Assembly (NCBI GenBank): GCA_030429345.1
Contig: JAUIFJ010000002.1
Location: 1 to 64,000 of the forward strand
Direction: 5' to 3'
DNA length: 64,000 nucleotides
DNA from: a bacterium
GTDB taxonomy: Bacteria > CAIWAD01
Shown: positions 1-64,000 of the stretch, in pieces
How the letters are laid out: every line of letters begins with the position of its first letter
Numbering within the stretch: position 1 is the first letter of the stretch
Notes under the pieces: generated by a model
The model's input: the letters and a program-made list of their open reading frames with translations, nothing else
Databases searched by the model: none
What the model was told of the DNA's origin: nothing
Made by a program: the position numbers and the translations under genes

Positions 1-1
1 C

Positions 2-82
2 GCCAGAAGCTGGCTCGATCCGAGCTGGTCCGAGATCAAAGCCGCAGTTAGGGCCATGCACTGTCGGATCGAGGCGCTACAA
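2..82 (+). CDS. 3' end of an unidentified gene (partial)
   Basis: An open frame enters from the left edge and stops at TGA 80-82; it encodes 26 residues ending SEIKAAVRAMHCRIEALQ. The composition (amphipathic, no low-complexity bias) is protein-like and the GC content matches the bulk of the window, unlike the next gene. Too short to assign a family. It could also be a chance frame. Confidence 0.3.
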
Positions 83-389
83 TGACACGCTATTTGTGGG
101 GATGCATCAGCTCCCGCCCGGGGAAGAAAGCAGAATCGGGGAAATGGTTCCGGCTCCTTAAAGCTGTGGGCTGAAGGGGCGTTCTTTTTGGCGTGGAATG
201 TCCAGGAACCACTACATGCAATTCAATTCCATGAAGTGTCTTGCCCGCCAGACGAGACGCTGACTTTTTGGTGAACTCGCAATCGAAATGTGGAACCGCA
301 GATGGCATTTCCCGATACTGGATGTGCCCCGCGGTGGATGACCCAATGTCCGAAGCCGCATAGCAGCCAGGCTCAGCCTGGCCCTATTT
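83..389. other. Intergenic stretch without a recognised gene
   Basis: About 300 bases between the partial frame at the left edge and the BNR-repeat gene. I see no tRNA, terminator hairpin or convincing promoter here. Short frames on the minus strand have no homology I recognise and no ribosome binding site. Confidence 0.4.
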
Positions 390-1724
390 GTGAAGTACCA
401 GGAGATGATTAAGCTCCTGTTGATTCTATTCTGTTGTCGGATCTCAATAGCCGACCTCAATGAATGGTCAGTGCTTAGCAGTGATCCACCTGCATATGAC
501 TGTATGATCTATCCGGGAGGAGAGGACACCCTTATTACCAGATGGCACTATTCCTTCGATCGAGGTGAAACTTGGGTGCCATACACTCAACCAGAAGAAT
601 TAGATGAAGTCCTCCTCCCATGGCGATTCAGTCACGAAACCATTCCAAAAATCGGGTACTTTCCACCAGAACTTGCGCTTATTACTACGGCTGATTTTGG
701 TAACACGTGGTTAGTATCTGATGGTGGTATCCCTGGTCATAATCAGTATAATTTCGATCTACTGGTTCCTTCAAGAGTGTGGTCGGTAGGATATGGATTC
801 GGCCAAGTTGGCATATTCGTTAGTAATAATTATGGCATAGATTGGGAGCTATGTTCGGATAGCTTGTCATTTCATGCTGAAATGTTTAGCATTGGCCAAA
901 GCCCAATACATCCCAACATACTCCTTAGCGGTGGATATGATGCCAATGGTTACTTTATTTGCCGATCAGATGATGGGGGAAATAATTGGCGTGTTACAAC
1001 ACCCGCTTTTCCCAATGAGGGTGAGCGATCTCTCTATAACCCAATAGGCATTTATTTCTCTCATTTGCAGGACTCACTTGTATTCCTGGCAGCAGAAGAC
1101 ATGTGGGATGGGCAAAATGGAAGGCTTTATAAATCTGTAGATAATGGCCAATCCTGGACCAATATTGATCTATCCGATTTTTCAGTTAATGAGTTTGGCA
1201 GAAGAACTAGGTTCTATTTTCACCCTACAATTCCTGAAATCATGTACTGGTTAAGGGAGTACCCAAACTCTAATGTTCTCAGGAGCACTGACGGTGGGAA
1301 TACATGGGAAGTCCTTTTCGACTCTCAACCGCCAACATATACATTCGGTTCTCTCAGCACATCATCACCACCTACATTGGTCCTGGCGAATGGAAGTATC
1401 ATATGGGAGTACACCGACACAACAAGTTTTGATACTGGTCTTCCGACAAGAACTCTGAAGAACAATCTTGGGCAAATTGAAGCCTTTCCGAATCCAACAA
1501 ATACATCCGTCACGATTCGATCAAGGGTACTTCAAGCCGGGGTGTATCGACTCACTGTATACAATATGCTTGGACAGAGAGTGCTTGAAGAACCAAGTAT
1601 ACAATACTCCCAAGGGCGATTCATAGAGATACTGGACATGAGCGCCCACCCTTCGGGTTCCTACTTCTTGACGCTGTCATCAACTGAAACAAGCTTCACT
1701 ACACAAATATTGCTCTTGAAATAG
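390..1724 (+). CDS. Secreted BNR/Asp-box repeat protein with C-terminal sorting tail
   Basis: A 444-residue protein. It starts with a hydrophobic signal segment (IKLLLILFC...), from GTG 390 or ATG 405; a GGAG at 401-404 sits too close to the ATG, so the start is uncertain. The body has repeated Asp-box motifs of the sialidase/sortilin/Ycf48 beta-propeller type (SDDGGNNW, SVDNGQSW, STDGGNTW). Residues from about 370 form an NPTNTSVTI...GVYRLTVYNMLGQRV...GSYFLTL tail ending in LLLK, matching the layout of the type A sorting domain of the type IX secretion system (FlgD-like Ig fold). Inference: an exported, surface-attached or released beta-propeller of unknown ligand. The gene is conspicuously AT-rich compared with everything downstream, which suggests recent acquisition. 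Confidence 0.75.
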   Translation: MKYQEMIKLLLILFCCRISIADLNEWSVLSSDPPAYDCMIYPGGEDTLITRWHYSFDRGETWVPYTQPEELDEVLLPWRFSHETIPKIGYFPPELALITTADFGNTWLVSDGGIPGHNQYNFDLLVPSRVWSVGYGFGQVGIFVSNNYGIDWELCSDSLSFHAEMFSIGQSPIHPNILLSGGYDANGYFICRSDDGGNNWRVTTPAFPNEGERSLYNPIGIYFSHLQDSLVFLAAEDMWDGQNGRLYKSVDNGQSWTNIDLSDFSVNEFGRRTRFYFHPTIPEIMYWLREYPNSNVLRSTDGGNTWEVLFDSQPPTYTFGSLSTSSPPTLVLANGSIIWEYTDTTSFDTGLPTRTLKNNLGQIEAFPNPTNTSVTIRSRVLQAGVYRLTVYNMLGQRVLEEPSIQYSQGRFIEILDMSAHPSGSYFLTLSSTETSFTTQILLLK

Positions 1725-1812
1725 GCCATGACCTGTAGAAAGCATGTTTTTGAAGGCGATCACTCCTTCAGCCTCTTTCCCCTTGCTTCAAAAACATATG
1801 TTCACTATCTAC

Positions 1813-1826
1813 TGAACAATTGTTCA
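1813..1826. promoter_or_regulatory. LexA operator (SOS box) upstream of lexA
   Basis: TGAACAATTGTTCA is a perfect 14-bp palindrome 20 bases before the lexA start. It contains GAAC-N4-GTTC, the core of the Bacillus/Gram-positive type SOS box rather than the enterobacterial CTGT-N8-ACAG. Its position implies autorepression of lexA and the genes behind it. Confidence 0.85.
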
Positions 1827-1845
1827 CCCAGCCCAGGAGGCAGCC

Positions 1846-2487
1846 ATGACCCCCGGTCCCCGTAACCGCAATCTGACCAGTCGGCAGGAGGATGTGCTCT
1901 GGTTTCTGCGCGATCAGCTGGAGGCGCGGGGCGTGCCCCCTACCTATAGAGAGATCGGCGAGCGCTTCGACATCCGTTCCACCAATGGCGTCAAGGCCAT
2001 TCTCGACGCCCTGGAGGACAAGGGCTACCTCAAGCGCGAGGCCAACCGGGCGCGCAGCCTGGAGCTGACCGCATCGGCCCTGGCGCTGACCGAGGGCGCG
2101 GAGAGCGTCACCGTGCCCCTGCTGGGGCGGGTGGCCGCCGGCGAGCCGATCCTGGCCACGGGCAACCTGGAAGGCTATATCCAGGTGGACGGCAGCCTGG
2201 CGCGGCCGGAAGAGTGTTTCGCGCTCAGCGTGCGCGGCGACAGCATGATCTCCGCGGGCATCCTCGAAGGGGACACGGTCATCGCCCGCATCCAGGACAA
2301 TGCCATGAGCGGCGACATGGTGGTGGCGATGATCGGCGAGGAGGCCACGGTCAAGTTCTTCTTCCCGGAAGGACCGCGCGTACGGCTGCAGCCGGCCAAC
2401 GAGCGCTACGAGCCGATCCTGGTGGACCGCGCCTCGCCGGAGTTGAAGGTGCTGGGCAAGGTGATCGGGTTGACCCGTCAGTACTAA
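1846..2487 (+). CDS. lexA: SOS-response transcriptional repressor LexA
   Basis: 213 residues. The N-terminal winged helix (about 10-70) contains the typical RQ-DVL.....G.PPT.REI......S.NGVKAIL.AL..KGYL pattern. The C-terminal S24 peptidase domain has the self-cleavage dipeptide Ala98-Gly99 (GRVAAGEP), the nucleophile Ser133 (RGDSM) and the general base Lys170 (ATVKFF). LexA represses SOS genes until RecA filaments trigger autocleavage. The ATG at 1846 follows an AGGAGG-type ribosome binding site (CCAGGAGGCAGCC). A perfect SOS box lies just upstream, and the next two genes look co-transcribed. Confidence 0.97.
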   Translation: MTPGPRNRNLTSRQEDVLWFLRDQLEARGVPPTYREIGERFDIRSTNGVKAILDALEDKGYLKREANRARSLELTASALALTEGAESVTVPLLGRVAAGEPILATGNLEGYIQVDGSLARPEECFALSVRGDSMISAGILEGDTVIARIQDNAMSGDMVVAMIGEEATVKFFFPEGPRVRLQPANERYEPILVDRASPELKVLGKVIGLTRQY

Positions 2488-2585
2488 TTGGATAGAACCG
2501 GGACTTTCCCGATCGGGGAAGTCCCAGGGTGGGCGCTTGCTCTGCCCGTCGGGAGTACCGGGCGGAAAGCGCTCCGGGAGTCGGC

Positions 2586-2840
2586 ATGCGTTACGAAGAG
2601 ATCGGCGACAACGTGGAAGTGATCAGCCTCTTCCGCAACGGGCGCCAGCAACCGATCAAGTTCCGCTGGAAGAACAATGTATACGTGGTCTCGCGCGTCA
2701 ACGGCGGCTGGACCAGCGACCTGGGCAGCCAGAAGCGGCTGCACTATTCGGTCTGCGCGGAAGGGCCGGATGTCTATGAACTGTGTTTCAACCTGGAAAC
2801 CCTCGACTGGGAACTCTCGCGGGTCTGCCTGATCGGCTGA
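2586..2840 (+). CDS. DUF6504-like small protein in SOS operon
   Basis: 84 residues starting MRYEEIGDNVEVISLFRNG with the core PIKFRWKNNVYVV. This resembles the DUF6504-type small proteins found beside lexA, imuB or dnaE2 in other phyla; the assignment is from memory of the motif and is tentative. It lies between lexA and a Y-family polymerase on the same strand (98-base gap before, 25 after), so it is probably co-induced with them by DNA damage. An upstream in-frame ATG at 2529 exists, but 2586 gives the compact domain. No catalytic residues are evident. Confidence 0.7.
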   Translation: MRYEEIGDNVEVISLFRNGRQQPIKFRWKNNVYVVSRVNGGWTSDLGSQKRLHYSVCAEGPDVYELCFNLETLDWELSRVCLIG

Positions 2841-2865
2841 ACCCGCCAGGGAAGGATGCGCACCC

Positions 2866-4281
2866 ATGGCTTTCGCTCCCGAAGACTGGAATGAAAAGCT
2901 GCGACGGAAGTTCTCCGAACTCTCGCGGGCGGACTCGCTGGCGGGCCTGGAAAAGGAGAGCGACAGGCGACCGGATGATGACGAACCTTCCATCCTGCAC
3001 ATCGACATGGACGCCTTCTTCGCTGCCGTGGAACAAAGGGACAATCCCAGCCTGCGCGGTCTGCCACTGATTATCGGCGGCATTGTAGACGAGAAGGGCG
3101 CGCGCGGCGTGGTGACCACCTGCTCCTACGAAGCCCGCCCCTACGGCATTCATGCCGGCATGCCCCTCAGCCGGGCCTGGACCCTTTGTCCCCACGGCAC
3201 TTTCATCAAGGGATCGCGCGGCAAATACGGTTCGGCCTCCATGGAGGTGATGGCATTGCTGCGACGCTTCAGCCCGGAACTTGAACCGGTCAGCATCGAC
3301 GAAGCCTTCCTCAATGTGACACGCTGCCACCGGGTGCAGGGCAGTTCGCGCTGCATCGCGGAAGAGATCCAGGCCACCATGGAAAGGGAACTGGGGCTCA
3401 CCTGCTCCATCGGCATCGGCTCCAACAGGCTGCTGGCCAAGATGGCCTCGAAGATGCGCAAGCCCGCCGGCATTTTTGAACTGCCGCTCGCCAAGGCCCA
3501 CGAAGTCCTGGCTCCCATGCCCGTGAGCAAGATGCACGGCATCGGCGAAGCGACGACGGCGGGTCTGAATCGCCTCGGCATTCACACCCTGGGCGAGTTG
3601 GCGGATTTCCCCCAGGAGGTGCTGATTCGGCGATTCGGATCCCACGGTGGCAGAAACCTGAAGAAGCTGGCGGCGGGCCTGGGCAGTCGAGTGGTCAAGC
3701 CCTTCGGCTACCGCAGGGAAGAGAAAAGCATCGGCCAGGAACGAACCTTCGGCCGCGACCAATCCAGTCTGGCGGCGATCTCGGCCGAACTGCTGCACCT
3801 TTGCGAAAAAGTCGGCCATCGCCTGCGCCAGGGAGACTGGCTGGGGCGGACCCTGACTTTGCGCTTGCGGGATGCGGACTTCCAGACCTGCACACGGCAG
3901 GCCCGCCTGCCGGAGGCGACGCAATGCGACAAGGAACTGCACAAGACCGCCATGGCCCTGCTGCAGCGAAATTGGCAATCAGGGCAGGCCCTGCGCCTGG
4001 TCGGCGTCTCCGTATCCGGGCTGATTCGGCTGGAGGGGACAGGCATTCAAGGCAGCCTGCTGGAAGGCACGGCGGGGGTTCGAGACCAACGAGTGGATCA
4101 GGCCCTGGATGCGATCAACGATGTCTTTGGATCGGGCAGCATCGCTCGCTGCAACGCTCATTTCAGGAGGAACATGCGTGTCGAGTCGGGAGCAGGGCAA
4201 GCGGTCTCCGGAGGAATCCTGTCGAGATCGGGGAGTGTGACAGGGGCTGGCGCGATCGGGAACCACTCGGGAAGGTTGTGA
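2866..4281 (+). CDS. dinB: Y-family DNA polymerase (DinB/Pol IV type)
   Basis: 471 residues. After a roughly 42-residue charged N-terminal extension the palm begins with ILHIDMDAFFAAVE (metal ligands Asp47, Asp49), followed by the SYEARPYGIHAGMP nucleotide-binding stretch and SIDEAFLN (Asp145, Glu146). The helix-hairpin-helix (MHGIGEATTAGLNRLGI) and little-finger domain (REEKSIGQERTF...) follow. The family performs translesion synthesis. Placement behind lexA and its SOS box makes this an SOS-induced mutagenic polymerase. The last roughly 45 residues are low-complexity and do not look like a canonical clamp-binding tail; a beta-clamp motif is not obvious. Confidence 0.93.
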   Translation: MAFAPEDWNEKLRRKFSELSRADSLAGLEKESDRRPDDDEPSILHIDMDAFFAAVEQRDNPSLRGLPLIIGGIVDEKGARGVVTTCSYEARPYGIHAGMPLSRAWTLCPHGTFIKGSRGKYGSASMEVMALLRRFSPELEPVSIDEAFLNVTRCHRVQGSSRCIAEEIQATMERELGLTCSIGIGSNRLLAKMASKMRKPAGIFELPLAKAHEVLAPMPVSKMHGIGEATTAGLNRLGIHTLGELADFPQEVLIRRFGSHGGRNLKKLAAGLGSRVVKPFGYRREEKSIGQERTFGRDQSSLAAISAELLHLCEKVGHRLRQGDWLGRTLTLRLRDADFQTCTRQARLPEATQCDKELHKTAMALLQRNWQSGQALRLVGVSVSGLIRLEGTGIQGSLLEGTAGVRDQRVDQALDAINDVFGSGSIARCNAHFRRNMRVESGAGQAVSGGILSRSGSVTGAGAIGNHSGRL

Positions 4282-4323
4282 GTCATTGGGGCAGGAGATG
4301 AGTGTAGGGGCCTTGCGCGAAGC

Positions 4324-4617
4324 TCAGGCTTCGCTGCTCATACCGGGATCATCCATTCGAAAGCCGCCTTCGCTCTTGGGGAAGTTGAGCTGTACACTGC
4401 GCTGATCTTCCGGGCTCAGGGTTTTGGACATCTTTTCCTCGAGCTCGGAAAACAGCTGGGCGGTCCCGGTCAGAATCAGCTTGATGGCTTCAGGATTCGC
4501 GCCATGCTTGAGCAGAGTGCTGGCAGCACGATTCAAACGGATCAGGGCATCCGCAATCGTCTGGTACTCGGTCAGTTCCGTCTGCTTCACTTGTTCGCTC
4601 ACGATAACTGGATGCAT
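4324..4617 (-). CDS. Hypothetical small protein
   Basis: 97 residues, mostly predicted helical (EYQTIADALIRLNRAASTLLKHGANPEAIKLILTG), acidic, with no signal peptide. No family recognised. No clear Shine-Dalgarno precedes the ATG. The region upstream of it (4627-4643) has a perfect inverted repeat, and a weak TTGATA-type -35 lies further up. It is convergent with the polymerase gene. Confidence 0.5.
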   Translation of the reverse strand: MHPVIVSEQVKQTELTEYQTIADALIRLNRAASTLLKHGANPEAIKLILTGTAQLFSELEEKMSKTLSPEDQRSVQLNFPKSEGGFRMDDPGMSSEA

Positions 4618-4626
4618 AGCAAACCA

Positions 4627-4643
4627 TGTACCACTAACAGGTA
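4627..4643. promoter_or_regulatory. Inverted repeat, possible operator
   Basis: GTACC-N7-GGTAC lies directly upstream of the minus-strand small gene and downstream (on that strand) of a possible TTGATA -35 box. Its position would suit a repressor site. No regulator gene is adjacent, so this is speculative. Confidence 0.3.
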
Positions 4644-4898
4644 CTATTGCAAAGCTAGCATTATTATCAACTTAGTTCCAAATTTCTGCGGGACTTCGAG
4701 CCTGTTTTGTTCAATTCCCGTCAGAGCTTTGCACTTGACAATTTTGCCTTATGCCTAACGATGTTCTTTGCCTGGATGATTTTCACGAGACAAGGCAGGC
4801 ATGGGCATTCTGAATCCATCTTCGGACATTCGGTGACGACAGCATTTCCTGGCCCGCTCCCGAAACGCCGGAAGCGAAATCCTTTGGTGAATTCTTTC

Positions 4899-6695
4899 AT
4901 GCGGACACGCCTTCTGCTCCTCCTCTTGTCCTTTCTTCTGGCCCAACCCTTTGCGGCGGCTCAGGAGATCTCGCATGGAAACGCGGCCCGTGCCCTGCGC
5001 CAGCAATCCCTTCAGCAACGGGCCCTGGGGGACTACCAGGGAGCTCTGCGCAGCATTCGACAGGCCGTGGAAATCGACGGGGATCTCAACAATCTCCGGG
5101 TCCTGCTGGATCTGCAGATTCGCCTGCGCCAACCGGAAGAAGCGCGGGAAACCATTGGTCGAATAGCGGACACCCTTCCCGGATACCCGGATCACCTCAA
5201 CGGATTCGGTGAACTGCATACGGCCGGGGCTATCGCTGCTGCCTGGTATCAACTGGACGATCGCGAAACCGCGCGCAAAGTCTGGGAGGTCATGGACCGA
5301 AGCGCGGGCAACAAGTCCGAGTCCTCCGTGCTGCTCAGCAGTTATCGCGAACTGCGGCTCTACGACGAAGCCGCTGCCTATGTCCTGCGCAAGCGCCAGG
5401 AACTTGGGCAGGGCGACCTGTGGGTATACGAGATGGCCTCCATGCTGCAATCACAGTCCCGCTACCTGGAGGCCTTTGCCGAGTACACTCTCCTGCTGCC
5501 CCAGTCCTCCAGGCATGGAAGTCTCACGAACCGTTTCCTGCGCCTGGCCGATGAATCACAGGGCGACAGCCTGCTGCTGGAGGAAATGACCGCGCGGGCG
5601 CAGCGTGAGCTGGATCTCGGCAAACCGGCGCTGGCCGGAATGGTCAACGAGGTCCTGGTGCAGCACAGGCGCTACGATCTTGCCCTGCCGCTGGTCTGGG
5701 GTCTGGACACGGACGAAAGCGGCGACGCGCCCTTCGCCCTGGTCCACACCCTGGAGGCCGATGCCGAGTATCACAGGGCTCTGCGGCTGCTCGACCGGAT
5801 CGAGGAGACTCGGCCGGGAAAGCAGCCCGAGGATCAGCGCCTGCTGATGCGCGCCCGCTGTCTGGAGGGAACCGGTCGGGCGGAAGAAGCCCTGCTGGCC
5901 TATGAGCAGCTTGCCGAGCTTCGTGGGCAGCACCGTCGCCTGGCCTTGCTGCAGGCGGCGCATCTCCTGCATCGGCCCCTGGGGCGCATCCGGGAGGCGA
6001 TCGAACACGCGCAAACCCTCGTCGAAAAGAATGCCAACGACCTGGAGGCGCGGCTTTTCCTGGTACGCCTGTTGGCGGCGGAAGAGGACTATCCAGGTGC
6101 AGAGCAGCTCAGGCTGGAAAGCATGCCCATCGCGCAACGAGACACGGAGATCCAGATCGAGCTGGAGTTCCTGGGCATGCAGCACGCCTGGTGGCAGGGC
6201 AACCTGGAACAAGCCAGAACTCGCCTCAAAACCCTGCTGGAACGGCAGAGCCGGCACCCCATCTTCAACGACACCATCGAGTTGATGGACCTGCTGGCTT
6301 TTTCAGGAACGGACTCGCTGGCCGTCTGCCGCGCGGGCGAAGCACAGCGGCTGCTCTGGATCGGCGAAGTGGATGCCGCGCTGGAGCTGTTGCGCGTCGC
6401 CTCGGAAGAGGCGGGCACGGCGGCCGAGTGGCTGGATTGGCGGAGCTGTCAGATCGCGTTGGCGGAACTGGAGCCGGAGCTCGCGTTGGCGGAAATGGAA
6501 CGCTATCGCCTGCGTCATCCGGATTCCATTCGCCTGGACCGGCTGGCATGGATGAGATACAAAGCCCTCACCCGGCAGGGCCTGGAAGCGGCCGAGCTCC
6601 TGCCCGAGCTGGAGCGCCTGCTCGCCGACTGGCCGGAGAGCATCCTGCAGGACCGTATACGCCGTGAAATCCGCATGCTGGAGGAGGTCCTGTGA
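4899..6695 (+). CDS. Secreted/periplasmic TPR protein
   Basis: 598 residues from ATG 4899, chosen because it gives a clean signal peptide (MRTRLLLLLLSFLLAQPFAAAQ); an upstream in-frame start at 4707 would bury it. The rest is a long helical solenoid of tetratricopeptide-like repeats (for example ALRQQSLQQRALGDYQGALRS, AEEALLAYEQLAELRGQ, LARLL-type hairpins). TPR solenoids scaffold protein complexes. Its stop overlaps the start of the next gene (GTGA), so the two are translationally coupled and probably work together. Confidence 0.8.
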   Translation: MRTRLLLLLLSFLLAQPFAAAQEISHGNAARALRQQSLQQRALGDYQGALRSIRQAVEIDGDLNNLRVLLDLQIRLRQPEEARETIGRIADTLPGYPDHLNGFGELHTAGAIAAAWYQLDDRETARKVWEVMDRSAGNKSESSVLLSSYRELRLYDEAAAYVLRKRQELGQGDLWVYEMASMLQSQSRYLEAFAEYTLLLPQSSRHGSLTNRFLRLADESQGDSLLLEEMTARAQRELDLGKPALAGMVNEVLVQHRRYDLALPLVWGLDTDESGDAPFALVHTLEADAEYHRALRLLDRIEETRPGKQPEDQRLLMRARCLEGTGRAEEALLAYEQLAELRGQHRRLALLQAAHLLHRPLGRIREAIEHAQTLVEKNANDLEARLFLVRLLAAEEDYPGAEQLRLESMPIAQRDTEIQIELEFLGMQHAWWQGNLEQARTRLKTLLERQSRHPIFNDTIELMDLLAFSGTDSLAVCRAGEAQRLLWIGEVDAALELLRVASEEAGTAAEWLDWRSCQIALAELEPELALAEMERYRLRHPDSIRLDRLAWMRYKALTRQGLEAAELLPELERLLADWPESILQDRIRREIRMLEEVL

Positions 6696-7954
6696 TTCCT
6701 GTTCGTATCACGCTCATCGTCGTGCTGCTCCTGCTCACCTGCGGCAGGACCATGGCCGGCATTCTCATTCCCATGGACCTGGGTCAGCGCGATCACCTGA
6801 AGGCCTACGGTGTGGCCTACTGGATCCTGCAGCAGGGAATCCGCGTGGAGTGGCTGCTGAACTACCGAGGCGGCTCCTTCCATTGTGACCGCTTCGAGGC
6901 CCTGGAGCGCGAACTGCGCGTGAAGGGCGTGAGCTACGAAGTGACGGGCGGCGTCGAGCTCGGATCGATCTACAGCGAGATCGAGCAGAACAACATGGAA
7001 CGCATCCTGCTGGAAAAGCCGCCCAAGGTGGCGATCTACACGCCTCCCGGGAAACAGCCCTGGGATGATGCCGTCACCATGGCCCTGACCTACGCCGAGA
7101 TCGAGTACGAAACCCTGTGGGACCGGGAAGTGCTGGCCGGGGACCTGAAGGACTACGACTGGCTGCATTTGCATCACGAGGATTTTACCGGCCAGTACGG
7201 AAAGTTCTATGCCAGCTATGCCTCCGCGCCGTGGTACATCCAGCAGCAGCAGGACTTCGAGGCCATGGCCGCGGAGCTGGGCTTCAAGAAAGTCTCACGC
7301 ATGAAGCTGGCCGTCGCCCTGGCGATTCGGGACTACATGGAGGCCGGCGGTTTTCTCTTCGCCATGTGCTCGGCGACGGACAGCTACGACATTGCCCTGG
7401 CGGCGATGAACACGGATATCTGCGCCTCGGTCTTCGACGGGGATGGCGTCAGTCCGACAGCCCAGGAGGACCTGGACTACAGCCAGTGCATCGCCTTCAC
7501 GGATTTCATCATCGACACGAATCCCATGGTCTACGAGTACAGCGACATCGACCAGTCCCCGCAGAACGGCCGCTCCCTGCCCCAGGAGCTGGACTGGTTC
7601 AGCCTCTTCGAGTTTTCCGCCAAGTGGGACCCTGTACCGACCATGCTGACACAGAATCATACGGGCGTGGTCAAGGGCTTCATGGGTCAATCCACCGCCT
7701 TCCGGCGCGACCGGATCAAGGACCATGTGCGCATCCTGGGCGAGATCGAGAACAGCAACGAGGTGCGCTACATTCACGGAGTGGTCGGCAAGGGAAGCTT
7801 CACCTTCTATGGCGGACATGATCCGGAAGACTACCAGCACCGCGTCGGGGATCCGGAGACCCAGTTGTCCTTGTATCGCAATTCGCCCGGTTATCGCCTG
7901 ATTCTCAACAACATCCTTTTCCCCGCAGCCCAGAAGAAGAAGCAGAAGACCTGA
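6692..7954 (+). CDS. Exported protein of the type often labelled asparagine synthetase B
   Basis: 420 residues, GTG start overlapping the TPR gene by four bases. A signal peptide (VRITLIVVLLLLTCGRTMAG) precedes ILIPMDLGQRDHLKAYGVAYWIL...VEWLLNYRGGSF. I recognise this arrangement from Bacteroidota-type proteins annotated asparagine synthetase B, although a periplasmic location makes asparagine synthesis implausible and no PPi-loop (SGGxDS) motif is visible. His-rich (LHLHHEDFTG) and Asp-rich patches may bind metal. Function unknown. The partnership with a TPR protein suggests a cell-envelope complex. It ends one base into the next gene's start. Confidence 0.7.
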   Translation: MIPVRITLIVVLLLLTCGRTMAGILIPMDLGQRDHLKAYGVAYWILQQGIRVEWLLNYRGGSFHCDRFEALERELRVKGVSYEVTGGVELGSIYSEIEQNNMERILLEKPPKVAIYTPPGKQPWDDAVTMALTYAEIEYETLWDREVLAGDLKDYDWLHLHHEDFTGQYGKFYASYASAPWYIQQQQDFEAMAAELGFKKVSRMKLAVALAIRDYMEAGGFLFAMCSATDSYDIALAAMNTDICASVFDGDGVSPTAQEDLDYSQCIAFTDFIIDTNPMVYEYSDIDQSPQNGRSLPQELDWFSLFEFSAKWDPVPTMLTQNHTGVVKGFMGQSTAFRRDRIKDHVRILGEIENSNEVRYIHGVVGKGSFTFYGGHDPEDYQHRVGDPETQLSLYRNSPGYRLILNNILFPAAQKKKQKT

Positions 7955-10401
7955 TGCCCGGAACGGAAGCGGACCGGCTTTCCGTCGGCGACCTGTGTTC
8001 CGGCCGCCTGGGCGGCCGCCCGGCGCGCAACGAGGGCGGGGCCTGGATTCCGGGACGCGCCCAGCGCGGGCAGGAGGTCCACCGGCGCGTGGAGCAGCGC
8101 CTGCTGAGCGAGCACGCGGGCGCGCGGGCGGAAGTCGAGCTCGCCTGGGAAGGGATGCTGGGCGACCGCGCGGTCCGCATCAGCGGAAGGGCGGATGTAT
8201 TGCATCCGATGGGGCTGGCCGAGGAGATCAAGACGGTCCTGGCCGACCCGGCCGCCTTCCGCCGCTATCGCAGCGAGCAGTTCCCCGGTCATTGCATGCA
8301 GGCCCTGCTGTACTCCTGGCTCGCCGGTTCCGGAGACCGCGTATACGCCCGCCTGCGCCTGGTCAACCTGATCGACGACGGCGAGAAGCTCTTCCGGCTC
8401 GAGAGCACGCCGGACGAGATCCTGGGCTGGATCGAGGTCGAGTACAACCGCTATCGCCTGGCGCAGGAGAAGCTGGCCAGGCTCTGCGGAGACCGCCGCC
8501 TGCAGGCCGAAGAGCTTGTCTTTCCCTACCGAGAGCTGCGTCCCGGACAGCAGGACCTGGTCGATCGCGTCGAGACGGCGCTGAAGGATGATCGGATCAC
8601 TCTCCTGCACGCGCCGACGGGCCTGGGGAAGTCGATCAGCGTGCTCTTTCCCGCCCTGCGCGATGCCCTGCGCCGTGACGGACGCGTGTTCTTCACCACC
8701 GCCAAGAACACCGGCCGCGAAGCCGCCCTGGAAGCCGCTTCGGCCATGAATGCCGCCGGAGCCGGCATCAAGGCCGTGGCCATGTCCAGCCGCGAATCCA
8801 TGTGCCTGAACGATGTCTACTTCTGCCACGAGGAGCATTGTCCCTACCTGCGCAACATGGAAAAGGGCCTGCCGACGGCAATCGAGGACCTGGAGGACAC
8901 GCCCATCGTCCGGGCGGAGCAGCTGCAGGCTGCCGGGCGCAAGCACCGTGTCTGCCCGCACGAGGCGGCCCTCGGTTTGTGTGAGACACGGGACCTGGTC
9001 GTCGGGGACTACAACTATGTCTTTGATCCGCGCATTCGTATTCGCCGGCTGTTTGTCGAAGGCGATCCCTCGAAGCTGACGGTCCTGGTGGACGAGGCGC
9101 ACAACCTGCCGGCGCGGGCACGGGGGTGGTTCTCCCAGGAGATCACCGATGGCGACCTGTCCTCCCTGCGCACCCTGCTCAAGGAGCGCAGCCGGACAGG
9201 GGACCTTTTCGAGGCGGCCCCCATGGAGCGCACGCAGGCGAAACTCGACGAGGCCCTGCAGCGTCTGGAAGAGATCTGGGCCGATGGTCCGGCCTGGGTC
9301 GGCGAAGGCTTCCGCCACGGCAACCAGGCGCTTGCCGAACTGCCGATCGAGCGGATCGAGGAGGCCTTTTCCCTCTACGAGACGGCCATCGTGTCCTACC
9401 TCTTCCTGCGTGTGATGCATGCCATCGTCGTCCCGAAGGATCCTGTGATCCAGTTCTATTTCGAACTGGGCCGCTTCGTCGAGCTGCTCAAGCGTCAAGG
9501 GCCTGCCATGCATCACATCATCCGTCTGGACGAAGGGGAGACGGGACTGCAGGTGCTCTGCTCCTGGGCCGGGGACCACCTGCGCGAGTGCCTCTCGGCC
9601 CTGCGCGGCGCGGTGCTCTTCAGCGCGACGCTCAAGCCCTGGGACTTCCAGGCCGGTGAGCTGGGCCTGGCGGAAGAGGCTCGCCTGCAGCAGATGGAAG
9701 CCGCTTCGCCTTTTCCGGCCTCGAACCGATTGCTGTTGGCTCACACCGGAGTGAGTACGCGCTACCAGGATCGGGAATTCAGCCTGGCCGAGCTGCGGAA
9801 TCTCTGCCTGGGGTTCTTCGAGGCCATCCGGGGGAATGTGGCCGTCTTTCTTCCATCCTTCAGCTATCTGCGCCAGCTGCGCGAGGAGTTTCCCGCCGGC
9901 CTGGCCCTGCTGGCTCACGAAGGCGCCGTCGAGCCCCAGCTGCGCCGGGCCTTCATCCAGCGGCTGCAATCCGGCCCGCCGCGCCTCTTCCTGACGGTCA
10001 TGGGGGGGATCTTCGCCGAGGCTGTCGATTTTCCGGGAAGGATGCTGGAGGGTGCGATTGTCGTCGGACCGGGACTGCCGCAGTTGAGCTGCGAACGGGA
10101 ACTGGCGCGGCGCTACTACGACGGACAGGGCGAGAACGGCTTCGATCTGGCCTACAAGCTGCCGGGCATGCAGCGCGTGATCCAGGCCGCGGGGCGCGTG
10201 ATACGAACGCCTACCGACCGCGGCGCGCTGCTCTTCGTTGACGACCGCTACCTGGAAACGGATCGACGCGCCCTGCTGGAGGAAGTATACGGCGAGACCT
10301 TCGCCTGCCATGACGACAGCGGAACAATCCTTGAAAAAGTGGCCAGATTCCACTCCGCGCCTTCGGCCGCTTCCGGAAGCTCTTCTGACAAGAATCGATA
10401 A
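7954..10401 (+). CDS. PD-(D/E)XK nuclease-DinG/XPD-family helicase fusion
   Basis: 815 residues. Residues about 1-175 carry a RecB/Cas4-like nuclease signature: GRADVL followed by EEIKTVL (Asp and ExK) and a QALLYSWL motif-like helix. From about 190 the protein is a superfamily 2 XPD/DinG-like helicase: motif I LLHAPTGLGKS, motif Ia FFTTAKNTGR, four or five cysteines of the Fe-S region (SMCLNDVYFCHEEHCPYLRN and RVCPHEAALGLC), DEAH box LVDEAHN, and C-terminal motifs (LFSATL, FLPSFSYL, QAAGRVIRT). Such enzymes unwind DNA 5'-3' in repair and at R-loops or replication forks. The ATG overlaps the previous stop by one base. Confidence 0.88.
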   Translation: MPGTEADRLSVGDLCSGRLGGRPARNEGGAWIPGRAQRGQEVHRRVEQRLLSEHAGARAEVELAWEGMLGDRAVRISGRADVLHPMGLAEEIKTVLADPAAFRRYRSEQFPGHCMQALLYSWLAGSGDRVYARLRLVNLIDDGEKLFRLESTPDEILGWIEVEYNRYRLAQEKLARLCGDRRLQAEELVFPYRELRPGQQDLVDRVETALKDDRITLLHAPTGLGKSISVLFPALRDALRRDGRVFFTTAKNTGREAALEAASAMNAAGAGIKAVAMSSRESMCLNDVYFCHEEHCPYLRNMEKGLPTAIEDLEDTPIVRAEQLQAAGRKHRVCPHEAALGLCETRDLVVGDYNYVFDPRIRIRRLFVEGDPSKLTVLVDEAHNLPARARGWFSQEITDGDLSSLRTLLKERSRTGDLFEAAPMERTQAKLDEALQRLEEIWADGPAWVGEGFRHGNQALAELPIERIEEAFSLYETAIVSYLFLRVMHAIVVPKDPVIQFYFELGRFVELLKRQGPAMHHIIRLDEGETGLQVLCSWAGDHLRECLSALRGAVLFSATLKPWDFQAGELGLAEEARLQQMEAASPFPASNRLLLAHTGVSTRYQDREFSLAELRNLCLGFFEAIRGNVAVFLPSFSYLRQLREEFPAGLALLAHEGAVEPQLRRAFIQRLQSGPPRLFLTVMGGIFAEAVDFPGRMLEGAIVVGPGLPQLSCERELARRYYDGQGENGFDLAYKLPGMQRVIQAAGRVIRTPTDRGALLFVDDRYLETDRRALLEEVYGETFACHDDSGTILEKVARFHSAPSAASGSSSDKNR

Positions 10402-10773
10402 CCGGCCTCCAGGGATTTCCCTTTCCCGGCAAGGGATCCTGTTCAACATCCTGCGACTTCACAATACCTCTGGCCTTTGCCCTGCCGCATGGCCGTCGAA
10501 TTGCGGACGCTTGCCGCCCGATTCAGAGCGATTCGCTCAGGAATAACGGCGTTTTAAAGCCCGTTCTCGAAGAACCCCTCCGGGAACAAAAATTGCAGGT
10601 TCAAGGGCTTCCAACCTCCCCCAGGCATTCGGCGCAGGCAGGACGAAAAGGCATTTTTCCCGGTCCAGCCCTGTGCAGATCCTAAGGGCGTGGTGAATAG
10701 TACTGTTAGGATACCTACCGGGAACGAGTTCCAGCTAGTCGTCTTCCGGTCGGACACATCAGGTGGGGGCACC
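10402..10773. other. 372-base intergenic region
   Basis: No gene is visible between the helicase and the peptidase gene. A small hairpin (GTTCT-CGA-AGAAC) near 10563 and an inverted repeat GGAAC-GA-GTTCC near 10722 are present. The second has a two-base spacer, so it does not match the SOS box seen at lexA. I could not identify a confident promoter. Confidence 0.4.
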
Positions 10774-13700
10774 ATGAATCACATGCTCGGAAACAGCTTC
10801 GTGCTGATTCTTCTCGCAGCATTGGCGAGCGGATCGGCAGCGGACACGCTCAAGAGTGCGCAGGAACGGGAGGCTTCGGAGGCGGCCAGGATCCGCAAGG
10901 ATGCGGGAGCGCCTCTTCCGCAGGATCCTGAGGAGTTGTATTACGAGCTCAAGTGCATGGATCGGCCCATTCCGGAGGACCTGGCGCGTCGCCTCTTCCC
11001 GCGGACGGACACGGGAAGCATCGGGCGCGACGGAGGCGACGACCCCGGCGGAGCGACGCAGATCCCGAACACGAACTTCGGCGACTTCTACGCGGATTCC
11101 GGAACGACTGTCGGCAAGACGGACCAGTTGCCGAGCGGGCTTCTGCCGGACTTGTGCGACCTGGGCATCTTCGGATCCAGTTTCTCGGCGCCCGATGCCT
11201 GGTATGCTTTCACGCTCTTCCAGGAAACACATGTCAGCGCGTCGACCTGCAATCTCGCGGAATACGACACGGCCCTGGCCTTCCTCTACGCGGACCAGTC
11301 CGCTGCGGCGGCCAATGACGACGGCCCGGACTGCGCCGGCTTCACCTCGCAGCTGGAGTGCAACCTGCCGCCGGGATCCTACTACCTCGTCGTCGACGGA
11401 TACAATTCGGGCAGCATCGGCAACTACTCCCTGGAAGTCCTCTTCGACCCGCCGGCTCCGGAGCCTTGCGATGTATACAATCCGGTTCCAGCCGTGCTCC
11501 CGCTGGCGGTCAGCGGCAGCACGCTGGGCGCTGTCGATGTGGCGGGCGAGCCCTCGGGAGACGCCTTCTTCGAATTCGTCGCCGGACAGGACGGCCTGCT
11601 CACCCTGACAAGCTGCAATCCGGGAACGGATTTCGATACCGTACTCCATTTGTGGAACGCGGGCGGTCCCTGCGACGGCGGTTCGATTCTGAACAGCAAC
11701 GACCAGGATAATTCCTGTCCCTTCAGTATCGATCGCAGCACGCTGGTCACTCCGGTCCAGGCGGGCGAAACCTATATCGTGCAGGTGGAAGGCTACCTCT
11801 CGCAGGAGGGCTTCTTCGAGCTCAGCTCTTCCTTCGATGGAACCGGTTCCTGCGAGTTTCCCCCCCTGAGCTGCGGTGAAACCCTTGCCGGGAGCACGGT
11901 GGGCTTGCCGAACCTGCTGGGCAACCCCGCGCCGGACGCGCTCTTCGAGCTGGAGGTACCGGTCGCGGGCGTGCTCACGCTGGACCTCTGCAACGGAACG
12001 GACTACGACAGCTACCTGGCGCTATACCTGGGCTGCCCCTTCGCCGGCGGGCAGCTGATCGCCGCCAACGACGACTTCTGCGGTCTGCAATCCCGGCTGA
12101 GCCTGCCCGTCGAGCCGGGAGTGTATACGGTGCAGATCGAGGGCTATTCCGGCAATTCAGGCAACTACGTCCTCGATGTGAGCTGTCCGGGCAGCAGCGA
12201 GCCGCTGCGGATCCCGGAGTGCTACGCCAACCAGGAGCAGCTGCTTGGCCAGACGGTTTCCGTGATCGCTTTCACCACCGACGATGAGCAGGGCCTGCTG
12301 GTCGACGACTGGGAACGCTTCCAGGTCGACTCGCCCCTGCCGGCCGACACCTGGATGTGGCTCGGCGGCACGCCGATCGACTTCCTCGACCAGGGGGGAG
12401 CGGAGATCATCGCCACCGGCACGCTGGACCTGGAAGACACGCCCTCCGGCACGGACCTGCGGCTGGATATCGTGACCTACGAGGTCATCACGGCTCCCTA
12501 TCCGAACACGCCCTGGGCGCCGATCAACTGGAACATTCCGGCGGACTGCGACTCCTGCCAGTTCGGCGTGCTGATCTCGGGAGGCCTGAATGCCCATGAC
12601 AACCACCCGCGCTACTGGAACAACCTGGCGGATGTCTACTGCATGAAGCGCGGCGAAGGCTATTGCCCCGAGAACCTGGATGTGTTGTACTACAGGGGAA
12701 CCAGGCGCGGGAACCAGATCCCTTCGGCGAATGTGGATACCTGCACGGCGGCAAAGATCAAGGCCAGCCTGGCCGAGGCGGCGGCGAAGATCGGCGCCTG
12801 CAACCGGGCCGGCAAGAAGACCAGGCTGGAAGTCTTCATCACCAATCACGGGGACACGCTGGGCGGCTCGCCCTACATCAATCTGCTGGACAACAACCGG
12901 CTCTACCCGGACAGCCTGACGGCCTGGATCCAGGCGGCCGTCGATTCGGGAGCGGCCTGCCTGGAGGTCGAGGCGACTCAGTGTTTCGGCGGTTGCGTGG
13001 TCAACAGCCTGCGCAACAACCTGGCGCGCACGGATTCCTGCGAAGTGACCGCGGCCTCCGCCGTCGACAGCGTGCACTACGCCCGGAGCAAGGGCGGGCC
13101 CGGCGGCTATTCCCGCTGGGGCCGGCCCTGGGTAGAGGGGCGGCGTGATACACTGTCGCTCCAGGAGTCGATCCGCCGCGCCAACCAGGCCTACGACGAC
13201 CGCCTGGACGATACGGGCGTACACGAGGAGATCGGCACCGGGCAGTACTTTCGCAGCATTCCCTCCGAGGGGCGCTGCGACAGCATGCAGGTGCAGGTCA
13301 CCCCGGGAGGATACATCGACATCGAGTTCTTCGGGGAATCGGAGAACTGCGGCAACTCGACGGTCTACTGCCAGCGCAAGAGCGACAACAAGTACATCAA
13401 GCTGGCCCAGTGGAACTGGAACATCCCGGGTTCGGCGCGCTTCCAGAACGGCCAGAACAAGCGCCGCATCGACGCCGACACCAGCGGCACGGGCATGTAC
13501 ATCATCCACAACAACAACGGGCCCTACCGGATCGAGGTCAGTTCGCACAATCCGGCCCACGCCGGCGGCCGCAACAGTCGTGTGACGGATCCCAGCAACC
13601 GCGAGGAGTTCGCCGGCTTCAACATGGGCTGGCGCAACCAGAGCTCCGGCGAGTATACATCGATCGTCGCCGGAGCGCTCACCGTCGTCGAGCAGGACGG

Positions 13701-14247
13701 CATGTCCCTGGGCGACCTTCCCGCCGTGCTCGGCAGCGGAGGCGTCGCCAGCCTGCAGGTGGACTTCGAGATTCACGCCCAGAATCCCTGGTGGGAATCC
13801 ATGGCGCTGGCTATCAGTCCCATTGCCCTCAGCGGCTCGCCGGAACTCACCGTCGAGCTGCCGGGAGCGGACGTCGCCAGCCAGACGCTGTCGATCGACG
13901 CGACCGGCGAATGGATCCTGCCCCTGGGGGCGATCCCCGGCACGGGCAGCCGCAGCCTGACTCTTTCGGTCAGCGGCGGTTCGCTCGAACTGGACTGCTG
14001 GGACCTGCATTCGCAGCTCAGCACCTGGCCGCTCCTCGCTCCGGAACTGGTGATCACCCGAGTCGGCGACGACATCCAGCTCGACTGGAGCCTGAGCCCT
14101 GCCGCTTCGTCCTATCGCGTGGAAAGCGCGCCCTTCAGCGGCGGCGCCTGGACGACGGAAGCGGTCGTCGCGGGCCTGCAGTATACGGACGCGAATGCCG
14201 CGGCGGCCCCGGGCCTGAAGATCTATCGCGTCATCGCGCTCGACTAG
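10774..14247 (+). CDS. Large secreted legumain/caspase-like (clan CD) peptidase with PPC-like domains
   Basis: 1157 residues from ATG 10774, preceded by AGGTGGGGGCACC and beginning with a signal peptide (NSFVLILLAALASGSAA). Residues about 75-470 hold three bacterial pre-peptidase C-terminal (PPC)-like beta domains, each with a YD[ST]xLA[FL]Y-type and LPPGSYYLVVDGYNSGSIGNY-type strand. Around 590-800 is a caspase-fold segment: VFITNHGD (His692 in a His-Gly pair) and LEVEATQCFGGC (Glu733, Cys737) match the HG and E-x-C motifs of C13/legumain-type peptidases. The C-terminus is a fibronectin-III-like strand set and, unlike neighbours, has no sorting tail. Substrate unknown. A strong terminator follows. 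Confidence 0.75.
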   Translation: MNHMLGNSFVLILLAALASGSAADTLKSAQEREASEAARIRKDAGAPLPQDPEELYYELKCMDRPIPEDLARRLFPRTDTGSIGRDGGDDPGGATQIPNTNFGDFYADSGTTVGKTDQLPSGLLPDLCDLGIFGSSFSAPDAWYAFTLFQETHVSASTCNLAEYDTALAFLYADQSAAAANDDGPDCAGFTSQLECNLPPGSYYLVVDGYNSGSIGNYSLEVLFDPPAPEPCDVYNPVPAVLPLAVSGSTLGAVDVAGEPSGDAFFEFVAGQDGLLTLTSCNPGTDFDTVLHLWNAGGPCDGGSILNSNDQDNSCPFSIDRSTLVTPVQAGETYIVQVEGYLSQEGFFELSSSFDGTGSCEFPPLSCGETLAGSTVGLPNLLGNPAPDALFELEVPVAGVLTLDLCNGTDYDSYLALYLGCPFAGGQLIAANDDFCGLQSRLSLPVEPGVYTVQIEGYSGNSGNYVLDVSCPGSSEPLRIPECYANQEQLLGQTVSVIAFTTDDEQGLLVDDWERFQVDSPLPADTWMWLGGTPIDFLDQGGAEIIATGTLDLEDTPSGTDLRLDIVTYEVITAPYPNTPWAPINWNIPADCDSCQFGVLISGGLNAHDNHPRYWNNLADVYCMKRGEGYCPENLDVLYYRGTRRGNQIPSANVDTCTAAKIKASLAEAAAKIGACNRAGKKTRLEVFITNHGDTLGGSPYINLLDNNRLYPDSLTAWIQAAVDSGAACLEVEATQCFGGCVVNSLRNNLARTDSCEVTAASAVDSVHYARSKGGPGGYSRWGRPWVEGRRDTLSLQESIRRANQAYDDRLDDTGVHEEIGTGQYFRSIPSEGRCDSMQVQVTPGGYIDIEFFGESENCGNSTVYCQRKSDNKYIKLAQWNWNIPGSARFQNGQNKRRIDADTSGTGMYIIHNNNGPYRIEVSSHNPAHAGGRNSRVTDPSNREEFAGFNMGWRNQSSGEYTSIVAGALTVVEQDGMSLGDLPAVLGSGGVASLQVDFEIHAQNPWWESMALAISPIALSGSPELTVELPGADVASQTLSIDATGEWILPLGAIPGTGSRSLTLSVSGGSLELDCWDLHSQLSTWPLLAPELVITRVGDDIQLDWSLSPAASSYRVESAPFSGGAWTTEAVVAGLQYTDANAAAAPGLKIYRVIALD

Positions 14248-14264
14248 TTTTGTCCCGAATACCA

Positions 14265-14297
14265 AAACGGGCGGCCACGGGCCGCCCGTTTCTTTTT
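14265..14297 (+). terminator. Rho-independent terminator after the peptidase gene
   Basis: A perfect 12-bp stem (AAACGGGCGGCC with GGCCGCCCGTTT) with a three-base loop is followed by CTTTTT. It lies 17 bases past the peptidase stop. Confidence 0.92.
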
Positions 14298-14361
14298 GTA
14301 TCCTTTTTGAGCAAGGATCGGCGCGAATGCACCTGCGCCCGGCCCGAAAGGAGACCCCTGC

Positions 14362-14718
14362 ATGCCCGCCCTTCGCCTTGGACACCAGGAACGGCTTTGC
14401 CGCGATCCGCAGGCCCTGGCCGAGTTCTATCTCCGGCTGGGATTCACGCTGACGGCCTGGCAGGGCGAGGACTTCTGCTGGCTGGCCCTCGGCGAGTTCG
14501 AGCTGCTGCTCAGAAAAAGCGCCGCCGAATCCCCCGCGGAGTCCTGGGGCGCGCAGCGCCAGGGGCTGGTCTTGTATACAAAAGACCTGGATCGGACCCT
14601 TGCCGTCCTGGAGGCGGCCGGAATCCCGGTTGCATCACACGACGGCGACGAGAACTGCCCGCTGGTCCGCGACCCGGAGGGCTGCTGGATCCAGCTGGTG
14701 CAGCACGGCGAGAACTGA
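14362..14718 (+). CDS. VOC (glyoxalase/bleomycin-resistance) family protein
   Basis: 118 residues in one vicinal-oxygen-chelate module pair: an N-terminal AEFYLRLGFTL helix-strand, an LLLRK strand and the C-terminal DPEGCWIQLVQ hallmark. The family binds metal and acts on small molecules or sequesters drugs; the substrate here cannot be deduced. It is spaced 19 bases before the sugar kinase gene and probably co-transcribed with it. Confidence 0.8.
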   Translation: MPALRLGHQERLCRDPQALAEFYLRLGFTLTAWQGEDFCWLALGEFELLLRKSAAESPAESWGAQRQGLVLYTKDLDRTLAVLEAAGIPVASHDGDENCPLVRDPEGCWIQLVQHGEN

Positions 14719-14737
14719 AACCCCGGGAGGAGAGCAC

Positions 14738-15646
14738 ATGGCGCGCCTTGTCGGTCTGGGCCACTGCGTGATGGACCAGCTGCTGCTTGTGGAACGCTAC
14801 CCCGCCCTGGACAGCAAGAACACGGCCCGGCAGCGTCGAATCAGCGGCGGTGGACCGGTTCCAACCGCCCTTGTCGCCGCCGCCCGCCTCGGCTGCGAGT
14901 GCCACTTCAGCGGCCAGGTCGGCGATGATCCCCTGGGGCAGGCGATCCTTGCTTCGCTGCAGGAGGAAGGAGTCCGGACCGGGAGCTGCTCCATCCGGCC
15001 CGGCTGCCGCAGCCCTTTGGCCAGCATCTGGGTCGAGGCGCGCAGCGCGCGTCGCACGGTGGTGCTGGACCGCGGAGACCTGCCACCCCTCGAAGAGGCC
15101 GATCTCCCGGCGCTCGAGCTGACCGAAGGAGATCTGCTTCTGCTGGACGGCAAGGATCCCGTCTGTCTCGCGGCCGCCCGACAGGCCAAGGAAGCCGGCG
15201 CGCGCGTCCTGCTCGATCTGGGGGGAGAGCGCGACAACCCGCAGGAACTGATCGGCCTGTCGGATCTGGTCATCGTCTCCAAGGAATTCCTGCTGAGCGC
15301 CTATCCGGAAGTCGAGCTCTTCCAGGGCGCGGATCTGCTGCGCGAGCTGGGTCCGTCCTTCGCGGCCATCACCATGGGCCCCGGAGGACTGGTGTACTCC
15401 GTGGAAGACCGCAGCCCGACCTGGTTTCCTGCCTGGCCGGGCACGGGCAAGGTGCTCGACAGCACCGGAGCGGGCGACGCCTTTCATGGCGCCTTCGCCT
15501 GGGGACTGCTGGAAGGGCTCTCCTTCGCGGAAGCGCTCAAGGCAGGAGCCATATGCGGAGGCCGCGCCTGCCGCGAACTCGGCGGTCGTAGCTCCCTGCC
15601 GGATGGCGCCACACTGCGCCAGGACATGGCCGACTGGAAGATCTAG
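14738..15646 (+). CDS. PfkB/ribokinase-family carbohydrate kinase
   Basis: 302 residues from ATG 14738, preceded by GGGAGGAGAGCAC. The N-terminal GG motif (RISGGGPVPTALVAAARLG) and the PfkB signature 2 (LDSTGAGDAFHGAFAWGL, containing the catalytic Asp and anion hole) are intact. The family phosphorylates sugars or nucleosides with ATP. Specificity (ribose, fructose, adenosine, others) is not resolvable. An earlier in-frame start at 14600 overlaps the VOC gene and lacks the family N-terminus. Confidence 0.88.
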   Translation: MARLVGLGHCVMDQLLLVERYPALDSKNTARQRRISGGGPVPTALVAAARLGCECHFSGQVGDDPLGQAILASLQEEGVRTGSCSIRPGCRSPLASIWVEARSARRTVVLDRGDLPPLEEADLPALELTEGDLLLLDGKDPVCLAAARQAKEAGARVLLDLGGERDNPQELIGLSDLVIVSKEFLLSAYPEVELFQGADLLRELGPSFAAITMGPGGLVYSVEDRSPTWFPAWPGTGKVLDSTGAGDAFHGAFAWGLLEGLSFAEALKAGAICGGRACRELGGRSSLPDGATLRQDMADWKI

Positions 15647-15685
15647 AAAGACCGTTCCCCCGATCCGCTTGCCCTATATTGAAAG

Positions 15686-18187
15686 ATGACCGGGCGCTCG
15701 CGAGCGTCTCCGGTCCCGAAGCCCGTCCACGCAGCCCATGGGGCGGTCTTCAATGCCGTGCTGCCCGAACAATCCGGATGGAACGTGAGCAAGGACATTG
15801 AAATCGAGATTCCCGGTCGCCTGCCGCTGATTCCGCTGCGCGACGTCGTGATCTATCCCTACATGATCTTTCCCCTGCTGATCGGCAGGGACAGTTCGAT
15901 GAAGGCCGTCGAAGAGGCGATGGTCGGCGAGAAGATGGTCTTCGTTGTGGCACAGAAAGATGCCGGCGACGAGGAGCCCACACGCCGCGGCCTCTATTCG
16001 CACGGCACCGTGGCCAAGGTGCTGCAGATCCTCAAACTGCCGAACAACGTGATCAAGGTGCTGGTCGAGGGCGTGGCCCGGGCCAGCATCAAGAAGATGC
16101 ACAGCGTGCGCGGCATGAAGCAGGTCGACATCCGCCTGATCGAGCCCAAGGAGGAGTTCACGCCGAAGATCGAGGCCACGGCCCGCGTGGCGATCAACCT
16201 CTTCCGCACCTACGTGACACTCAACCCCAACCTGCCCGACGAGATCCTGAGCAACATCGACCAGGTCTCGCGGCCTTCCGTGCTCGTGGATTTCATTGCC
16301 GCCCATGTGATCCAGGGAGTCGACCAGAAGCAGCCGATCCTGGAGGCGGAGAAGCTGGAGGACCAGTTCGCCGCCCTGACCGGACTGCTCGAGGCGGAGA
16401 ACGAGATCCTGGAGCTGGAACGCACCATCGAGGGACAGGTCCGCGACCGCATCGCCAAGACCCAGCGCAACTTCTACCTGCAGGAGCAGATCCGCGTGAT
16501 CCAGAAGGAGCTGGGCGAGGAGTTCGAGGACGAGAGCGGTGACTACAGCAAGTACCGCAAGTTGCTCGAGGAAGGCACCTTCCCCGGCGAAGTGGTGGAG
16601 AAGGCGGAGGAGGAGCTCGAGAAGCTGCGCATCACGCCGGCCATGTCGCCGGAATCGACCGTGATACGCAACTACCTGGACTGGGTCTTCGCCCTGCCCT
16701 GGAGCAAGAGGTCCCGCGACAACCTGAACATCGTCAACGCCGAGAAGATCCTTGACGAGGACCACTACGGCCTCAAAAAACCCAAGGAGCGCATTCTCGA
16801 GCACCTGGCCGTGCTCAAGCTGGTACGCAAGCTGCGGGGTCAGATCATCTGCTTCGTCGGCCCTCCGGGCGTCGGCAAGACCAGCCTGGGGCGCAGCATC
16901 GCCCGTTCCCTGAAGCGCGAGTTCGTGCGCTTCAGCCTGGGCGGAGTGCGCGACGAGGCGGAGATACGCGGACACCGGCGCACCTACATCGGCGCCATGC
17001 CGGGACGCGTGATTCAGAACCTGAAGCGCGCCGGCACACGCAATCCGGTGATCCTGCTCGACGAGATCGACAAGATGGCCATGGACTTTCGCGGGGACCC
17101 GGCGAGCGCGCTGCTCGAGGTGCTCGATCCGCAGCAGAACAGCACCTTCCGCGACCACTACCTGGACCTGGACTTCGACCTCTCGGAGGTGATGTTCATC
17201 ACCACGGCCAATGTGGCAGAGGATATTCCGCACGCGCTCTACGACCGCATGGAGGTCATCGACCTGCCCGGCTACCTGCTGCACGAGAAGAAGAAGATCG
17301 CCGAGCAGTTCCTGCTGCCCCGCAACCTGAAGCAGCACGGCCTCAAGGAGGCGGACCTGGCCTTCAGCAAGGACGGCTTCGAGGCGGTGATCACGCAGTA
17401 TACAATGGAAGCCGGCGTGCGCTCGCTCGAACGCAAGATCGCCGAGCTCTGCCGCAAGGTGGCCCGCAAGCGCGTCGCCGGCACGCAGAAGGCGCGTGTG
17501 CGGATTACGGGCAAGAACGTCGGCGACTGGCTGGGCGTGCCGGACATCCACGAAAAGCTCCGCCCGGAGCAGCCGATGCTCGGGAGCTCGATCGGCCTGG
17601 CCTGGACCGCGGTCGGGGGCGACATCCTGCGCATCGAAATCGGCGCGCACCGCGGCAAGGGCGACCTCCTGCTGACAGGCCAGCTGGGCGATGTGATGCA
17701 GGAAAGCGCGCGCGCCGCCCTGACCTGGCTGCGCGTCAACGCGTCGTACTACAAGATTCCCGACAAGTGGTTCGAGGGGCGGGACCTGCACATCCACATT
17801 CCCGAAGGTGCGATTCCGAAGGACGGCCCTTCGGCAGGTGTCACACTGGCCACCGCCCTGGCCAGCGCCGCCACCGGACGCCGCGTGCGCAACGACCTGG
17901 CGATGACCGGCGAATTGACGCTGCACGGGGAAGTGCTGGCCATCGGCGGATTGAAGGAGAAGGCGATGGCAGCGATCCGCGCAGGGATCACGGAAGTAAT
18001 CCTGCCGCAGGAGAACGCCCGCGAGCTGAGCGAACTGGACCCGGCGATTCGGCGGAAGCTCGCCTTCCACCCGGTTTCCCAAATGGAAGAAGTGCTCAAG
18101 CTGGCCCTGCTGGCGAAGGGGCGCAAGACTCTCCCCGTACGGCGCAAGGCGGCCGGGAAAGCCGCGGCTTCACGGGCGCGGGCCTAG
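15686..18187 (+). CDS. lon: ATP-dependent protease Lon
   Basis: 833 residues from ATG 15686; GTG 15785 ([25 protein letters not shown]) would give an 800-residue protein beginning close to the usual family start, and is an equally good choice. Order: LAN substrate-binding domain, coiled coil, AAA+ module with Walker A (GPPGVGKT) and Walker B (ILLDEIDKM), and the S16 protease domain with PKDGPSAG (catalytic Ser) and [10 protein letters not shown] (catalytic Lys). Lon degrades misfolded and regulatory proteins in the cytoplasm. Length and motifs are typical. Confidence 0.96.
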
Positions 18188-18193
18188 CGGGGC

Positions 18194-18775
18194 GTGCTGC
18201 TGCTCGTAGACAACTACGACTCCTTCACCTGGAACCTGGCTCACCAGGTGGCGCGCCTGTGGCGCGAACCCCTGGTCCTCCGCCCGGACGAGTTGCCTGC
18301 CGGGCTGCTGGAAGACGATCGGCTGCAGGCCGTTCTGCTGTCCCCGGGGCCCGGCCGGCCGGATGACGGCCCATTGGTCGATCTTCTTTCCCGCGTGGCC
18401 GGGCGAGTGCCTGTGCTCGGCATCTGCCTGGGCTGCCAGGCCATCGCGCGCATGGAAGGCGTGCCCCTGCTGGAAACCGGCACTCCGCTGCACGGCAAGA
18501 CCCGTTCCGTGACGCATGAAGGTCGGGGCCTGTTCAGGGGCCTGGCCAATCCCTTGCCCGTCGCCAGGTATCACAGCCTTGCCGTCCGGGTCGAGGACCT
18601 GCCGTCCACCTTGCGGGCGGACGCGCACGACGGCCCCTGGGCCATGGCCCTGGCCGACGAGACCCGCTGCCTCTACGGGGTGCAGTTCCACCCCGAATCC
18701 TTCCTGACCCCTTCCGGGGATTCCCTGCTGCTGGCCTTTCGCGAACGGGCCGAAGCCTTTCTGCGCACTTTCTGA
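18194..18775 (+). CDS. Class I glutamine amidotransferase (PabA/TrpG type)
   Basis: 193 residues, GTG start six bases after lon. It has LLVDNYDSFTWNLAHQV at the N-terminus, the oxyanion strand LSPGPGRPDD, the nucleophile Cys in GICLGCQAIA, and the catalytic His-x-Glu in GVQFHPESFLT. This is the amidotransferase subunit of anthranilate or 4-amino-4-deoxychorismate synthase. The partner subunit (TrpE/PabB) is not in the window, so folate versus tryptophan cannot be decided. Confidence 0.88.
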   Translation: MLLLVDNYDSFTWNLAHQVARLWREPLVLRPDELPAGLLEDDRLQAVLLSPGPGRPDDGPLVDLLSRVAGRVPVLGICLGCQAIARMEGVPLLETGTPLHGKTRSVTHEGRGLFRGLANPLPVARYHSLAVRVEDLPSTLRADAHDGPWAMALADETRCLYGVQFHPESFLTPSGDSLLLAFRERAEAFLRTF

Positions 18776-18797
18776 TCCTGCCTACCCCTCAAATACA

Positions 18798-18830
18798 CCG
18801 GCCCTTCTCCACGAGCGGAAGAAGGGCCGG
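18798..18830. terminator. Hairpin between convergent genes, probable bidirectional terminator
   Basis: An 11-bp perfect stem (CCGGCCCTTCT with AGAAGGGCCGG) and an 11-base loop lie between the stop of the amidotransferase gene and the stop of the minus-strand gene. No long U-tract follows on either strand, so it may act only as a weak terminator or mRNA 3' stabiliser. Confidence 0.55.
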
Positions 18831-18896
18831 CGAACGAAGTAGGGATTGCGCGCCTGGAATAGACATCCGGGCGGGGCGGGGGTTTCATCCTCGCTG

Positions 18897-19412
18897 CTAT
18901 TGAATGACGACCTGGTTGGCCGTATAGCAGTTGACGGCGGTGCCGGCGGGAATCACCGCCTCTTCGCCCTTGATCAGGATCGCGAGAATGCAGCAAAGAA
19001 GGGCGATGCCGATCGAGGCGCCCATCTGGCTCTTGCCTTTGCGGAAGTGGGTCGAATTGGATAGCGGGATCTGGCTGCCATCCACGGCCTGCACGGTGTC
19101 GAAGCGGATCATGATCTCGCCGGGAACGCCGGCAATATTGCTCTCCGTGCGGCTGGCGACCTTGCCCATGGCGGGAGCGCCGGCGGCGATCACCACGCGG
19201 CCGTCCACGACCACATCCGCGACCACGCGCCCCATGACGCCGGAACCGGCGGTCAGGTTGTCCGAGTGGACGGAGTCGATGAGTTCGATCGAAAGGGGCG
19301 TGGCGGCCTTGACGGTCGCCGCCGCCTGCAGGGAAGGCAGGGGGCCGGCGAGCAGCAGCATGCAGACGGCAAGGACGGAGGCCGTCGCACGGAACAGGCG
19401 GGTGTGTTTCAG
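18897..19412 (-). CDS. Exported hypothetical protein with C-terminal membrane segment
   Basis: About 171 residues if translation begins at the CTG at 19412 (SLKHTRLFRATASVLAVCMLLLAGPLPSLQAAA looks like a complete signal peptide); the first ATG in frame is 19361 and would shorten it. The mature part is a beta-rich segment (IELIDSVHSDNLTAGSGVMGRVVADVVVDGRVVIAAGAPAMGKV) resembling surface/envelope beta domains, then a hydrophobic helix IGIALLCCILAILIKG. No family recognised. It directly follows the TPR gene, whose frame has no stop before this gene, so start and upstream boundary are uncertain. Confidence 0.6.
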   Translation of the reverse strand: MKHTRLFRATASVLAVCMLLLAGPLPSLQAAATVKAATPLSIELIDSVHSDNLTAGSGVMGRVVADVVVDGRVVIAAGAPAMGKVASRTESNIAGVPGEIMIRFDTVQAVDGSQIPLSNSTHFRKGKSQMGASIGIALLCCILAILIKGEEAVIPAGTAVNCYTANQVVIQ

Positions 19413-19914
19413 TGAGAATCCCGCTCCAGCGTCGGGCGAGCGGGGCATGCGGGCTGTCTTCCGGAATACGCTCCCAGGCGGAGCGTGCGCCACCGGCATC
19501 CAGCAGGCCGGCGCGGGCCCGGCCAAGTTGCAGCGCCAGGCCATCGTGTGATCCATCCTGCAGCAGGGCGGCCAGGGTCTGCTCCGCGTCTTCGTAGAGG
19601 TCCTGGCACATTTCGGCCATGCCGAGCAGCAGGCCGATCTCGATGCGTGTCTCACGGGATTCGGCGGGCTCGCGCCGGCACCAGTCCCTGAGCTTCTCGA
19701 AGTGCTCCAGGCGATCCAGGCATTCGGCGATCCGCCGGCGGCTCATGTCCCTGGCGTCGGAATCTTCCGCCCGGTACAGGTCGCGCATGTATTCCTGGCG
19801 GGCCAGCTCGTAGTCGCCTCGCTCATAGAGCCAGTCGCTGTAGCGCTCCGCCCCGAGGGCAATGGAGCACAGCGCCAGCGTGATCCAGGCAATGCAGGAT
19901 GCCGCAGAAGTCAT
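19412..19914 (-). CDS. Exported TPR-like protein, 3' end unresolved
   Basis: Starts at ATG 19914, overlapping the yidD stop by four bases. A signal segment (SAASCIAWITLALCSIALGAERYSD) precedes TPR-like helices (WLYERGDYELARQEYMRDLYRAEDSDARDMSRRRIAECLDRL; MAEMCQDLYEDAEQTLAALLQDG). The protein-like sequence ends about 19412, but this frame has no stop codon until 18673, through the entire next gene. A TGA in another frame at 19411-19409 would give the expected overlap with the next start, so a frameshift in the assembly or in nature is likely. Function unknown; probably part of an envelope cluster with yidD. Confidence 0.6.
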
Positions 19915-20336
19915 GGCCTGTCCAGGTAGCCCGGCCGCCGCCGCTTCGTGTCCAGCGGGTAGTGCTGCAGGTCGAGCCCGCAGCGGTTCAGCCGATCGAT
20001 GGTCATCAGGAATCCTTCCGCGGGTCCGTGCTCGCGAATGGCCTCCCTGGAGAACTGGGAACAGGTGGGGCGCATCAGGCAATTGTGGTCGTCGACCGGA
20101 GAGATGTAGTCCTGATAGAAGGACAAGCTCCATTCCGATCCCTGAATGGCAAAATCGAATGCGTGGATAGGCTTTCCGGCGTGGGACTCAATGGGACGCA
20201 GCGTTTTTCCCGGGTGGGAGCAGGTGGCCATGACACAGACCAATAGCAGGCCGGCCGTCAGACGCGGGAGGACTTGCACAATGCACAACGATTGTTTGAC
20301 AAGACGAACTTTCGTTTCTGTAAAACAATGTGGCAC
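19911..20336 (-). CDS. yidD: YidD-domain membrane/envelope protein
   Basis: 141 residues from GTG 20336; GTG 20279 is an alternative. An N-terminal hydrophobic segment (PRLTAGLLLVCVMATC) may be a signal peptide, but the residues before Cys are not a good lipobox. The YidD core follows: SFYQDYISPVDDHNCLMRPTCSQFSREAIREHGPAEGFLMTIDRLNRC, with the conserved Cys-x-x-x-PTCS pattern and terminal Arg-Leu-x-Arg-Cys. YidD is proposed to aid YidC-dependent insertion of membrane proteins. An N-terminal export signal is unusual for the family. It begins a probable three-gene operon. Confidence 0.8.
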   Translation of the reverse strand: MPHCFTETKVRLVKQSLCIVQVLPRLTAGLLLVCVMATCSHPGKTLRPIESHAGKPIHAFDFAIQGSEWSLSFYQDYISPVDDHNCLMRPTCSQFSREAIREHGPAEGFLMTIDRLNRCGLDLQHYPLDTKRRRPGYLDRP

Positions 20337-20405
20337 AAGGGCGGAAAGTTGCCAAGCGGAGGCGGGGCGTTGTGATCCAGAATTCGCGCACGCCGCCCAG
20401 GGAAC

Positions 20406-20951
20406 CTACAGGAACAGCACCCGGCAGATGAAGACCGCTGCCAGCACGCCCGTCGCGTCGGCCAGCAGGCCGGCCAGCACGGCATGGCGGCTGCGTGTGA
20501 TGCCGACGCTGCCGAAGTAGACGGCGAGCACGTAGAAGGTGGTTTCCGTCGATCCGTAGAGCGTCGAGGCCAGCCGCCCGATGAAGGAATCCGCCCCGTG
20601 CGTGTTGATCAGTTCGGTGACCAGGCCCAGGCTGCCGCTTCCGGAAAGCGGGCGCATGAGGGCGACCGGCAGGATTTCCGCCGGCATGCCGATGGCTTCG
20701 GTCAGCGGACGGATCGCCCCCGCGACCCAGTCCAGCGCCCCGCTGGCCCGGAACATGCCGATGGCCACGAGGATCGCCACCAGGTAGGGAATGATGCGCA
20801 CCGCCACGTTGAAACCGTCCTTGGCGCCTTCCACGAATTGCTCGTAGATCTTCACGCCGCGAATCATCGCCACCAGGGGGACGACGGCGATGAAGAGCGG
20901 CACCAGGGCTTCGGATAGAATGTTGATTGCCGAGCGAAGGATCTCAGTCAT
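20406..20951 (-). CDS. spmB: Spore maturation protein B-like Gate-domain membrane protein
   Basis: 181 residues from ATG 20951, hydrophobic throughout with a nucleoside-transporter Gate fold: GAKDGFNVAVRIIPYLVAILVAIGMFRASG and the polar loop MRPLSGSGSLGLVTELI. It overlaps spmA by eight bases. In Bacillus SpmA/SpmB affect spore core dehydration; homologues are common in non-sporulating bacteria, where the solute handled is unknown. No sporulation genes are visible here. Confidence 0.88.
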   Translation of the reverse strand: MTEILRSAINILSEALVPLFIAVVPLVAMIRGVKIYEQFVEGAKDGFNVAVRIIPYLVAILVAIGMFRASGALDWVAGAIRPLTEAIGMPAEILPVALMRPLSGSGSLGLVTELINTHGADSFIGRLASTLYGSTETTFYVLAVYFGSVGITRSRHAVLAGLLADATGVLAAVFICRVLFL

Positions 20952-21546
20952 GGCTCGCCTCCTTGCGCACGGGGAAGAAGTGCCGCAGCAGGCGTGAAGC
21001 CAGGATGGCGATGATGGTCGCGCAGCCGCTGGCGAAAATGGTCGTTCCGATGATCTCCGTCGCGTTGGCGCTGCCGGCGCTGGCACGCACGGCAATGATC
21101 GTCGTCGGCACGATGGTGATGCTGGCCGTGTTGATGGCCAGGAAGGTGACCTGGCTGTCACTGGCCGTGTCCTTGACCGGGTTCAGCTCCTGCAGCTGTT
21201 CCATGGCCTTGAGGCCCAGCGGTGTCGCCGCGTTGCCCAGGCCCAGCCAGCTGGCGGAGATGTTGAGCAGCATGCTGCCCAGCGAAGGGTGGCCCTTGGG
21301 GATTTCCGGAAAGATGAGCTTGAAGAGAGGAGTCAGCAGCCAGGCCAGGAAGCGGACGATGCCCGCCTTTTCCGCAATACGCATCAGGCCCAGCCAGAGG
21401 CTCATGATGCCGATCAGGCCGATGGCGATGGTGACGCTGGTTTCCGCCATCTGGAAGGCCGCTTCGGTGACCTCCTTGAGGCGGCCGTTGACCGTCCCGA
21501 CGACAATGCTGCAGAGGACAAGCCCCAACCAGATGTAGTTGAGCAT
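20944..21546 (-). CDS. spmA: Spore maturation protein A-like Gate-domain membrane protein
   Basis: 200 residues from ATG 21546, chosen for the strong GGAAGGAGACTCCGGA leader (an in-frame upstream ATG at 21585 lacks one). Typical features: MLNYIWLGLVLCSIVVG, NGRLKEVTEAAF, SMLLNISASWLGLGNAATPLGLKAM and FLAINTASITIVPTTII. It forms a pair with the overlapping spmB. The promoter should lie between 21547 and about 21650 on the minus strand. Confidence 0.88.
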   Translation of the reverse strand: MLNYIWLGLVLCSIVVGTVNGRLKEVTEAAFQMAETSVTIAIGLIGIMSLWLGLMRIAEKAGIVRFLAWLLTPLFKLIFPEIPKGHPSLGSMLLNISASWLGLGNAATPLGLKAMEQLQELNPVKDTASDSQVTFLAINTASITIVPTTIIAVRASAGSANATEIIGTTIFASGCATIIAILASRLLRHFFPVRKEASHD

Positions 21547-21727
21547 TCCGGAGTCTCCTTCCATTGCGGCGGACTGTTCGTGCATCCGATTGCGGAATCG
21601 GCTAGCTGCGGATCCGTGGCTGTTGAAGCAACGGCGGTCTGGCCAGGATCTGGTCGAATCTGCCGGATTCTGAACAGCTTTACAAGCATCACAGATCTAA
21701 AGCAAAGAAAAACAAAACAGGTTCGGC

Positions 21728-21743
21728 TGGCACAATTCATGCT
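21728..21743 (+). promoter_or_regulatory. Sigma-54 (-24/-12) promoter of a non-coding transcript
   Basis: TGGCACAATTCATGCT matches TGGCAC-N5-TTGC with one substitution and correct GG-GC spacing. No protein gene starts downstream on this strand; instead a structured region ends in a terminator at 21924. The first seven bases (TGGCACA) are shared with three other -24/-12 elements in the window. Confidence 0.75.
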
Positions 21744-21752
21744 TGGGTCAGA

Positions 21753-21924
21753 TTGTTGAATTGGCAAGCTATCCCACTGCTCCATTGCCCCTATTCGGGG
21801 TCTTTATAGAACCGGGTTCCGAGACCTCCCGGAGGTGAAGAGCTCTGTTCAAGAGGGATAAATCAGGCAGTTTGTTCCTTGCTCGGAGTGCCGGCCCAGA
21901 CCGCTGAGTGGGCCGGCTTTTTTT
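21753..21924 (+). ncRNA. Candidate structured small RNA, about 170 nt
   Basis: Bounded by the sigma-54 promoter (predicted start near 21753) and a terminator with a run of seven T. Local hairpins within it: CCCC-N5-GGGG at 21788-21800, GAAC-CGG-GTTC near 21809-21819, and ACCTCC-C-GGAGGT at 21824-21836, which pairs an anti-Shine-Dalgarno-like with a Shine-Dalgarno-like sequence. There is no convincing ORF. I could not match it to 6S, tmRNA, RNase P, SRP or a riboswitch by eye. Its 3' end lies against the convergent gene at 21953. Confidence 0.55.
21890..21924 (+). terminator. Rho-independent terminator of the small RNA
   Basis: Nine-bp stem GCCGGCCCA with TGGGCCGGC, ten-base loop, followed by TTTTTTT. 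Confidence 0.9.
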
Positions 21925-21952
21925 CTCTCTGGCAATGGGAGCGAATCGGGCC

Positions 21953-22225
21953 CTAGTCCCGGGGGAGGCTGTGCTCGTCGTAGAGTTTCCAGGCGCTGCG
22001 GTATTCGAAATTCCCGCGCAATCCATTGACCATGAAGGGTTGCCAATTGGGAGTCTCGCCTGAAGAAGCGGGGAGCTGCTTCAGGTAGAGGCGGATCTGC
22101 TTGCTGTCCGACAAGTCTTCCAGGACTTCGACCAGAATGCGCGCCTGGCTGTCGACATAGGTGTAGGTGCTTCCGACCCGGACCTTGCCGTCCTGCGTGC
22201 AGATGTGATGGGATGTGCCGCTCAT
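21953..22225 (-). CDS. Hypothetical small protein
   Basis: 90 residues from ATG 22225 (preceded by GGGACAGGGAC); an in-frame start at 22270 would add 15 residues. Sequence contains a beta-rich stretch (GKVRVGSTYTYVDSQARILVEVLEDLSDSKQIRLYLKQLP), no signal peptide and no recognised family. It sits downstream of the alpha/beta hydrolase gene on the same strand and could be co-transcribed with it. Confidence 0.55.
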   Translation of the reverse strand: MSGTSHHICTQDGKVRVGSTYTYVDSQARILVEVLEDLSDSKQIRLYLKQLPASSGETPNWQPFMVNGLRGNFEYRSAWKLYDEHSLPRD

Positions 22226-22283
22226 GTCCCTGTCCCGCTTGTTCCTGAAGTGGGCGGCAATATGGCGCATTCGCGGCTTTGTT

Positions 22284-23168
22284 TCACAAGGACGCGCCTT
22301 CCCGCAGCCGCCCGGCCGATTCCAGAAAGCCCGCCGCCGCCTTCACCGTTTCCGCGTCTCTCAGAATCCGACCATGCCCCAGACCCCTGCTGAAGCGCGT
22401 TCCGGGCAGCTGCTGCCGTTCGGCCAGGTGCAGGCTCAGGTCGGCAGGAATGATGCGGTCCTCCAGGTCGTGGATCAGCAGGGAGTGCGCCTTCATTGCG
22501 TCGGGAACACGCAGTTCCAGATTCTCCCAGTCGAATCCCGGATCGTCCACGATTCTCAGGATGCGACGCCTCAGGCCGGGCATGCATTCCCTGGGCAGGC
22601 CCAGGGCGGTACGCCAGCTCTCGAGGAAGAACTCGACGCTGTGCGCCGGCGCGACCAGCACCTGGGCCCGTGTTCGGAACCCGCGCTTGTGGGCCTCGCT
22701 GAGGCAGAGCGCGCCGAAACTGTGGGCGAGCACTCCGTGGAAGGGGCCGTGGCGCCTGTCCAGCTCGAGGAGCAGTTCTGTGACACGCGGCAGGCTGCAG
22801 GTATGTCCCGGCGAAGCCCCGTGTCCGGGCAGATGCGGCAGGAGAACGCGAAAACCCTTGTCCTGGAGAGCGGCCTTGAGCTCGTCCAGCTGTCGCACAT
22901 GGCCGCCCCAGCCGTGCAGGAGAAGGATGCCCGGGCCCTCGCCTTCGATTTGTATACGCATGCCTTCGCCGGGCTTCCCGCCGCCGGCCGTGATCCATTC
23001 CAGCGGCGCCGCGCTGCGTTCAGCTCTCTGCCAGGGGGCGCGGGTCCAGAAAAAGAGGCGCGCCAGGGCCGCTTCCGTCGTTCCTGGAAACAGGGAGAGC
23101 AGGCGGGGAAGCAGGAAGCGGAGAACTTCCTGGGCGGGTAGCTGGACGGCCTTGCTGGCGGCGCTCAT
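22284..23168 (-). CDS. Alpha/beta hydrolase
   Basis: 294 residues from ATG 23168, which follows the strong site CAGGAGGAGGCC. Core features: ILLLHGWGGHVRQ (oxyanion HG motif), LPHLPGHGASPG, nucleophile elbow GVLAHSFGALCL (A-x-S-x-G variant), a probable catalytic Asp in HDLEDRIIP and the His in GLGHGRILRD. Probably an esterase, lipase or C-C hydrolase of small acyl substrates. An N-terminal helical extension of about 85 residues precedes the core. Divergent from the GlxA-type regulator gene. Confidence 0.85.
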   Translation of the reverse strand: MSAASKAVQLPAQEVLRFLLPRLLSLFPGTTEAALARLFFWTRAPWQRAERSAAPLEWITAGGGKPGEGMRIQIEGEGPGILLLHGWGGHVRQLDELKAALQDKGFRVLLPHLPGHGASPGHTCSLPRVTELLLELDRRHGPFHGVLAHSFGALCLSEAHKRGFRTRAQVLVAPAHSVEFFLESWRTALGLPRECMPGLRRRILRIVDDPGFDWENLELRVPDAMKAHSLLIHDLEDRIIPADLSLHLAERQQLPGTRFSRGLGHGRILRDAETVKAAAGFLESAGRLREGASL

Positions 23169-23326
23169 GGCCTCCTCCTGTGCTTCCGGTGGGGACTTCC
23201 GGCACTTCGATCCACTGGAAGCTTGCATGGACGCAGGGCAGTCGTCGCGCCTTCGAACACCGGGCTTCCATCTCGCACCCAATCTGTTGATTGCTCTTTC
23301 CGGATGAAAGGGGCATATTCGACAGC

Positions 23327-24364
23327 ATGAGTGCGAAATCAGACAAAGTGTGGACTGTCGCCCTGCTTCAGGCGAATCCGGCCATGGCCGGGTCGCTGTT
23401 CAGCGTGCTTGACATCCTGGAAACCGCCAATCGCATTGCCCGCCTGACGCGCCCCCAGCGCGCCGCGCCCTTTCGCGTACGCCTTCTTGCCGATCGAGCG
23501 GACGAGCTGCAAAGCTTCAGTTCCCAGCCGATCCGCCCAACAGGCGATCTGGAAGAAGCCTTCGACGCAGACCTGGTCCTGGTGCCGGCCATTGCCGCCT
23601 TCACGCCCCAGGAGGTGGAACGGGCCCTGGATTCCTGCGGTGCCCTGATCGGAGTCCTGCGTCGCCTGGACACGGACAGCTGCCGCCTGGCGGCCTGGTG
23701 CACCGGCAACTACCTGCTCGCGGAAGCCGGGCACCTGGACGGCCGGCACGCGACCACCGCCTGGTGGCTTTGCGAGCATTTCCGCCGCCGCTATCCCAGG
23801 GTCATCGTCGACGAGGATTCGCTTGTGATCCATGATCCGCGGGTCTCCAGTTCCGGCACGGGCAACGGCGCCCAGGACCTGCTGCTGAAGCTGGTCTCCG
23901 ACCTGACGACGGCGCGCCTGGCGGGGCTTGTCGCACACTACATGCTCATGGATACGGGCAGGACCAGCCAGGCGATCTACCGCCTGCCCCTGCCCCTGCA
24001 CAATCCGGACCCCGTGTTGCGCCGCGCCATCAACAAGATGCGCCGCGAACTGCACGGGGAGCTGCGCATGGAAGCCGTAGCCGCCGACCTGAACCTGAGT
24101 CCGCGCAGCCTGGTCCGGCTGTTCAACCGGGAACTGGGCCGCAGCCCCCAGGCCTGCCTGCAGGAGCTGCGAGTGCAGGAGGCACGCCGCCTGCTCGAAG
24201 AGACCGAACTGCCGCTGGAGCAGATCCTGGAGCGGATCGGCTACCGAGACCCGAGCTCCTTCCGGCGGCTTTTCGGTCGTGTCACAAGCTGCACCCCCGC
24301 CGAGTATCGTCGTCGCTTCCGTCCGGGAGCCTTCGATGCCGGGGAGGGGGCCGAGGGTGCCTGA
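23327..24364 (+). CDS. GlxA/FtrA-type transcriptional regulator (DJ-1/PfpI + AraC HTH)
   Basis: 345 residues. The N-terminal half (about 8-190) is a DJ-1/PfpI-like class I amidotransferase fold ending in the expected nucleophile-elbow region AAWCTGNYLLAEAG with Cys. The C-terminal half is an AraC double helix-turn-helix (MEAVAADLNLSPRSLVRLFNRELGRSPQACLQELRVQEARRLL...ILERIGYRDPSSFRRLFGR). Such regulators respond to small metabolites. It is divergent from the hydrolase gene and overlaps the membrane-protein gene downstream, either of which may be a target. Confidence 0.9.
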   Translation: MSAKSDKVWTVALLQANPAMAGSLFSVLDILETANRIARLTRPQRAAPFRVRLLADRADELQSFSSQPIRPTGDLEEAFDADLVLVPAIAAFTPQEVERALDSCGALIGVLRRLDTDSCRLAAWCTGNYLLAEAGHLDGRHATTAWWLCEHFRRRYPRVIVDEDSLVIHDPRVSSSGTGNGAQDLLLKLVSDLTTARLAGLVAHYMLMDTGRTSQAIYRLPLPLHNPDPVLRRAINKMRRELHGELRMEAVAADLNLSPRSLVRLFNRELGRSPQACLQELRVQEARRLLEETELPLEQILERIGYRDPSSFRRLFGRVTSCTPAEYRRRFRPGAFDAGEGAEGA

Positions 24365-24746
24365 GCAGGGAACTCTGCCGCCCGCCTGGCCGGCCCGGGT
24401 GCTGGTAGCCCTGTTCCTGGCAAGCACCTGGCTTGCCAGGGACCACATGGTGCTCGAGAGCCTGCATGTGTACGGTACTTGCGTCTTCGTTCTCCTGCTG
24501 TATTACGACCGCCTGGCGCATCTGCGGGGGAAGGCAGCCCTGAAGTCCCTTCTTGGCGTCATTCGCTTCCCGCTGCACCTGGCCTTCCTGCTGTTGGCCA
24601 CTCACGCGCTCTGGCCGGCGGCGGGCAGCACCCTGCTTTCCGGTGCCTCGGCGACGGCCTGGGGGGCCTGGTGGATCACGGCGGCTCTTGCGGGAGTCGC
24701 GTGCCTGGTCCTTGTCGTACGGAATTCGCGGATGAAGGGCCGATAG
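24336..24746 (+). CDS. Hypothetical membrane protein, four predicted helices
   Basis: 136 residues from ATG 24336, overlapping the end of the regulator gene by 29 bases. Hydrophobic segments: VLVALFLASTWLA, LHVYGTCVFVLLLYY, FPLHLAFLLLATHAL and WWITAALAGVACLVLVV. No family recognised. Position immediately after the regulator suggests one transcript. Confidence 0.6.
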   Translation: MPGRGPRVPEQGTLPPAWPARVLVALFLASTWLARDHMVLESLHVYGTCVFVLLLYYDRLAHLRGKAALKSLLGVIRFPLHLAFLLLATHALWPAAGSTLLSGASATAWGAWWITAALAGVACLVLVVRNSRMKGR

Positions 24747-24759
24747 GGAGGAGGATGCC

Positions 24760-25176
24760 TTGGTCTGGCACACGGAATGGATCGTCGAGACGCGCGGGCG
24801 GGGCCTGATCGACCTGGGCGACCAGGTGCGCGTCCGCCTTGCGGATTGTCCGCTGAAGAACGGCATCGCCCAGCTCTTCTGCCGGCACACCAGCGCTTCG
24901 CTGCTTTTCTGCGAAAACGCGGATCCGGACGTACGACGCGACCTGGAAACCTGGTTCTCCCGGCAGGTGGTCGACGGCGATCCGGCCTTCTGTCACACCA
25001 TGGAAGGGCCGGACGACATGAGCGCCCACATCCGCAGCATCCTCACGGCCAACGACCTGGGTTTTCCCCTGGAGAACGGGCGCCCTGTCCTGGGGACCTG
25101 GCAGGGGATCTACCTCTGGGAACACCGGGCGCGCCCGCATCGGCGCTCCCTGCGTCTTACAGTCGTCGGGGAATAG
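24760..25176 (+). CDS. YjbQ/UPF0047 family protein
   Basis: 138 residues. TTG start at 24760 is supported by AGGGAGGAGG five bases upstream; the nearer ATG at 24755 is out of frame. Typical family motifs: GLIDLGDQV, LFCRHTSASLLFCENAD, and the metal-ligand-rich GTWQGIYLWEHR with His. YjbQ proteins have secondary thiamine-phosphate synthase activity in E. coli; the physiological role is unclear. Family length is normal. Confidence 0.9.
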   Translation: MVWHTEWIVETRGRGLIDLGDQVRVRLADCPLKNGIAQLFCRHTSASLLFCENADPDVRRDLETWFSRQVVDGDPAFCHTMEGPDDMSAHIRSILTANDLGFPLENGRPVLGTWQGIYLWEHRARPHRRSLRLTVVGE

Positions 25177-25221
25177 CCCGAATCGCGGGAACGCCGCTGC
25201 CTGGATTCAGAATTGCTGCGC

Positions 25222-26901
25222 CTATTGGATCACGCGGGGTTTCGCGTTCAGCGTCGCCTGCAGCGCTTCCGTCAGTGTGGGGTAGCTGTGGTCGCGCAGC
25301 AGTTCGCGCAGCGCGCCGGCCTGGGCTAGGGATTCGGAACTGGCTGTATTCAGTTCGGCGAGCAGCAGCTTGACATTCGAACGCCGCGTGTCCTCGTGCA
25401 GCCGCTGCAGCACCTGGATGCCGCTGGCATCGAGCACAATGACGTGATTCATGCGCAGGATCAGCCAGCGCATGCCGCGCGACATCTCGCGGATCTCCCG
25501 CTCGAACTTGCCCGCGGCACCGAAGAAGAAAGCGCCCTGGACCTCGAAGACTTCCACATCCGCCGGAATGTCCTGCCGGCTCAGGGCGTCCGGACGGTTG
25601 TAGTACTCCGCCGAGGCCGTTCCCGGCGACCAGAGCGGCCGGACTTCGCTGGCCCGGGAGATGCGGGCCAGGATCAACAGGCTGGCCAGGACCACGCTGG
25701 CCTGGATGGCGATGCCGACACCGGCGATCACGGTCAGCAGGAAGGTCGTCAGCAGGACCAGGCGATCGTCCTTTTCCGCGTTCAGCAGATGGCGCACATT
25801 GCGGAACTCGCCCAGGTTGAGGGCCAGGCGGATCAGCAGTCCGGCCAGCGCAGCCAGCGGAATCAGGTGCAGGCGCGGCGCCAGCCAGAGCCCGATCGGC
25901 AGGAGAACCATGACCTGCAGGATGCCCGCCAGGGGGGTGCGAGCGCCCAGTCCCACATTCATCCCCGTGCGACGAATGCCTCCGCTGACCGGCATGGCGC
26001 ACAACAATCCGGAACAGATGTTGGCAATGCCGTGCGCCAGGAGCTCCGTCGGCGTATGGCTGCGACCGCCGATGCGCGCGTCGGCGACGGCCGCGCTGTG
26101 CAGCGCTTCCAGCCCCGCCAGCAGGGCCATGCTCATGGCGGGCAGGAAGAGCGCGCGCAGGTCCTCCAGGCCGGTCAGCAGGCCCGGTGTATCACGGAAA
26201 ACCGGCTGGATCTCGTCGTAGTGGTCGCCCAGGGTCAACAGGGGCTCGGGAAGCAGCGGGTTGAGGAGTGTCACGGCGACCAGGGCGATCACGCCTCCGG
26301 GAATGTGGACATTCAGCCGCGGCAGCCAGTGGTAGGCGTAGGCCGTGACCAGGGCGACGCCGATTGCTGCCGGAGAGGGAGTCTGCCAGTTGGAGAACAG
26401 GGTCTGCAGCGAACCCAGCAGGCCCTGGGCGCGCAAGGGAATGTCGAAGCCCAGGGCGATGGGCAACTGGGCGGCGATCAACAGCACGGCGATGCCGGAG
26501 CTCAGGCCGACGATCACCGTATGCGGAATGATCTGCAGCCAGCGCCCCAGATCGCTTGCCCCCAGCAGCAGGAGCATCAGCCCAGCCATCAGGGTAGCCG
26601 TCGCCAGTCCGGGCAGGCCCGACTGGTGGAGTACGGGCGCGGCAATGACGACAAAGGCCGCCACCGGCCCGCCGATCTGCACCCGGCTGCCGCCGAAGAG
26701 CGAAATCACCAGGCCGCCGATGATGGCGGCGCCCAGGGCGTATTCCGGCGCCAGGTCGCAGCCGAAGCCGACAGCCAGGGCCACGGGCAGGGCCATCAAA
26801 CCTTGCAGCAGTCCGGCCTTGAGATCGGCCAGAAAGGACGGCAGGCCATAGTCCTGAAAGCTGCTCAGAAGTCGGGGCTGGAATCCCCGGTCGCTTTGCA
26901 T
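25222..26901 (-). CDS. SulP-family anion transporter with STAS domain
   Basis: 559 residues from ATG 26901 (preceded by AGGTGGAAAGTCGG). About 11-14 hydrophobic segments from LKAGLLQGLMALPVALAVGFGCDLAPEYAL onward with the SulP consensus GGSRVQIGGPVAAFVVIAA, then a cytoplasmic STAS domain (VEVFEVQGAFFFGAAGKFEREI...VLDASGIQVLQRLHE) from about 450. The family moves sulfate, bicarbonate or dicarboxylates; the substrate is not resolvable. Divergent from the selenoprotein gene. Confidence 0.92.
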   Translation of the reverse strand: MQSDRGFQPRLLSSFQDYGLPSFLADLKAGLLQGLMALPVALAVGFGCDLAPEYALGAAIIGGLVISLFGGSRVQIGGPVAAFVVIAAPVLHQSGLPGLATATLMAGLMLLLLGASDLGRWLQIIPHTVIVGLSSGIAVLLIAAQLPIALGFDIPLRAQGLLGSLQTLFSNWQTPSPAAIGVALVTAYAYHWLPRLNVHIPGGVIALVAVTLLNPLLPEPLLTLGDHYDEIQPVFRDTPGLLTGLEDLRALFLPAMSMALLAGLEALHSAAVADARIGGRSHTPTELLAHGIANICSGLLCAMPVSGGIRRTGMNVGLGARTPLAGILQVMVLLPIGLWLAPRLHLIPLAALAGLLIRLALNLGEFRNVRHLLNAEKDDRLVLLTTFLLTVIAGVGIAIQASVVLASLLILARISRASEVRPLWSPGTASAEYYNRPDALSRQDIPADVEVFEVQGAFFFGAAGKFEREIREMSRGMRWLILRMNHVIVLDASGIQVLQRLHEDTRRSNVKLLLAELNTASSESLAQAGALRELLRDHSYPTLTEALQATLNAKPRVIQ

Positions 26902-26976
26902 CCGACTTTCCACCTGATCTGTAGATTGTCCCCAGCATTCCCAGAAGCGTGCAGTATACAAGTCAGAGGACTCGCG

Positions 26977-27711
26977 ATGAATACGGAAGCGTACAACTAC
27001 CCTCATTTTGATCTTCCCGGTGAGAGCAAAGCCCTGGAGGACTTTCCAGGCTTTCCCTTGAGACCTGGTGAACGGGCACCGGAAGGGGTTCTGGAGCAGC
27101 TGGACGAGGAAGAGCTCAACCTTTCATCGCTATGGAAGAAGGGACCGGCGATCCTGGAGTTCGGGTCTCTCACCTGACCCTATTGCGCCCAGGCAGCGGC
27201 AGCCATGGATGAAATGGCTGAACGCTGGGCGGACCGGGCCGTGAGTTCGGTTTTCATCTACACGCGGGAAGCGCATCCCGGAGAACACTATCCGCATCAC
27301 GATTCCATGTCCCGGAAGCGGGAGCACGCCAGGGCCTTTCACGACTTGACCGGCCTGCGCCGTCCCTTGCTGGTGGACAGCCTGGACGGCAAGGTGCACC
27401 GCGCCTGGGGCCTCATGCCGAACATGACCTGGATCGTGGCCCAGGGAGGCCTTGTGGTCTACAAGGGGGCCTGGACCGGTCCGGAGGACATCGAGGAATG
27501 TCTGCAGCAGTGGCTGAAGGGCTGGCAGGAAAGGCGCCAGCGCCCGCAGGCGCCCTTCTACACGGAACGCTTGTCCTGGCGGGCGCGGGACGAGGAGGCC
27601 TTCAATGACGGCCTGCGGCGAGCCGGTCAGCGAGCCCTTGACGAATTCTACGAGACCCTGCCGGCACATCACCCTGATCGTGCCGGAAGATCGAAGGAGA
27701 AGGGCCAATGA
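26977..27711 (+). CDS. Deiodinase-like selenoprotein (in-frame UGA = Sec67)
   Basis: Read through TGA 27175-27177 the frame encodes 244 residues. Before the UGA: ELNLSSLWKKGPAILEFGSLT. After: PYCAQAAAAMDEMAERWADRAVSSVFIYTREAHPGEHYP...GLRRPLLVDSLDGKVHRAWGLMPNMTWIVAQGGLVVYKGAW. This is the iodothyronine-deiodinase-like branch of the thioredoxin fold, where the residue at this place is Sec; here it gives Sec67-Pro-Tyr-Cys70, a UxxC redox motif. Protein similarity continues in the same frame on both sides, so this is recoding rather than a broken gene. A hairpin fitting the bacterial SECIS follows. It probably reduces peroxides or disulfides; true deiodination is not implied. The stop overlaps the next start (ATGA). 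Confidence 0.85.
27194..27227 (+). promoter_or_regulatory. bSECIS-like hairpin for selenocysteine insertion
   Basis: Downstream of UGA 27175-27177 the coding strand can fold CAGCG-gc-AGCCAT-[GGATGAA]-ATGGCT-gaa-CGCTG: a six-bp upper and five-bp lower stem with a seven-base loop that begins GG. The loop starts 29 bases after the UGA. Known bacterial SECIS elements have an apical loop with an early G about 16-37 bases after the UGA, which SelB recognises. Confidence 0.75.
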
Positions 27712-28241
27712 ACCCGGTTCGAGACGCCATTCGCGGAGAGTTCAGTCGGTACCGAAAACTGGCGGAAGGGGCCATTCGCCAATTGGAGGCCCAGCAGTGC
27801 AACTGGACTCCGGCGGAAGAAGCGAATTCCGTTACGGTCCTGGTGGCCCACCTGAGCGGCAACCTGAAATCCCGTTTCACCGATTTCCTGGACAGCGACG
27901 GCGAGAAGCCCTGGAGAGAGCGGGAAGGCGAGTTCGCGGAGCGCTCATTGCCGAAAGAGGAACTCCTTGCCCTGTGGGCGCAGGGGTGGGAAGTCCTCGA
28001 AAAGACGCTGGAGAGCCTGGAAGACGCCGACTTGCCTCGCGAGGTGCGGATTCGACGGCAGCCCCTGACGGTCCTGCAGGCCCTGGAGCGATCGCTGGCG
28101 CATGTCGCCTACCATGTGGGACAGATCGTGCTGCTGGCCAGGCTGCAGAAAGGCGGGGACTGGGTCTCCCTGAGCATACCGAAAGGTCACTCCGCTGCAT
28201 ACAATCTGAACCCTGACAAGGAAAAGCCGGATGCGCGGTAG
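27708..28241 (+). CDS. DinB-fold (DUF1572-type) metal-dependent protein
   Basis: 177 residues. The four-helix DinB/YfiT-like fold shows the three-His pattern: VTVLVAHLSGNL, and ERSLAHVAYHVGQIVLLARL near the C-terminus. Relatives bind a divalent metal and some transfer low-molecular-weight thiols. ATGA overlap with the selenoprotein gene indicates translational coupling and a shared redox or thiol role. Specific activity unknown. Confidence 0.85.
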   Translation: MNPVRDAIRGEFSRYRKLAEGAIRQLEAQQCNWTPAEEANSVTVLVAHLSGNLKSRFTDFLDSDGEKPWREREGEFAERSLPKEELLALWAQGWEVLEKTLESLEDADLPREVRIRRQPLTVLQALERSLAHVAYHVGQIVLLARLQKGGDWVSLSIPKGHSAAYNLNPDKEKPDAR

Positions 28242-28669
28242 GTAGGCCATAGTTTGCCAAAATTGTCTCTGGGATTCTAATTGTATGTATAGAAGGAGGG
28301 ATATCGGGAATGCGATCAACCGGGATTCCCAGGCCTGGCCGTGCTTTGGCATTCCTCGTTCGAGTCACGCCTTCATTGCCGCATTCGAGAGCGGAGTCAA
28401 GGTCTATAGAAATGATTCTAAACAATTTAGCACTAGTCACTGCCCCTGTGACAACAGCGCCACGGGACTTGTGACTCATGAGTCGCTTTTGTCCGCCTCT
28501 GTTCAAGAGCCGACACCGAGTGACGGATGTAGGAAAGCCAAACATCGGCTCAATGCAGTGAATTCCGCCAAAATCATGCGCTTAGGGGAACATTTTAAAG
28601 CCTGCACATGAGCTAGGTTGTTGATTAACAATGATTAAAGTGCTGATGTGAGTCCCATCACACAGCTTT
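28242..28669. other. Non-coding region upstream of the surface-protein cluster
   Basis: More AT-rich than the flanking genes. It carries GTCAC-N7-GTGAC at 28436-28452 and a perfect 12-bp palindrome GACTCATGAGTC at 28473-28484, both 190-250 bases upstream of the sigma-54 promoter, where enhancer-binding-protein sites normally lie. A 108-codon frame at 28285 has no protein-like character, and I reject it. Confidence 0.5.
28436..28484. promoter_or_regulatory. Possible enhancer (activator-binding) region
   Basis: Two inverted repeats, GTCAC-N7-GTGAC (28436-28452) and GACTCATGAGTC (28473-28484), lie 190-235 bases upstream of the -24/-12 element at 28670. Position is right for a sigma-54 activator but no regulator is known, and the repeats differ from each other. 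Confidence 0.3.
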
Positions 28670-28685
28670 TGGCACATGAGTTGCG
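28670..28685 (+). promoter_or_regulatory. Sigma-54 promoter of the secreted repeat-protein operon
   Basis: TGGCACATGAGTTGCG fits TGGCAC-N5-TTGC exactly except for the last weakly conserved base. Predicted start near 28697 leaves a leader of about 100 bases before the gene at 28799. Confidence 0.85.
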
Positions 28686-28798
28686 ATTAACTCCGTCGTC
28701 GTTCGTCGGGTGTGTGTGGCCTGGCGGAACGAGTGTGTCAACGTAGACTGGTGTTGATCGTTTGTAACCAAATGTTTCAACACTTCTAGGAGGAAGAA

Positions 28799-29482
28799 AT
28801 GAAGAAAGTTTTGACCCTCGCTCTGACTGGTGTGCTGGCTTGCACGGCTTTCGCTCAGTCGACGTCGAACACGGTCGGCTTCATCAACCAGACGCTGCCC
28901 ACGGGTTTCAGCACCTTCAGTGCCACCCCGACGGGTCTGTCCAATGGTGAGGCTGCCGGCGACTACATTGCTGGTCAGGGAACGCCGGGCGACGTGATTT
29001 ATGAATTCTCCGGTGGTGCCTGGGTGGCCTACGCCTACAGTGCTGCCTGGACCGGCCTGACCTTCACCTACAACAGCACCTACCTGTACCGCAACAACAG
29101 CGGTGCCGCCCAGAACCTGGTCATCGCCGGTGCTGTGGTCGAAGAAGGTACGGATGTGACCATGGGTGACTTCACGGTTGGCTTCAATGGTTACGGTCAC
29201 GCCCTGCCGATCGATGTCGATCTGGACAGCGACGACCTGACCCTGGCTGCCGACGGCTTCGCCAGCGGCGACGTGCTGTATGACAACAGCGGCGGTGCCT
29301 GGGTTGCCTACACCTACAATGGCGCCACCTATGGTCTCGACCTGCTGGCCGGCGAAGGCTACCTGGTCAAGGTCAACAGCGCCCCCTTCACCTGGGACTA
29401 CACGGTCGGTTCCGCCCCGGCTGCCGTCGTTCCCGCGACCCGCAAGAGCGCCAAGGTCCGCACGGCCAGCGCCCTGAACTAA
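28799..29482 (+). CDS. Secreted protein with two repeated beta modules
   Basis: 227 residues with a classic signal peptide (MKKVLTLALTGVLACTAFAQ) and a strong AGGAGGAAGAA site. The mature part has two copies of a module: GDVIYEFSGGAWVAYAY...LTFTYNSTYLYRN and GDVLYDNSGGAWVAYTYNG...LDLLAGEGYLVKV, Gly/Tyr/Val-rich and aromatic. No sorting tail and no family recognised. Codon use is strongly biased, and the promoter is a near-perfect sigma-54 type, which together suggest an abundant surface or extracellular protein made on demand. It is co-transcribed with the next gene (49-base gap). Confidence 0.75.
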   Translation: MKKVLTLALTGVLACTAFAQSTSNTVGFINQTLPTGFSTFSATPTGLSNGEAAGDYIAGQGTPGDVIYEFSGGAWVAYAYSAAWTGLTFTYNSTYLYRNNSGAAQNLVIAGAVVEEGTDVTMGDFTVGFNGYGHALPIDVDLDSDDLTLAADGFASGDVLYDNSGGAWVAYTYNGATYGLDLLAGEGYLVKVNSAPFTWDYTVGSAPAAVVPATRKSAKVRTASALN

Positions 29483-29531
29483 GTTCAACGCAAACGACAA
29501 TAAGACATCTCAAACACGGAGAATTGGAATT

Positions 29532-30233
29532 ATGAAAAAGCTGATTGTTTCTGCCGCCCTGATGGGCATGGCTTCTGTCGCCCTGGCCGAGGTTCAGTTC
29601 GACGTCATGTATGACGCTCTGCCCATGGATCACGGCATGCCGACCGCCACGGCCACCGTCGCCGACTTCGCCCAGATCAACGTCCAGACCATCGACTGCG
29701 CCGTCAACGGCCCCGCCGGTGTGCCTCTGGCCTACCAGTGCGTGATCCAGGCCGACGACCTGTTCCCGACCACCGCCCAGATCCTGAACCTGAGCTTCAG
29801 CTTCGACTGCGGTGGTGACATGGTCACCTACAGCCTGGACTATGCTCCCTTCAGCAACTTCTACCTGACCGGTCCCCCGTCGCCCCCCGCTCCCGGCGGA
29901 ACCGACTTCGGTATCGACGCTCAGGCTGACTGCTCTGACGTCGTCCCCACGGATACGGAAGACCTGCCCACCGCTTTCGCCCTGGGTAACGCCTATCCGA
30001 ACCCCTTCAACCCGGCCACCACGATCGAGTTCGCTCTGCCCCAGGTGGAGATGGTTAGCCTGAACGTGTTCAACATCACCGGTCAGAAGGTCGCCACCCT
30101 GGTCAACGAGACCATGGCCCGCGGTTCCTACGAGATCACCTTCGACGCTTCCGCCCTGAGCAGCGGCGTGTACATGTACACCCTGGAAGCCGGTGACTAC
30201 AGCGACACCAAGAAGATGGTCCTGGTGAAGTAA
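29532..30233 (+). CDS. Secreted protein, shared AEVQFD domain plus sorting tail
   Basis: 233 residues. Signal peptide (MKKLIVSAALMGMASVALA), then a domain of about 110 residues (AEVQFDVMYD...VNGPAGVPLAYQCVIQADDLFP...LSFSFDCGGDM...FYLTGPPSPPAP) that recurs in the genes at 30497, 32158 and 34538. Residues about 155-233 are a type A sorting tail: NPFNPATTIEFALPQVEMVSLNVFNITGQKVATLV...GVYMYTLEAGD...KKMVLVK. Predicted to cross the outer membrane through type IX secretion and attach to the surface. Ends at a strong terminator. Confidence 0.8.
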   Translation: MKKLIVSAALMGMASVALAEVQFDVMYDALPMDHGMPTATATVADFAQINVQTIDCAVNGPAGVPLAYQCVIQADDLFPTTAQILNLSFSFDCGGDMVTYSLDYAPFSNFYLTGPPSPPAPGGTDFGIDAQADCSDVVPTDTEDLPTAFALGNAYPNPFNPATTIEFALPQVEMVSLNVFNITGQKVATLVNETMARGSYEITFDASALSSGVYMYTLEAGDYSDTKKMVLVK

Positions 30234-30270
30234 GCTTCCCCACCCGTCTTCGATCTTTCGAGATCACCCG

Positions 30271-30305
30271 CACGCCCCGACCCCGGTCGGGGCGTGTTTC
30301 TTTTT
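30271..30305 (+). terminator. Rho-independent terminator
   Basis: Twelve-bp perfect stem CACGCCCCGACC with GGTCGGGGCGTG and a minimal loop, followed by TTTCTTTTT. Ends the operon at 28799-30233. Confidence 0.92.
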
Positions 30306-30496
30306 GGGGATTCTGTCGCCGCCTGCCGGTGGGGGGAAACCTGCCTGTTGCGAGGTGTGTACAAGCTTGTGTCCGTGTGCGACAGGGAAAACAAAGAGTG
30401 CGATTTGCTTCCCCTGTAGAAAGCTCTGTTTCCTTTGACCGGCAGGAACCACTTTCAGATGTGCTTGCCACTGAACCCTGATTCAAGGAGTTGCCC

Positions 30497-31189
30497 ATGC
30501 GCTGGATTCCAGCCTTTGCCTTGCTGTTGGCCGCGACCGAGGTCCATGCCGAAATACAGATCGATTTTGATCCCGCGCTTTTGCCAGTGAATGGAGTGGT
30601 CCTGGATGTGGTGGCGGAGATCGGACAGGCTGGAGAAGCCGAAAACTTTTCGTCCTCGATTACCGGTCCTTCCGGCCAACCCGCTGTATGGCATGCCGTC
30701 TGGAACCTGGACGAGCACTTCAGCAATCCCACGCCTGTCCAGAGCATGACCGTGCACATCGACTGCGGAGGAGAACTGGTGCTGGGAACCTATACGCCCG
30801 AGGAGTTCACGGTCTTCTATCACCCTGGCCCTCTCCTGCCACCGAGCGAGCTGACCGAGTTCGAGGAGCTGGACCCGGAGCAGGTCTGCGAAGCCGTTTC
30901 CGTGGATGAACCGGCGCAGCATCCTGAGAGCTTCGGGCTGCAGGAAGTCTGGCCCAATCCCTTCAATCCTTCCGCGCGAGTGTCCTTTCAGCTGCCTTCC
31001 GCCGCTCTGACACGCCTGGAAGTCTATGACTTGCGCGGCGCCATGCGCCAGGTATTGTTAGAGGAAGAGCTGTCTGCAGGCACGCATGAATTGGTTTGGG
31101 ATCCGGCGGAGCTTGCCAGCGGCCTTTACATTCTGCATTTGAGCAGCGGGGACCTGGAGGATCAGCAGAAGGCGATTCTGATGCGATGA
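30497..31189 (+). CDS. Secreted protein, shared AEVQFD domain plus sorting tail
   Basis: 230 residues from ATG 30497, six bases after AAGGAG. Signal peptide MRWIPAFALLLAATEVHA. The shared domain is diverged (AEIQIDFDPALL...SITGPSGQPAVWHAVWNLDEHF...VHIDCGGEL...VFYHPGPLLPP). The tail is a sorting domain: NPFNPSARVSFQLPSAALTRLEVYDLRGAMRQVL...GLYILHLSSGDLEDQQKAILMR. Codon usage is less biased than in its neighbours, and no sigma-54 element precedes it, so it is probably expressed at a lower level or by read-through. Function unknown. Confidence 0.75.
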   Translation: MRWIPAFALLLAATEVHAEIQIDFDPALLPVNGVVLDVVAEIGQAGEAENFSSSITGPSGQPAVWHAVWNLDEHFSNPTPVQSMTVHIDCGGELVLGTYTPEEFTVFYHPGPLLPPSELTEFEELDPEQVCEAVSVDEPAQHPESFGLQEVWPNPFNPSARVSFQLPSAALTRLEVYDLRGAMRQVLLEEELSAGTHELVWDPAELASGLYILHLSSGDLEDQQKAILMR

Positions 31190-31192
31190 TCT

Positions 31193-31405
31193 CGCCAGTA
31201 TTGGCGGGATAGTGCCGCGCATGGCGAGATGCGAAGTCCAGGATCCTCTCATCTGTAAGAAGCCGTTTCTTTTATGATGCGGTCCCTGGATGGGCTTTGA
31301 TACAAACAGTAAAATTTCAAGGCCTTAGAACCTCCATCGTTTATGGAACGACAACGTGCGCGATCGAGTCTGCGCTTGAGTGAAGGTGTATTCCCCCAAA
31401 TCCAT
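31193..31405. other. Intergenic region before sigma-54 promoter
   Basis: A small hairpin (CGCCA-GTAT-TGGCG, about 31195-31208) follows the previous stop without a T-run. No gene or other element recognised. Confidence 0.35.
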
Positions 31406-31421
31406 TGGCACAACATTTGCC
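31406..31421 (+). promoter_or_regulatory. Sigma-54 promoter
   Basis: TGGCACAACATTTGCC: TGGCAC-N5-TTGC exact. The predicted start near 31433 lies inside the long open frame that extends upstream of the signal peptide, supporting a translation start at 31582. Confidence 0.8.
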
Positions 31422-31581
31422 AATTGCCTTTTCATCCCCCCCAACGAAGAATGTGAGACCCTGGCAGATGCGACAGGATTGGCAGAATCTGGTAGCTCAA
31501 AGGCTGGCCGGGTGGAGCTTGGCAGCACGAGATGCCTTTGCTACTTTCGCGGGGTTATTGGATAAATTGACGGAGAAGACC

Positions 31582-32133
31582 TTGTCCCTGAAGAATCTTT
31601 GGTTTGGCTGCGCATTGCTGTTCGGCTTGTCCAGCGCGGCCCTCGCTAGTGATGCAAAGGAAGCCGCCGCGGATTCAAGCGAAAGTTCCTCCGTCTACAT
31701 GCCTTCCATGATGGACGGATTCGCCCACTTTCTGGAATACTATTTAATCGATCCAGTCACCGGGGATTCGCTTTCCTCGCGAACCATCGAATTCGTGGTC
31801 GTCAACGGCGAGGTCGATCCGCCACATGTGGAGTCCGATGACCGCGTACAGGATCTCGCTCAGCACTTCAACAGCCAGCGCGAGCGGGACTACATGAACG
31901 AGAATCCCGGGCTGATCCAGGCCCTGGTGAACATCAAGGTCGAGCGCGTCAATCCCGAAGATACCGTCGTGCAGCTTTGGGAGAAGATCATCCTGCGCGT
32001 ATACAACAATGACGACAAGGAAAAAGCCACTCACTACATCGATTCCGCTGTATGGGAGACGCAGGCCGGGTTCTGGGAAGTCAAGCCGGATCTGGTTCCC
32101 ATGGGCGAGTGGCAGGAATACAAGCAGCACTAA
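31582..32133 (+). CDS. Secreted hypothetical protein
   Basis: 183 residues from TTG 31582, which follows CGGAGAAGACC and yields a proper signal peptide (SLKNLWFGCALLFGLSSAALASD). The open frame extends back to 31405, but that part overlaps the sigma-54 promoter. The mature protein is acidic with helix-rich C-terminus (VVQLWEKIILRVYNNDDKEKATHYIDSAVWETQ); no sorting tail and no family recognised. It is 24 bases before the next gene and likely co-expressed with it. Confidence 0.65.
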   Translation: MSLKNLWFGCALLFGLSSAALASDAKEAAADSSESSSVYMPSMMDGFAHFLEYYLIDPVTGDSLSSRTIEFVVVNGEVDPPHVESDDRVQDLAQHFNSQRERDYMNENPGLIQALVNIKVERVNPEDTVVQLWEKIILRVYNNDDKEKATHYIDSAVWETQAGFWEVKPDLVPMGEWQEYKQH

Positions 32134-32157
32134 ACTCCATTCAATGTGAGGATGAAC

Positions 32158-34323
32158 ATGAAACGATTCATTGCTATTTGTCTTGCCGCCACGGCCTTCG
32201 CGGGCATGGCGCAAGCGGAAGTTCAGTTCGACATCCTGCTCGAAGGCGAAGGCGGTTCCACGGGCCTGGACAATGTCGAATGCTTCAACCCCGCCAGCTG
32301 TTCCCCGGCCATGGCCTGGGCCTCTGTGCGGGACAATACGGCCCCCAACGACACGCTGAGCATGCCCGTGGCCATCAACGGTCCCGCCGGCCAGCCCTCT
32401 GCCTACCAGTTTGTGATCCAGGGGGACGACCTTCTGCCCGCCACGGGTTCCATTCTGAGCATCGAAGTCCTATTCGAGGGACCGGGTTTCGAGTACACCT
32501 ACAGCGAGACCTACGAGGCCTTCCAGTACTTCTACATCCAGGGCCCGCCCATTCCGCCCGCCATTCCGCAGACCATTCCGGTCGCTGACGGCTGCGATGA
32601 AGTTGACGGCTACGAGTGGACCTGGGCCGAGTTCCCCACGGGCCTGGTCGGACTGCTGCAGGATTTCGTCGTGCCGGCTGGTGAAACCCTCTACATCGAG
32701 GGCGGCATCACGGTGCAGGCGGATCCCGGTGTCTCCATCATCGTCGAAGGCGAACTGATGGTTGATGGCATGCATGACGCCTGGGTCACCTTCGGTGGCG
32801 ACGGCTGGGGCGGCATCGAGATCGACGGCGATGCCGAAGGCCACATCAACTATGCCAAGATCCACGACGTGGAAGACGATGCCGACGGCGGTGCCGTGCA
32901 CATGGCCGACGGCTCCAACCTCTGGATGACCAACTGCCTGGTCTCGCACAACACGACCACCGGCAATGGCGGCGCCATGTGGGTCGGCAACACCGCGCAC
33001 CTGCGCCTGCGCAGCTGCACCGTGTCGCATAACGAAGCGGCCAGCGGCGGCAACATCTATCTGGCCGATGGAGGTCAGCTCAGCGGCCCCTACAACCTGG
33101 TGACCTTCGGTACCCCCGAGACCATGGCTGCCGAGACCGGCAACCTGACCGGCGCCCTGCAGACCTCCTGCGTCTATCCCCTGGACAACCCGGAAGACGG
33201 CACGGGCTGGTATTGCGATCCCGGCTACATGGATCCCGACAACATGGATTTCGGCATTTCCTTCTATGATCCCATGGAAGACGGCGTCATCAACTGCACC
33301 ATCGACGTCAGCCTGATTCCGGAAGACATGGATCCCGACGGCACCGAGAAGGACATGGGCGCCTTCCCCTTCGACCAGTACACCGTGCTGCAGCCGGCGA
33401 TGATCACCACCGTGATGGATCACCCGGGCGACCAGGGCGGCCTGGTGCACCTGAGCTTCATGGCCAGCCCCAACGACGGTAGCTGGATCAACCCGATCAC
33501 CTTCTACAACGTGTGGGTCATGTACCCGGGCATGGAAGACTACGTGAACAGCGGCCAGGTCATCGGCGCCACCGGTGATGACATGTATACGGTCGCCGTT
33601 TCCACCGCCGCCGACAGCAGCGATGCCGACGCCGAAATGTATACGCACCACTTCCTGGTCAGCGCGCACAACAGCATGAACGCCGACCTGGTGGCCATCT
33701 CCAACGAGGGCATGGGCTTCTCCATCGACAACATCGCCCCGGGTCCCGTCACCGGCCTGGCTGCCGACGACGCCTGGGAAGACGATGGCGAGGGCACGGT
33801 CAGCAATACCTTCAGCTGGAACATCGCCACCGACAACGACTTCGACCACTTCCAGGTCTACATCGGCAGCACCGAGGTCTTCGAGGACGCCAGCCTGGTC
33901 AGCGAGCAGATCGAGACCAGCTACACCTATGACGCCAGCTACGACGACGTGGACGAGATGTTCTACTACTTCGTCCGCGCGGTGGATTACAACGGCAATG
34001 TCGGCGGCACCGCCAGCACCGGCAGCCCGGTCGTGGTCGGCGTGGACGGCTTCCTGCCGACGGTCTTCGACCTGGCCCAGAACTACCCGAATCCCTTCAA
34101 TCCCGCGACCACCATCCGCTACGACATCGCCGTGGCCGGACCGGTCAGCCTGAGCATCTACAACATGCAGGGCCAGCTGGTCAACACCCTGGTGGACGAG
34201 ATGCAGGACGTCGGCCGCTACGAGCTGACCTTCGACGCCAGCGCCCTGGCCAGCGGCGTCTACCTGTATCACCTGGAAGCCAACAACTTCGTGCAGACCC
34301 GCAAGATGGTCCTGCTGAAGTAA
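32158..34323 (+). CDS. Secreted beta-helix surface protein, shared AEVQFD domain plus sorting tail
   Basis: 721 residues from ATG 32158, six bases after GAGG (ATG 32152 is possible). Signal peptide MKRFIAICLAATAFAGMAQA; shared domain (AEVQFDILLEG...INGPAGQPSAYQFVIQGDDLLP...GPPIPPAIPQ); a right-handed parallel beta-helix segment about 185-330 (GITVQADPGVSIIVEGELMVDG, WGGIEIDG, GGAVHMADGSNLWMTNCLVSHN, LRLRSCTVSHNEA); fibronectin-III-like modules; and a sorting tail (NPFNPATTIRYDIAVAGPVSLSIYNMQGQLV...RKMVLLK). Beta-helix proteins often bind or cleave polysaccharide; no catalytic residues can be named. The tail is nearly identical in DNA to that of the next gene. Confidence 0.82.
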   Translation: MKRFIAICLAATAFAGMAQAEVQFDILLEGEGGSTGLDNVECFNPASCSPAMAWASVRDNTAPNDTLSMPVAINGPAGQPSAYQFVIQGDDLLPATGSILSIEVLFEGPGFEYTYSETYEAFQYFYIQGPPIPPAIPQTIPVADGCDEVDGYEWTWAEFPTGLVGLLQDFVVPAGETLYIEGGITVQADPGVSIIVEGELMVDGMHDAWVTFGGDGWGGIEIDGDAEGHINYAKIHDVEDDADGGAVHMADGSNLWMTNCLVSHNTTTGNGGAMWVGNTAHLRLRSCTVSHNEAASGGNIYLADGGQLSGPYNLVTFGTPETMAAETGNLTGALQTSCVYPLDNPEDGTGWYCDPGYMDPDNMDFGISFYDPMEDGVINCTIDVSLIPEDMDPDGTEKDMGAFPFDQYTVLQPAMITTVMDHPGDQGGLVHLSFMASPNDGSWINPITFYNVWVMYPGMEDYVNSGQVIGATGDDMYTVAVSTAADSSDADAEMYTHHFLVSAHNSMNADLVAISNEGMGFSIDNIAPGPVTGLAADDAWEDDGEGTVSNTFSWNIATDNDFDHFQVYIGSTEVFEDASLVSEQIETSYTYDASYDDVDEMFYYFVRAVDYNGNVGGTASTGSPVVVGVDGFLPTVFDLAQNYPNPFNPATTIRYDIAVAGPVSLSIYNMQGQLVNTLVDEMQDVGRYELTFDASALASGVYLYHLEANNFVQTRKMVLLK

Positions 34324-34347
34324 GACGCTTCACAGCCTGATTCCATG

Positions 34348-34375
34348 CAGGGGGCCCTTCGGGGCCCCCTGTTTT
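34348..34375 (+). terminator. Rho-independent terminator (first copy of a duplicated 3' end)
   Basis: Ten-bp stem CAGGGGGCCC with GGGCCCCCTG around a TTCG tetraloop, followed by TTTT. The same element follows the paralogue at 36719. Confidence 0.92.
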
Positions 34376-34475
34376 GCTCTGGGATTCCGCAGTGCTTTCT
34401 CCTGCTGCCTGCAAGCGTCGGGAGGAGCGTCGGGGAAGGCTGCAGGCTGCCGCCGGCAGTGGATTGCTCAGTATT

Positions 34476-34491
34476 TGGCACACATTCTGCA
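34476..34491 (+). promoter_or_regulatory. Sigma-54 promoter
   Basis: TGGCACACATTCTGCA: GG and GC spacing correct, CTGC in place of TTGC. Predicted start near 34503, 35 bases before the ATG at 34538. Confidence 0.75.
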
Positions 34492-34537
34492 CGCAGTTTT
34501 GCAGGTATGCCCCTCCTTCCATCATGCGGGTGAATCG

Positions 34538-36694
34538 ATGAAGACTCCCGGCTCTGCATTCCTTCTGATCTGCACAGGTCTGCTTTCGCTGGCGCACGCT
34601 GAGGTGCAACTCGATATCCTCCTGGAGGACCTCTACAGCGTGATGTGCTTCGATTCGGAAACCTGTTTTCCGGTCTCGGCAAGTTCTACTGTACTGGAAT
34701 TGGCAAGCGAGGAAGAGCATGCCGTTCCGGTGGCCATCTCCGGTCCTTCGGGTTCGCCGCTTGCGTACCACTTTGTCTTGCAGGGAGACAGCCTGCTGGA
34801 TGACCTTGGAGCGATTCTTCGATTCAGCGTTTCCTTCGAAGGGCCGGGCTTCAACTATAACTTTGTGGAAGAGTGGGAGCCCTTCGGATTCTTCTATCTC
34901 CAAGGGCCTCCCATTCCACCGGCGATTCCCGAGACGATCCCCATCGACAATGGCTGCGGCCATCCTTGGCCCATGTGGGACTGGGATCTTGTCAACTTTC
35001 CGGACGGGCAGGTGCAGCTGCTTACGGACATCCAGGTTCCTGAGACGGAAACCCTGAGGATCGCTCCCGGGATGGAGATCCTGTGCCACGACGGCGCAGG
35101 GATCCAGATTGTCGGCGCCGTGGAGGCCCCTGGCTCGCAGGACCAGCCGATCCGGATCAGCGGAGACAACTGGGGCGGGATTCACTTCGCCCCGGGCGGC
35201 AGCGGCGAGCTTCGTCACACGGAAATCAGCGGCTGCGGCGTATCCTCCAGGGATGGCGGGGCGTTTCTGCTTGAGCCCGGCGCGGAGGTGAGCCTCGATC
35301 ATTGCCTGATCGCGCAGAGCGCCACTGAGGGCCGGGGCGGCGCGGCATTCGTCGACAGTTCAGCCCACCTGCGCCTGCGTCACTGCACTTTGTCACACAA
35401 TGCGGCGGAGGGCGGCGGGGGAAACATTTACATCGCTACAGGCGGGATCGTCAGCGGTCGATACAACCTGGTGACCTATGGCGAGCCGAACTGCATGGAA
35501 GTTGAGTCGGGGCCCCTGGGCGCTAGCCTGCAGGTCAGCAATGTATACCCGCTGGCGGATCCGGAGGATGGAACCGGCTGGCATTGCGATCCGGGCTATG
35601 TGGATCCAGAGGCCGGTGATTTCAGTATTTCGTACTACAATCCGGATCTGCCCGGGGAGGCGAACTGCACGATCGATGCGGCCCTTTTGCCGGATGAACT
35701 GGATCCGGATGGGACACCGGCCGACATGGGCGCTTTCCCCTTTGATCAGCACAATGTCCTTCTGCCCCCTGCGAACCCCTTGATTGTGGACCTTCCCCGC
35801 GATCAGGGCGGAAACGTGTTACTGCACTTCAATGCCAGCCCGAACGATGGCAGTTGGATCAATCCGATCTCCTTCTATGCCGTCTGGGTTCGTCACCCCG
35901 GAAGCAGCAACTGGATTTCCAGCGGGCAAGCCCTGGGTGCGACCGGCTCTGCTGCCTACGCGATCGTAGTGCCCACAACTGTCGACAGCAATGCGATCGG
36001 CGCAAGCGAGTGGGATCATGCTTTCCGCATCAGCGCTCATGCTTCCGATCGCCCTGATCTGGTTGCCTATTCCGATTCCGTGCGCGGCCACTCCGTAGAC
36101 AATCTGCCACCGGCTGCGATCGCCGGCCTGCAAGGGGAAGACTTCTGGACGGAGCCGCTCGAGCACCCCTTGAGGCATACGATCTGGTGGAGTGCGAACA
36201 CGGAAAACGACCTGAATCACTATTCGGTCCGGGTCGGCACCAGCAGCGACATCCTGGAATCGGTCCTGGTCGCCGAGACGATAGAGCTTTCGTATACGTA
36301 TCACACGGACAGCCTTGGGATTGGTGAACGCGTGTTCTATTTCCTGCAGGCCGTCGATTCCAATGGCAACCATGGTCTGCAAGTGTCTCTTGCCAGTCCC
36401 TGGCGTACCAGCATCTCATCTTCTGGCCCATTGGAGTGTCGTCTATTCGGGAACAGTCCCAATCCTTTCAATCCCGTGACCACCTTTCGTTACGACATCG
36501 CTGTGGCCGGACCGGTCAGCCTGGGCATCTACAACATGCAGGGCCAGCTGGTCGACATCCTGGTGAACGAGATGCAGGACGTCGGCCGCTACGAGCTGAC
36601 CTTCGACGCCAGCGCCCTGGCCAGCGGCGTCTACCTGTATCACCTGGAAGCCGGCAACTTCGTGCAGACCCGCAAGATGGTCCTGCTGAAGTAA
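34538..36694 (+). CDS. Secreted beta-helix surface protein, paralogue of the gene at 32158
   Basis: 718 residues from ATG 34538. Same architecture as its upstream neighbour: signal peptide (GSAFLLICTGLLSLAHA), shared domain (AEVQLDILLED...ISGPSGSPLAYHFVLQGDSLL...LQGPPIPPAIPETIP), beta-helix (LRIAPGMEILCHDGAGIQIVG, GGAFLLEPGAEVSLDHCLIAQS, LRLRHCTLSHNAAEGGGGN), fibronectin-like modules and sorting tail. The body is diverged in protein and codons, whereas the last ~200 coding bases are almost identical to the upstream copy, suggesting gene conversion. Confidence 0.82.
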   Translation: MKTPGSAFLLICTGLLSLAHAEVQLDILLEDLYSVMCFDSETCFPVSASSTVLELASEEEHAVPVAISGPSGSPLAYHFVLQGDSLLDDLGAILRFSVSFEGPGFNYNFVEEWEPFGFFYLQGPPIPPAIPETIPIDNGCGHPWPMWDWDLVNFPDGQVQLLTDIQVPETETLRIAPGMEILCHDGAGIQIVGAVEAPGSQDQPIRISGDNWGGIHFAPGGSGELRHTEISGCGVSSRDGGAFLLEPGAEVSLDHCLIAQSATEGRGGAAFVDSSAHLRLRHCTLSHNAAEGGGGNIYIATGGIVSGRYNLVTYGEPNCMEVESGPLGASLQVSNVYPLADPEDGTGWHCDPGYVDPEAGDFSISYYNPDLPGEANCTIDAALLPDELDPDGTPADMGAFPFDQHNVLLPPANPLIVDLPRDQGGNVLLHFNASPNDGSWINPISFYAVWVRHPGSSNWISSGQALGATGSAAYAIVVPTTVDSNAIGASEWDHAFRISAHASDRPDLVAYSDSVRGHSVDNLPPAAIAGLQGEDFWTEPLEHPLRHTIWWSANTENDLNHYSVRVGTSSDILESVLVAETIELSYTYHTDSLGIGERVFYFLQAVDSNGNHGLQVSLASPWRTSISSSGPLECRLFGNSPNPFNPVTTFRYDIAVAGPVSLGIYNMQGQLVDILVNEMQDVGRYELTFDASALASGVYLYHLEAGNFVQTRKMVLLK

Positions 36695-36718
36695 GACGCT
36701 TCACAGCCTGATTCGATG

Positions 36719-36745
36719 CAGGGGGCCCTTCGGGGCCCCCTGTTC
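36719..36745 (+). terminator. Rho-independent terminator (second copy)
   Basis: Same ten-bp stem and TTCG loop as at 34348, followed by TTCTGT. Part of a duplicated 3' segment that begins inside the coding sequence. Confidence 0.85.
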
Positions 36746-37003
36746 TGTATTCCTGTGCTTGTCGGGGTTGACTGCCTGCCTGCTTCAGTATCTGCGAACA
36801 CCTCCTGTTCGATCCTCCACCCGGAACCTGCCTTCGCACCGCCACTTCGACTCTTTTCTTTCTGCGGGTATACGGAATTCCATCCAGCCATGGTGTGAAC
36901 ATTTTTTGTCCGCTGGATTGTTTTTTCTGCAGATGGGCTTCACTGGCTGCCGCAGGGCACACTTGTGTGTCACGGGTGTCACACCAGGAAGTGCTCCATG
37001 GAC
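36746..37003. other. Intergenic region upstream of the last secreted-protein gene
   Basis: Contains GTGTCAC/GTGTCACAC direct repeats at about 36967-36985. No sigma-54 element and no gene found. A sigma-70-like promoter candidate follows. Confidence 0.35.
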
Positions 37004-37032
37004 TTGCCCATGCATGCTTCTCTTGCTATTCT
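37004..37032 (+). promoter_or_regulatory. Possible sigma-70 promoter
   Basis: TTGCCC, 17-base spacer, TATTCT. It would start transcription near 37040, about 40 bases before the ATG at 37081. The only secreted-cluster gene with this promoter type. Confidence 0.4.
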
Positions 37033-37080
37033 CGCGCCTGTCCTGGAACACCTCCCCCCCGAACCATTGAAGGAGCCCGA

Positions 37081-39816
37081 ATGACTTGTATACGGAACAT
37101 TGCCCTGTTCCTGGCCTTGCTGTACGCCCTGCCCCTGCTTGCCAGGAATCAGCATATCCAGTACACCTACTATGACACGCAGGGGGAACCGCTGACCCAG
37201 GGCGGGGCGGAGAACCTGCACTCCTTTTTCCAGAACGAGAACCTGGCGGCGGACATGCTGGCGCAGGGTGCGATTTCACTGACCGTGGAGGTGGATCAGG
37301 ACACGACCGGAAGCGCGGTCGAGCCGGATCATGTATACATCGACGGCAGCTTCCTGGGCCTGTTCGTGCACATTGTCGGCATGGATGACAGGAAAGGGCG
37401 CATTGCCCTGGGAGACGAGGGCGGGGCGCGAATCCGCATCGGGGATTCCGCTGCCCTGGGGCATCCGCCGCGCGCGCTGCTCTTCGAGAACCTGGAACTT
37501 TTCAAGGCGGGGGATGTACACAGTGGAGGAAGCTACGCGGACCTGGTTCTGTGTGACGACAAGCTGTCGCAGTTCCGCTGGATCCAGTTCTCCGCCGTGG
37601 ATTTCTCCAACTATCGCTCCAGCGCCGTGTTCTTCCGGCAGGGGGGCACGGATCTCCATGTCTACAAGTGCACCTTTGACCCGATCTCGGACCGGTCCCT
37701 GCTGGGCAGCCTGCGGTCGCTGCGCTTCCTTCCACCCGGCAATGAGCCCTTCGGAACCCTGGCCGTGACCGGGTCCACCTTCCGGCACGAGTTTCCCCTG
37801 GACGGGCAGTTCGACATGCGGATTCCCGCAAGCCATGCCATCAGCTGCTCCGGCAACGGCCATGGGGAGCTGCTGCTGCGGGATAACCAGTTCCTCGGGT
37901 CCTACCTGACGGCGGTCATTGTTGAGGAAACGGGCAGCTTTCTTGCGGAACGCTGCCTGTTCTACAGCGAATACCATGAAGACCGCTTTTTCGGCATCGA
38001 TCGCGGCCTGTACCTGGAGAACTGCTCGAGCGCCGCGGTCTTCGAATGCGGATTCGAGAACATGATCACCACCGCCATCCAGGCCTTGGGCAGGACCTCA
38101 CAAAGCCGCTCGCTGAATATCGCCGGCAACACGATCGCGGCAGTGGGGCCTTCGGACGGTCTGCGTCTTGTGGAGGATGGAATCTCACCCGGCCTCAGCA
38201 TGGCAAACCAGCACTCCTGGAGTGATGACAGCCTGCCTCTTCTAATGGAGGGTGTGATGCAACGCGAAGAGCAGTCCGACATGCCGCCGGGCTTCCACTA
38301 CGATCTCTACAGATCCTGTGTGGCGCGCTTCGCGATCAGCGCCAGCGGCTACTTCGACGAACTGGACATTTCCCGGAACCGGCTCAGTTCGCTGGGAGGT
38401 TCAGGGATACAGCTGAATCTCTTCGCCGACAGCCGGCAGGAGTACAGCAGCCGGATCGACAACAACCTGCTGGCCAATGTGCAGGGCATTCCGATCCGCA
38501 TTGGCGGGTGTGACATTGCGGTGAGAGGAAATACTCTCGTCGACTGCAGACCTTCGGTCGAGCTGTACCAGCAGAAAATCGACCTTTTCCAGTGCGAGTT
38601 CGGGCGGGATGATTTTCTTCTCTTCTCGGGGATCGCGCTCATCGAGCGCAAACTGCCCGGAGGAGATCCCCCGCTGGCGAGCGACAACCTGCTCATAGAG
38701 GGCAACACCATCGAGACCGCCTCCAACGGCATTTTGCTGGACGGCATCCTGCTGGATGCAGCGGACGCCTTCAGCCGCTCGATCGAGAACGTCCGCATTG
38801 CGGAAAACCGCATCGACCAGAAGCTGATTGCGTATCACACCATTGATTGCGTCACGGACAGCATGTATGTGGACTTCCGCGAATGGAAGGGCATCTGGGT
38901 GCAGGAGGCGAGCGAGGTACTCGTCGAACGCAACCGCATCCACTCGGCCAACCTTGCGGAGGCGCCGGCCATGGCGGCCGGAATCGGGCTGCAAGCCGAC
39001 GGATCGGACGATGTGCGCTTCCTGGACAACACGGTGGACGGGGCCTTCGGCTCCCTGCGGGTTTTGTCCTACATGAATTCCGGCGCTGCCGACGGCACTC
39101 CATACCATTGTCCGCAGACACGGCGCATTCTCTTCTCTGGAAACAGCTTCAGCAACCTTTACAGCCTGGAGTATCCTTCGGGGGTCGAGGTGCCTGGCCG
39201 CGCCTATGGTGTGTCTCCCTTCCTGGTCGGATGGAATGGCGGAAAGTACAACCTTGCGCTCCATGATCGCGCCGACTTCAGCAGTGTAGACATCACCGAC
39301 AACACCTTCCTGTTCTACGATTCACCGGGTGCCCCGATCGTCAACAACGCGGCGCGGTTCGACCTGAGTTATCCCATCGCCTCTGCTTCGGGAGACTGCA
39401 GCGGGTTGACCTGCGATCTGGGGGATGTCTACATCAGCAACTGCAGTTTCCTCGGCAACCGTTCGAACCTGGGGGCCTTCGACCAGCAGCCGGCCAGTTC
39501 GCTGGTGCTCAGCCGGATCACGCCGCTCAGTGTGCAGGACATCGTGCAGGGCGAGTTCGAATCCACCTGCCAATGCGGAATCCGCGAGAATTTCGATTCC
39601 GATCCCCTGTCCATGGAACTCCTCGACCAGCGTCTGCACCCTGCCTTTGACGCCGACTTCCAGGGTCTGCTTGGGGACGGTGCCGATCTGGAAATGAGCA
39701 TCATCGACAACGGTCTCCAAACCGAGTACACCCTCTACTGGCCGGGAAGCGGGACCATCGAGCGGTCCTCTCTCGATATTGCGCCCTATGTGCACTACGG
39801 ACCCGGTCAACGCTAG
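37081..39816 (+). CDS. Large secreted beta-helix protein without sorting tail
   Basis: 911 residues from ATG 37081, preceded by AAGGAGCCCGA. Signal peptide MTCIRNIALFLALLYALPLLA. The body reads as an extended right-handed parallel beta-helix: repeated N/D/G turns such as RSLNIAGNTIAAVGPS, LDISRNRLSSLGGSGIQ, VRGNTLVDCRPSVEL, NLLIEGNTIETASNGILLDG, VRIAENRID, VLVERNRIHSAN, VRFLDNTVDGAFG, FSGNSFSN, VDITDNTFLF. Such solenoids commonly form polysaccharide lyases, C5-epimerases or adhesins; no catalytic triad can be assigned by eye. It lacks the shared N-domain and the sorting tail of its neighbours. Confidence 0.75.
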   Translation: MTCIRNIALFLALLYALPLLARNQHIQYTYYDTQGEPLTQGGAENLHSFFQNENLAADMLAQGAISLTVEVDQDTTGSAVEPDHVYIDGSFLGLFVHIVGMDDRKGRIALGDEGGARIRIGDSAALGHPPRALLFENLELFKAGDVHSGGSYADLVLCDDKLSQFRWIQFSAVDFSNYRSSAVFFRQGGTDLHVYKCTFDPISDRSLLGSLRSLRFLPPGNEPFGTLAVTGSTFRHEFPLDGQFDMRIPASHAISCSGNGHGELLLRDNQFLGSYLTAVIVEETGSFLAERCLFYSEYHEDRFFGIDRGLYLENCSSAAVFECGFENMITTAIQALGRTSQSRSLNIAGNTIAAVGPSDGLRLVEDGISPGLSMANQHSWSDDSLPLLMEGVMQREEQSDMPPGFHYDLYRSCVARFAISASGYFDELDISRNRLSSLGGSGIQLNLFADSRQEYSSRIDNNLLANVQGIPIRIGGCDIAVRGNTLVDCRPSVELYQQKIDLFQCEFGRDDFLLFSGIALIERKLPGGDPPLASDNLLIEGNTIETASNGILLDGILLDAADAFSRSIENVRIAENRIDQKLIAYHTIDCVTDSMYVDFREWKGIWVQEASEVLVERNRIHSANLAEAPAMAAGIGLQADGSDDVRFLDNTVDGAFGSLRVLSYMNSGAADGTPYHCPQTRRILFSGNSFSNLYSLEYPSGVEVPGRAYGVSPFLVGWNGGKYNLALHDRADFSSVDITDNTFLFYDSPGAPIVNNAARFDLSYPIASASGDCSGLTCDLGDVYISNCSFLGNRSNLGAFDQQPASSLVLSRITPLSVQDIVQGEFESTCQCGIRENFDSDPLSMELLDQRLHPAFDADFQGLLGDGADLEMSIIDNGLQTEYTLYWPGSGTIERSSLDIAPYVHYGPGQR

Positions 39817-39859
39817 CGCGGGCGTTTGAGAGCAATTGCCGGAGTGCCACATTGCACTC

Positions 39860-41287
39860 ATGCGCATTCGCTCACATGGTGGCCTGCTGCTCGTCCTCGG
39901 CCTGTTGTGTCTGCTTCTGCAGACTCAACAGGCCGAAGCGCGTTTTCTCTGGTGGGGGCAGCCCGACAAGCTGCCCCGTCGCCTGCAGGAGGACATGCGG
40001 AAACTGGCGGGGGACAGCCTGGCCCTGCGCCTGCATGTGCTTCGCGGCGACGGCCGGGAACTGGCCTCCTTCGATGGACACAAAGCCACGGCCCCGGCAA
40101 GCCTGGCCAAGCTGCTGACCTGCGCCGCCGCCCTGGAATGCCTGCCGGATTCCCTGCCCTTCCGGACGGCCTTGAGCCTGCGGCCGGACAGCCTGCGGAC
40201 GCACCTGGCGCTGAGTGTCTCCTGCGGCGGCAATCCGGACCTGGGGGACAGTCTGCTGGACCACGAGGTGCGGAAGCTGCTGGCGGCCTGGCCCGACAGC
40301 CTGCCGGTGCAGGCCGTGATCCACACCGGTCGCTTCGACCGGCGAGGCCTTGGACCGGGCTGGATGTGGGACGACGGCGACGGCCGCTGGGCCGCGCGGG
40401 TCGGCGCGGCGACGATCAACGGCAATTGCGTGATCCATCGGCTGGAGGCCGGGCGGCCGGGACAGCTCATTCCCCGTCTCGTCGGCGCCGCCGAGGAGCG
40501 TATACGCGTTCAGGCCGGACTGCGCCGCCCACGCCGCGACTGGCAGGAAGGCCGCGACCACTTTCGTGTTCCCTTCTGGGCCGCCACCCCGCCCCTGGAA
40601 TGCAGCGTCGCCTACCCGGACAGCCTCTACGCGCGCCTGCTGAACACGGGCATTCGCAAGGCCGGCCATGAGCCCGTCGACTTTCCGCGGATCACACGCC
40701 TTTCCGCGGACACGCTGGATCACATTCTTCCCGGGCTTTCCCTTCATGCGCTGATCGACAGTGTGCTTCATGCCAGCTGGAACCTGGGGGCCGAGTGTCT
40801 CTTCCAGGAATGCGAGGCGCGCGCGGATTCGCTCGGCCAGGCGACCTGGGAGGGAGCGGCGCGCAGGCAGAAACAGGTGCTGGGCGAACTGGCGGCATCC
40901 GTCTCGGGGCAGCTGCCCGAGTGGCGGGTCGTCGACGGTTCGGGCATGTCGCGCTACAACGCGGCTCCCATGAGCCTCTTCACGGAGCTGCTTCTGATGG
41001 ATCACGAGGCCCGCGGAGGAGCCTTGGCCTCGCATCTGCCCGCGCCCGGCCAGGGCACGCTGAAGGGCCGTTTTGCCGGCCTTCCGGAAGGAATCGTCTT
41101 CCGCGCCAAGACGGGCAGCCTGAGCGGCAGGCGCTTGATTGCCGGTGTGCTCTTTCGTGAAGAGGATCCGCGGAATCGTCTGTATGTTGCCTGTTGCCTG
41201 GAAGGGTACCTGGGACCGTCGGCCCCTATTCTCCGAGTGCAGGAAGAACTGTTGGGCAGCCTTGCCGACTGGCTGGAGGACTGGTAG
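39860..41287 (+). CDS. dacB: D-alanyl-D-alanine carboxypeptidase/endopeptidase (PBP4, DacB type)
   Basis: 475 residues from ATG 39860 (an in-frame TTG at 39836 is possible; the Shine-Dalgarno GGAG at 39841 is distant). Signal peptide RSHGGLLLVLGLLCLLLQTQQAEA. Penicillin-binding active-site motifs: S81-x-x-K84 (APASLAKLLTCAAAL), DGSGMSRYN (SxN motif), and KTGSLSG (KTG). The inserted domain of the S13 family lies between. It trims or cleaves peptidoglycan cross-links in the periplasm. Its stop is two bases before the NamZ gene start. Confidence 0.92.
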   Translation: MRIRSHGGLLLVLGLLCLLLQTQQAEARFLWWGQPDKLPRRLQEDMRKLAGDSLALRLHVLRGDGRELASFDGHKATAPASLAKLLTCAAALECLPDSLPFRTALSLRPDSLRTHLALSVSCGGNPDLGDSLLDHEVRKLLAAWPDSLPVQAVIHTGRFDRRGLGPGWMWDDGDGRWAARVGAATINGNCVIHRLEAGRPGQLIPRLVGAAEERIRVQAGLRRPRRDWQEGRDHFRVPFWAATPPLECSVAYPDSLYARLLNTGIRKAGHEPVDFPRITRLSADTLDHILPGLSLHALIDSVLHASWNLGAECLFQECEARADSLGQATWEGAARRQKQVLGELAASVSGQLPEWRVVDGSGMSRYNAAPMSLFTELLLMDHEARGGALASHLPAPGQGTLKGRFAGLPEGIVFRAKTGSLSGRRLIAGVLFREEDPRNRLYVACCLEGYLGPSAPILRVQEELLGSLADWLEDW

Positions 41288-41289
41288 GA

Positions 41290-42513
41290 ATGATTCGGCT
41301 GCTGCCGCGATCCGTTTTGTGTTGCCTGCTGCTGTGCATGTCCCTGCAGGCAAAGCCCGTGCGCCCCGGCATCAGCGTCCTGCTGTCGGACAGTCTGCAC
41401 CTGATCCAGGGCAAGGCGCTGGGGCTGGTGACCAACCAGACGGGCATCGACGAAGCGGGGCGTTCGACCATCGACCTGCTGGCGGAGGAAGACCGCTGCC
41501 GCCTGGTCCGCCTCTTCGCGCCCGAGCACGGCATTGACGGAAGCCGCCCTGCCGGCAAGCATGTGCGCAGCGGCGTGCACGAAGCCAGCGGCCTGCCGGT
41601 GGTGAGTCTTTACAACGGCTCCCGAGAAATCGAGCCCCTGCTGCTGGCCGGGCTCGACGCGGTGGTCGTCGATTTGCAGGATATCGGGATTCGCCCCTAT
41701 ACCTACATTTCCACTATGGACGCCGTGCTGCGGGCCTGCGCCCTGGCGGGCAGCACCTGCATCGTTCTCGACCGTCCCAATCCGCTGGGCGGGCATGTCG
41801 GGGGCGAAGTGCTGCAGGAGGACTTCCGATCCTTCATCGGAATCCATCCCATCCCCTATGTGCACGGCATGACCATGGGCGAGCTGGCTCTGCTGTTCCG
41901 GGACGAATTCGGCAGTCATTGTGATCTGCGTGTGGTGCCCGTCGAGGGCTGGAATCGGAGCATGCTCTTTGCCGATACCGGATTGCCCTGGGTGCCGACC
42001 AGCCCCAATGTGCCCACCGCGGACACTCCCGGGCTGATGGTGCTGACCGGCGGCCTGGGAGAACTGGGCGGCCTGAGCATCGGCATCGGCACGCCTTTGC
42101 CCTTCCGTTTGATCGGCCATCCACGCTTCGTGGCGCGGGATCTGGCGGAGACCCTGCAGACGGCCGGACTGCCGGGCGTGCGCTTCCTTCCCTGGAGCTG
42201 GACGCCGACGTTGGGCGCGCTCAAGGACAGCCTTTGCCACGGAGTCTATCTGCTCTCGGACCCCGGCGAAACACCGGACTGGCATCGGCTGCAATGGACC
42301 CTGCTGTCCACTCTGCTGGACATGCCCTGGCCCGGTTCCGCGCTGCTGGACGGGCCAGAGGACCGGTTCGACAACTTTGACAAGGCAATGGGCAGTGATC
42401 GCATGCGTCGGGAACTTGGAAGCGCCAAGAGCGGTCAATCCTATTTGGAGCACTGCCGGAAGGAACGGGACGATTTTCTGAAACGGCGGCAGCCCTGTCT
42501 GCTCTATCATTGA
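41290..42513 (+). CDS. namZ: Exo-beta-N-acetylmuramidase NamZ (DUF1343)
   Basis: 407 residues from ATG 41290 with a signal peptide (RLLPRSVLCCLLLCMSLQAK). Family motifs: LGLVTNQTGID, RLVRLFAPEHGIDG, GLPVVSLYNGSR, VVVDLQDIGIRPYTYISTM, VLDRPNPLGG, and PYVHGMTMGELALLF. DUF1343 proteins remove terminal N-acetylmuramic acid from glycans during peptidoglycan recycling. Adjacent to the DacB gene, so a cell-wall turnover operon. Confidence 0.9.
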   Translation: MIRLLPRSVLCCLLLCMSLQAKPVRPGISVLLSDSLHLIQGKALGLVTNQTGIDEAGRSTIDLLAEEDRCRLVRLFAPEHGIDGSRPAGKHVRSGVHEASGLPVVSLYNGSREIEPLLLAGLDAVVVDLQDIGIRPYTYISTMDAVLRACALAGSTCIVLDRPNPLGGHVGGEVLQEDFRSFIGIHPIPYVHGMTMGELALLFRDEFGSHCDLRVVPVEGWNRSMLFADTGLPWVPTSPNVPTADTPGLMVLTGGLGELGGLSIGIGTPLPFRLIGHPRFVARDLAETLQTAGLPGVRFLPWSWTPTLGALKDSLCHGVYLLSDPGETPDWHRLQWTLLSTLLDMPWPGSALLDGPEDRFDNFDKAMGSDRMRRELGSAKSGQSYLEHCRKERDDFLKRRQPCLLYH

Positions 42514-42559
42514 TACGGGGCCATCACCCAGGAAGGCCTGCCAGAAAGGAGCAATCACA

Positions 42560-42964
42560 ATGGATCGCGAAAAGCTGTGGGACAATATTCGTCAGGGATT
42601 CAAGGAGGGTGTGCAGTTCACGGTGCAGAAGACCGAGGAGCTGACGCGCATCGGCCGCCTGCGCCTCGATATTCTGAGCCAGAAGAGGAAGATCGATCGC
42701 AAGTTTTCCGAACTGGGAGGATTGGTCTACGAGTCCTTGCGCGAGGAAGACCGCGAGAAAATGGAAATCGAGGCCGCGGTGCAAAGCGTGGTCAATGATC
42801 TGCGCGAACTGGAGCAGCGGCTGAAGGATCTGGAAGCCGACCTGGAAGCCACCAATTCCAAGCCCATGGCGGATGAGGACGGCGAGGACGTGGACGGAGA
42901 AGTCGTCTACATTGCCCACATCAAGGACGAAGAAGACGAGAAGGGCGAGAAGAAGGATTCCTGA
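42560..42964 (+). CDS. Coiled-coil hypothetical protein
   Basis: 134 residues, cytosolic. Helical with long charged heptads (KTEELTRIGRLRLDILSQKRKIDRKFSELGGLVYESL...VNDLRELEQRLKDLEADLEA) and an acidic Asp/Glu/Lys tail. Good Shine-Dalgarno (AAAGGAGCAATCACA). No family confidently recognised. Confidence 0.65.
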   Translation: MDREKLWDNIRQGFKEGVQFTVQKTEELTRIGRLRLDILSQKRKIDRKFSELGGLVYESLREEDREKMEIEAAVQSVVNDLRELEQRLKDLEADLEATNSKPMADEDGEDVDGEVVYIAHIKDEEDEKGEKKDS

Positions 42965-43118
42965 TTTTCGCTGAATCCGTCTTTCCACCCGGGGCGGCGG
43001 GCTTGCACCGCGTGTCCAGAATCTGCCCATTCTGAATGCAACTTGTTCAGAATCCAAACTTTTTGTTTTGGAAAAGTGGGTCTTCTATTGTTAACATCCC
43101 CGACTTGGGACGGATCCG

Positions 43119-44603
43119 ATGAAAAATCCAAGCGAGCAAGTTCAAAAAAATCCTACACTTGCTCACTCATTTCCACTTCAGATGATTCAGACAGGCGTGC
43201 TTCTTGCAGCCTGTTTTCTGCTCAGCACCGACCTTTTCGCGAGGGACTATGCCCCTCTTCTGTCGGAAAGGAGCATGGAGTCGCCTTTTGTCGCCGTGGC
43301 AGATCGTCTGCTGCCGGCAGTGGTTTTCATTGAAACCTCCGAAAAGGTCGACCTGAGCCGCATGCATCGCAACATGCCGGACGACAGCTTTCACGACGGG
43401 ATCACGGAAGTCAGCAGCAGCGGCTCCGGGCTCATTGTCTCCGCGGAAGGCCATGTCCTGACCAATTACCATGTGGTCGAGGACGCCGATCGCATTCAGG
43501 TGCGCCTGGATGACGGGCGCGAACTGGCCGCCAGCGTTGTCGGCGTGGACAGTGAAACGGACCTGGCGGTGCTGCTGGTGAACCAGCGTTTCGGGGAGGA
43601 GCGGGTTGCACCCCTGGGCAAGTCCGAAAGCATGCGCATCGGGGATTGGGCGATTGCCCTGGGAAGCCCCCTTGGATTGCAGCAAAGCCTGACCGTCGGC
43701 GTGATCAGCGCCATGGGGCGCAGCGACCTGAGCATCTACGGGGGCGCGCCCGTGTTTCAGGATTTTCTGCAGACGGACGCCTCGATCAACTTCGGCAATT
43801 CCGGGGGGCCGCTGGCCAACATCCGGGGTGAAGTGATCGGCATCAATACAGCGATCAATTCCATGGGCCAGGGCATCGGCTTCGCGATTCCCATTGACAT
43901 GGCCCGGAGCGTATACGACCAGATCCTGCAGTACGGACGTGTTCGCCGAGGGTACCTCGGCATGTCGCCCGGAGCGCTGGATCCTCCTGATCGACGTCGC
44001 CTGGGGCTGCCGGAGAATGCCGAAGGCATCCTGGTGCTCAGCGTCGAGCAGGGAACCCCCGCGGGCCGCGGGGATCTGCGTGTGGAAGACGTGATTACCC
44101 GTTTCAATGGGAATACCGTGCGTACGGTACAGGACTTCCGCATGAGAGTGGCCGAAGTATCGCCCGGGGAACTCGTCCAGGCCACCGTGCTTCGACGGGG
44201 CGAGGCCCGGGAATTGAGTTTCCGCCTGGAAGATCGCGCGGATCACGTGCCGATCGCCCAGGCCCCACGCCCGCAGCTGCCCGGACCCGGCGAAGGATTC
44301 GCCGACGAGAGCAGCCGCATTCTGGGCATGGATGTGCGGGTCGCGGGGCGCGAAACCCTGCGGCGCATGGGTGTCGAGAGCGAAGTGGACGGCGGCGTGC
44401 TCATTGTGGACATCCGCCGCGACAGCTGGGTGTACGGCGAATTGCAGGCCGACGACCTGATCACGAAGGTCGACCGCTACCGCATTCGCAGCCTCTCCGA
44501 TCTTCGGAGGGCGCGCGAGGCCATTCGCCAGAGGCAGGGGGCGACCCTGTTTCATGTCATCCGGGGAGAGCGCAGCATCATTGTACCGGTGCTGCCGGAC
44601 TAG
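43119..44603 (+). CDS. HtrA/DegP-family periplasmic serine protease
   Basis: 494 residues. A hydrophobic segment near residues 22-42 ([20 protein letters not shown]) is a signal sequence or anchor; ATG 43182 is a possible alternative start. Catalytic triad His118 (TNYHVV), Asp148 (SETDLAVL), Ser228 (FGNSGGPL). Two PDZ domains follow ([10 protein letters not shown]...; [25 protein letters not shown]). Quality control of envelope proteins; relevant here as this cell exports many large proteins. Confidence 0.93.
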
Positions 44604-44646
44604 AATCCTGGCGCCGTCCGCGGGCGGCTTATCCTGGAAGGACCTG

Positions 44647-45477
44647 ATGAAAGCCAATCAGACTCTGGAACGCTACCTGCAGGAAATCGGCGAAGTCGAA
44701 CTCTTGACTCCCGATCAGGAGATCGAACTGGCCAAGCGCATCAAGGCTGGCAACCAGGACGCCCTGGAGACCTTGACCAAGGCCAATCTTCGCTTCGTGG
44801 TCTCCGTGGCCAAGCAGTACCAGAACCAGGGCCTGGACCTGGGCGACCTGATCAACGAGGGCAACCTGGGTCTCATCAAGGCCGCCAAGCGCTTCGACGA
44901 AACCCGCGGCTTCAAGTTCATTTCCTATGCCGTCTGGTGGATCCGCCAGTCGATCCTGCAGGCCCTGGCCGAGCAAAGCCGCGTCGTGCGTCTGCCCCTC
45001 AACCGGGTCGGCGCGCTGAACAAGATCGGCAAGGCCTACAACAACCTCGAACAGAGCTTCGAACGCGAACCCTCGCCCGACGAGATCGCCAAGGAGCTCG
45101 ACATGACGGCCTACGAGGTGACCGACACCATGAAGCGCAGCGGTCGTCACCTGAGCATGGACGCGCCCTTCAACCAGGGCGAGGAAAACCGTCTGCTGGA
45201 CATTCTGCATAATGACAGCCAGCCGGCTCCTGACACCACGCTCATGGAGGAAAGCCTCAAGACGGAAGTGGCCCGGGCGCTCAGCACCCTGAGCGATCGC
45301 GAAGCGGAAGTGGTGCGCCTCTATTTCGGCCTGCACCGCGAACACCCGATGACTCTTGAGGAGATCGGCGAGCGCTTCAACCTGACTCGCGAGCGTGTCC
45401 GGCAGATCAAGGAAAAAGCCTTGCGCCGACTGCGCCACGCCAGTCGCAGCAAGAACCTGAAAGCCTATCTTGGCTGA
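44647..45477 (+). CDS. rpoD: Primary-type sigma-70 family factor (short, no region 1.1)
   Basis: 276 residues from ATG 44647 (GGAAGGACCTG leader). Region 1.2 ([27 protein letters not shown]), region 2 ([61 protein letters not shown]), regions 3 and 4 ([15 protein letters not shown]...[28 protein letters not shown]) are canonical. Absence of region 1.1 and the length match the vegetative sigma factor of FCB-group bacteria; a group 2 alternative factor is possible. Confidence 0.9.
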
Positions 45478-45480
45478 TCC

Positions 45481-45497
45481 GACGGGATCGTCCCGTC
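45481..45497 (+). terminator. Small hairpin after the sigma-factor gene
   Basis: GACGGG-ATCGT-CCCGTC followed by TTCC. Weak stem, short or absent U-tract; possible attenuating terminator. Confidence 0.35.
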
Positions 45498-45558
45498 TTC
45501 CAGGCATTCGACCGGCAGCCGGTCCTCACCGGAGTCGTCGCTTCTAATCCAGCAGGCC

Positions 45559-46437
45559 ATGATCAAATCCATGACCGGTTTCGGCCGCGCGGCCGGAGCC
45601 AATGAGCTCTACGATCTTCAGGCGGAACTGAGCAGCCTGAACAATCGCTACCTGGACCTGAATCTGAAGGTGCCCCGGGTGCTGAACTACTATCAGCATC
45701 CGCTGCGGGATCTGTTGAAGAAGTCCGTCCAGCGCGGAAAGCTCAATCTCTTCCTCTCGGTGCGAAAGACCGACCAGACGGAGGCGGAGTTGCCCGTCGA
45801 CCAGGGCCTGGCCCGCTCGGTGGTGCGCGCGGCGGAGGAGCTGAGCCGCGAACTGGGCATCGAGAACAACCTGGGCGTCCGCGAAGTGCTTGCCGTTGAC
45901 GGGGTGCTTGGCGCCCGCGAGGACAACGGCGAGAACCCGGAGCTCTGGAACCTGTGCCTGAAGGTGCTGGAATCGGTGCTGGAGGAGTTCCACGCCACCC
46001 GGGCCCGCGAGGGCGAAGCCATGGCCGAGGACATCCTGGGCCGGCTGACCACCATTGAAGAAGGGCTCCAGCGGGTCGAGACGGCCTGGCACGGCACGCG
46101 CGAGGCGCGACGCGGCCAGCTGAAGGAACGCCTGCTGCGCCTGATCGAGGAAGAGCAGGTCAAGGCCGAGCGCTTCGAGATGGAGATCGCGCTGCTGCTC
46201 GACCGCCAGGACATCTCGGAGGAGATCACGCGCTTCCAGTCGCACATCTCCTTCTTCCGCGAGACCGTATCACGCGGCGGCAGCGTGGGCAGCAAGCTCA
46301 ATTTCATTGTCCAGGAGATGCTGCGCGAGGCGAACACCATCAGCAGCAAGTCTCCGGATACGGTGATGACTCACGAGGTCGTCGCCATCAAGGAGGAGAT
46401 CGAGCGCATCCGCGAGCAGGTGCAGAACATTGAGTAG
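45559..46437 (+). CDS. YicC-family endoribonuclease
   Basis: 292 residues starting MIKSMTGFGRAAG, the family signature, with internal SLNNRYLDLNLKVPR and the C-terminal GGSVGSKLNFIVQEMLREANTISSKSPD motif. YicC homologues cleave RNA. It is followed by gmk with overlapping codons, the usual order. Confidence 0.92.
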   Translation: MIKSMTGFGRAAGANELYDLQAELSSLNNRYLDLNLKVPRVLNYYQHPLRDLLKKSVQRGKLNLFLSVRKTDQTEAELPVDQGLARSVVRAAEELSRELGIENNLGVREVLAVDGVLGAREDNGENPELWNLCLKVLESVLEEFHATRAREGEAMAEDILGRLTTIEEGLQRVETAWHGTREARRGQLKERLLRLIEEEQVKAERFEMEIALLLDRQDISEEITRFQSHISFFRETVSRGGSVGSKLNFIVQEMLREANTISSKSPDTVMTHEVVAIKEEIERIREQVQNIE

Positions 46438-47005
46438 GGGCGCGGTGCTGGTCATGTCCGGCCCCTCCGGCTCCGGCAAGTCGACCCTGATCGCCCGCCT
46501 GCGCGAAGACTTTCCGCGCCTTTCCTTCGCGGTGTCCTGTACGACACGCTCCCCGCGGCCCGGCGAGATCGACGGCCGCGAGTACTTCTTCCTGGATCAC
46601 GAGGAATTCCGGGAGAAGACGCAGTCCGGCGAGTTCATCGAATGGGAAGAGCTGCACGGAAACTGCTACGGCACGCTGAAAAGCGAACTCGGCCGGCTGT
46701 GGGACGAGGGGCGCCTGCCCCTGCTGGACGTGGATGTCAAGGGCGCGCTGCGGGTCAAGAGCCTGGAGCCTCGGGCCCTGCTGGTCTTCGTCGAACCGCC
46801 TTCCCTGGAAATCCTCGAGCAGCGCCTGCGCGCCCGGGGAACGGAAAGCGAGGAGCAGGTCCGTATACGGCTGGCTCGAAGCTGCGAAGAGATGGAGCGG
46901 GCGCGGGACTTCGACCACCGGGTGGTCAATGACGATGTCTCACGCGCCGCCGACGAACTGAAAAATGTATTCCAATCCTATATCGGAAGGATCGACGCCT
47001 CATGA
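46430..47005 (+). CDS. gmk: Guanylate kinase
   Basis: 191 residues. TTG start at 46430 overlaps the yicC stop. P-loop GPSGSGKSTLI, GMP-binding SCTTRSPRPGEIDGREYFF, and the LLDVDVKGALRVK strand. Converts GMP to GDP. It overlaps rpoZ by four bases. Confidence 0.95.
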   Translation: MSRGAVLVMSGPSGSGKSTLIARLREDFPRLSFAVSCTTRSPRPGEIDGREYFFLDHEEFREKTQSGEFIEWEELHGNCYGTLKSELGRLWDEGRLPLLDVDVKGALRVKSLEPRALLVFVEPPSLEILEQRLRARGTESEEQVRIRLARSCEEMERARDFDHRVVNDDVSRAADELKNVFQSYIGRIDAS

Positions 47006-47340
47006 AAGGCTTTGACGAGACGACCAAGGAAGACTTCCAGGATCTGAGCGACAACATCTACGAGGCGATTCTCGTGATGGGCCTGCGCGCCCGCCAGATC
47101 AACCAGCACCAGAAAGAGGAGCTGGACAAGATCCACGAAGAGTACCAGGCGGAAATGGCCCTGACGGAAAGCGAAGAGCCCGAAGAGCTCAACATTCCGC
47201 ACTTCACCAAGCCGACCCTGCTCTCCCTGCGCGAGATGCTGGGCAAGAAGATCGACTACCGCTATCTCGAGCCCGAGAAGGAAGAAGAACCCGCCGCGGA
47301 AGAAGGCGAAAGCAGCGATGGCGACTCCGCCGACAGCTGA
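47002..47340 (+). CDS. rpoZ: RNA polymerase omega subunit
   Basis: 112 residues. Contains the omega-type segment DNIYEAILVMGLRARQINQHQKEELDKI, then a family-variable acidic tail (EPEKEEEPAAEEGESS). Position between gmk and coaBC and the four-base overlap support the call. It overlaps coaBC by 23 bases. Confidence 0.85.
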   Translation: MKGFDETTKEDFQDLSDNIYEAILVMGLRARQINQHQKEELDKIHEEYQAEMALTESEEPEELNIPHFTKPTLLSLREMLGKKIDYRYLEPEKEEEPAAEEGESSDGDSADS

Positions 47341-48532
47341 ACACCGGGTTCTGCTCGGCATTTCCGGCGGCATCGCGGCCTACAAGAGCTGCGAGCTGAT
47401 CCGCCTGCTGAGCCAGCGCGGCTGCACGATCCGCGTGCTGATGACCCGGCACGCGGAACGCTTCATCGGCCGCCTGACCCTGGCCACGCTCAGCGGATCG
47501 CCCGTGCTGGTGGATCCCCTGGAAGAAGGGGTCCTGTCCGGCGCGGAGCACATCGACCTGACGCTGTGGGCCGACCTGGCCATCGTCGCCCCGGCGACGG
47601 CCAACATCCTCGCCAAGACCGCGCAGGGATTGGCGGATGACTTCCTGAGCACCACGCTGTGCTCCTTCAACAAGCCCCGCCTTTTCGCCCCCGCCATGAA
47701 CACTCGCATGTGGAACAATCCGGCTGTCACACGGAACGTGGAGCAGCTGCGCGCGGACGGCATTCGCATTTGTGATCCGGAAGCGGGCTGGCTGGCCTGC
47801 GGGGAAACCGGCGACGGACGCATGGCGGATCCCTCCCGGATCGCCGAACAGGCTCTTTCCATGCTGGAGGGCAGCGAAGAACTGGCGGGGAAGCATATTC
47901 TCGTCACGGCCGGCCCGACCATCGAGGACATCGACGATGTGCGCTTCCTGAGCAATCGCAGCACGGGACGCATGGGTTTCGCCCTGGCGCGGGCGGCGCA
48001 CTTGCTGGGAGCCAGCGTGCGGCTGGTCGCCGGGCCGACGGAGTTGCCGACTCCGCTCGGGGTCTGTCGCACGAATGTCCGTTCCGCGGCCCAGATGGCC
48101 GACGCCGTCGATCAGCACCTGCCGGAGGCGGACGCGCTGGTCATGTGCGCCGCCGTGGCGGACTACACTCCTTCCTATTCACCCGGAAAGCTGAAGAAGC
48201 AGCCCGGGGCATTGGACCTGCGGCTGGAGCGTACACGGGACGTCCTGTCCAGCCTGCGTGAGGCGAAGGGCAACAAGGTCTTCGTCGGTTTCGCCCTCGA
48301 GATGGCGGACGCCCTTGAGTACGGCAAGGCCAAGCTGCAGGCCAAGGGGCTGGACCTGATCTGCGTCAACGACGCCTCGCGGGAGGGCCGCGGCTTCGCC
48401 TGTGACACGAACCAGCTCAGCCTGCTGTTTGCCGACGGGCATCGTCGCGACCTGGACATGGGCAGCAAGGACGAGCAGGCCCGGATCGTGATGAGGGAAC
48501 TGTCCGGGCTGCTGGCTGCCGCCTCCCGGTGA
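47318..48532 (+). CDS. coaBC: Bifunctional phosphopantothenoylcysteine decarboxylase/synthetase
   Basis: 404 residues. CoaC half: GISGGIAAYKSCELIRLLSQRG (FMN site), ADLAIVAPATANILAKTAQGLADDFL and PAMNTRMWNNPAVTRN. CoaB half: ILVTAGPTIEDIDDVRFLSNRSTGRMG, ALVMCAAVADYTPSYSPGKLKKQ (lysines for catalysis) and FVGFALEM. Coenzyme A synthesis. Start ATG lies within rpoZ. Confidence 0.96.
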   Translation: MATPPTAEHRVLLGISGGIAAYKSCELIRLLSQRGCTIRVLMTRHAERFIGRLTLATLSGSPVLVDPLEEGVLSGAEHIDLTLWADLAIVAPATANILAKTAQGLADDFLSTTLCSFNKPRLFAPAMNTRMWNNPAVTRNVEQLRADGIRICDPEAGWLACGETGDGRMADPSRIAEQALSMLEGSEELAGKHILVTAGPTIEDIDDVRFLSNRSTGRMGFALARAAHLLGASVRLVAGPTELPTPLGVCRTNVRSAAQMADAVDQHLPEADALVMCAAVADYTPSYSPGKLKKQPGALDLRLERTRDVLSSLREAKGNKVFVGFALEMADALEYGKAKLQAKGLDLICVNDASREGRGFACDTNQLSLLFADGHRRDLDMGSKDEQARIVMRELSGLLAAASR

Positions 48533-49161
48533 AGCGGATTCTCGCTCTGTACGACGACTGGGCGCCCACCTACGATCGTGATCCCAATCCCACCCGTGAC
48601 CTCAAGGACCAGGTGCTTGCCCGGCGCCTGGACGGTATTTCCTGTGATCTTGCCATCGAGGCCGGCTGCGGGAGCGGCCTGCAGACCCTCCGCCTGGTCC
48701 GCTGCTGCAAGCATGTCCACGCGCTGGATTTCTCGAGCGGCATGCTGGAGCAGGCCCGGCGCCGTGTGACGGAAGGGCATGTCCGTTTCCTGCAGGCCGA
48801 CCTTCGCCGGGCCTGGCCGCTGGACGAGCCGGCCGACCTGATCCTGGCCGCGCTGGTGCTGGAACACATCGAGGACTGCGGCTCCTTCTTACGGGAAGCG
48901 TCCCGGCTGCTGAAGGAGGAAGGGCTGCTGCTGCTCTGCGAGTATCACCCGGCGCGCACATCCGAGGGGAGGCAGGCGCGCTTCGAGAAGAACGGGGAAT
49001 TGCGAAGGATCCCGTCCTGGTCTCATTCCGAAGAGCGCCTCGTCGAGTGGGCCGACGAGGCGGGGCTGGGGCTTGTCTACCGCACGGACCACTACGGGGC
49101 GGGGAGCCGTCCCGAAGTGCCTCGCCTGCTGGAGCTGCAGTTCCGGCACAAGAGCGCCTGA
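48529..49161 (+). CDS. Class I SAM-dependent methyltransferase
   Basis: 210 residues, GTG start in a GTGA overlap with coaBC. Motif I AIEAGCGSGLQTL, motif II HALDFSSGMLEQAR, motif IV PADLILAALVLEHI. Similar to UbiE/methyltransferase-11 type enzymes; the substrate is not deducible. Co-expression with coaBC seems likely but its functional meaning is unclear. Confidence 0.82.
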   Translation: MKRILALYDDWAPTYDRDPNPTRDLKDQVLARRLDGISCDLAIEAGCGSGLQTLRLVRCCKHVHALDFSSGMLEQARRRVTEGHVRFLQADLRRAWPLDEPADLILAALVLEHIEDCGSFLREASRLLKEEGLLLLCEYHPARTSEGRQARFEKNGELRRIPSWSHSEERLVEWADEAGLGLVYRTDHYGAGSRPEVPRLLELQFRHKSA

Positions 49162-49323
49162 GCGGCCCTGTCCACTCCAGCGGACATTCTGCGCGTTTGT
49201 GCCTTGGGCAGAGAATTTTTTTGGGGATGAAAGCTGTGCACTGTGAGTAGGAGCGTGTAGACCCCCGACACTTTCCCGCTTTCCCTATTTTGTCCGAATC
49301 GCCGGACAGCGCCGGACAGCCGC

Positions 49324-49815
49324 CTAGGACTGGATCATTGCGGCAACTTGTTCCAGGTCAGCTGCCAGCATTCCCTGGCTGTCCTCGTCCTTGATCTGAT
49401 CGCAGAAGCTGCGCGCCGTGTTCAGACTCGAAGACGCCTGCTTGTCGCCCAGCACTGCTTGTGCGCGCGCCAGGGCTTCCCATGCGTAGCCCAGGTAGAA
49501 GGGGGCCAACTTGCCTTCTTCGCTGATCGTGATGCATTTTCGGGCATAGCGCTCACCCGCGTCCGCTTGTCCGCTGATGGCGTATACACGTCCCAGCTGC
49601 CAGTAGCCGACGCTCAGCTCCTGTGGTCCATGGCTCTTGACCCGTTTCCAGTGGTGCATAGAGACCTCCGCCAGGCGCCGCATGTCCTCGTTCTCTTCCT
49701 CGCTGCGCCCGCTCTTCTCGATCAGGTCCCAGCAGGCATTGAAAGCGCCCGCCGCCAGGCCCTTGTGGATAGTCTGGAGTTGTTCCTCGCTGAACTGGGG
49801 GGAGTTGCTGCTCAT
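49324..49815 (-). CDS. TPR-like hypothetical protein
   Basis: 163 residues from ATG 49815 (AGAGGACACC leader). Helical repeats: LQTIHKGLAAGAFNACWDLIEKS, MRRLAEVSMHHWKRVK, LGRVYAISGQADAGERYARKCI, AWEALARAQAVLGDKQAS. No signal peptide. Upstream (on its 3' side) is a 10-bp tandem GCCGGACAGC duplication at 49301-49320. No further function can be assigned. Confidence 0.6.
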   Translation of the reverse strand: MSSNSPQFSEEQLQTIHKGLAAGAFNACWDLIEKSGRSEEENEDMRRLAEVSMHHWKRVKSHGPQELSVGYWQLGRVYAISGQADAGERYARKCITISEEGKLAPFYLGYAWEALARAQAVLGDKQASSSLNTARSFCDQIKDEDSQGMLAADLEQVAAMIQS

Positions 49816-49966
49816 GGTGTCCTCTTCTATTTCGGTTCCGGAATCCAAGATAGGTCGATGGCTGCCGAGGTGGAAGCCCGCTCGGACTGGTTCAAGAGAA
49901 GCTTTGGTCGATCATTGCTTCCCAGCCGCCCACTGCGGATCTTGAAGCATTGAAGAAGGACCGCAT

Positions 49967-50884
49967 ATGACGACCCGCCCCATGCGCCAGGCCCTGATGG
50001 ACTGGCTGGAAGAACAGCAGGATTTCGACTGGCTGCCTGCATCCGCCCAGGCACGCAAGCTGTTGCTTGGAGGTAGCGCTGCTCTGCTGAGGGCGCGTCA
50101 GGCGAAACAGAATGCTCACCTGGCCTCTTCTGTGCCGTCTTCTCCTGACAAGAAATCGACGCCACGGCAGAACTCTCGACCAACGACGGCGGCTCCTGTT
50201 CGCGCGCCGAAATCCGCGCCCTCAGCCGCGACAGCGCCCGTACAGGCTGCGGGTCCCCTGGGCGCGGGCAATGTCTTGAGCGAGATCGAATGCGCTTTTT
50301 CCGATCTGGAGGCCCTGCGCTCCAGTTTTGCTGACTGCAGTCTCTGCGGTATTGCGGCTCGCAGGCAGCACCTGGTCTTCGGAGTCGGCAATCCGCAGGC
50401 GGACCTGGTGGTGATTGGCGAAGCGCCGGGCGCCGAAGAGGACCGCCAGGGTGAGCCCTTCGTCGGCCCGGCGGGTCAGTTGCTGGACAAGATCCTCGCC
50501 GCCATCGGCTTCGCCCGCTCGGATGTATACATTGCCAACATTCTCAAGTGCCGCCCGACCAACAACCGAGACCCCAATGCCGAGGAAGTGCACAACTGCT
50601 CGCCATACCTGCTGCAGCAGCTGGCCCTGATCAGGCCCAAGGTGATCCTTGCTCTGGGCCGGGTCGCGGGCAAGACCCTGCTGGGCGTTGAGGAGTCGCT
50701 GGCCTCCATGCGCAGAAAGCAGCTGAGCTTTCGCGGTGTGCCCCTGGTGGTCACCTATCACCCGGCGGCCTTGTTGCGGAATCCGCACTGGAAGCGCCCA
50801 TGCTGGGAGGACGTACAGAAGGCGGCTGCCCTCCTGAAAGATCAGAGCGCCACGCCGGGCAGCCTTCCCCCCGCGAAATCCTGA
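49967..50884 (+). CDS. Family-4 type uracil-DNA glycosylase
   Basis: 305 residues. A low-complexity linker-rich N-terminus of about 105 residues precedes the core: CSLCGI Cys pair, VVIGEAPGAEEDRQGEPFVGPAGQLLDKIL (motif A with the catalytic Glu region), ILKCRPTNNRDPN (Fe-S Cys) and VVTYHPAALLRNP. Removes uracil from DNA and has a 4Fe-4S cluster. The N-terminal extension is longer than in most homologues. Confidence 0.9.
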   Translation: MTTRPMRQALMDWLEEQQDFDWLPASAQARKLLLGGSAALLRARQAKQNAHLASSVPSSPDKKSTPRQNSRPTTAAPVRAPKSAPSAATAPVQAAGPLGAGNVLSEIECAFSDLEALRSSFADCSLCGIAARRQHLVFGVGNPQADLVVIGEAPGAEEDRQGEPFVGPAGQLLDKILAAIGFARSDVYIANILKCRPTNNRDPNAEEVHNCSPYLLQQLALIRPKVILALGRVAGKTLLGVEESLASMRRKQLSFRGVPLVVTYHPAALLRNPHWKRPCWEDVQKAAALLKDQSATPGSLPPAKS

Positions 50885-50949
50885 GATTCCATCGACTTCT
50901 GTCCATTCCTGTTTGCCATTCGACTGACCACAAGAGCCTCTTTCGTTCC

Positions 50950-51213
50950 GGTGCCAGGCACGGTGCCAAGGACGGTGCCAGGCACGGTGCCAGGGACGGT
51001 GCCAAGGACGGTGCCAGGGACGGTGCCAGGCACGGTGCCAAGGACGGTGCCAGGGGCGGTGCCAGGGACGGTGCCAGGGACGGTGCCAAGGACCGTGCCA
51101 GGGACGGTGCCAGGGACGGTGCCACGGACAGTGCCATGGACAGTGCCAAGGACAGTGCCACGGACGGTGCCAGGGACAGTGCCAGGGACAGTGCCATGGA
51201 CAGTGCCATGGAC
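50950..51213. repeat. Tandem array of a 12-bp repeat, 22 units
   Basis: Exactly 22 uninterrupted 12-mers of consensus GGTGCCAGGGAC. Variation is confined mostly to positions 1 (g/a/c), 8-10: AGGCAC, AGGGAC, AAGGAC, ATGGAC, ACGGAC, AGGGGC. The AGGCAC version makes GTGCC-A-GGCAC, a perfect palindrome. Units change from mainly g-start (first 15) to mainly a-start (last 7), as if two expansions joined. It lies between convergent genes (glycosylase, MATE). Because the unit is a multiple of three, all six frames are open through it; none has a credible gene. Confidence 0.92.
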
Positions 51214-51227
51214 TGTATATATCGTTG

Positions 51228-51247
51228 GGGTCGTTCGCGAACGACCC
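51228..51247. repeat. Perfect 20-bp palindrome beside the tandem array
   Basis: GGGTCGTTCG followed by CGAACGACCC. It has no loop, so it suits a dimeric DNA-binding protein or a cruciform more than a terminator. It sits 14 bases after the repeat array and just before the MATE gene stop. Confidence 0.7.
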
Positions 51248-51263
51248 TTACGCGGGCGACGGC

Positions 51264-52610
51264 CTACACCTTTACCTCTTGCCAACGATTCCCCCGCCAT
51301 TGCCATTGCAGCAGGATCGCAAGGAAGAGGAGATACAGGGCCAGGCCGGCAAAGGCGGTCACGATGCCCGCCTCGAAGAGGATCACGGCCACGGCGGTGA
51401 AGGGAATGAAGAAGAGCCAGTTGATGCCGATCTCGGCCCACATGACGAAGAGCGTCATGCCGCTGCCGCGCAGGCAGCCGGCTGTCGTCATGGCCATGGC
51501 ATCGATGGCCTGCACCAGGCCCATCAGCTGCAGCGCGGGCTTGCCGGCCTGGATCACGCCCGCATCTTCCGTGAACACGCCGAGCAGGGTTTCCGGGATC
51601 AGCAGGAAGAGCAGACCGAGGGCGCTCATCATCAGCATGGCCAGTTGCTGGGCCGTATCACCGTCTTCGCGGGCCTGCTGCAGCCTGCCGGCCCCCAGGT
51701 CCTGGCCGATCATCGTGCTCGCCGCGATGCCGATGGCGAACCCAGGCATGAAGCTGACACTCATCACATTGATGATCAGGTTGGTCGCCGCCACCTCGAC
51801 CAGGCCGACACGGTGCATGAAGCTGGTGAAGAAAGTGAAGCCGGCCATGGTGAGGAAGGTCTGTACGGCGGCGGGTGAGCTGAGCGCCACCAGTTGGCGC
51901 AGGTCGGCCGGCCGTACGGCACCCAGTACCCGCATGGCGTGTTCGCGGAAGACCCGGCGTATACGAAGCCGATCCAGGAAAAGCAGCGCCCCCAGGGCCG
52001 TCGCCACCGTGCTGGCCAGGCCGGCGCCGGCGACCCCCATGGCCGGGCTTCCCAGATGGCCATAGATGAAGACCCAGTTGAGGAAGATGTTCGACAGGTT
52101 GACCACGAGGGAGATGCGCATGTGCTCCTTCGTGTCGCCGATGCCGTTGAAATAGCCCTTGAGCGCGCTGATCACGAGGAAGGGCGCCAGGGCAAGCAGG
52201 CGCAGCCGTGTATACTCGCTGCAGAGGGGCATCAGCGGATCGGCGGGATCTGTGAGCACGATGCGGAAATAGGGTTCCACGAGCCAAAGGCAGAGGAGCG
52301 TCAGGACACCCCCAAGGGCAAGGGCCAGCAGCAGGCTTTCACGCAAGGTCAGCACGGCCTCGCCAAAGCGTTTTTCCCCGAAGCGACGCGAGGTAATCAC
52401 CTGTGTGCCGGTCGCCAGCTCGCCGGCCGCGCCCAGCACCATCCAGATGGCCACTCCAGCGAGACCCGTCGCCGCCAGCGCCTCGACCGAGATCCGGCCC
52501 ACCATGAAGGTGTCGACCAGCCCGACCAGGGTCTGGGACATGTGGGAAATGACGACCGGGACGGCGATCGGCAGGATGCGGCGGACAATGTCGCGGCGTA
52601 GGAAAGGCAT
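51264..52610 (-). CDS. MATE-family efflux transporter
   Basis: 448 residues, twelve hydrophobic segments in two six-helix halves. Family motifs: IAVPVVISHMSQTLVGLVDTFMVGRISVEALAATGLAG at the start of the first half and GFAIGIAASTMIGQDLGAGRLQQAREDG in the second. Exchanges Na+ or H+ for drugs or metabolites. The C-terminal hydrophilic end lies against the repeat array. Confidence 0.92.
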   Translation of the reverse strand: MPFLRRDIVRRILPIAVPVVISHMSQTLVGLVDTFMVGRISVEALAATGLAGVAIWMVLGAAGELATGTQVITSRRFGEKRFGEAVLTLRESLLLALALGGVLTLLCLWLVEPYFRIVLTDPADPLMPLCSEYTRLRLLALAPFLVISALKGYFNGIGDTKEHMRISLVVNLSNIFLNWVFIYGHLGSPAMGVAGAGLASTVATALGALLFLDRLRIRRVFREHAMRVLGAVRPADLRQLVALSSPAAVQTFLTMAGFTFFTSFMHRVGLVEVAATNLIINVMSVSFMPGFAIGIAASTMIGQDLGAGRLQQAREDGDTAQQLAMLMMSALGLLFLLIPETLLGVFTEDAGVIQAGKPALQLMGLVQAIDAMAMTTAGCLRGSGMTLFVMWAEIGINWLFFIPFTAVAVILFEAGIVTAFAGLALYLLFLAILLQWQWRGNRWQEVKV

Positions 52611-52682
52611 CAGCGGATCAATCTCTTCCGGGGTATCACGAAAGGAAGGCGCGCGGGAAGCGTCTTTCCCCCGGGGGATGTG

Positions 52683-54041
52683 CTATTCATCCAGCAGTGC
52701 CGTCACACGCCCGATTTCTAGATCGAGCACCTCGGCGTCCAGCCGCCCTGCCAGGGCCTCGCGCAGGCGCGCCCTGGAATCCTTGCGCCCTTCGAGCAGC
52801 AGGACCTTGCGCGGTTCGATGCGCTCCAGCATCTCGACCAGTTCCCGGCGGCTGCTGTGTGCGCTGAAGTGGAAGCTTTCGACACGGCAATGCCGCTCGA
52901 TGTCCCCGTCGCCGAAGGGGACGCTTTCGCCCGGCCCGGCCTTGAGCACGGCCTTGCCGATAGTCCCCCCGGCGCAGTGGCCGGAGAAGAAGATCCCGTG
53001 CACGGCGTGGGGCAGCAGGCGCCGGGCCAGGTCCCAGGACAGGCTGTCCGGGGAAAGCATGCCGGAGCTGACCAGGTAGATCTCGCTGCCGCCCTCGTGC
53101 ACGCGATCGACCATGTCGGGGCTGTAGATGTCGACCAGTGTATCACGGAAGGCGAAGTCCGGCAGCAGGCGGCGGTCGCCTTCCGCGTAGGCGTCGTATA
53201 CATCGGCCACGTGCCAGGCGTCCTCGCCCACGTGGATCGGGAGGGGCGGAATGCGCCCCTTCTTCTTCAGGCTGTGCAGGATGAAGAGCAGTTCCTGTGC
53301 GCGTCCCAGGTTGAAGACCGGCATCAGGATGCTGCCGCCCATCCGCTCCACGTCGCGGATCGCGCTTTCCAGGCGCTGAATCTCGTCGCGGCGTGTGTTG
53401 TCCTGGTGGAAATCGGACCAGGCCATGGTGGTCTTGGTCAGCACCATGTCCGCCGAGGCGGGCAGGCTGGCCCCCTGGATCACGCTCTGCGGCCGCAGGC
53501 AGGTGTCGCCGGTGCTGAAGAGGATGGCTTCTTCCCCCTCCAGCCGGAATCCGATGCTGCCCAGGATGTGTCCGGCATCATGCGCGCTGACACGGACGCC
53601 GGCGGGGTTCCAGGAGCCTTCCAGCTGCCGGCTCTCGCCGTGGCGGATGCGTACGACACTCTCTTCGAGGAGCTCGAGGTCGGCCACCGTATACAAGGGG
53701 AAGTCCGGGCTGCGGCCCTCGTGGAAGGCGCGGTTCATCAGCACCGCCCGGCGGGTGAGCTGCAGGCGGGTCAGTTCCCAGGTGGCGGGAGTGCAGAGGA
53801 TGCGCGCCCGCGGCCAGCGCTGCAGGACGATCGGCAGCGAGCCGCAGTGGTCCAGGTGGGCGTGACTGAGCAGGATCCAGTCCAGGGGCCAGTTGCCGAT
53901 GGCGGAGAGATCCGGCAGGCCCGCCTCGCCCTCCCGGGAAAGATCGATGCCCGCATCCAGCAGGATGCCGCAGCCATCTACTCCCAGGTATTGGCAACTG
54001 CCGCGGAAGTCTTCTCCCGGGCCCAGTACGATCAGTTCCAT
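52683..54041 (-). CDS. Metallo-beta-lactamase/beta-CASP family RNA nuclease-like protein
   Basis: 452 residues from ATG 54041 (GGAGGAGCGAGAGAC leader). The beta-lactamase part has LLDAGIDLS, the metal motif LSHAHLDHCGSLP, DAGHILGSIGF (His) and FSTGD (Asp). The beta-CASP region has SILMPVFNLGRAQELLFIL and VSSGML, and a C-terminal VESFHFSAHSSRRELVEML carries the last His. Related to YsnB/CPSF-73-like mRNA processing enzymes. Substrate RNA or DNA not proven. Confidence 0.85.
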   Translation of the reverse strand: MELIVLGPGEDFRGSCQYLGVDGCGILLDAGIDLSREGEAGLPDLSAIGNWPLDWILLSHAHLDHCGSLPIVLQRWPRARILCTPATWELTRLQLTRRAVLMNRAFHEGRSPDFPLYTVADLELLEESVVRIRHGESRQLEGSWNPAGVRVSAHDAGHILGSIGFRLEGEEAILFSTGDTCLRPQSVIQGASLPASADMVLTKTTMAWSDFHQDNTRRDEIQRLESAIRDVERMGGSILMPVFNLGRAQELLFILHSLKKKGRIPPLPIHVGEDAWHVADVYDAYAEGDRRLLPDFAFRDTLVDIYSPDMVDRVHEGGSEIYLVSSGMLSPDSLSWDLARRLLPHAVHGIFFSGHCAGGTIGKAVLKAGPGESVPFGDGDIERHCRVESFHFSAHSSRRELVEMLERIEPRKVLLLEGRKDSRARLREALAGRLDAEVLDLEIGRVTALLDE

Positions 54042-54165
54042 GTCTCTCGCTCCTCCAGGTCTGCGCCGACGGCAGACGGCAGACGGCAGGGCAAATTCCG
54101 GTTTTCGGCCACCTTTTCCAAGCTGTCCGGTGATTCGGCAAGACCGGGGTTTTCTACTTTCGATC

Positions 54166-55317
54166 ATGCATTCTGATTCATCGGCACCCCGGCCGACTGT
54201 TCCAGCCTTCGGCCGGCGCCTGTTGCGGATCCGCCTGGGAAACCGGCTGCGAGAGAGCCTGCGGGACCCCCTGGGGAGTCTGTGGTTCCTGGGGTGGCTT
54301 GGTTTCCTGCTGCTGGTCGCGGCAAATATCGTGCATCAAGCGGTGCTGGGGCTGGCGGACAAGCTGGGCGGACCAACCGATTCTGCCGCAGCGGTGACCC
54401 TGGCCCTGCTCATGCACGTGGCCCTGTTCCATGGATTGGCCCAGGAAGGCCGGGAAGGGCAGCGTCCCTGGATCCGGGTGCTTCCCCTGGCAGATGCGGC
54501 ATCAAGGCTTCTCCTGCGTGCATTCGGCGCGCTGGCGTTGTGCCTTCTCGCTTACTTGGCGTCGATGGATGGAGGTGCATGGAGCTCCTGGGCCTCCCTG
54601 CTGCTTCTGCCCGCGGCCTTGCGCCTGGGTTTTTTCCTGCCCGCCGGTCTGGTCGGCAGGGGCTGGCTGCCGCTTGCCCTGTATCTTCTGCCCCTTTCCG
54701 GATCGGCGCACGCGGAGGCCGCGCGCCTGCTTTTCGTTCTGGCGCCCTTGTTCCTGCTGCTTCCTGCCGCAAGACAGGACCCACCGGCTCGCGGAAGGCC
54801 CCGGCCCTTCGTCCGTCGACTGCGCGCATGGGATCGGCTGCATCCCCTGTTCCTGGCGGCCGGCGTGCTGCTGGCGCCCTTGCCGCTGGCCCTGTTGGCG
54901 GGATTCGCCTGGCACAGGCTGCTCCTGGGTCCCTGTCTCACAAAGGCCGGAGCGGCGGTCCGTGTGACGCGCGTACTGCCCCTTTCCTGGGGCCGATTCC
55001 TGCAGGGGCAGGTGCTGGAGATCGCGCGCCGCCTGTGGCCCGTTCCGGGGCTGCTGCTGGTCATGCTGCTGCTTCGCGACGGGATGTACTCCTTGCCCTG
55101 GCTGCTTCTGCTGCCGGCGGACGCCCTGCTGCTTCTTTCCCTGCGATTGGCCCTGCCGGACTCCCCGCGCCTGCGGGAGCTGCTCGGCGGAATCCTGGTG
55201 GCGCTCGCTCTCTTCTGTGCACTGCTGCTGCCCCCGCTGCTGGGGCCGCTGCTGCTCCTGCTGGGTCTCCTGCTGTATACGGCGGCGCGCCACAGCCGGG
55301 AAAGGAGCGCCTGGTGA
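54166..55317 (+). CDS. Integral membrane protein, ABC transporter partner
   Basis: 383 residues with about ten leucine-rich helices (LGSLWFLGWLGFLLLVAANIVHQAVLG; ALALCLLAYLAS; LLVMLLL; ILVALALFCALLLPPLLGPLLLLLGLLLY). No family recognised. Its stop overlaps the ATPase gene start by four bases, making it the probable permease of that transporter. Leucine- and Ala-rich throughout. Confidence 0.7.
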   Translation: MHSDSSAPRPTVPAFGRRLLRIRLGNRLRESLRDPLGSLWFLGWLGFLLLVAANIVHQAVLGLADKLGGPTDSAAAVTLALLMHVALFHGLAQEGREGQRPWIRVLPLADAASRLLLRAFGALALCLLAYLASMDGGAWSSWASLLLLPAALRLGFFLPAGLVGRGWLPLALYLLPLSGSAHAEAARLLFVLAPLFLLLPAARQDPPARGRPRPFVRRLRAWDRLHPLFLAAGVLLAPLPLALLAGFAWHRLLLGPCLTKAGAAVRVTRVLPLSWGRFLQGQVLEIARRLWPVPGLLLVMLLLRDGMYSLPWLLLLPADALLLLSLRLALPDSPRLRELLGGILVALALFCALLLPPLLGPLLLLLGLLLYTAARHSRERSAW

Positions 55318-56048
55318 GTGACGCACTGCTGCAGGTCCGGAACCTGCGGATCACCCTTTCGGGGCGCGAGGTGCTGCAAGGCATCGACCTGGACCTGGCG
55401 GCCGGAGAGTGGCTCGGTCTGGTCGGCGCCAACGGGAGCGGGAAGACGACCCTGGTGCGCAGCATCTGCGGCAGGCTGCCGGTGCAGGCCGGGTGTGTCA
55501 CGGTTTCCGGGAAGGATCTGGCGGAGCAGCCGGTGCCGGCCAAGCAGGCTCTAGGCGTGTGCCTGGAGCCGGCGGCCCTGCCCGAAGACCTGAGCCTGCG
55601 CCAGTTCCTCGATCTGTGGGCCTGGGGCAAGGGCCGGAAGGCCTGCGGAGTCGAGGACCTGGCGCTTTGTGATGCACTGGACCTTGGCGAGGAACTGGAT
55701 CTCCCCTTGGGCGCCTACAGCCTGGGCATGAAACAGAAGGCCTCCCTGGTCGCCGCCCTGATGGGGGATCCTCCCCTGCTGCTGCTGGATGAGAGCCTCA
55801 GCAACCTGGATCCACTCAGTCGGGTCCGCCTGCGGGAGCTGCTGGGCGAGCGCCACCGGGCAGGTTGTTCGATCCTCTACTGCGCCCACGAATTCAGCGA
55901 GCTGCAGCGCTGCTGTGACCGGGTGCTTGCGCTGGAAGAAGGACGGATCTTCGCCTTCTGGCATCGCGAGGAATGGAGCGGACGGGACCTGGAGGCCCTG
56001 TTCCTGGCGGCCCTCGAAGAGATTCGCGGCGACAGGGGAGACCGATGA
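55314..56048 (+). CDS. ABC transporter ATP-binding protein
   Basis: 244 residues, GTG start overlapping the membrane protein gene (GTGA). Walker A GANGSGKTTL, signature YSLGMKQKASLVAALM (atypical LGMKQK in place of LSGGQ), Walker B LLLLDESLSNLDP, switch His in CAHEF. Cognate substrate unknown. It overlaps the flavoprotein gene by four bases. Confidence 0.88.
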   Translation: MSDALLQVRNLRITLSGREVLQGIDLDLAAGEWLGLVGANGSGKTTLVRSICGRLPVQAGCVTVSGKDLAEQPVPAKQALGVCLEPAALPEDLSLRQFLDLWAWGKGRKACGVEDLALCDALDLGEELDLPLGAYSLGMKQKASLVAALMGDPPLLLLDESLSNLDPLSRVRLRELLGERHRAGCSILYCAHEFSELQRCCDRVLALEEGRIFAFWHREEWSGRDLEALFLAALEEIRGDRGDR

Positions 56049-57253
56049 TGCACGAGAAGCCGAATGCGGCCGCTGCTGTTGGGGATGAGCTGCTGGTGAT
56101 CGGCGCGGGCGCGGCGGGACTGTTCTGCGCGGCCCGGGCGGCGGAAGGCGGACGAAAGGTCCGGCTGGTGGATCACGGCCGCGAAGCCGGGCGCAAGATC
56201 CTGATCAGCGGAGGCGGGCGCTGCAATTTCACCAACAGCGGGGCAAGGCCGGAATGCTACCTGGGCGAGGATCCCGCCTTCTGTACCACGGCCCTGTCGG
56301 CCTTCGGGCCCGGGGATTTCCTGGATCACATGCGCCGGTGGAACCTGGGCTGGAAGGAGAAGGCGCGCGGCCAGCTGTTCTGCGAGCAGCGGGCCAGGGC
56401 CTTGCGGGGCGCCCTGGTCGCCGATTGCCGCAGGAGCGGCGTCCGCCTGCTGCTGGATGCGGCCATTGAAGGCCTGCAGCCTCAGGGGCAGGGCTTCCGC
56501 TTCCGCTTGAATGGCCGGGCGGAACGCGCGCGGCAGGTGGTCGTCGCCACGGGGGGATTGTCCTTTCCCAAACTGGGCGCAAGCGATTTCGCCTACCGCC
56601 TGGCCCGGGAACTGGGCCTGCGCCTGGTGGAGCGGCGACCGGCCCTGGTGCCGCTTTGTCTCACGGGACCCCTGCAGGAGTTCAGCTCGGGGCTCAGCGG
56701 GCTGTCGCTGCCGGTCGCGATCCGCTGCGGGGACACCCGCTTCGGGGAGGACCTGCTCTTCACCCACCGCGGACTCAGCGGTCCCGCCGTGCTGCAGATC
56801 AGCTCCTACTGGCAGCCGGGGCGTGAAGTGCGCATCGACTTCCTGCCCGGGCGCAGGCTGGAGGAGCTGCTGGGAACCGCCGATGGATCACGCCAGCTAC
56901 TCTCGACACGGCTGGCGGAGTACCTTCCGCGCCGTTTCTGCCAGGCCTTCGCCGATCGTTTCAGCGGCAACCCGCGGGTGGCCGAGTGCCGGGGGCGTGT
57001 CCTGGAGCGCCAGCAGGGCTGGTGGCAGGACTGGCGCCTGAAGCCTGCCGCCGACGAGGGCTACCGCAAGGCCGAAGTCACACGCGGCGGCATGGCGACG
57101 GAGGAACTCGACCCGTATACCATGGAATGCCACAAGGTTCCAGGCCTGTACTTCATAGGCGAGGCCGTGGACATTACCGGCTGGCTGGGCGGTTACAATT
57201 TCCAGTGGGCCTGGGCCTCGGCCTTCCTGGCGGCCAGGGCTCTATCGCTCTGA
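56045..57253 (+). CDS. HI0933/BaiN-family flavoprotein oxidoreductase
   Basis: 402 residues, two ATG codons (56045, 56048). N-terminal FAD-binding LLVIGAGAAGLFCAARAAEGGRKVRLVDHG and GRKILISGGGRCNFTN, internal VVATGGLSFPKLGASDFAY, C-terminal VTRGGMATEELDPYTME and GLYFIGEAVDITGWLGGYNFQWAWASAF. The family includes 3-dehydro-bile acid reductase BaiN, but substrates of most members are unknown. Third gene of the transporter operon. Confidence 0.9.
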   Translation: MMHEKPNAAAAVGDELLVIGAGAAGLFCAARAAEGGRKVRLVDHGREAGRKILISGGGRCNFTNSGARPECYLGEDPAFCTTALSAFGPGDFLDHMRRWNLGWKEKARGQLFCEQRARALRGALVADCRRSGVRLLLDAAIEGLQPQGQGFRFRLNGRAERARQVVVATGGLSFPKLGASDFAYRLARELGLRLVERRPALVPLCLTGPLQEFSSGLSGLSLPVAIRCGDTRFGEDLLFTHRGLSGPAVLQISSYWQPGREVRIDFLPGRRLEELLGTADGSRQLLSTRLAEYLPRRFCQAFADRFSGNPRVAECRGRVLERQQGWWQDWRLKPAADEGYRKAEVTRGGMATEELDPYTMECHKVPGLYFIGEAVDITGWLGGYNFQWAWASAFLAARALSL

Positions 57254-57270
57254 TACCCTCATCGGAAGAG

Positions 57271-57381
57271 CTCGCACGGAGAGCACGGAGGTGACAGGGA
57301 GCGCTGAGAAGAAGAGATTGTCAGACAGAATGGCAATCGACTTCTCCGTGGCCTCTGTCACCTCCGTGCTCTCCGTGCGAG
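57271..57381. repeat. 111-bp hairpin element with 27-bp perfect inverted repeats
   Basis: Arms 57271-57297 and 57355-57381 (beginning CTCGCACGGAGAGCACGGAG) are exactly complementary. The 57-base interior can pair further: GAGAAG near 57305 with CTTCTC near 57341, and TTGTCA near 57319 with TGGCAA near 57331. Lies between the convergent flavoprotein and regulator genes and could terminate both. It resembles dispersed CACGGAG-type palindromic repeats seen in other bacteria. Confidence 0.75.
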
Positions 57382-57384
57382 ATT

Positions 57385-57948
57385 TTACGAGGACGACTCC
57401 CGCAAAGCGAGAGTTTTTGTGAAGCCGGCGAGGGCGCGGCGGCGGGGAGGGTCGAGGGCCAGGGTGTAGCTCCAGGCGGGCGGGCGGGTCGGCAGCAGTT
57501 TCTTTTGCAGGATGCCAGCGGTGGCCAGGCGATCCAGGGCCAGGGAGAGGGCGCGGTCGCTGATCGGTTCCAGACGGCTTCGCAGCTCGCCGAAGCGTCG
57601 TTCCTGCTGCAGCTCCAGCAGCAGTGGCAGCGCCCATCGATCCAGCAGCAGTTCGGGCGCCTCGCTGAAGGCTTGATCCAGCTCCGCGGCGGCCGCGGCA
57701 AGGGCCTGGTGTTCCTCGACGAGCAGGTATTCGGGGCGCAAGGGATGTCCATGGCCGGGATTCGGGCGCAGAAGCCGCAGCGCGAGCAGGTGTTCCAGGG
57801 ACTGGCGAAATGCGCCCCTGCTGGCCCCAAGCGCCTTCAGCAGCGGCGCGACGCGCCATCCGGATTGGCGGCCGAAGGCGGCCAGCAGCGGCAGGCTCCA
57901 GCGATAGCGGCAGAGGGCCAGCAGGTCGATTCTTTTTCGCCGCGCCAC
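57385..57948 (-). CDS. HxlR-like winged-helix transcriptional regulator
   Basis: 187 residues from GTG 57948 (VARRKRIDLLALCRYRWSLPLLAAFGRQSGWRVAPLLKALGASRGAFRQSLEHLLALRLL). A winged helix with two related halves: DLLALCRYRWSLPLL... and LLLDRWALPLLLELQQERRFGELRSRLEPISDRALSLALDRLATAGIL, each HxlR-like. Assignment of the double-repeat architecture is tentative. Divergent from the VOC gene with a palindrome between them. Confidence 0.65.
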   Translation of the reverse strand: MARRKRIDLLALCRYRWSLPLLAAFGRQSGWRVAPLLKALGASRGAFRQSLEHLLALRLLRPNPGHGHPLRPEYLLVEEHQALAAAAAELDQAFSEAPELLLDRWALPLLLELQQERRFGELRSRLEPISDRALSLALDRLATAGILQKKLLPTRPPAWSYTLALDPPRRRALAGFTKTLALRESSS

Positions 57949-57975
57949 GATTTCCCGATGGTTTCTTGTTGGAAG

Positions 57976-57988
57976 TATAGTAACTATA
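57976..57988. promoter_or_regulatory. Palindromic operator between divergent genes
   Basis: TATAGT-A-ACTATA in the 82-base gap between the regulator and the VOC gene. Probable autoregulator binding site overlapping the promoters. Confidence 0.5.
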
Positions 57989-58030
57989 AAAAGTGACAAG
58001 TCATCGAACCCCCTCAAGAAAGGAAGAACA

Positions 58031-58414
58031 ATGGCATTCGAGTACAAGGGCGACCTGACCTGCGCCATGGGCGTGAAGGACCTCAAGGCCGGCCTGGCCT
58101 GGCTGAAGGAGATGCTCAACTTCGAGGTGATGTACCACATGGAGGAGATGGGCTGGGCCGAGGTGCACTCGGCCGTCGCCAAGGTGACGATCGGTCTCTC
58201 GCAGGTGGAGCAGGTCAAGACCGGCGGCGGCGCCACCCTGGTCTTCGGAGTGCTGGACATCGATGCGGCGCGCGCCGAGCTGGAAGGCAAGGGCGTGCGC
58301 TTCGACGGCGAGACCATGGTCATCGAGGGCATGGTCAAGCTGGCCACCTTCTTCGATCCCGACGGCAACACCTTCATGTTCTCGCAGAGCCTGTCGGACG
58401 AGATTCCCGGCTAG
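58031..58414 (+). CDS. VOC (glyoxalase-like) family protein
   Basis: 127 residues with strong site AAAGGAAGAACA. Strands: DLTCAMGVKDLKAGLAWLKEMLNFEVMYHM...KVTIGLSQVEQ, and ATLVFGVLDIDAARAELEGKGVRF...VKLATFFDPDGNTFMFSQSL. Metal ligands unclear. Likely controlled by the divergent regulator. Substrate unknown. Confidence 0.82.
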   Translation: MAFEYKGDLTCAMGVKDLKAGLAWLKEMLNFEVMYHMEEMGWAEVHSAVAKVTIGLSQVEQVKTGGGATLVFGVLDIDAARAELEGKGVRFDGETMVIEGMVKLATFFDPDGNTFMFSQSLSDEIPG

Positions 58415-58451
58415 TCGTTGTCGCTCTTTGACCTTCGTCAACGACAGCGGG

Positions 58452-58478
58452 CCCGCTTCCGTCATCTTCGGAAGCGGG
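58452..58478 (+). terminator. Ten-bp hairpin between VOC gene and hydE
   Basis: CCCGCTTCCG-N7-CGGAAGCGGG, followed by TCTACT. No U-tract; may attenuate or be bidirectional. Confidence 0.45.
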
Positions 58479-58497
58479 TCTACTATTCGGAGAGCAG

Positions 58498-59523
58498 ATG
58501 AAGCGGGACGAAGTGCTGGAGCTGCTGCGGGATGCGAGTCCGTTGCGGCACGAGGAATTGCGTCGACGCGCCGATGCCCGCCGGCGGGATGGCCTGGGCG
58601 ATGTCGTACACCTGCGCGGCCTGCTCGAAGTCAGCAACCATTGCCGGAGGGACTGCGCCTATTGCGGCATCTTCCGAGGCAACCGTGAGGTGAAGCGCTA
58701 TCGCCTGGAAGACGCGGACATCCGCCAGGGCGCAAGGCTGGCGCAGGCCCGCGGCTATGGCACGGTGGTGCTGCAGGCCGGAGAGGATCCCGGCCTGACC
58801 CGGGAGCGCGTGGCCGGGTGGATCCGCTGGATCAAGGAGAACACGCCGCTGGCGGTGACACTCAGCCTGGGCGAGCGCGAGGACGAGGAACTCGCCGCAT
58901 GGCGTGAAGCGGGCGCGGACCGTTACCTGCTGCGTTTCGAGACCTCCGACCAGGAGCTGTATCACCGCATCCACCCGGACCTGCCCGGCCGCAGGAGTGA
59001 TCGCTTCCTGCTGCTGAAGAAACTGCGTGGAATGGGCTATGAGATCGGCAGCGGCGTGATGACGGGGGTGCCGGGCCAGAGCCTCGCCAGCCTGGCCGAT
59101 GACCTGCTGCTCTTCCGGGAGCTCGACCTGGACATGATCGGTGTCGGCCCCTGGCTGCCGCACCCGGCGACGCGCCTGCCGCACAGTCAGCCACTCGACA
59201 GGGATCAGGCGCCCCAGGGCAATGTCCTGGCCCTGAAGACGATCGCACTGGCGCGCATCCTCTGTCCGCAGGCCAACATTCCGGCGACGACCGCCCTGGC
59301 GACACGGGATCCGCGGGAGGGCCGCGCCTCCGGTCTGTTACACGGCGCAAATGTTCTCATGCCCAACCTGACACCGGCAGAGCGCCGGTCTTCCTACGAT
59401 ATCTACCCGGACAAGGCCGTGCTCGGAGACCGCCGCGACGGGGACGAGGAATCGCTTCCAGCGTGGCTCGTCTCACAGGGGCGATCCGTCGGCACGGGGC
59501 CGGGAGGCCGGCGGAGGGGGTAA
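58498..59523 (+). CDS. hydE: [FeFe]-hydrogenase maturation radical SAM protein HydE-like
   Basis: 341 residues. The CxxxCxxC cluster is Cys49-Cys53-Cys56 (NHCRRDCAYCGIF) with downstream GYGTVVLQAGEDPGLT, VTLSLGER, RYLLRFETSD and SGVMTGVPGQSLASLADDL. HydE makes a cofactor precursor of the hydrogenase H-cluster. HydF, HydG and hydrogenase are not in this window, so the enzyme may act alone or its partners are elsewhere; biotin synthase-like alternatives seem less likely. Confidence 0.82.
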   Translation: MKRDEVLELLRDASPLRHEELRRRADARRRDGLGDVVHLRGLLEVSNHCRRDCAYCGIFRGNREVKRYRLEDADIRQGARLAQARGYGTVVLQAGEDPGLTRERVAGWIRWIKENTPLAVTLSLGEREDEELAAWREAGADRYLLRFETSDQELYHRIHPDLPGRRSDRFLLLKKLRGMGYEIGSGVMTGVPGQSLASLADDLLLFRELDLDMIGVGPWLPHPATRLPHSQPLDRDQAPQGNVLALKTIALARILCPQANIPATTALATRDPREGRASGLLHGANVLMPNLTPAERRSSYDIYPDKAVLGDRRDGDEESLPAWLVSQGRSVGTGPGGRRRG

Positions 59524-59587
59524 TTCTCGAGTCTGTTCGACTGCGCTGCGGGCGCAATCCCACAGCGAGAGTCAAGTCGCCGCCCAT

Positions 59588-60538
59588 CTACCCCCGTCCC
59601 AGCTTCCGCATGCACCAGGCGCTTGCCGGTCCCCAGAGCAGGGCGAAGCCGATGGATGTGATCCAGACCCATGCCGGGGATTGTCCGCCGTAGCCTGAAG
59701 AGGCGGCGGTTGCAGGAGCAGGATCAGCGCCGAAGAGGCCCGCGGCGATCTTGGCGAAGGACAGGCCGATCACGCCGGCGTATACGATCCGCAGGAAACG
59801 GTCGCTGACCCGTCGCTTGAGCCAGATGCCGGCCGGCGTCCCCAGGCTTCCCCCCAGCACCAGCCAGAAGGCCACTTCCGGGCGCAGGTTGCCGTTGAAG
59901 AGAATGTGCCCCGTGCCCGCCGCCAGCGCCCCGAAGAGGATCGCCAGCTGGATCACGGGAATCGCCTTGCGGATGGTGGAGCCGCTGAGCTGCATCAGCA
60001 TCGGAATCAGCAGCACGGCGCCCCCGATGCCGAGGAAGCTGCCGACAAAGGCCACGGCCGCCGTCGCCAGGGCCGGCACAAGGGGAGACAGGGGCTGGTC
60101 GGAAAGGGTCGTTTTCAGGCGGAAGGGCAGCTCGAGCATCAGCGGCGAGGGCGCGTGTTCGCCCGCGGGCGGCCTGTGCAGCAGTCGCCTGGCCGCCAGC
60201 AGGAGGATCAACAGGAAGCCGGCGCGGATCACCTGGTCCAGCAGCTGCGGATCCTCGAAACGGGCGATCACCATGCTGCCGGAGAGGGCGCCGAGCACGG
60301 CCCCGCCTCCCAGCCAGCATCCGAGGGACCAGTCGACCTTGTGCTCGCTGGCGTTGTAGACGGTCGCTGCCGCCGAGTTGCCCACGATGGCCGCCGCGGT
60401 CGAGGCCGTCGCAAAACGCGGCGGAAGGCCCAGGGCCATCAGGATGGGATTGATCACCACGCCGCCGCCCAGTCCCAGCAGGCCCGCCAACAGGCCCCCC
60501 GCCGTGCCGGCCGCCAGCAGGATCCAGGGCGAGCTCAC
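59588..60538 (-). CDS. TauE/SafE-family exporter
   Basis: 316 residues from GTG 60538, overlapping the downstream ABC gene by four bases. Eight to nine hydrophobic segments in two halves, each with the family Gly-rich motif: AGLLGLGGGVVINPILMALGLPPRFATASTAAAIVGNSAAAT and GSFLGIGGAVLLIPMLMQL. Members export sulfite or organosulfonates; the ligand here is unknown. Confidence 0.88.
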   Translation of the reverse strand: MSSPWILLAAGTAGGLLAGLLGLGGGVVINPILMALGLPPRFATASTAAAIVGNSAAATVYNASEHKVDWSLGCWLGGGAVLGALSGSMVIARFEDPQLLDQVIRAGFLLILLLAARRLLHRPPAGEHAPSPLMLELPFRLKTTLSDQPLSPLVPALATAAVAFVGSFLGIGGAVLLIPMLMQLSGSTIRKAIPVIQLAILFGALAAGTGHILFNGNLRPEVAFWLVLGGSLGTPAGIWLKRRVSDRFLRIVYAGVIGLSFAKIAAGLFGADPAPATAASSGYGGQSPAWVWITSIGFALLWGPASAWCMRKLGRG

Positions 60539-62313
60539 GCCTCCGGCTTCCCGTTGGAAGCGGCCGCCCCGTTGCGGCTCTGCAGCATCCAGAGGCGGTG
60601 GTAGATGCCTTCGTGATCCATCAGTTCACGGTGGGTCCCCGACTCGACCAGTTCCCCGTGATGCAGCACCAGGATCTGGTCCGCCTGCTGGATCGTGCTC
60701 AGCCGGTGGGCGATCACCACCGAGGTACGGCCCTTCAGCAATTCGGCGATCGCTTCCTGGATCAAGCCCTCGCTGCGCGTGTCCACGCTGCTGGTGGCCT
60801 CGTCGAGCAGCAGCAGGTCCGGATTGTGCGCCAGCGCGCGGGCGAAACTGACCAGCTGGCGCTGGCCGCCGGAGAGGCTCTGGCCGCGCTCGCTGACTTC
60901 CGTGTGGAAGCCTTCGGCCTTGCCATCGACCCAGTCGAGCAGTCCCGTGCGCCGCGCTGCCTCGCGTACGCGCTCCTCCGGGTAGTCCTCGCCCAGGCAG
61001 ATGTTGTCCCACAAGGTGCCCTGGAAGAGAAAGACGTCCTGCAGCACGATCGCCATGCGGCGGCGCAGCTCGTCCAGCCGGTAGTCGCGCAGGTCGACGC
61101 CGTCGAGCAGGATCCGGCCCTGCTGGGGCTCGTAGAAGCGCAGCAGCAGGCTGGCGATGGTGCTCTTGCCGCTGCCCGTATACCCTACAAGCGCCGTCGA
61201 GCTGCCCGCGGACACGCGGAAGCTGATGTCCTTCAGCACCGGAATGCCCTTCTCATAGGAGAAATGCACGTGCTCGAAGACGATCTCGCCCTTCAGCTTC
61301 GGCAGCAGCTGTTCTCCGCCGGTGATCGTCGGATGCCTGTCGAGGATCTCGAAGACGCGCTCGGCGGCGGCCATCGCGTTCTGCAGGATGTTGTACTTCT
61401 CGGCCAGGTCGCGGATCGGGCGGAAGAAGCGCTCGGCGTAGTTGAGGAAGGCCACCAGGGTGCCGAAAGTCAACACGCCGTCGAGCACGCGTCCGCCGCC
61501 GACCCAGAGCACGCCGGCCGTGGCCACGCTGCCCAGCACTTCCATCAGCGGGAAGAAGACGGCGAAATAGAAGATCGTCCGCAGGTGCTCGTCCATCAGC
61601 CGCGTGTTGATCTGCTCGAAGATCTCCCGGTTGCGGGCCTCGCGCCGGAAGAGCCTGACGACGGCCATGCCGGTGATGTTCTCCTGCAGGAAGGTGTTCA
61701 CATCCGCCACCAAGGCGCGCACGCGGCGGAAGGCGGCGCGCACCAGCTTCTTGAACTGAAAGGTGGCGAGCATGATCACGGGCACCACTGCCAGCAGCAT
61801 CAGCGCCAGGCGCCAGTCCATCCAGAAGAGCACGCCGACGATCAGCACCAGGCTGAGAATGTCCTGGAAGATGAGGATCAGCCCGCCGGTGAAGAGCTGG
61901 TTCAGGTTCTCGACATCGTTCGTGAGACGGGTCATGATCTGGCCGACGGGCGTGCGGTCGAACCAGCCCATCTGCATGCTTGTCACGCGGCGGTAGAGCG
62001 AGCGCCGCAGGTCGACGACGATGCGCTGGCCGATGAAGCCCGTCAGCACCTGCTGGAAATAGCGTGTCACGAAACCGCCGGCGACCAGCAGCAGGAAGAC
62101 CAGGATCGTTCCGCGCAGGCCCTCCAGGTCGCCGCCGGCGATGTCCACGTCGATGGCGTGCCGTGTCACAAGGGGAATCGCCGTCTCGAAGAGCGCGGCG
62201 CAGATGATCAGCGAGAAGGCGCCGGCGGCCATCCAGCCGTAGGGGCGCAGCATGCCGGTCAGGCGCTTCAGCAGGCTCCAGTCCAGGCCCTTGACATCGC
62301 GGCGATCAGGCAT
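60535..62313 (-). CDS. ABC exporter half-transporter with canonical ATPase site
   Basis: 592 residues: six-helix membrane domain then ATPase with Walker A GYTGSGKSTIASLLL, signature QSLSGGQRQLVSFARAL, Walker B LLLLDEATSSVD with catalytic Glu. It overlaps the neighbouring transporter subunit by eight bases. Most likely one subunit of a heterodimeric multidrug or lipid exporter. Confidence 0.92.
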   Translation of the reverse strand: MPDRRDVKGLDWSLLKRLTGMLRPYGWMAAGAFSLIICAALFETAIPLVTRHAIDVDIAGGDLEGLRGTILVFLLLVAGGFVTRYFQQVLTGFIGQRIVVDLRRSLYRRVTSMQMGWFDRTPVGQIMTRLTNDVENLNQLFTGGLILIFQDILSLVLIVGVLFWMDWRLALMLLAVVPVIMLATFQFKKLVRAAFRRVRALVADVNTFLQENITGMAVVRLFRREARNREIFEQINTRLMDEHLRTIFYFAVFFPLMEVLGSVATAGVLWVGGGRVLDGVLTFGTLVAFLNYAERFFRPIRDLAEKYNILQNAMAAAERVFEILDRHPTITGGEQLLPKLKGEIVFEHVHFSYEKGIPVLKDISFRVSAGSSTALVGYTGSGKSTIASLLLRFYEPQQGRILLDGVDLRDYRLDELRRRMAIVLQDVFLFQGTLWDNICLGEDYPEERVREAARRTGLLDWVDGKAEGFHTEVSERGQSLSGGQRQLVSFARALAHNPDLLLLDEATSSVDTRSEGLIQEAIAELLKGRTSVVIAHRLSTIQQADQILVLHHGELVESGTHRELMDHEGIYHRLWMLQSRNGAAASNGKPEA

Positions 62314-64000
62314 GCTCGTCCCCGCCGTGACTCAACTCCTCTTCCAGCTCCTGCCGGCGATAGAGGTCGGCGTAGAGCCCCTTGTGCTCCAGCAGCTGCT
62401 CGTGTGTTCCGCTCTCTGTGATCCGCCCTTCCTGCAGCACGATGATGCGGTCGGCGCCGCGCAGGGCGCTCAGGCGGTGGCTGGCGATCAGCGTGGTGCG
62501 GCCGTCCATGTACTGACGCAGCTCGCCGATGATCTCTTCTTCCGTGTGGTTGTCCACGGCGCTCAGGCAGTCGTCGAGAATCAGCACGCGGGGCTGCATC
62601 AGCACGGCGCGGGCGATGGTCGAGCGCTGCTTCTGCCCGCCGCTCAGCGTGATGCCCCGTTCGCCGATCGCGCTCTCCCAGCCGTCCGCCAGCTGTTCGA
62701 TGTCGCTGGAAATGCGGCTGATCTCGCTGGAGCGCAGAAAGTCCTCCTCGCTGGCGTGCTCCTTGCCGAAGCGCACGTTGTTGCGCAGGGTCTCGCTGAA
62801 CAGGAAGGCGTCCTGTGGCACGACGGCCATCTCGGCGCGCAGTTCGTCCAGTTTGAGTTCGGCCAGGGGCTTGCCGTCCAGCAGCACGCGGCCGCTCTGG
62901 GGTTCCAGCTCGCGGCAGATCAGCTTGAGCAGGGTCGACTTGCCGCTGCCGGTCTCGCCGACTACGCCGAGCACGGAACCCGCCGGCAGCTCGAGATCGA
63001 TGTGCGACAGAACTTCCGGGCCGTCCTCGTAGGCGAAGCTCAGGTCCTGCAGCGTGATCGCTCCGCCCTGCCGCCCCACGGCCCTTCCTTCGCCGAGCAC
63101 ATCCGGTTCGCGGATGATCTCGTCCAGGCGCCGCATGCCGGCGTCGCCGCGCTGCAGGAGGTTGGTGACCCAGCCGATGGCGATGGTCGGCCAGGCCAGC
63201 ATGCTCATATAGGTCGAGAAGGCCACGTATTCGCCCAGCTGCAGCTTGCCGGCGACAATGTCCGTGCCCGCCAGCCAGAGCAGGATCGCCTGGCTCAGGG
63301 CGAAGAGCGCTCCCATCAGCGGACGGAAGGCCGCATCGGTGCGGATCAGGCTCATCTGGATCTGCAAATATTTTTCCAGCTCGCCGTCGAAGCGCCCGGC
63401 CATGTACTCTTCGCGGGCATAGGCCTGGATCACGCGAATGCCGGCGGCGCTTTCCTGCACATGGCTCGAGATGCGCCCGTACTGCTTCTGGCTCAGCAGG
63501 GTCAGACGATGGATGCGTTTCGAGATGCGGTAGACGATCACGCTGACGACGGGGAGCATCACCAGCACGACCAGCGAAAGCCTGAAGCTCATGCTCAGCA
63601 TCATCGCCAGGCCGAAGCCGCCCAGCATCAGGGTGTCCATGCTGTACATCATGCCCGGACCGCTCGCCAGGCGCACGTTCTCGATGTCCTGGGTCGCCCG
63701 GCTCATGATGTCGCCGGTCCGCTGGCGGGCGAAGAAGCGCGGGCTCAGGGCCAGCAGGCGCTCGAAGAAGAGCTCGCGCAGGTCGCGTTCGACCAGCCGC
63801 GAGGTGCCGATCAGCTGCTGCCGCATGCCGAAGCGCGTCACCCCGCTGACCACCGCCAGGCCCAGCAGCACGCCGATGTACCAGCCCAGGGAGTGGTTCT
63901 GCAGCCCCTGGCCCAGGTCGTCAATGGCCAGCCCCAGCACCCGCGGCCCGAAGATGAAGAGGCTGTTGGTCACCAGCACCAGCAGCGCCCCGCGCAGGAT
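62306..64000 (-). CDS. ABC exporter half-transporter, degenerate Walker B (partial, 5' end beyond window)
   Basis: At least 557 residues in the window; the frame is open up to base 64000 so its start lies to the right. Membrane domain followed by Walker A GETGSGKSTLLKLICRE and signature LSGGQKQRSTIARAV, but the catalytic Glu after Walker B is Asp (LILDDCLSAVD). This asymmetry, with the partner's canonical site, is typical of heterodimeric exporters such as BmrCD and TM287/288. Confidence 0.9.
   Translation of the reverse strand: MLRGALLVLVTNSLFIFGPRVLGLAIDDLGQGLQNHSLGWYIGVLLGLAVVSGVTRFGMRQQLIGTSRLVERDLRELFFERLLALSPRFFARQRTGDIMSRATQDIENVRLASGPGMMYSMDTLMLGGFGLAMMLSMSFRLSLVVLVMLPVVSVIVYRISKRIHRLTLLSQKQYGRISSHVQESAAGIRVIQAYAREEYMAGRFDGELEKYLQIQMSLIRTDAAFRPLMGALFALSQAILLWLAGTDIVAGKLQLGEYVAFSTYMSMLAWPTIAIGWVTNLLQRGDAGMRRLDEIIREPDVLGEGRAVGRQGGAITLQDLSFAYEDGPEVLSHIDLELPAGSVLGVVGETGSGKSTLLKLICRELEPQSGRVLLDGKPLAELKLDELRAEMAVVPQDAFLFSETLRNNVRFGKEHASEEDFLRSSEISRISSDIEQLADGWESAIGERGITLSGGQKQRSTIARAVLMQPRVLILDDCLSAVDNHTEEEIIGELRQYMDGRTTLIASHRLSALRGADRIIVLQEGRITESGTHEQLLEHKGLYADLYRRQELEEELSHGGDEHA

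Follow-up and report, generated by a model that had tools for sequence, protein, structure and literature searches.

Does the in-frame TGA of a bacterial gene resembling the iodothyronine deiodinases end translation or specify selenocysteine (Sec), and what chemistry would the full-length protein carry out? We addressed this question for a gene in the window, the stretch of 64,000 nucleotides (contig JAUIFJ010000002.1, positions 1 to 64,000) that was analysed here. A 2005 report on the Sargasso Sea described bacterial selenoproteins of the deiodinase-like type in both Sec and Cys forms (PMC1088965); a sequence-only reading of the window had likewise stated that such proteins had been noted in bacteria and metagenomes. 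The UxxC deiodinase-like family also appears in reviews of 2022 and 2026 with its function given as unknown (PMC9312934, PMC13188914). Bacterial UxxC deiodinase-like selenoproteins are thus already known, and the window protein adds a further one. New in the present analysis are the survey of Chloroflexota, the covarying SECIS element, the mapping of the deiodinase network, a UPYC clade that is entirely Sec-coding, and the displaced SECIS candidate in the window.

A single reading frame and a conserved TGA codon

Positions 26977-27711 form one frame of 244 codons, which starts at the ATG at 26977, reaches a TGA at 27175-27177 after 66 codons (…EFGSLT-U67-PYC…), its sole interruption, and continues in the same frame to the TGA at 27709-27711. 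The second mechanically called open reading frame (168 residues) begins at the ATG at 27205, nine codons past the internal TGA, and the residues in between (PYCAQAAAA) are part of one and the same protein. Reading the frame directly confirmed that the 66- and 168-residue pieces are parted only by this TGA, as had been claimed, and that a UxxC motif, here UPYC, is created at the junction. Gene callers would split such a gene in two, as with most selenoproteins, and its presence in the lineage would be missed. The features considered in this work are as follows.

26977..27711, plus strand: deiodinase-like selenoprotein gene, 244 residues, with predicted Sec at residue 67 (UPYC); based on the frame with one TGA, Pfam matches and 16 relatives with TGA
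27175..27177, plus strand: in-frame TGA, predicted Sec67 codon; based on the TGA column in relatives and on selABCD and a UCA tRNA-Sec in the genome
27184..27186, plus strand: Cys70 codon, candidate resolving cysteine of the UxxC motif; kept in 11 of 11 members of the UPYC clade
27200..27220, plus strand: candidate SECIS hairpin with a 7-bp stem and the apical loop GGATGAA (27207-27213), 29 nt after the UGA; from RNA folding
27708..28241, plus strand: gene of the DUF1572/DinB superfamily; Pfam DUF1572 at E 1.5e-55, DinB_2 and MST above cut-off
25222..26901, minus strand: divergent SulP-type transporter with a STAS domain, neighbouring the selenoprotein gene; from the ORF translation, assigned by inspection, with the start placed by eye

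A collection scan yielded one relative, from an Anaerolineae MAG, 44% identical to the window protein and with TGA at the same codon; it was then used together with the window sequence to search 400 Chloroflexota genomes. Relatives at E <= 1e-12 were found in 19 of these genomes, and TGA lies exactly at the aligned codon in 16 genes from 14 genomes, three of the genes being in one Anaerolineae genome. The frames join across the TGA in homologues as well, with up to 51% identity through it. Elsewhere the aligned column holds Cys (three homologues, of the kind that the sequence-only reading had proposed to look for at position 67) or Ser, Gly, Ala or Asp, and never Trp. On the plasmids searched, a Mycolicibacterium homologue with Cys in the Sec column was the sole relative, and the viral contigs searched contained no relative of the deiodinase-like protein. 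Maximum-likelihood analysis placed the window protein inside a clade of 11 UPYC proteins (support 100/99), all of them with Sec encoded by TGA, and its nearest relative is the protein of Chloroflexota genome G319, at 51% identity.

Five homologues (L038, L039, L040, L042 and L046) have Ala, Gly, Ser, Asp and Ser, respectively, in the Sec/Cys column and keep the histidine of the EAHP type. Judged from their sequences, they are possibly non-redox descendants of the family.

Selenocysteine machinery in the host genome

The host genome (4.24 Mb in 92 contigs, 98% complete) encodes selA (499 bits) and selB (307 bits), both on contig C87, a selD (341 bits) that itself has an in-frame TGA (…TCGUAAK…), and a tRNA-Sec (RF01852, 54 bits) with the anticodon UCA. 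The selABCD set, whose absence would have spoken most strongly against Sec, is thus present in full. This machinery, together with UGA or Cys at the aligned codon in relatives, supports the proposal that the in-frame UGA encodes selenocysteine, and the window gene is almost certainly read through with Sec at the UGA at 27175-27177.

SelD of the host is a candidate selenoprotein in its own right (KTCGUAAK; contig C46, TGA at 5893, minus strand), with a SECIS loop GGUC 17 nt past the UGA. A scan of 44% of the host genome brought the number of Sec gene candidates besides the window gene to five, SelD included, whereas most in-frame UGA candidates of that scan look like antisense artefacts. The four further ones, at C21:95362(+), C46:30371(+), C46:32272(+) and C46:56432(-), are a thioredoxin (UAGC), two adjacent TlpA/AhpC-TSA-like proteins (UPGC and UPPC) and a peroxiredoxin-like protein (UPYC).

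Among four other genomes examined from the host phylum, three also encode selA, but the DinB gene and any clear copy of the deiodinase-like gene are absent from all four; in one of them (G003), only two weak thioredoxin-type matches to the deiodinase-like protein were seen. The host lineage may have acquired the deiodinase-like/DinB pair, or the other members of the phylum may have lost it.

A displaced SECIS candidate

The window hairpin (CAGCCAU-GGAUGAA-AUGGCUG) has a 7-bp stem starting 22 nt past the UGA and a loop at 29 nt; the inner stem, including a 3-bp GCG, starts at about 18 nt. The geometry described earlier, a seven-base loop starting with GG at 29 nt, was therefore recovered, and the onset of the stem is close to the claimed 17 nt. 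The accepted range of bacterial SECIS elements is about 16-37 nt. The further proposal that this hairpin serves as the SECIS element calls for more caution. RNA folding recovered it in the minimum-energy as well as the centroid structure, but it is displaced relative to those of the relatives and not significantly better than synonymous shuffles: the 61-nt fold is stable, with z = -2.5 against dinucleotide shuffles and p = 0.093 against synonymous-codon shuffles, and the single SECIS-like hairpin gave p = 0.18 against the latter.

In the relatives, the element is regular. All 16 have a stem of 5-7 bp and a small G-containing loop that starts 16-17 nt past the UGA. In the alignment of the 11 UPYC relatives (A3), 95.5% of cells are paired, compared with 27-53% after sliding the partners, and there are seven changes on both sides of the stem; in that of the five UPP/UPI/UPL relatives (A4), 86.7% are paired, again with both-side changes and with the register shifted by one base. 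Homologues without UGA lack the hairpin as a group. The other selenogenes of the host have their SECIS loops at 14-17 nt, so that the window loop at 29 nt is displaced with respect to these, too. For the window, a family-type element at 17 nt was considered and rejected, as the sole alternative there, of 3+2 bp and -4.2 kcal/mol, is outcompeted by the hairpin at 29 nt. Because the window hairpin is displaced and not significant on its own, the case for Sec coding is built on the relatives and the machinery, not on this hairpin.

A deiodinase active-site network without the thyroid-hormone elements

The window protein matches AhpC-TSA (PF00578), Redoxin (PF08534) and T4_deiodinase (PF00837) above the curated Pfam cut-offs, with PF00837 at 29.8 bits against a gathering cut-off of 27 and AhpC-TSA scoring higher. 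PF00837 is matched by 24 of 24 relatives at E<=0.001. The best PDB match of the window protein alone is type III iodothyronine deiodinase (DIO3), and a profile of the 24 relatives ranked DIO3 (1.4e-20) and DIO2 (1.2e-14) ahead of ResA and thioredoxins (ResA 1e-12). Assignment to a deiodinase-like family in the sequence-only reading is in line with these matches. The protein is predicted from them to adopt a peroxiredoxin/deiodinase fold; an AlphaFold model built from two sequences had a mean pLDDT of 37 and was unusable.

Alignment with DIO3 paired Ser167 with S64, Thr169 with T66, Sec170 with U67, Tyr197 with Y95, Glu200 with E98, His202 with H100, His219 with H108 and Arg225 with K114; the roles of these DIO3 residues come from mutagenesis and structure (PMC7506546, PMC11592359). 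H100, P101 and K114 do not vary across the 24 family members. The window protein thus shares with the animal deiodinases (DIO1-3; 4tr3, 9h48), its best PDB profile matches, the network of SxTU, Tyr, Glu, His and His. Unlike them, it has no evident transmembrane helix, and the insertion loop AHxxDGW with Trp207 and Asp211 is missing, the corresponding loop EAHPGEHYPHH being 8-9 residues shorter. The Arg275 clamp is missing as well, with Trp166-Thr167 near that position, and Pro148 lies near the position of Phe258, where it would be placed like the cis-proline of thioredoxin-like proteins. Finally, UPPF of the deiodinases is replaced by UPYC, with Cys70 kept in every member of the UPYC clade; two relatives outside that clade (L036 and L037) retain UPPF. 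The parts missing from the window protein, the DGW/Asp211 loop and Arg275, are those tied to thyroid hormone.

With the peroxiredoxins AhpC/TSA and ResA/TlpA, the window protein shares the fold family and the matches to PF00578 and PF08534, and its UxxC corresponds to the CxxC of the ResA type. It differs from the peroxiredoxins in lacking, by eye, the canonical PxxxTxxC proline and in having the deiodinase EAHP motif. Similarity to the NCBIfam deiodinase family NF038285 is local (residues 31-165) and, at 61.2 bits against a cut-off of 250, the window protein is not a member. The bacterial deiodinase-like selenoproteins (PF00837, UxxC), likened here by description, have in common with it the family, Sec in UxxC, the Sec machinery and Cys homologues, whereas the coupling to a DUF1572/DinB gene distinguishes the window gene. 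With at least 11 soluble proteins, each of them with Sec, the UPYC clade retains the deiodinase active-site network but not the elements tied to thyroid hormone, and its members could be used to probe deiodinase-type Sec chemistry as it was before thyroid hormones.

Proposed function and competing explanations

We consider it reasonably probable that the window gene encodes a soluble (cytosolic) selenoprotein, a thiol oxidoreductase or peroxidase of the peroxiredoxin/deiodinase fold with Sec67 as the attacking and Cys70 as the resolving residue, and not a thyroid deiodinase. In this mechanism, the UGA at 27175 would be read as Sec67 by the SelB/tRNA-Sec machinery, which would place Sec at the site of the deiodinase Sec, ringed by the network of Ser-x-Thr-Sec, Tyr, Glu, His and His. 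Sec67 would act as the nucleophile against an electrophile, most likely a peroxide, a disulfide or another oxidised small substrate. The resulting selenenyl intermediate could be resolved by Cys70, three positions further along, as a selenylsulfide, which would then be reduced by thioredoxin or by bacillithiol or another small thiol. For the substrate, we prefer a peroxide or disulfide over a halogenated aromatic.

The kept proton-relay and anchor residues, and the ranking of deiodinases ahead of peroxiredoxins as the nearest solved structures, would also suit a reductive dehalogenase, in which Sec67 takes a halogen off a halogenated aromatic while His100 places the phenol and Glu98, Tyr95 and His108 relay a proton. 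We regard this as unlikely, given the loss of the AHxxDGW Omega-loop with Trp207 and Asp211, the unconserved Arg275 and the change from UPPF to UPYC; no dehalogenation genes were seen nearby, and earlier authors expected a redox role (PMC1088965). It is very improbable that the protein handles metals, metalloids or organometals such as mercury, in which case Sec-x-x-Cys would serve as ligand for the soft metal. Reviewed work connects other bacterial selenoproteins with heavy metals (PMC13188914), but inspection found no mer, ars or metal-transport genes beside the window gene or its relatives, and the proton-relay residues of the deiodinases would be left without a clear role.

Two further explanations concern whether Sec is made at all. 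The family may be real and the window copy decaying, with a degenerated SECIS element and translation mostly ending at codon 66: it lacks the hairpin that the family has at 16-17 nt, the one at 29 nt is no better than synonymous shuffles, and the gene is missing from the four other phylum genomes. This is nevertheless quite improbable, as the 244 codons contain no other stop or frameshift, all active-site residues are intact at 51% identity to the nearest relative, the downstream gene overlaps the true stop codon, and the 29-nt hairpin appears in both predicted structures. A lone in-frame TGA could in principle also be a sequencing error, mark a pseudogene, or reflect UGA reassigned to another amino acid. 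We rejected these as extremely improbable: 14 other genomes contain 16 genes with TGA at the matching codon, the window gene itself uses UGA as its ordinary stop, Trp never appears in the aligned column, and the host has complete Sec machinery.

Beyond the thiol oxidoreductase/peroxidase that we favour, a more far-reaching reading, which we think distinctly unlikely, would make the UPYC clade a Sec-only deiodinase branch that combines the proton-relay network with a built-in resolving Cys and performs reductive dehalogenation or peroxide reduction with bacillithiol, the coupled DinB protein being its thiol-transferase partner in the window organism. If true, the branch would offer a bacterial model for the origin of deiodinase chemistry.

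Gene neighbourhood and thiol context

The stop codon of the selenoprotein gene overlaps the start of the DinB gene in an ATGA at 27708-27711. The translational coupling to a DinB-fold gene noted from the sequence is thus real in its overlap, but it is not a conserved neighbourhood: no DinB homologue lies near any Chloroflexota relative, and a conserved gene neighbourhood sought in 19 loci was not found. Because DinB is not a conserved neighbour, the coupling says little about the function of the family. By eye, His48, His132 and His136 of the DinB protein correspond to the metal triad of bacillithiol/mycothiol S-transferases, for which H67/H160/H164 of B. subtilis BstA served as the reference (PMC5815605). 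A BshC homologue in the host scores 217 bits (E 4e-64), short of the cut-off of 265.8, and 11 of 14 control genomes have no such homologue. Bacillithiol is a plausible thiol for the window protein, because its DinB partner has the bacillithiol-transferase histidines and the BshC homologue falls just below the cut-off.

Other loci of the family have settings of their own. On the Mycolicibacterium vanbaalenii plasmid (L027:4420-6390), the deiodinase-like gene with Cys has an overlap with an AhpD-like gene (CEYCVAAH), and a gene with a glutaredoxin domain lies downstream, a setting that fits a thiol-redox role. Directly upstream of the Anaerolineae deiodinase-like gene, and joined to it by an ATGA-type overlap, lies a DUF3179-like gene (L009:4947-5981) with an in-frame TGA of its own (VTW-U-PVC); from their sequences, the two appear to be selenoprotein genes in one operon. 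DUF3179 selenoproteins are already in review lists. Downstream of the deiodinase-like gene of genome G222, the gene of a molybdopterin oxidoreductase similar to formate dehydrogenase falls into two frames (L065:4547-7786, reverse-complement coordinates), possibly by another Sec codon. In the window itself, 29532-30233 and 30491-31189 encode two proteins that look secreted and carry C-terminal domains of the sorting type (NPFNPATTIEFALPQ and NPFNPSARVSFQLPS), which are typical of the FCB group.
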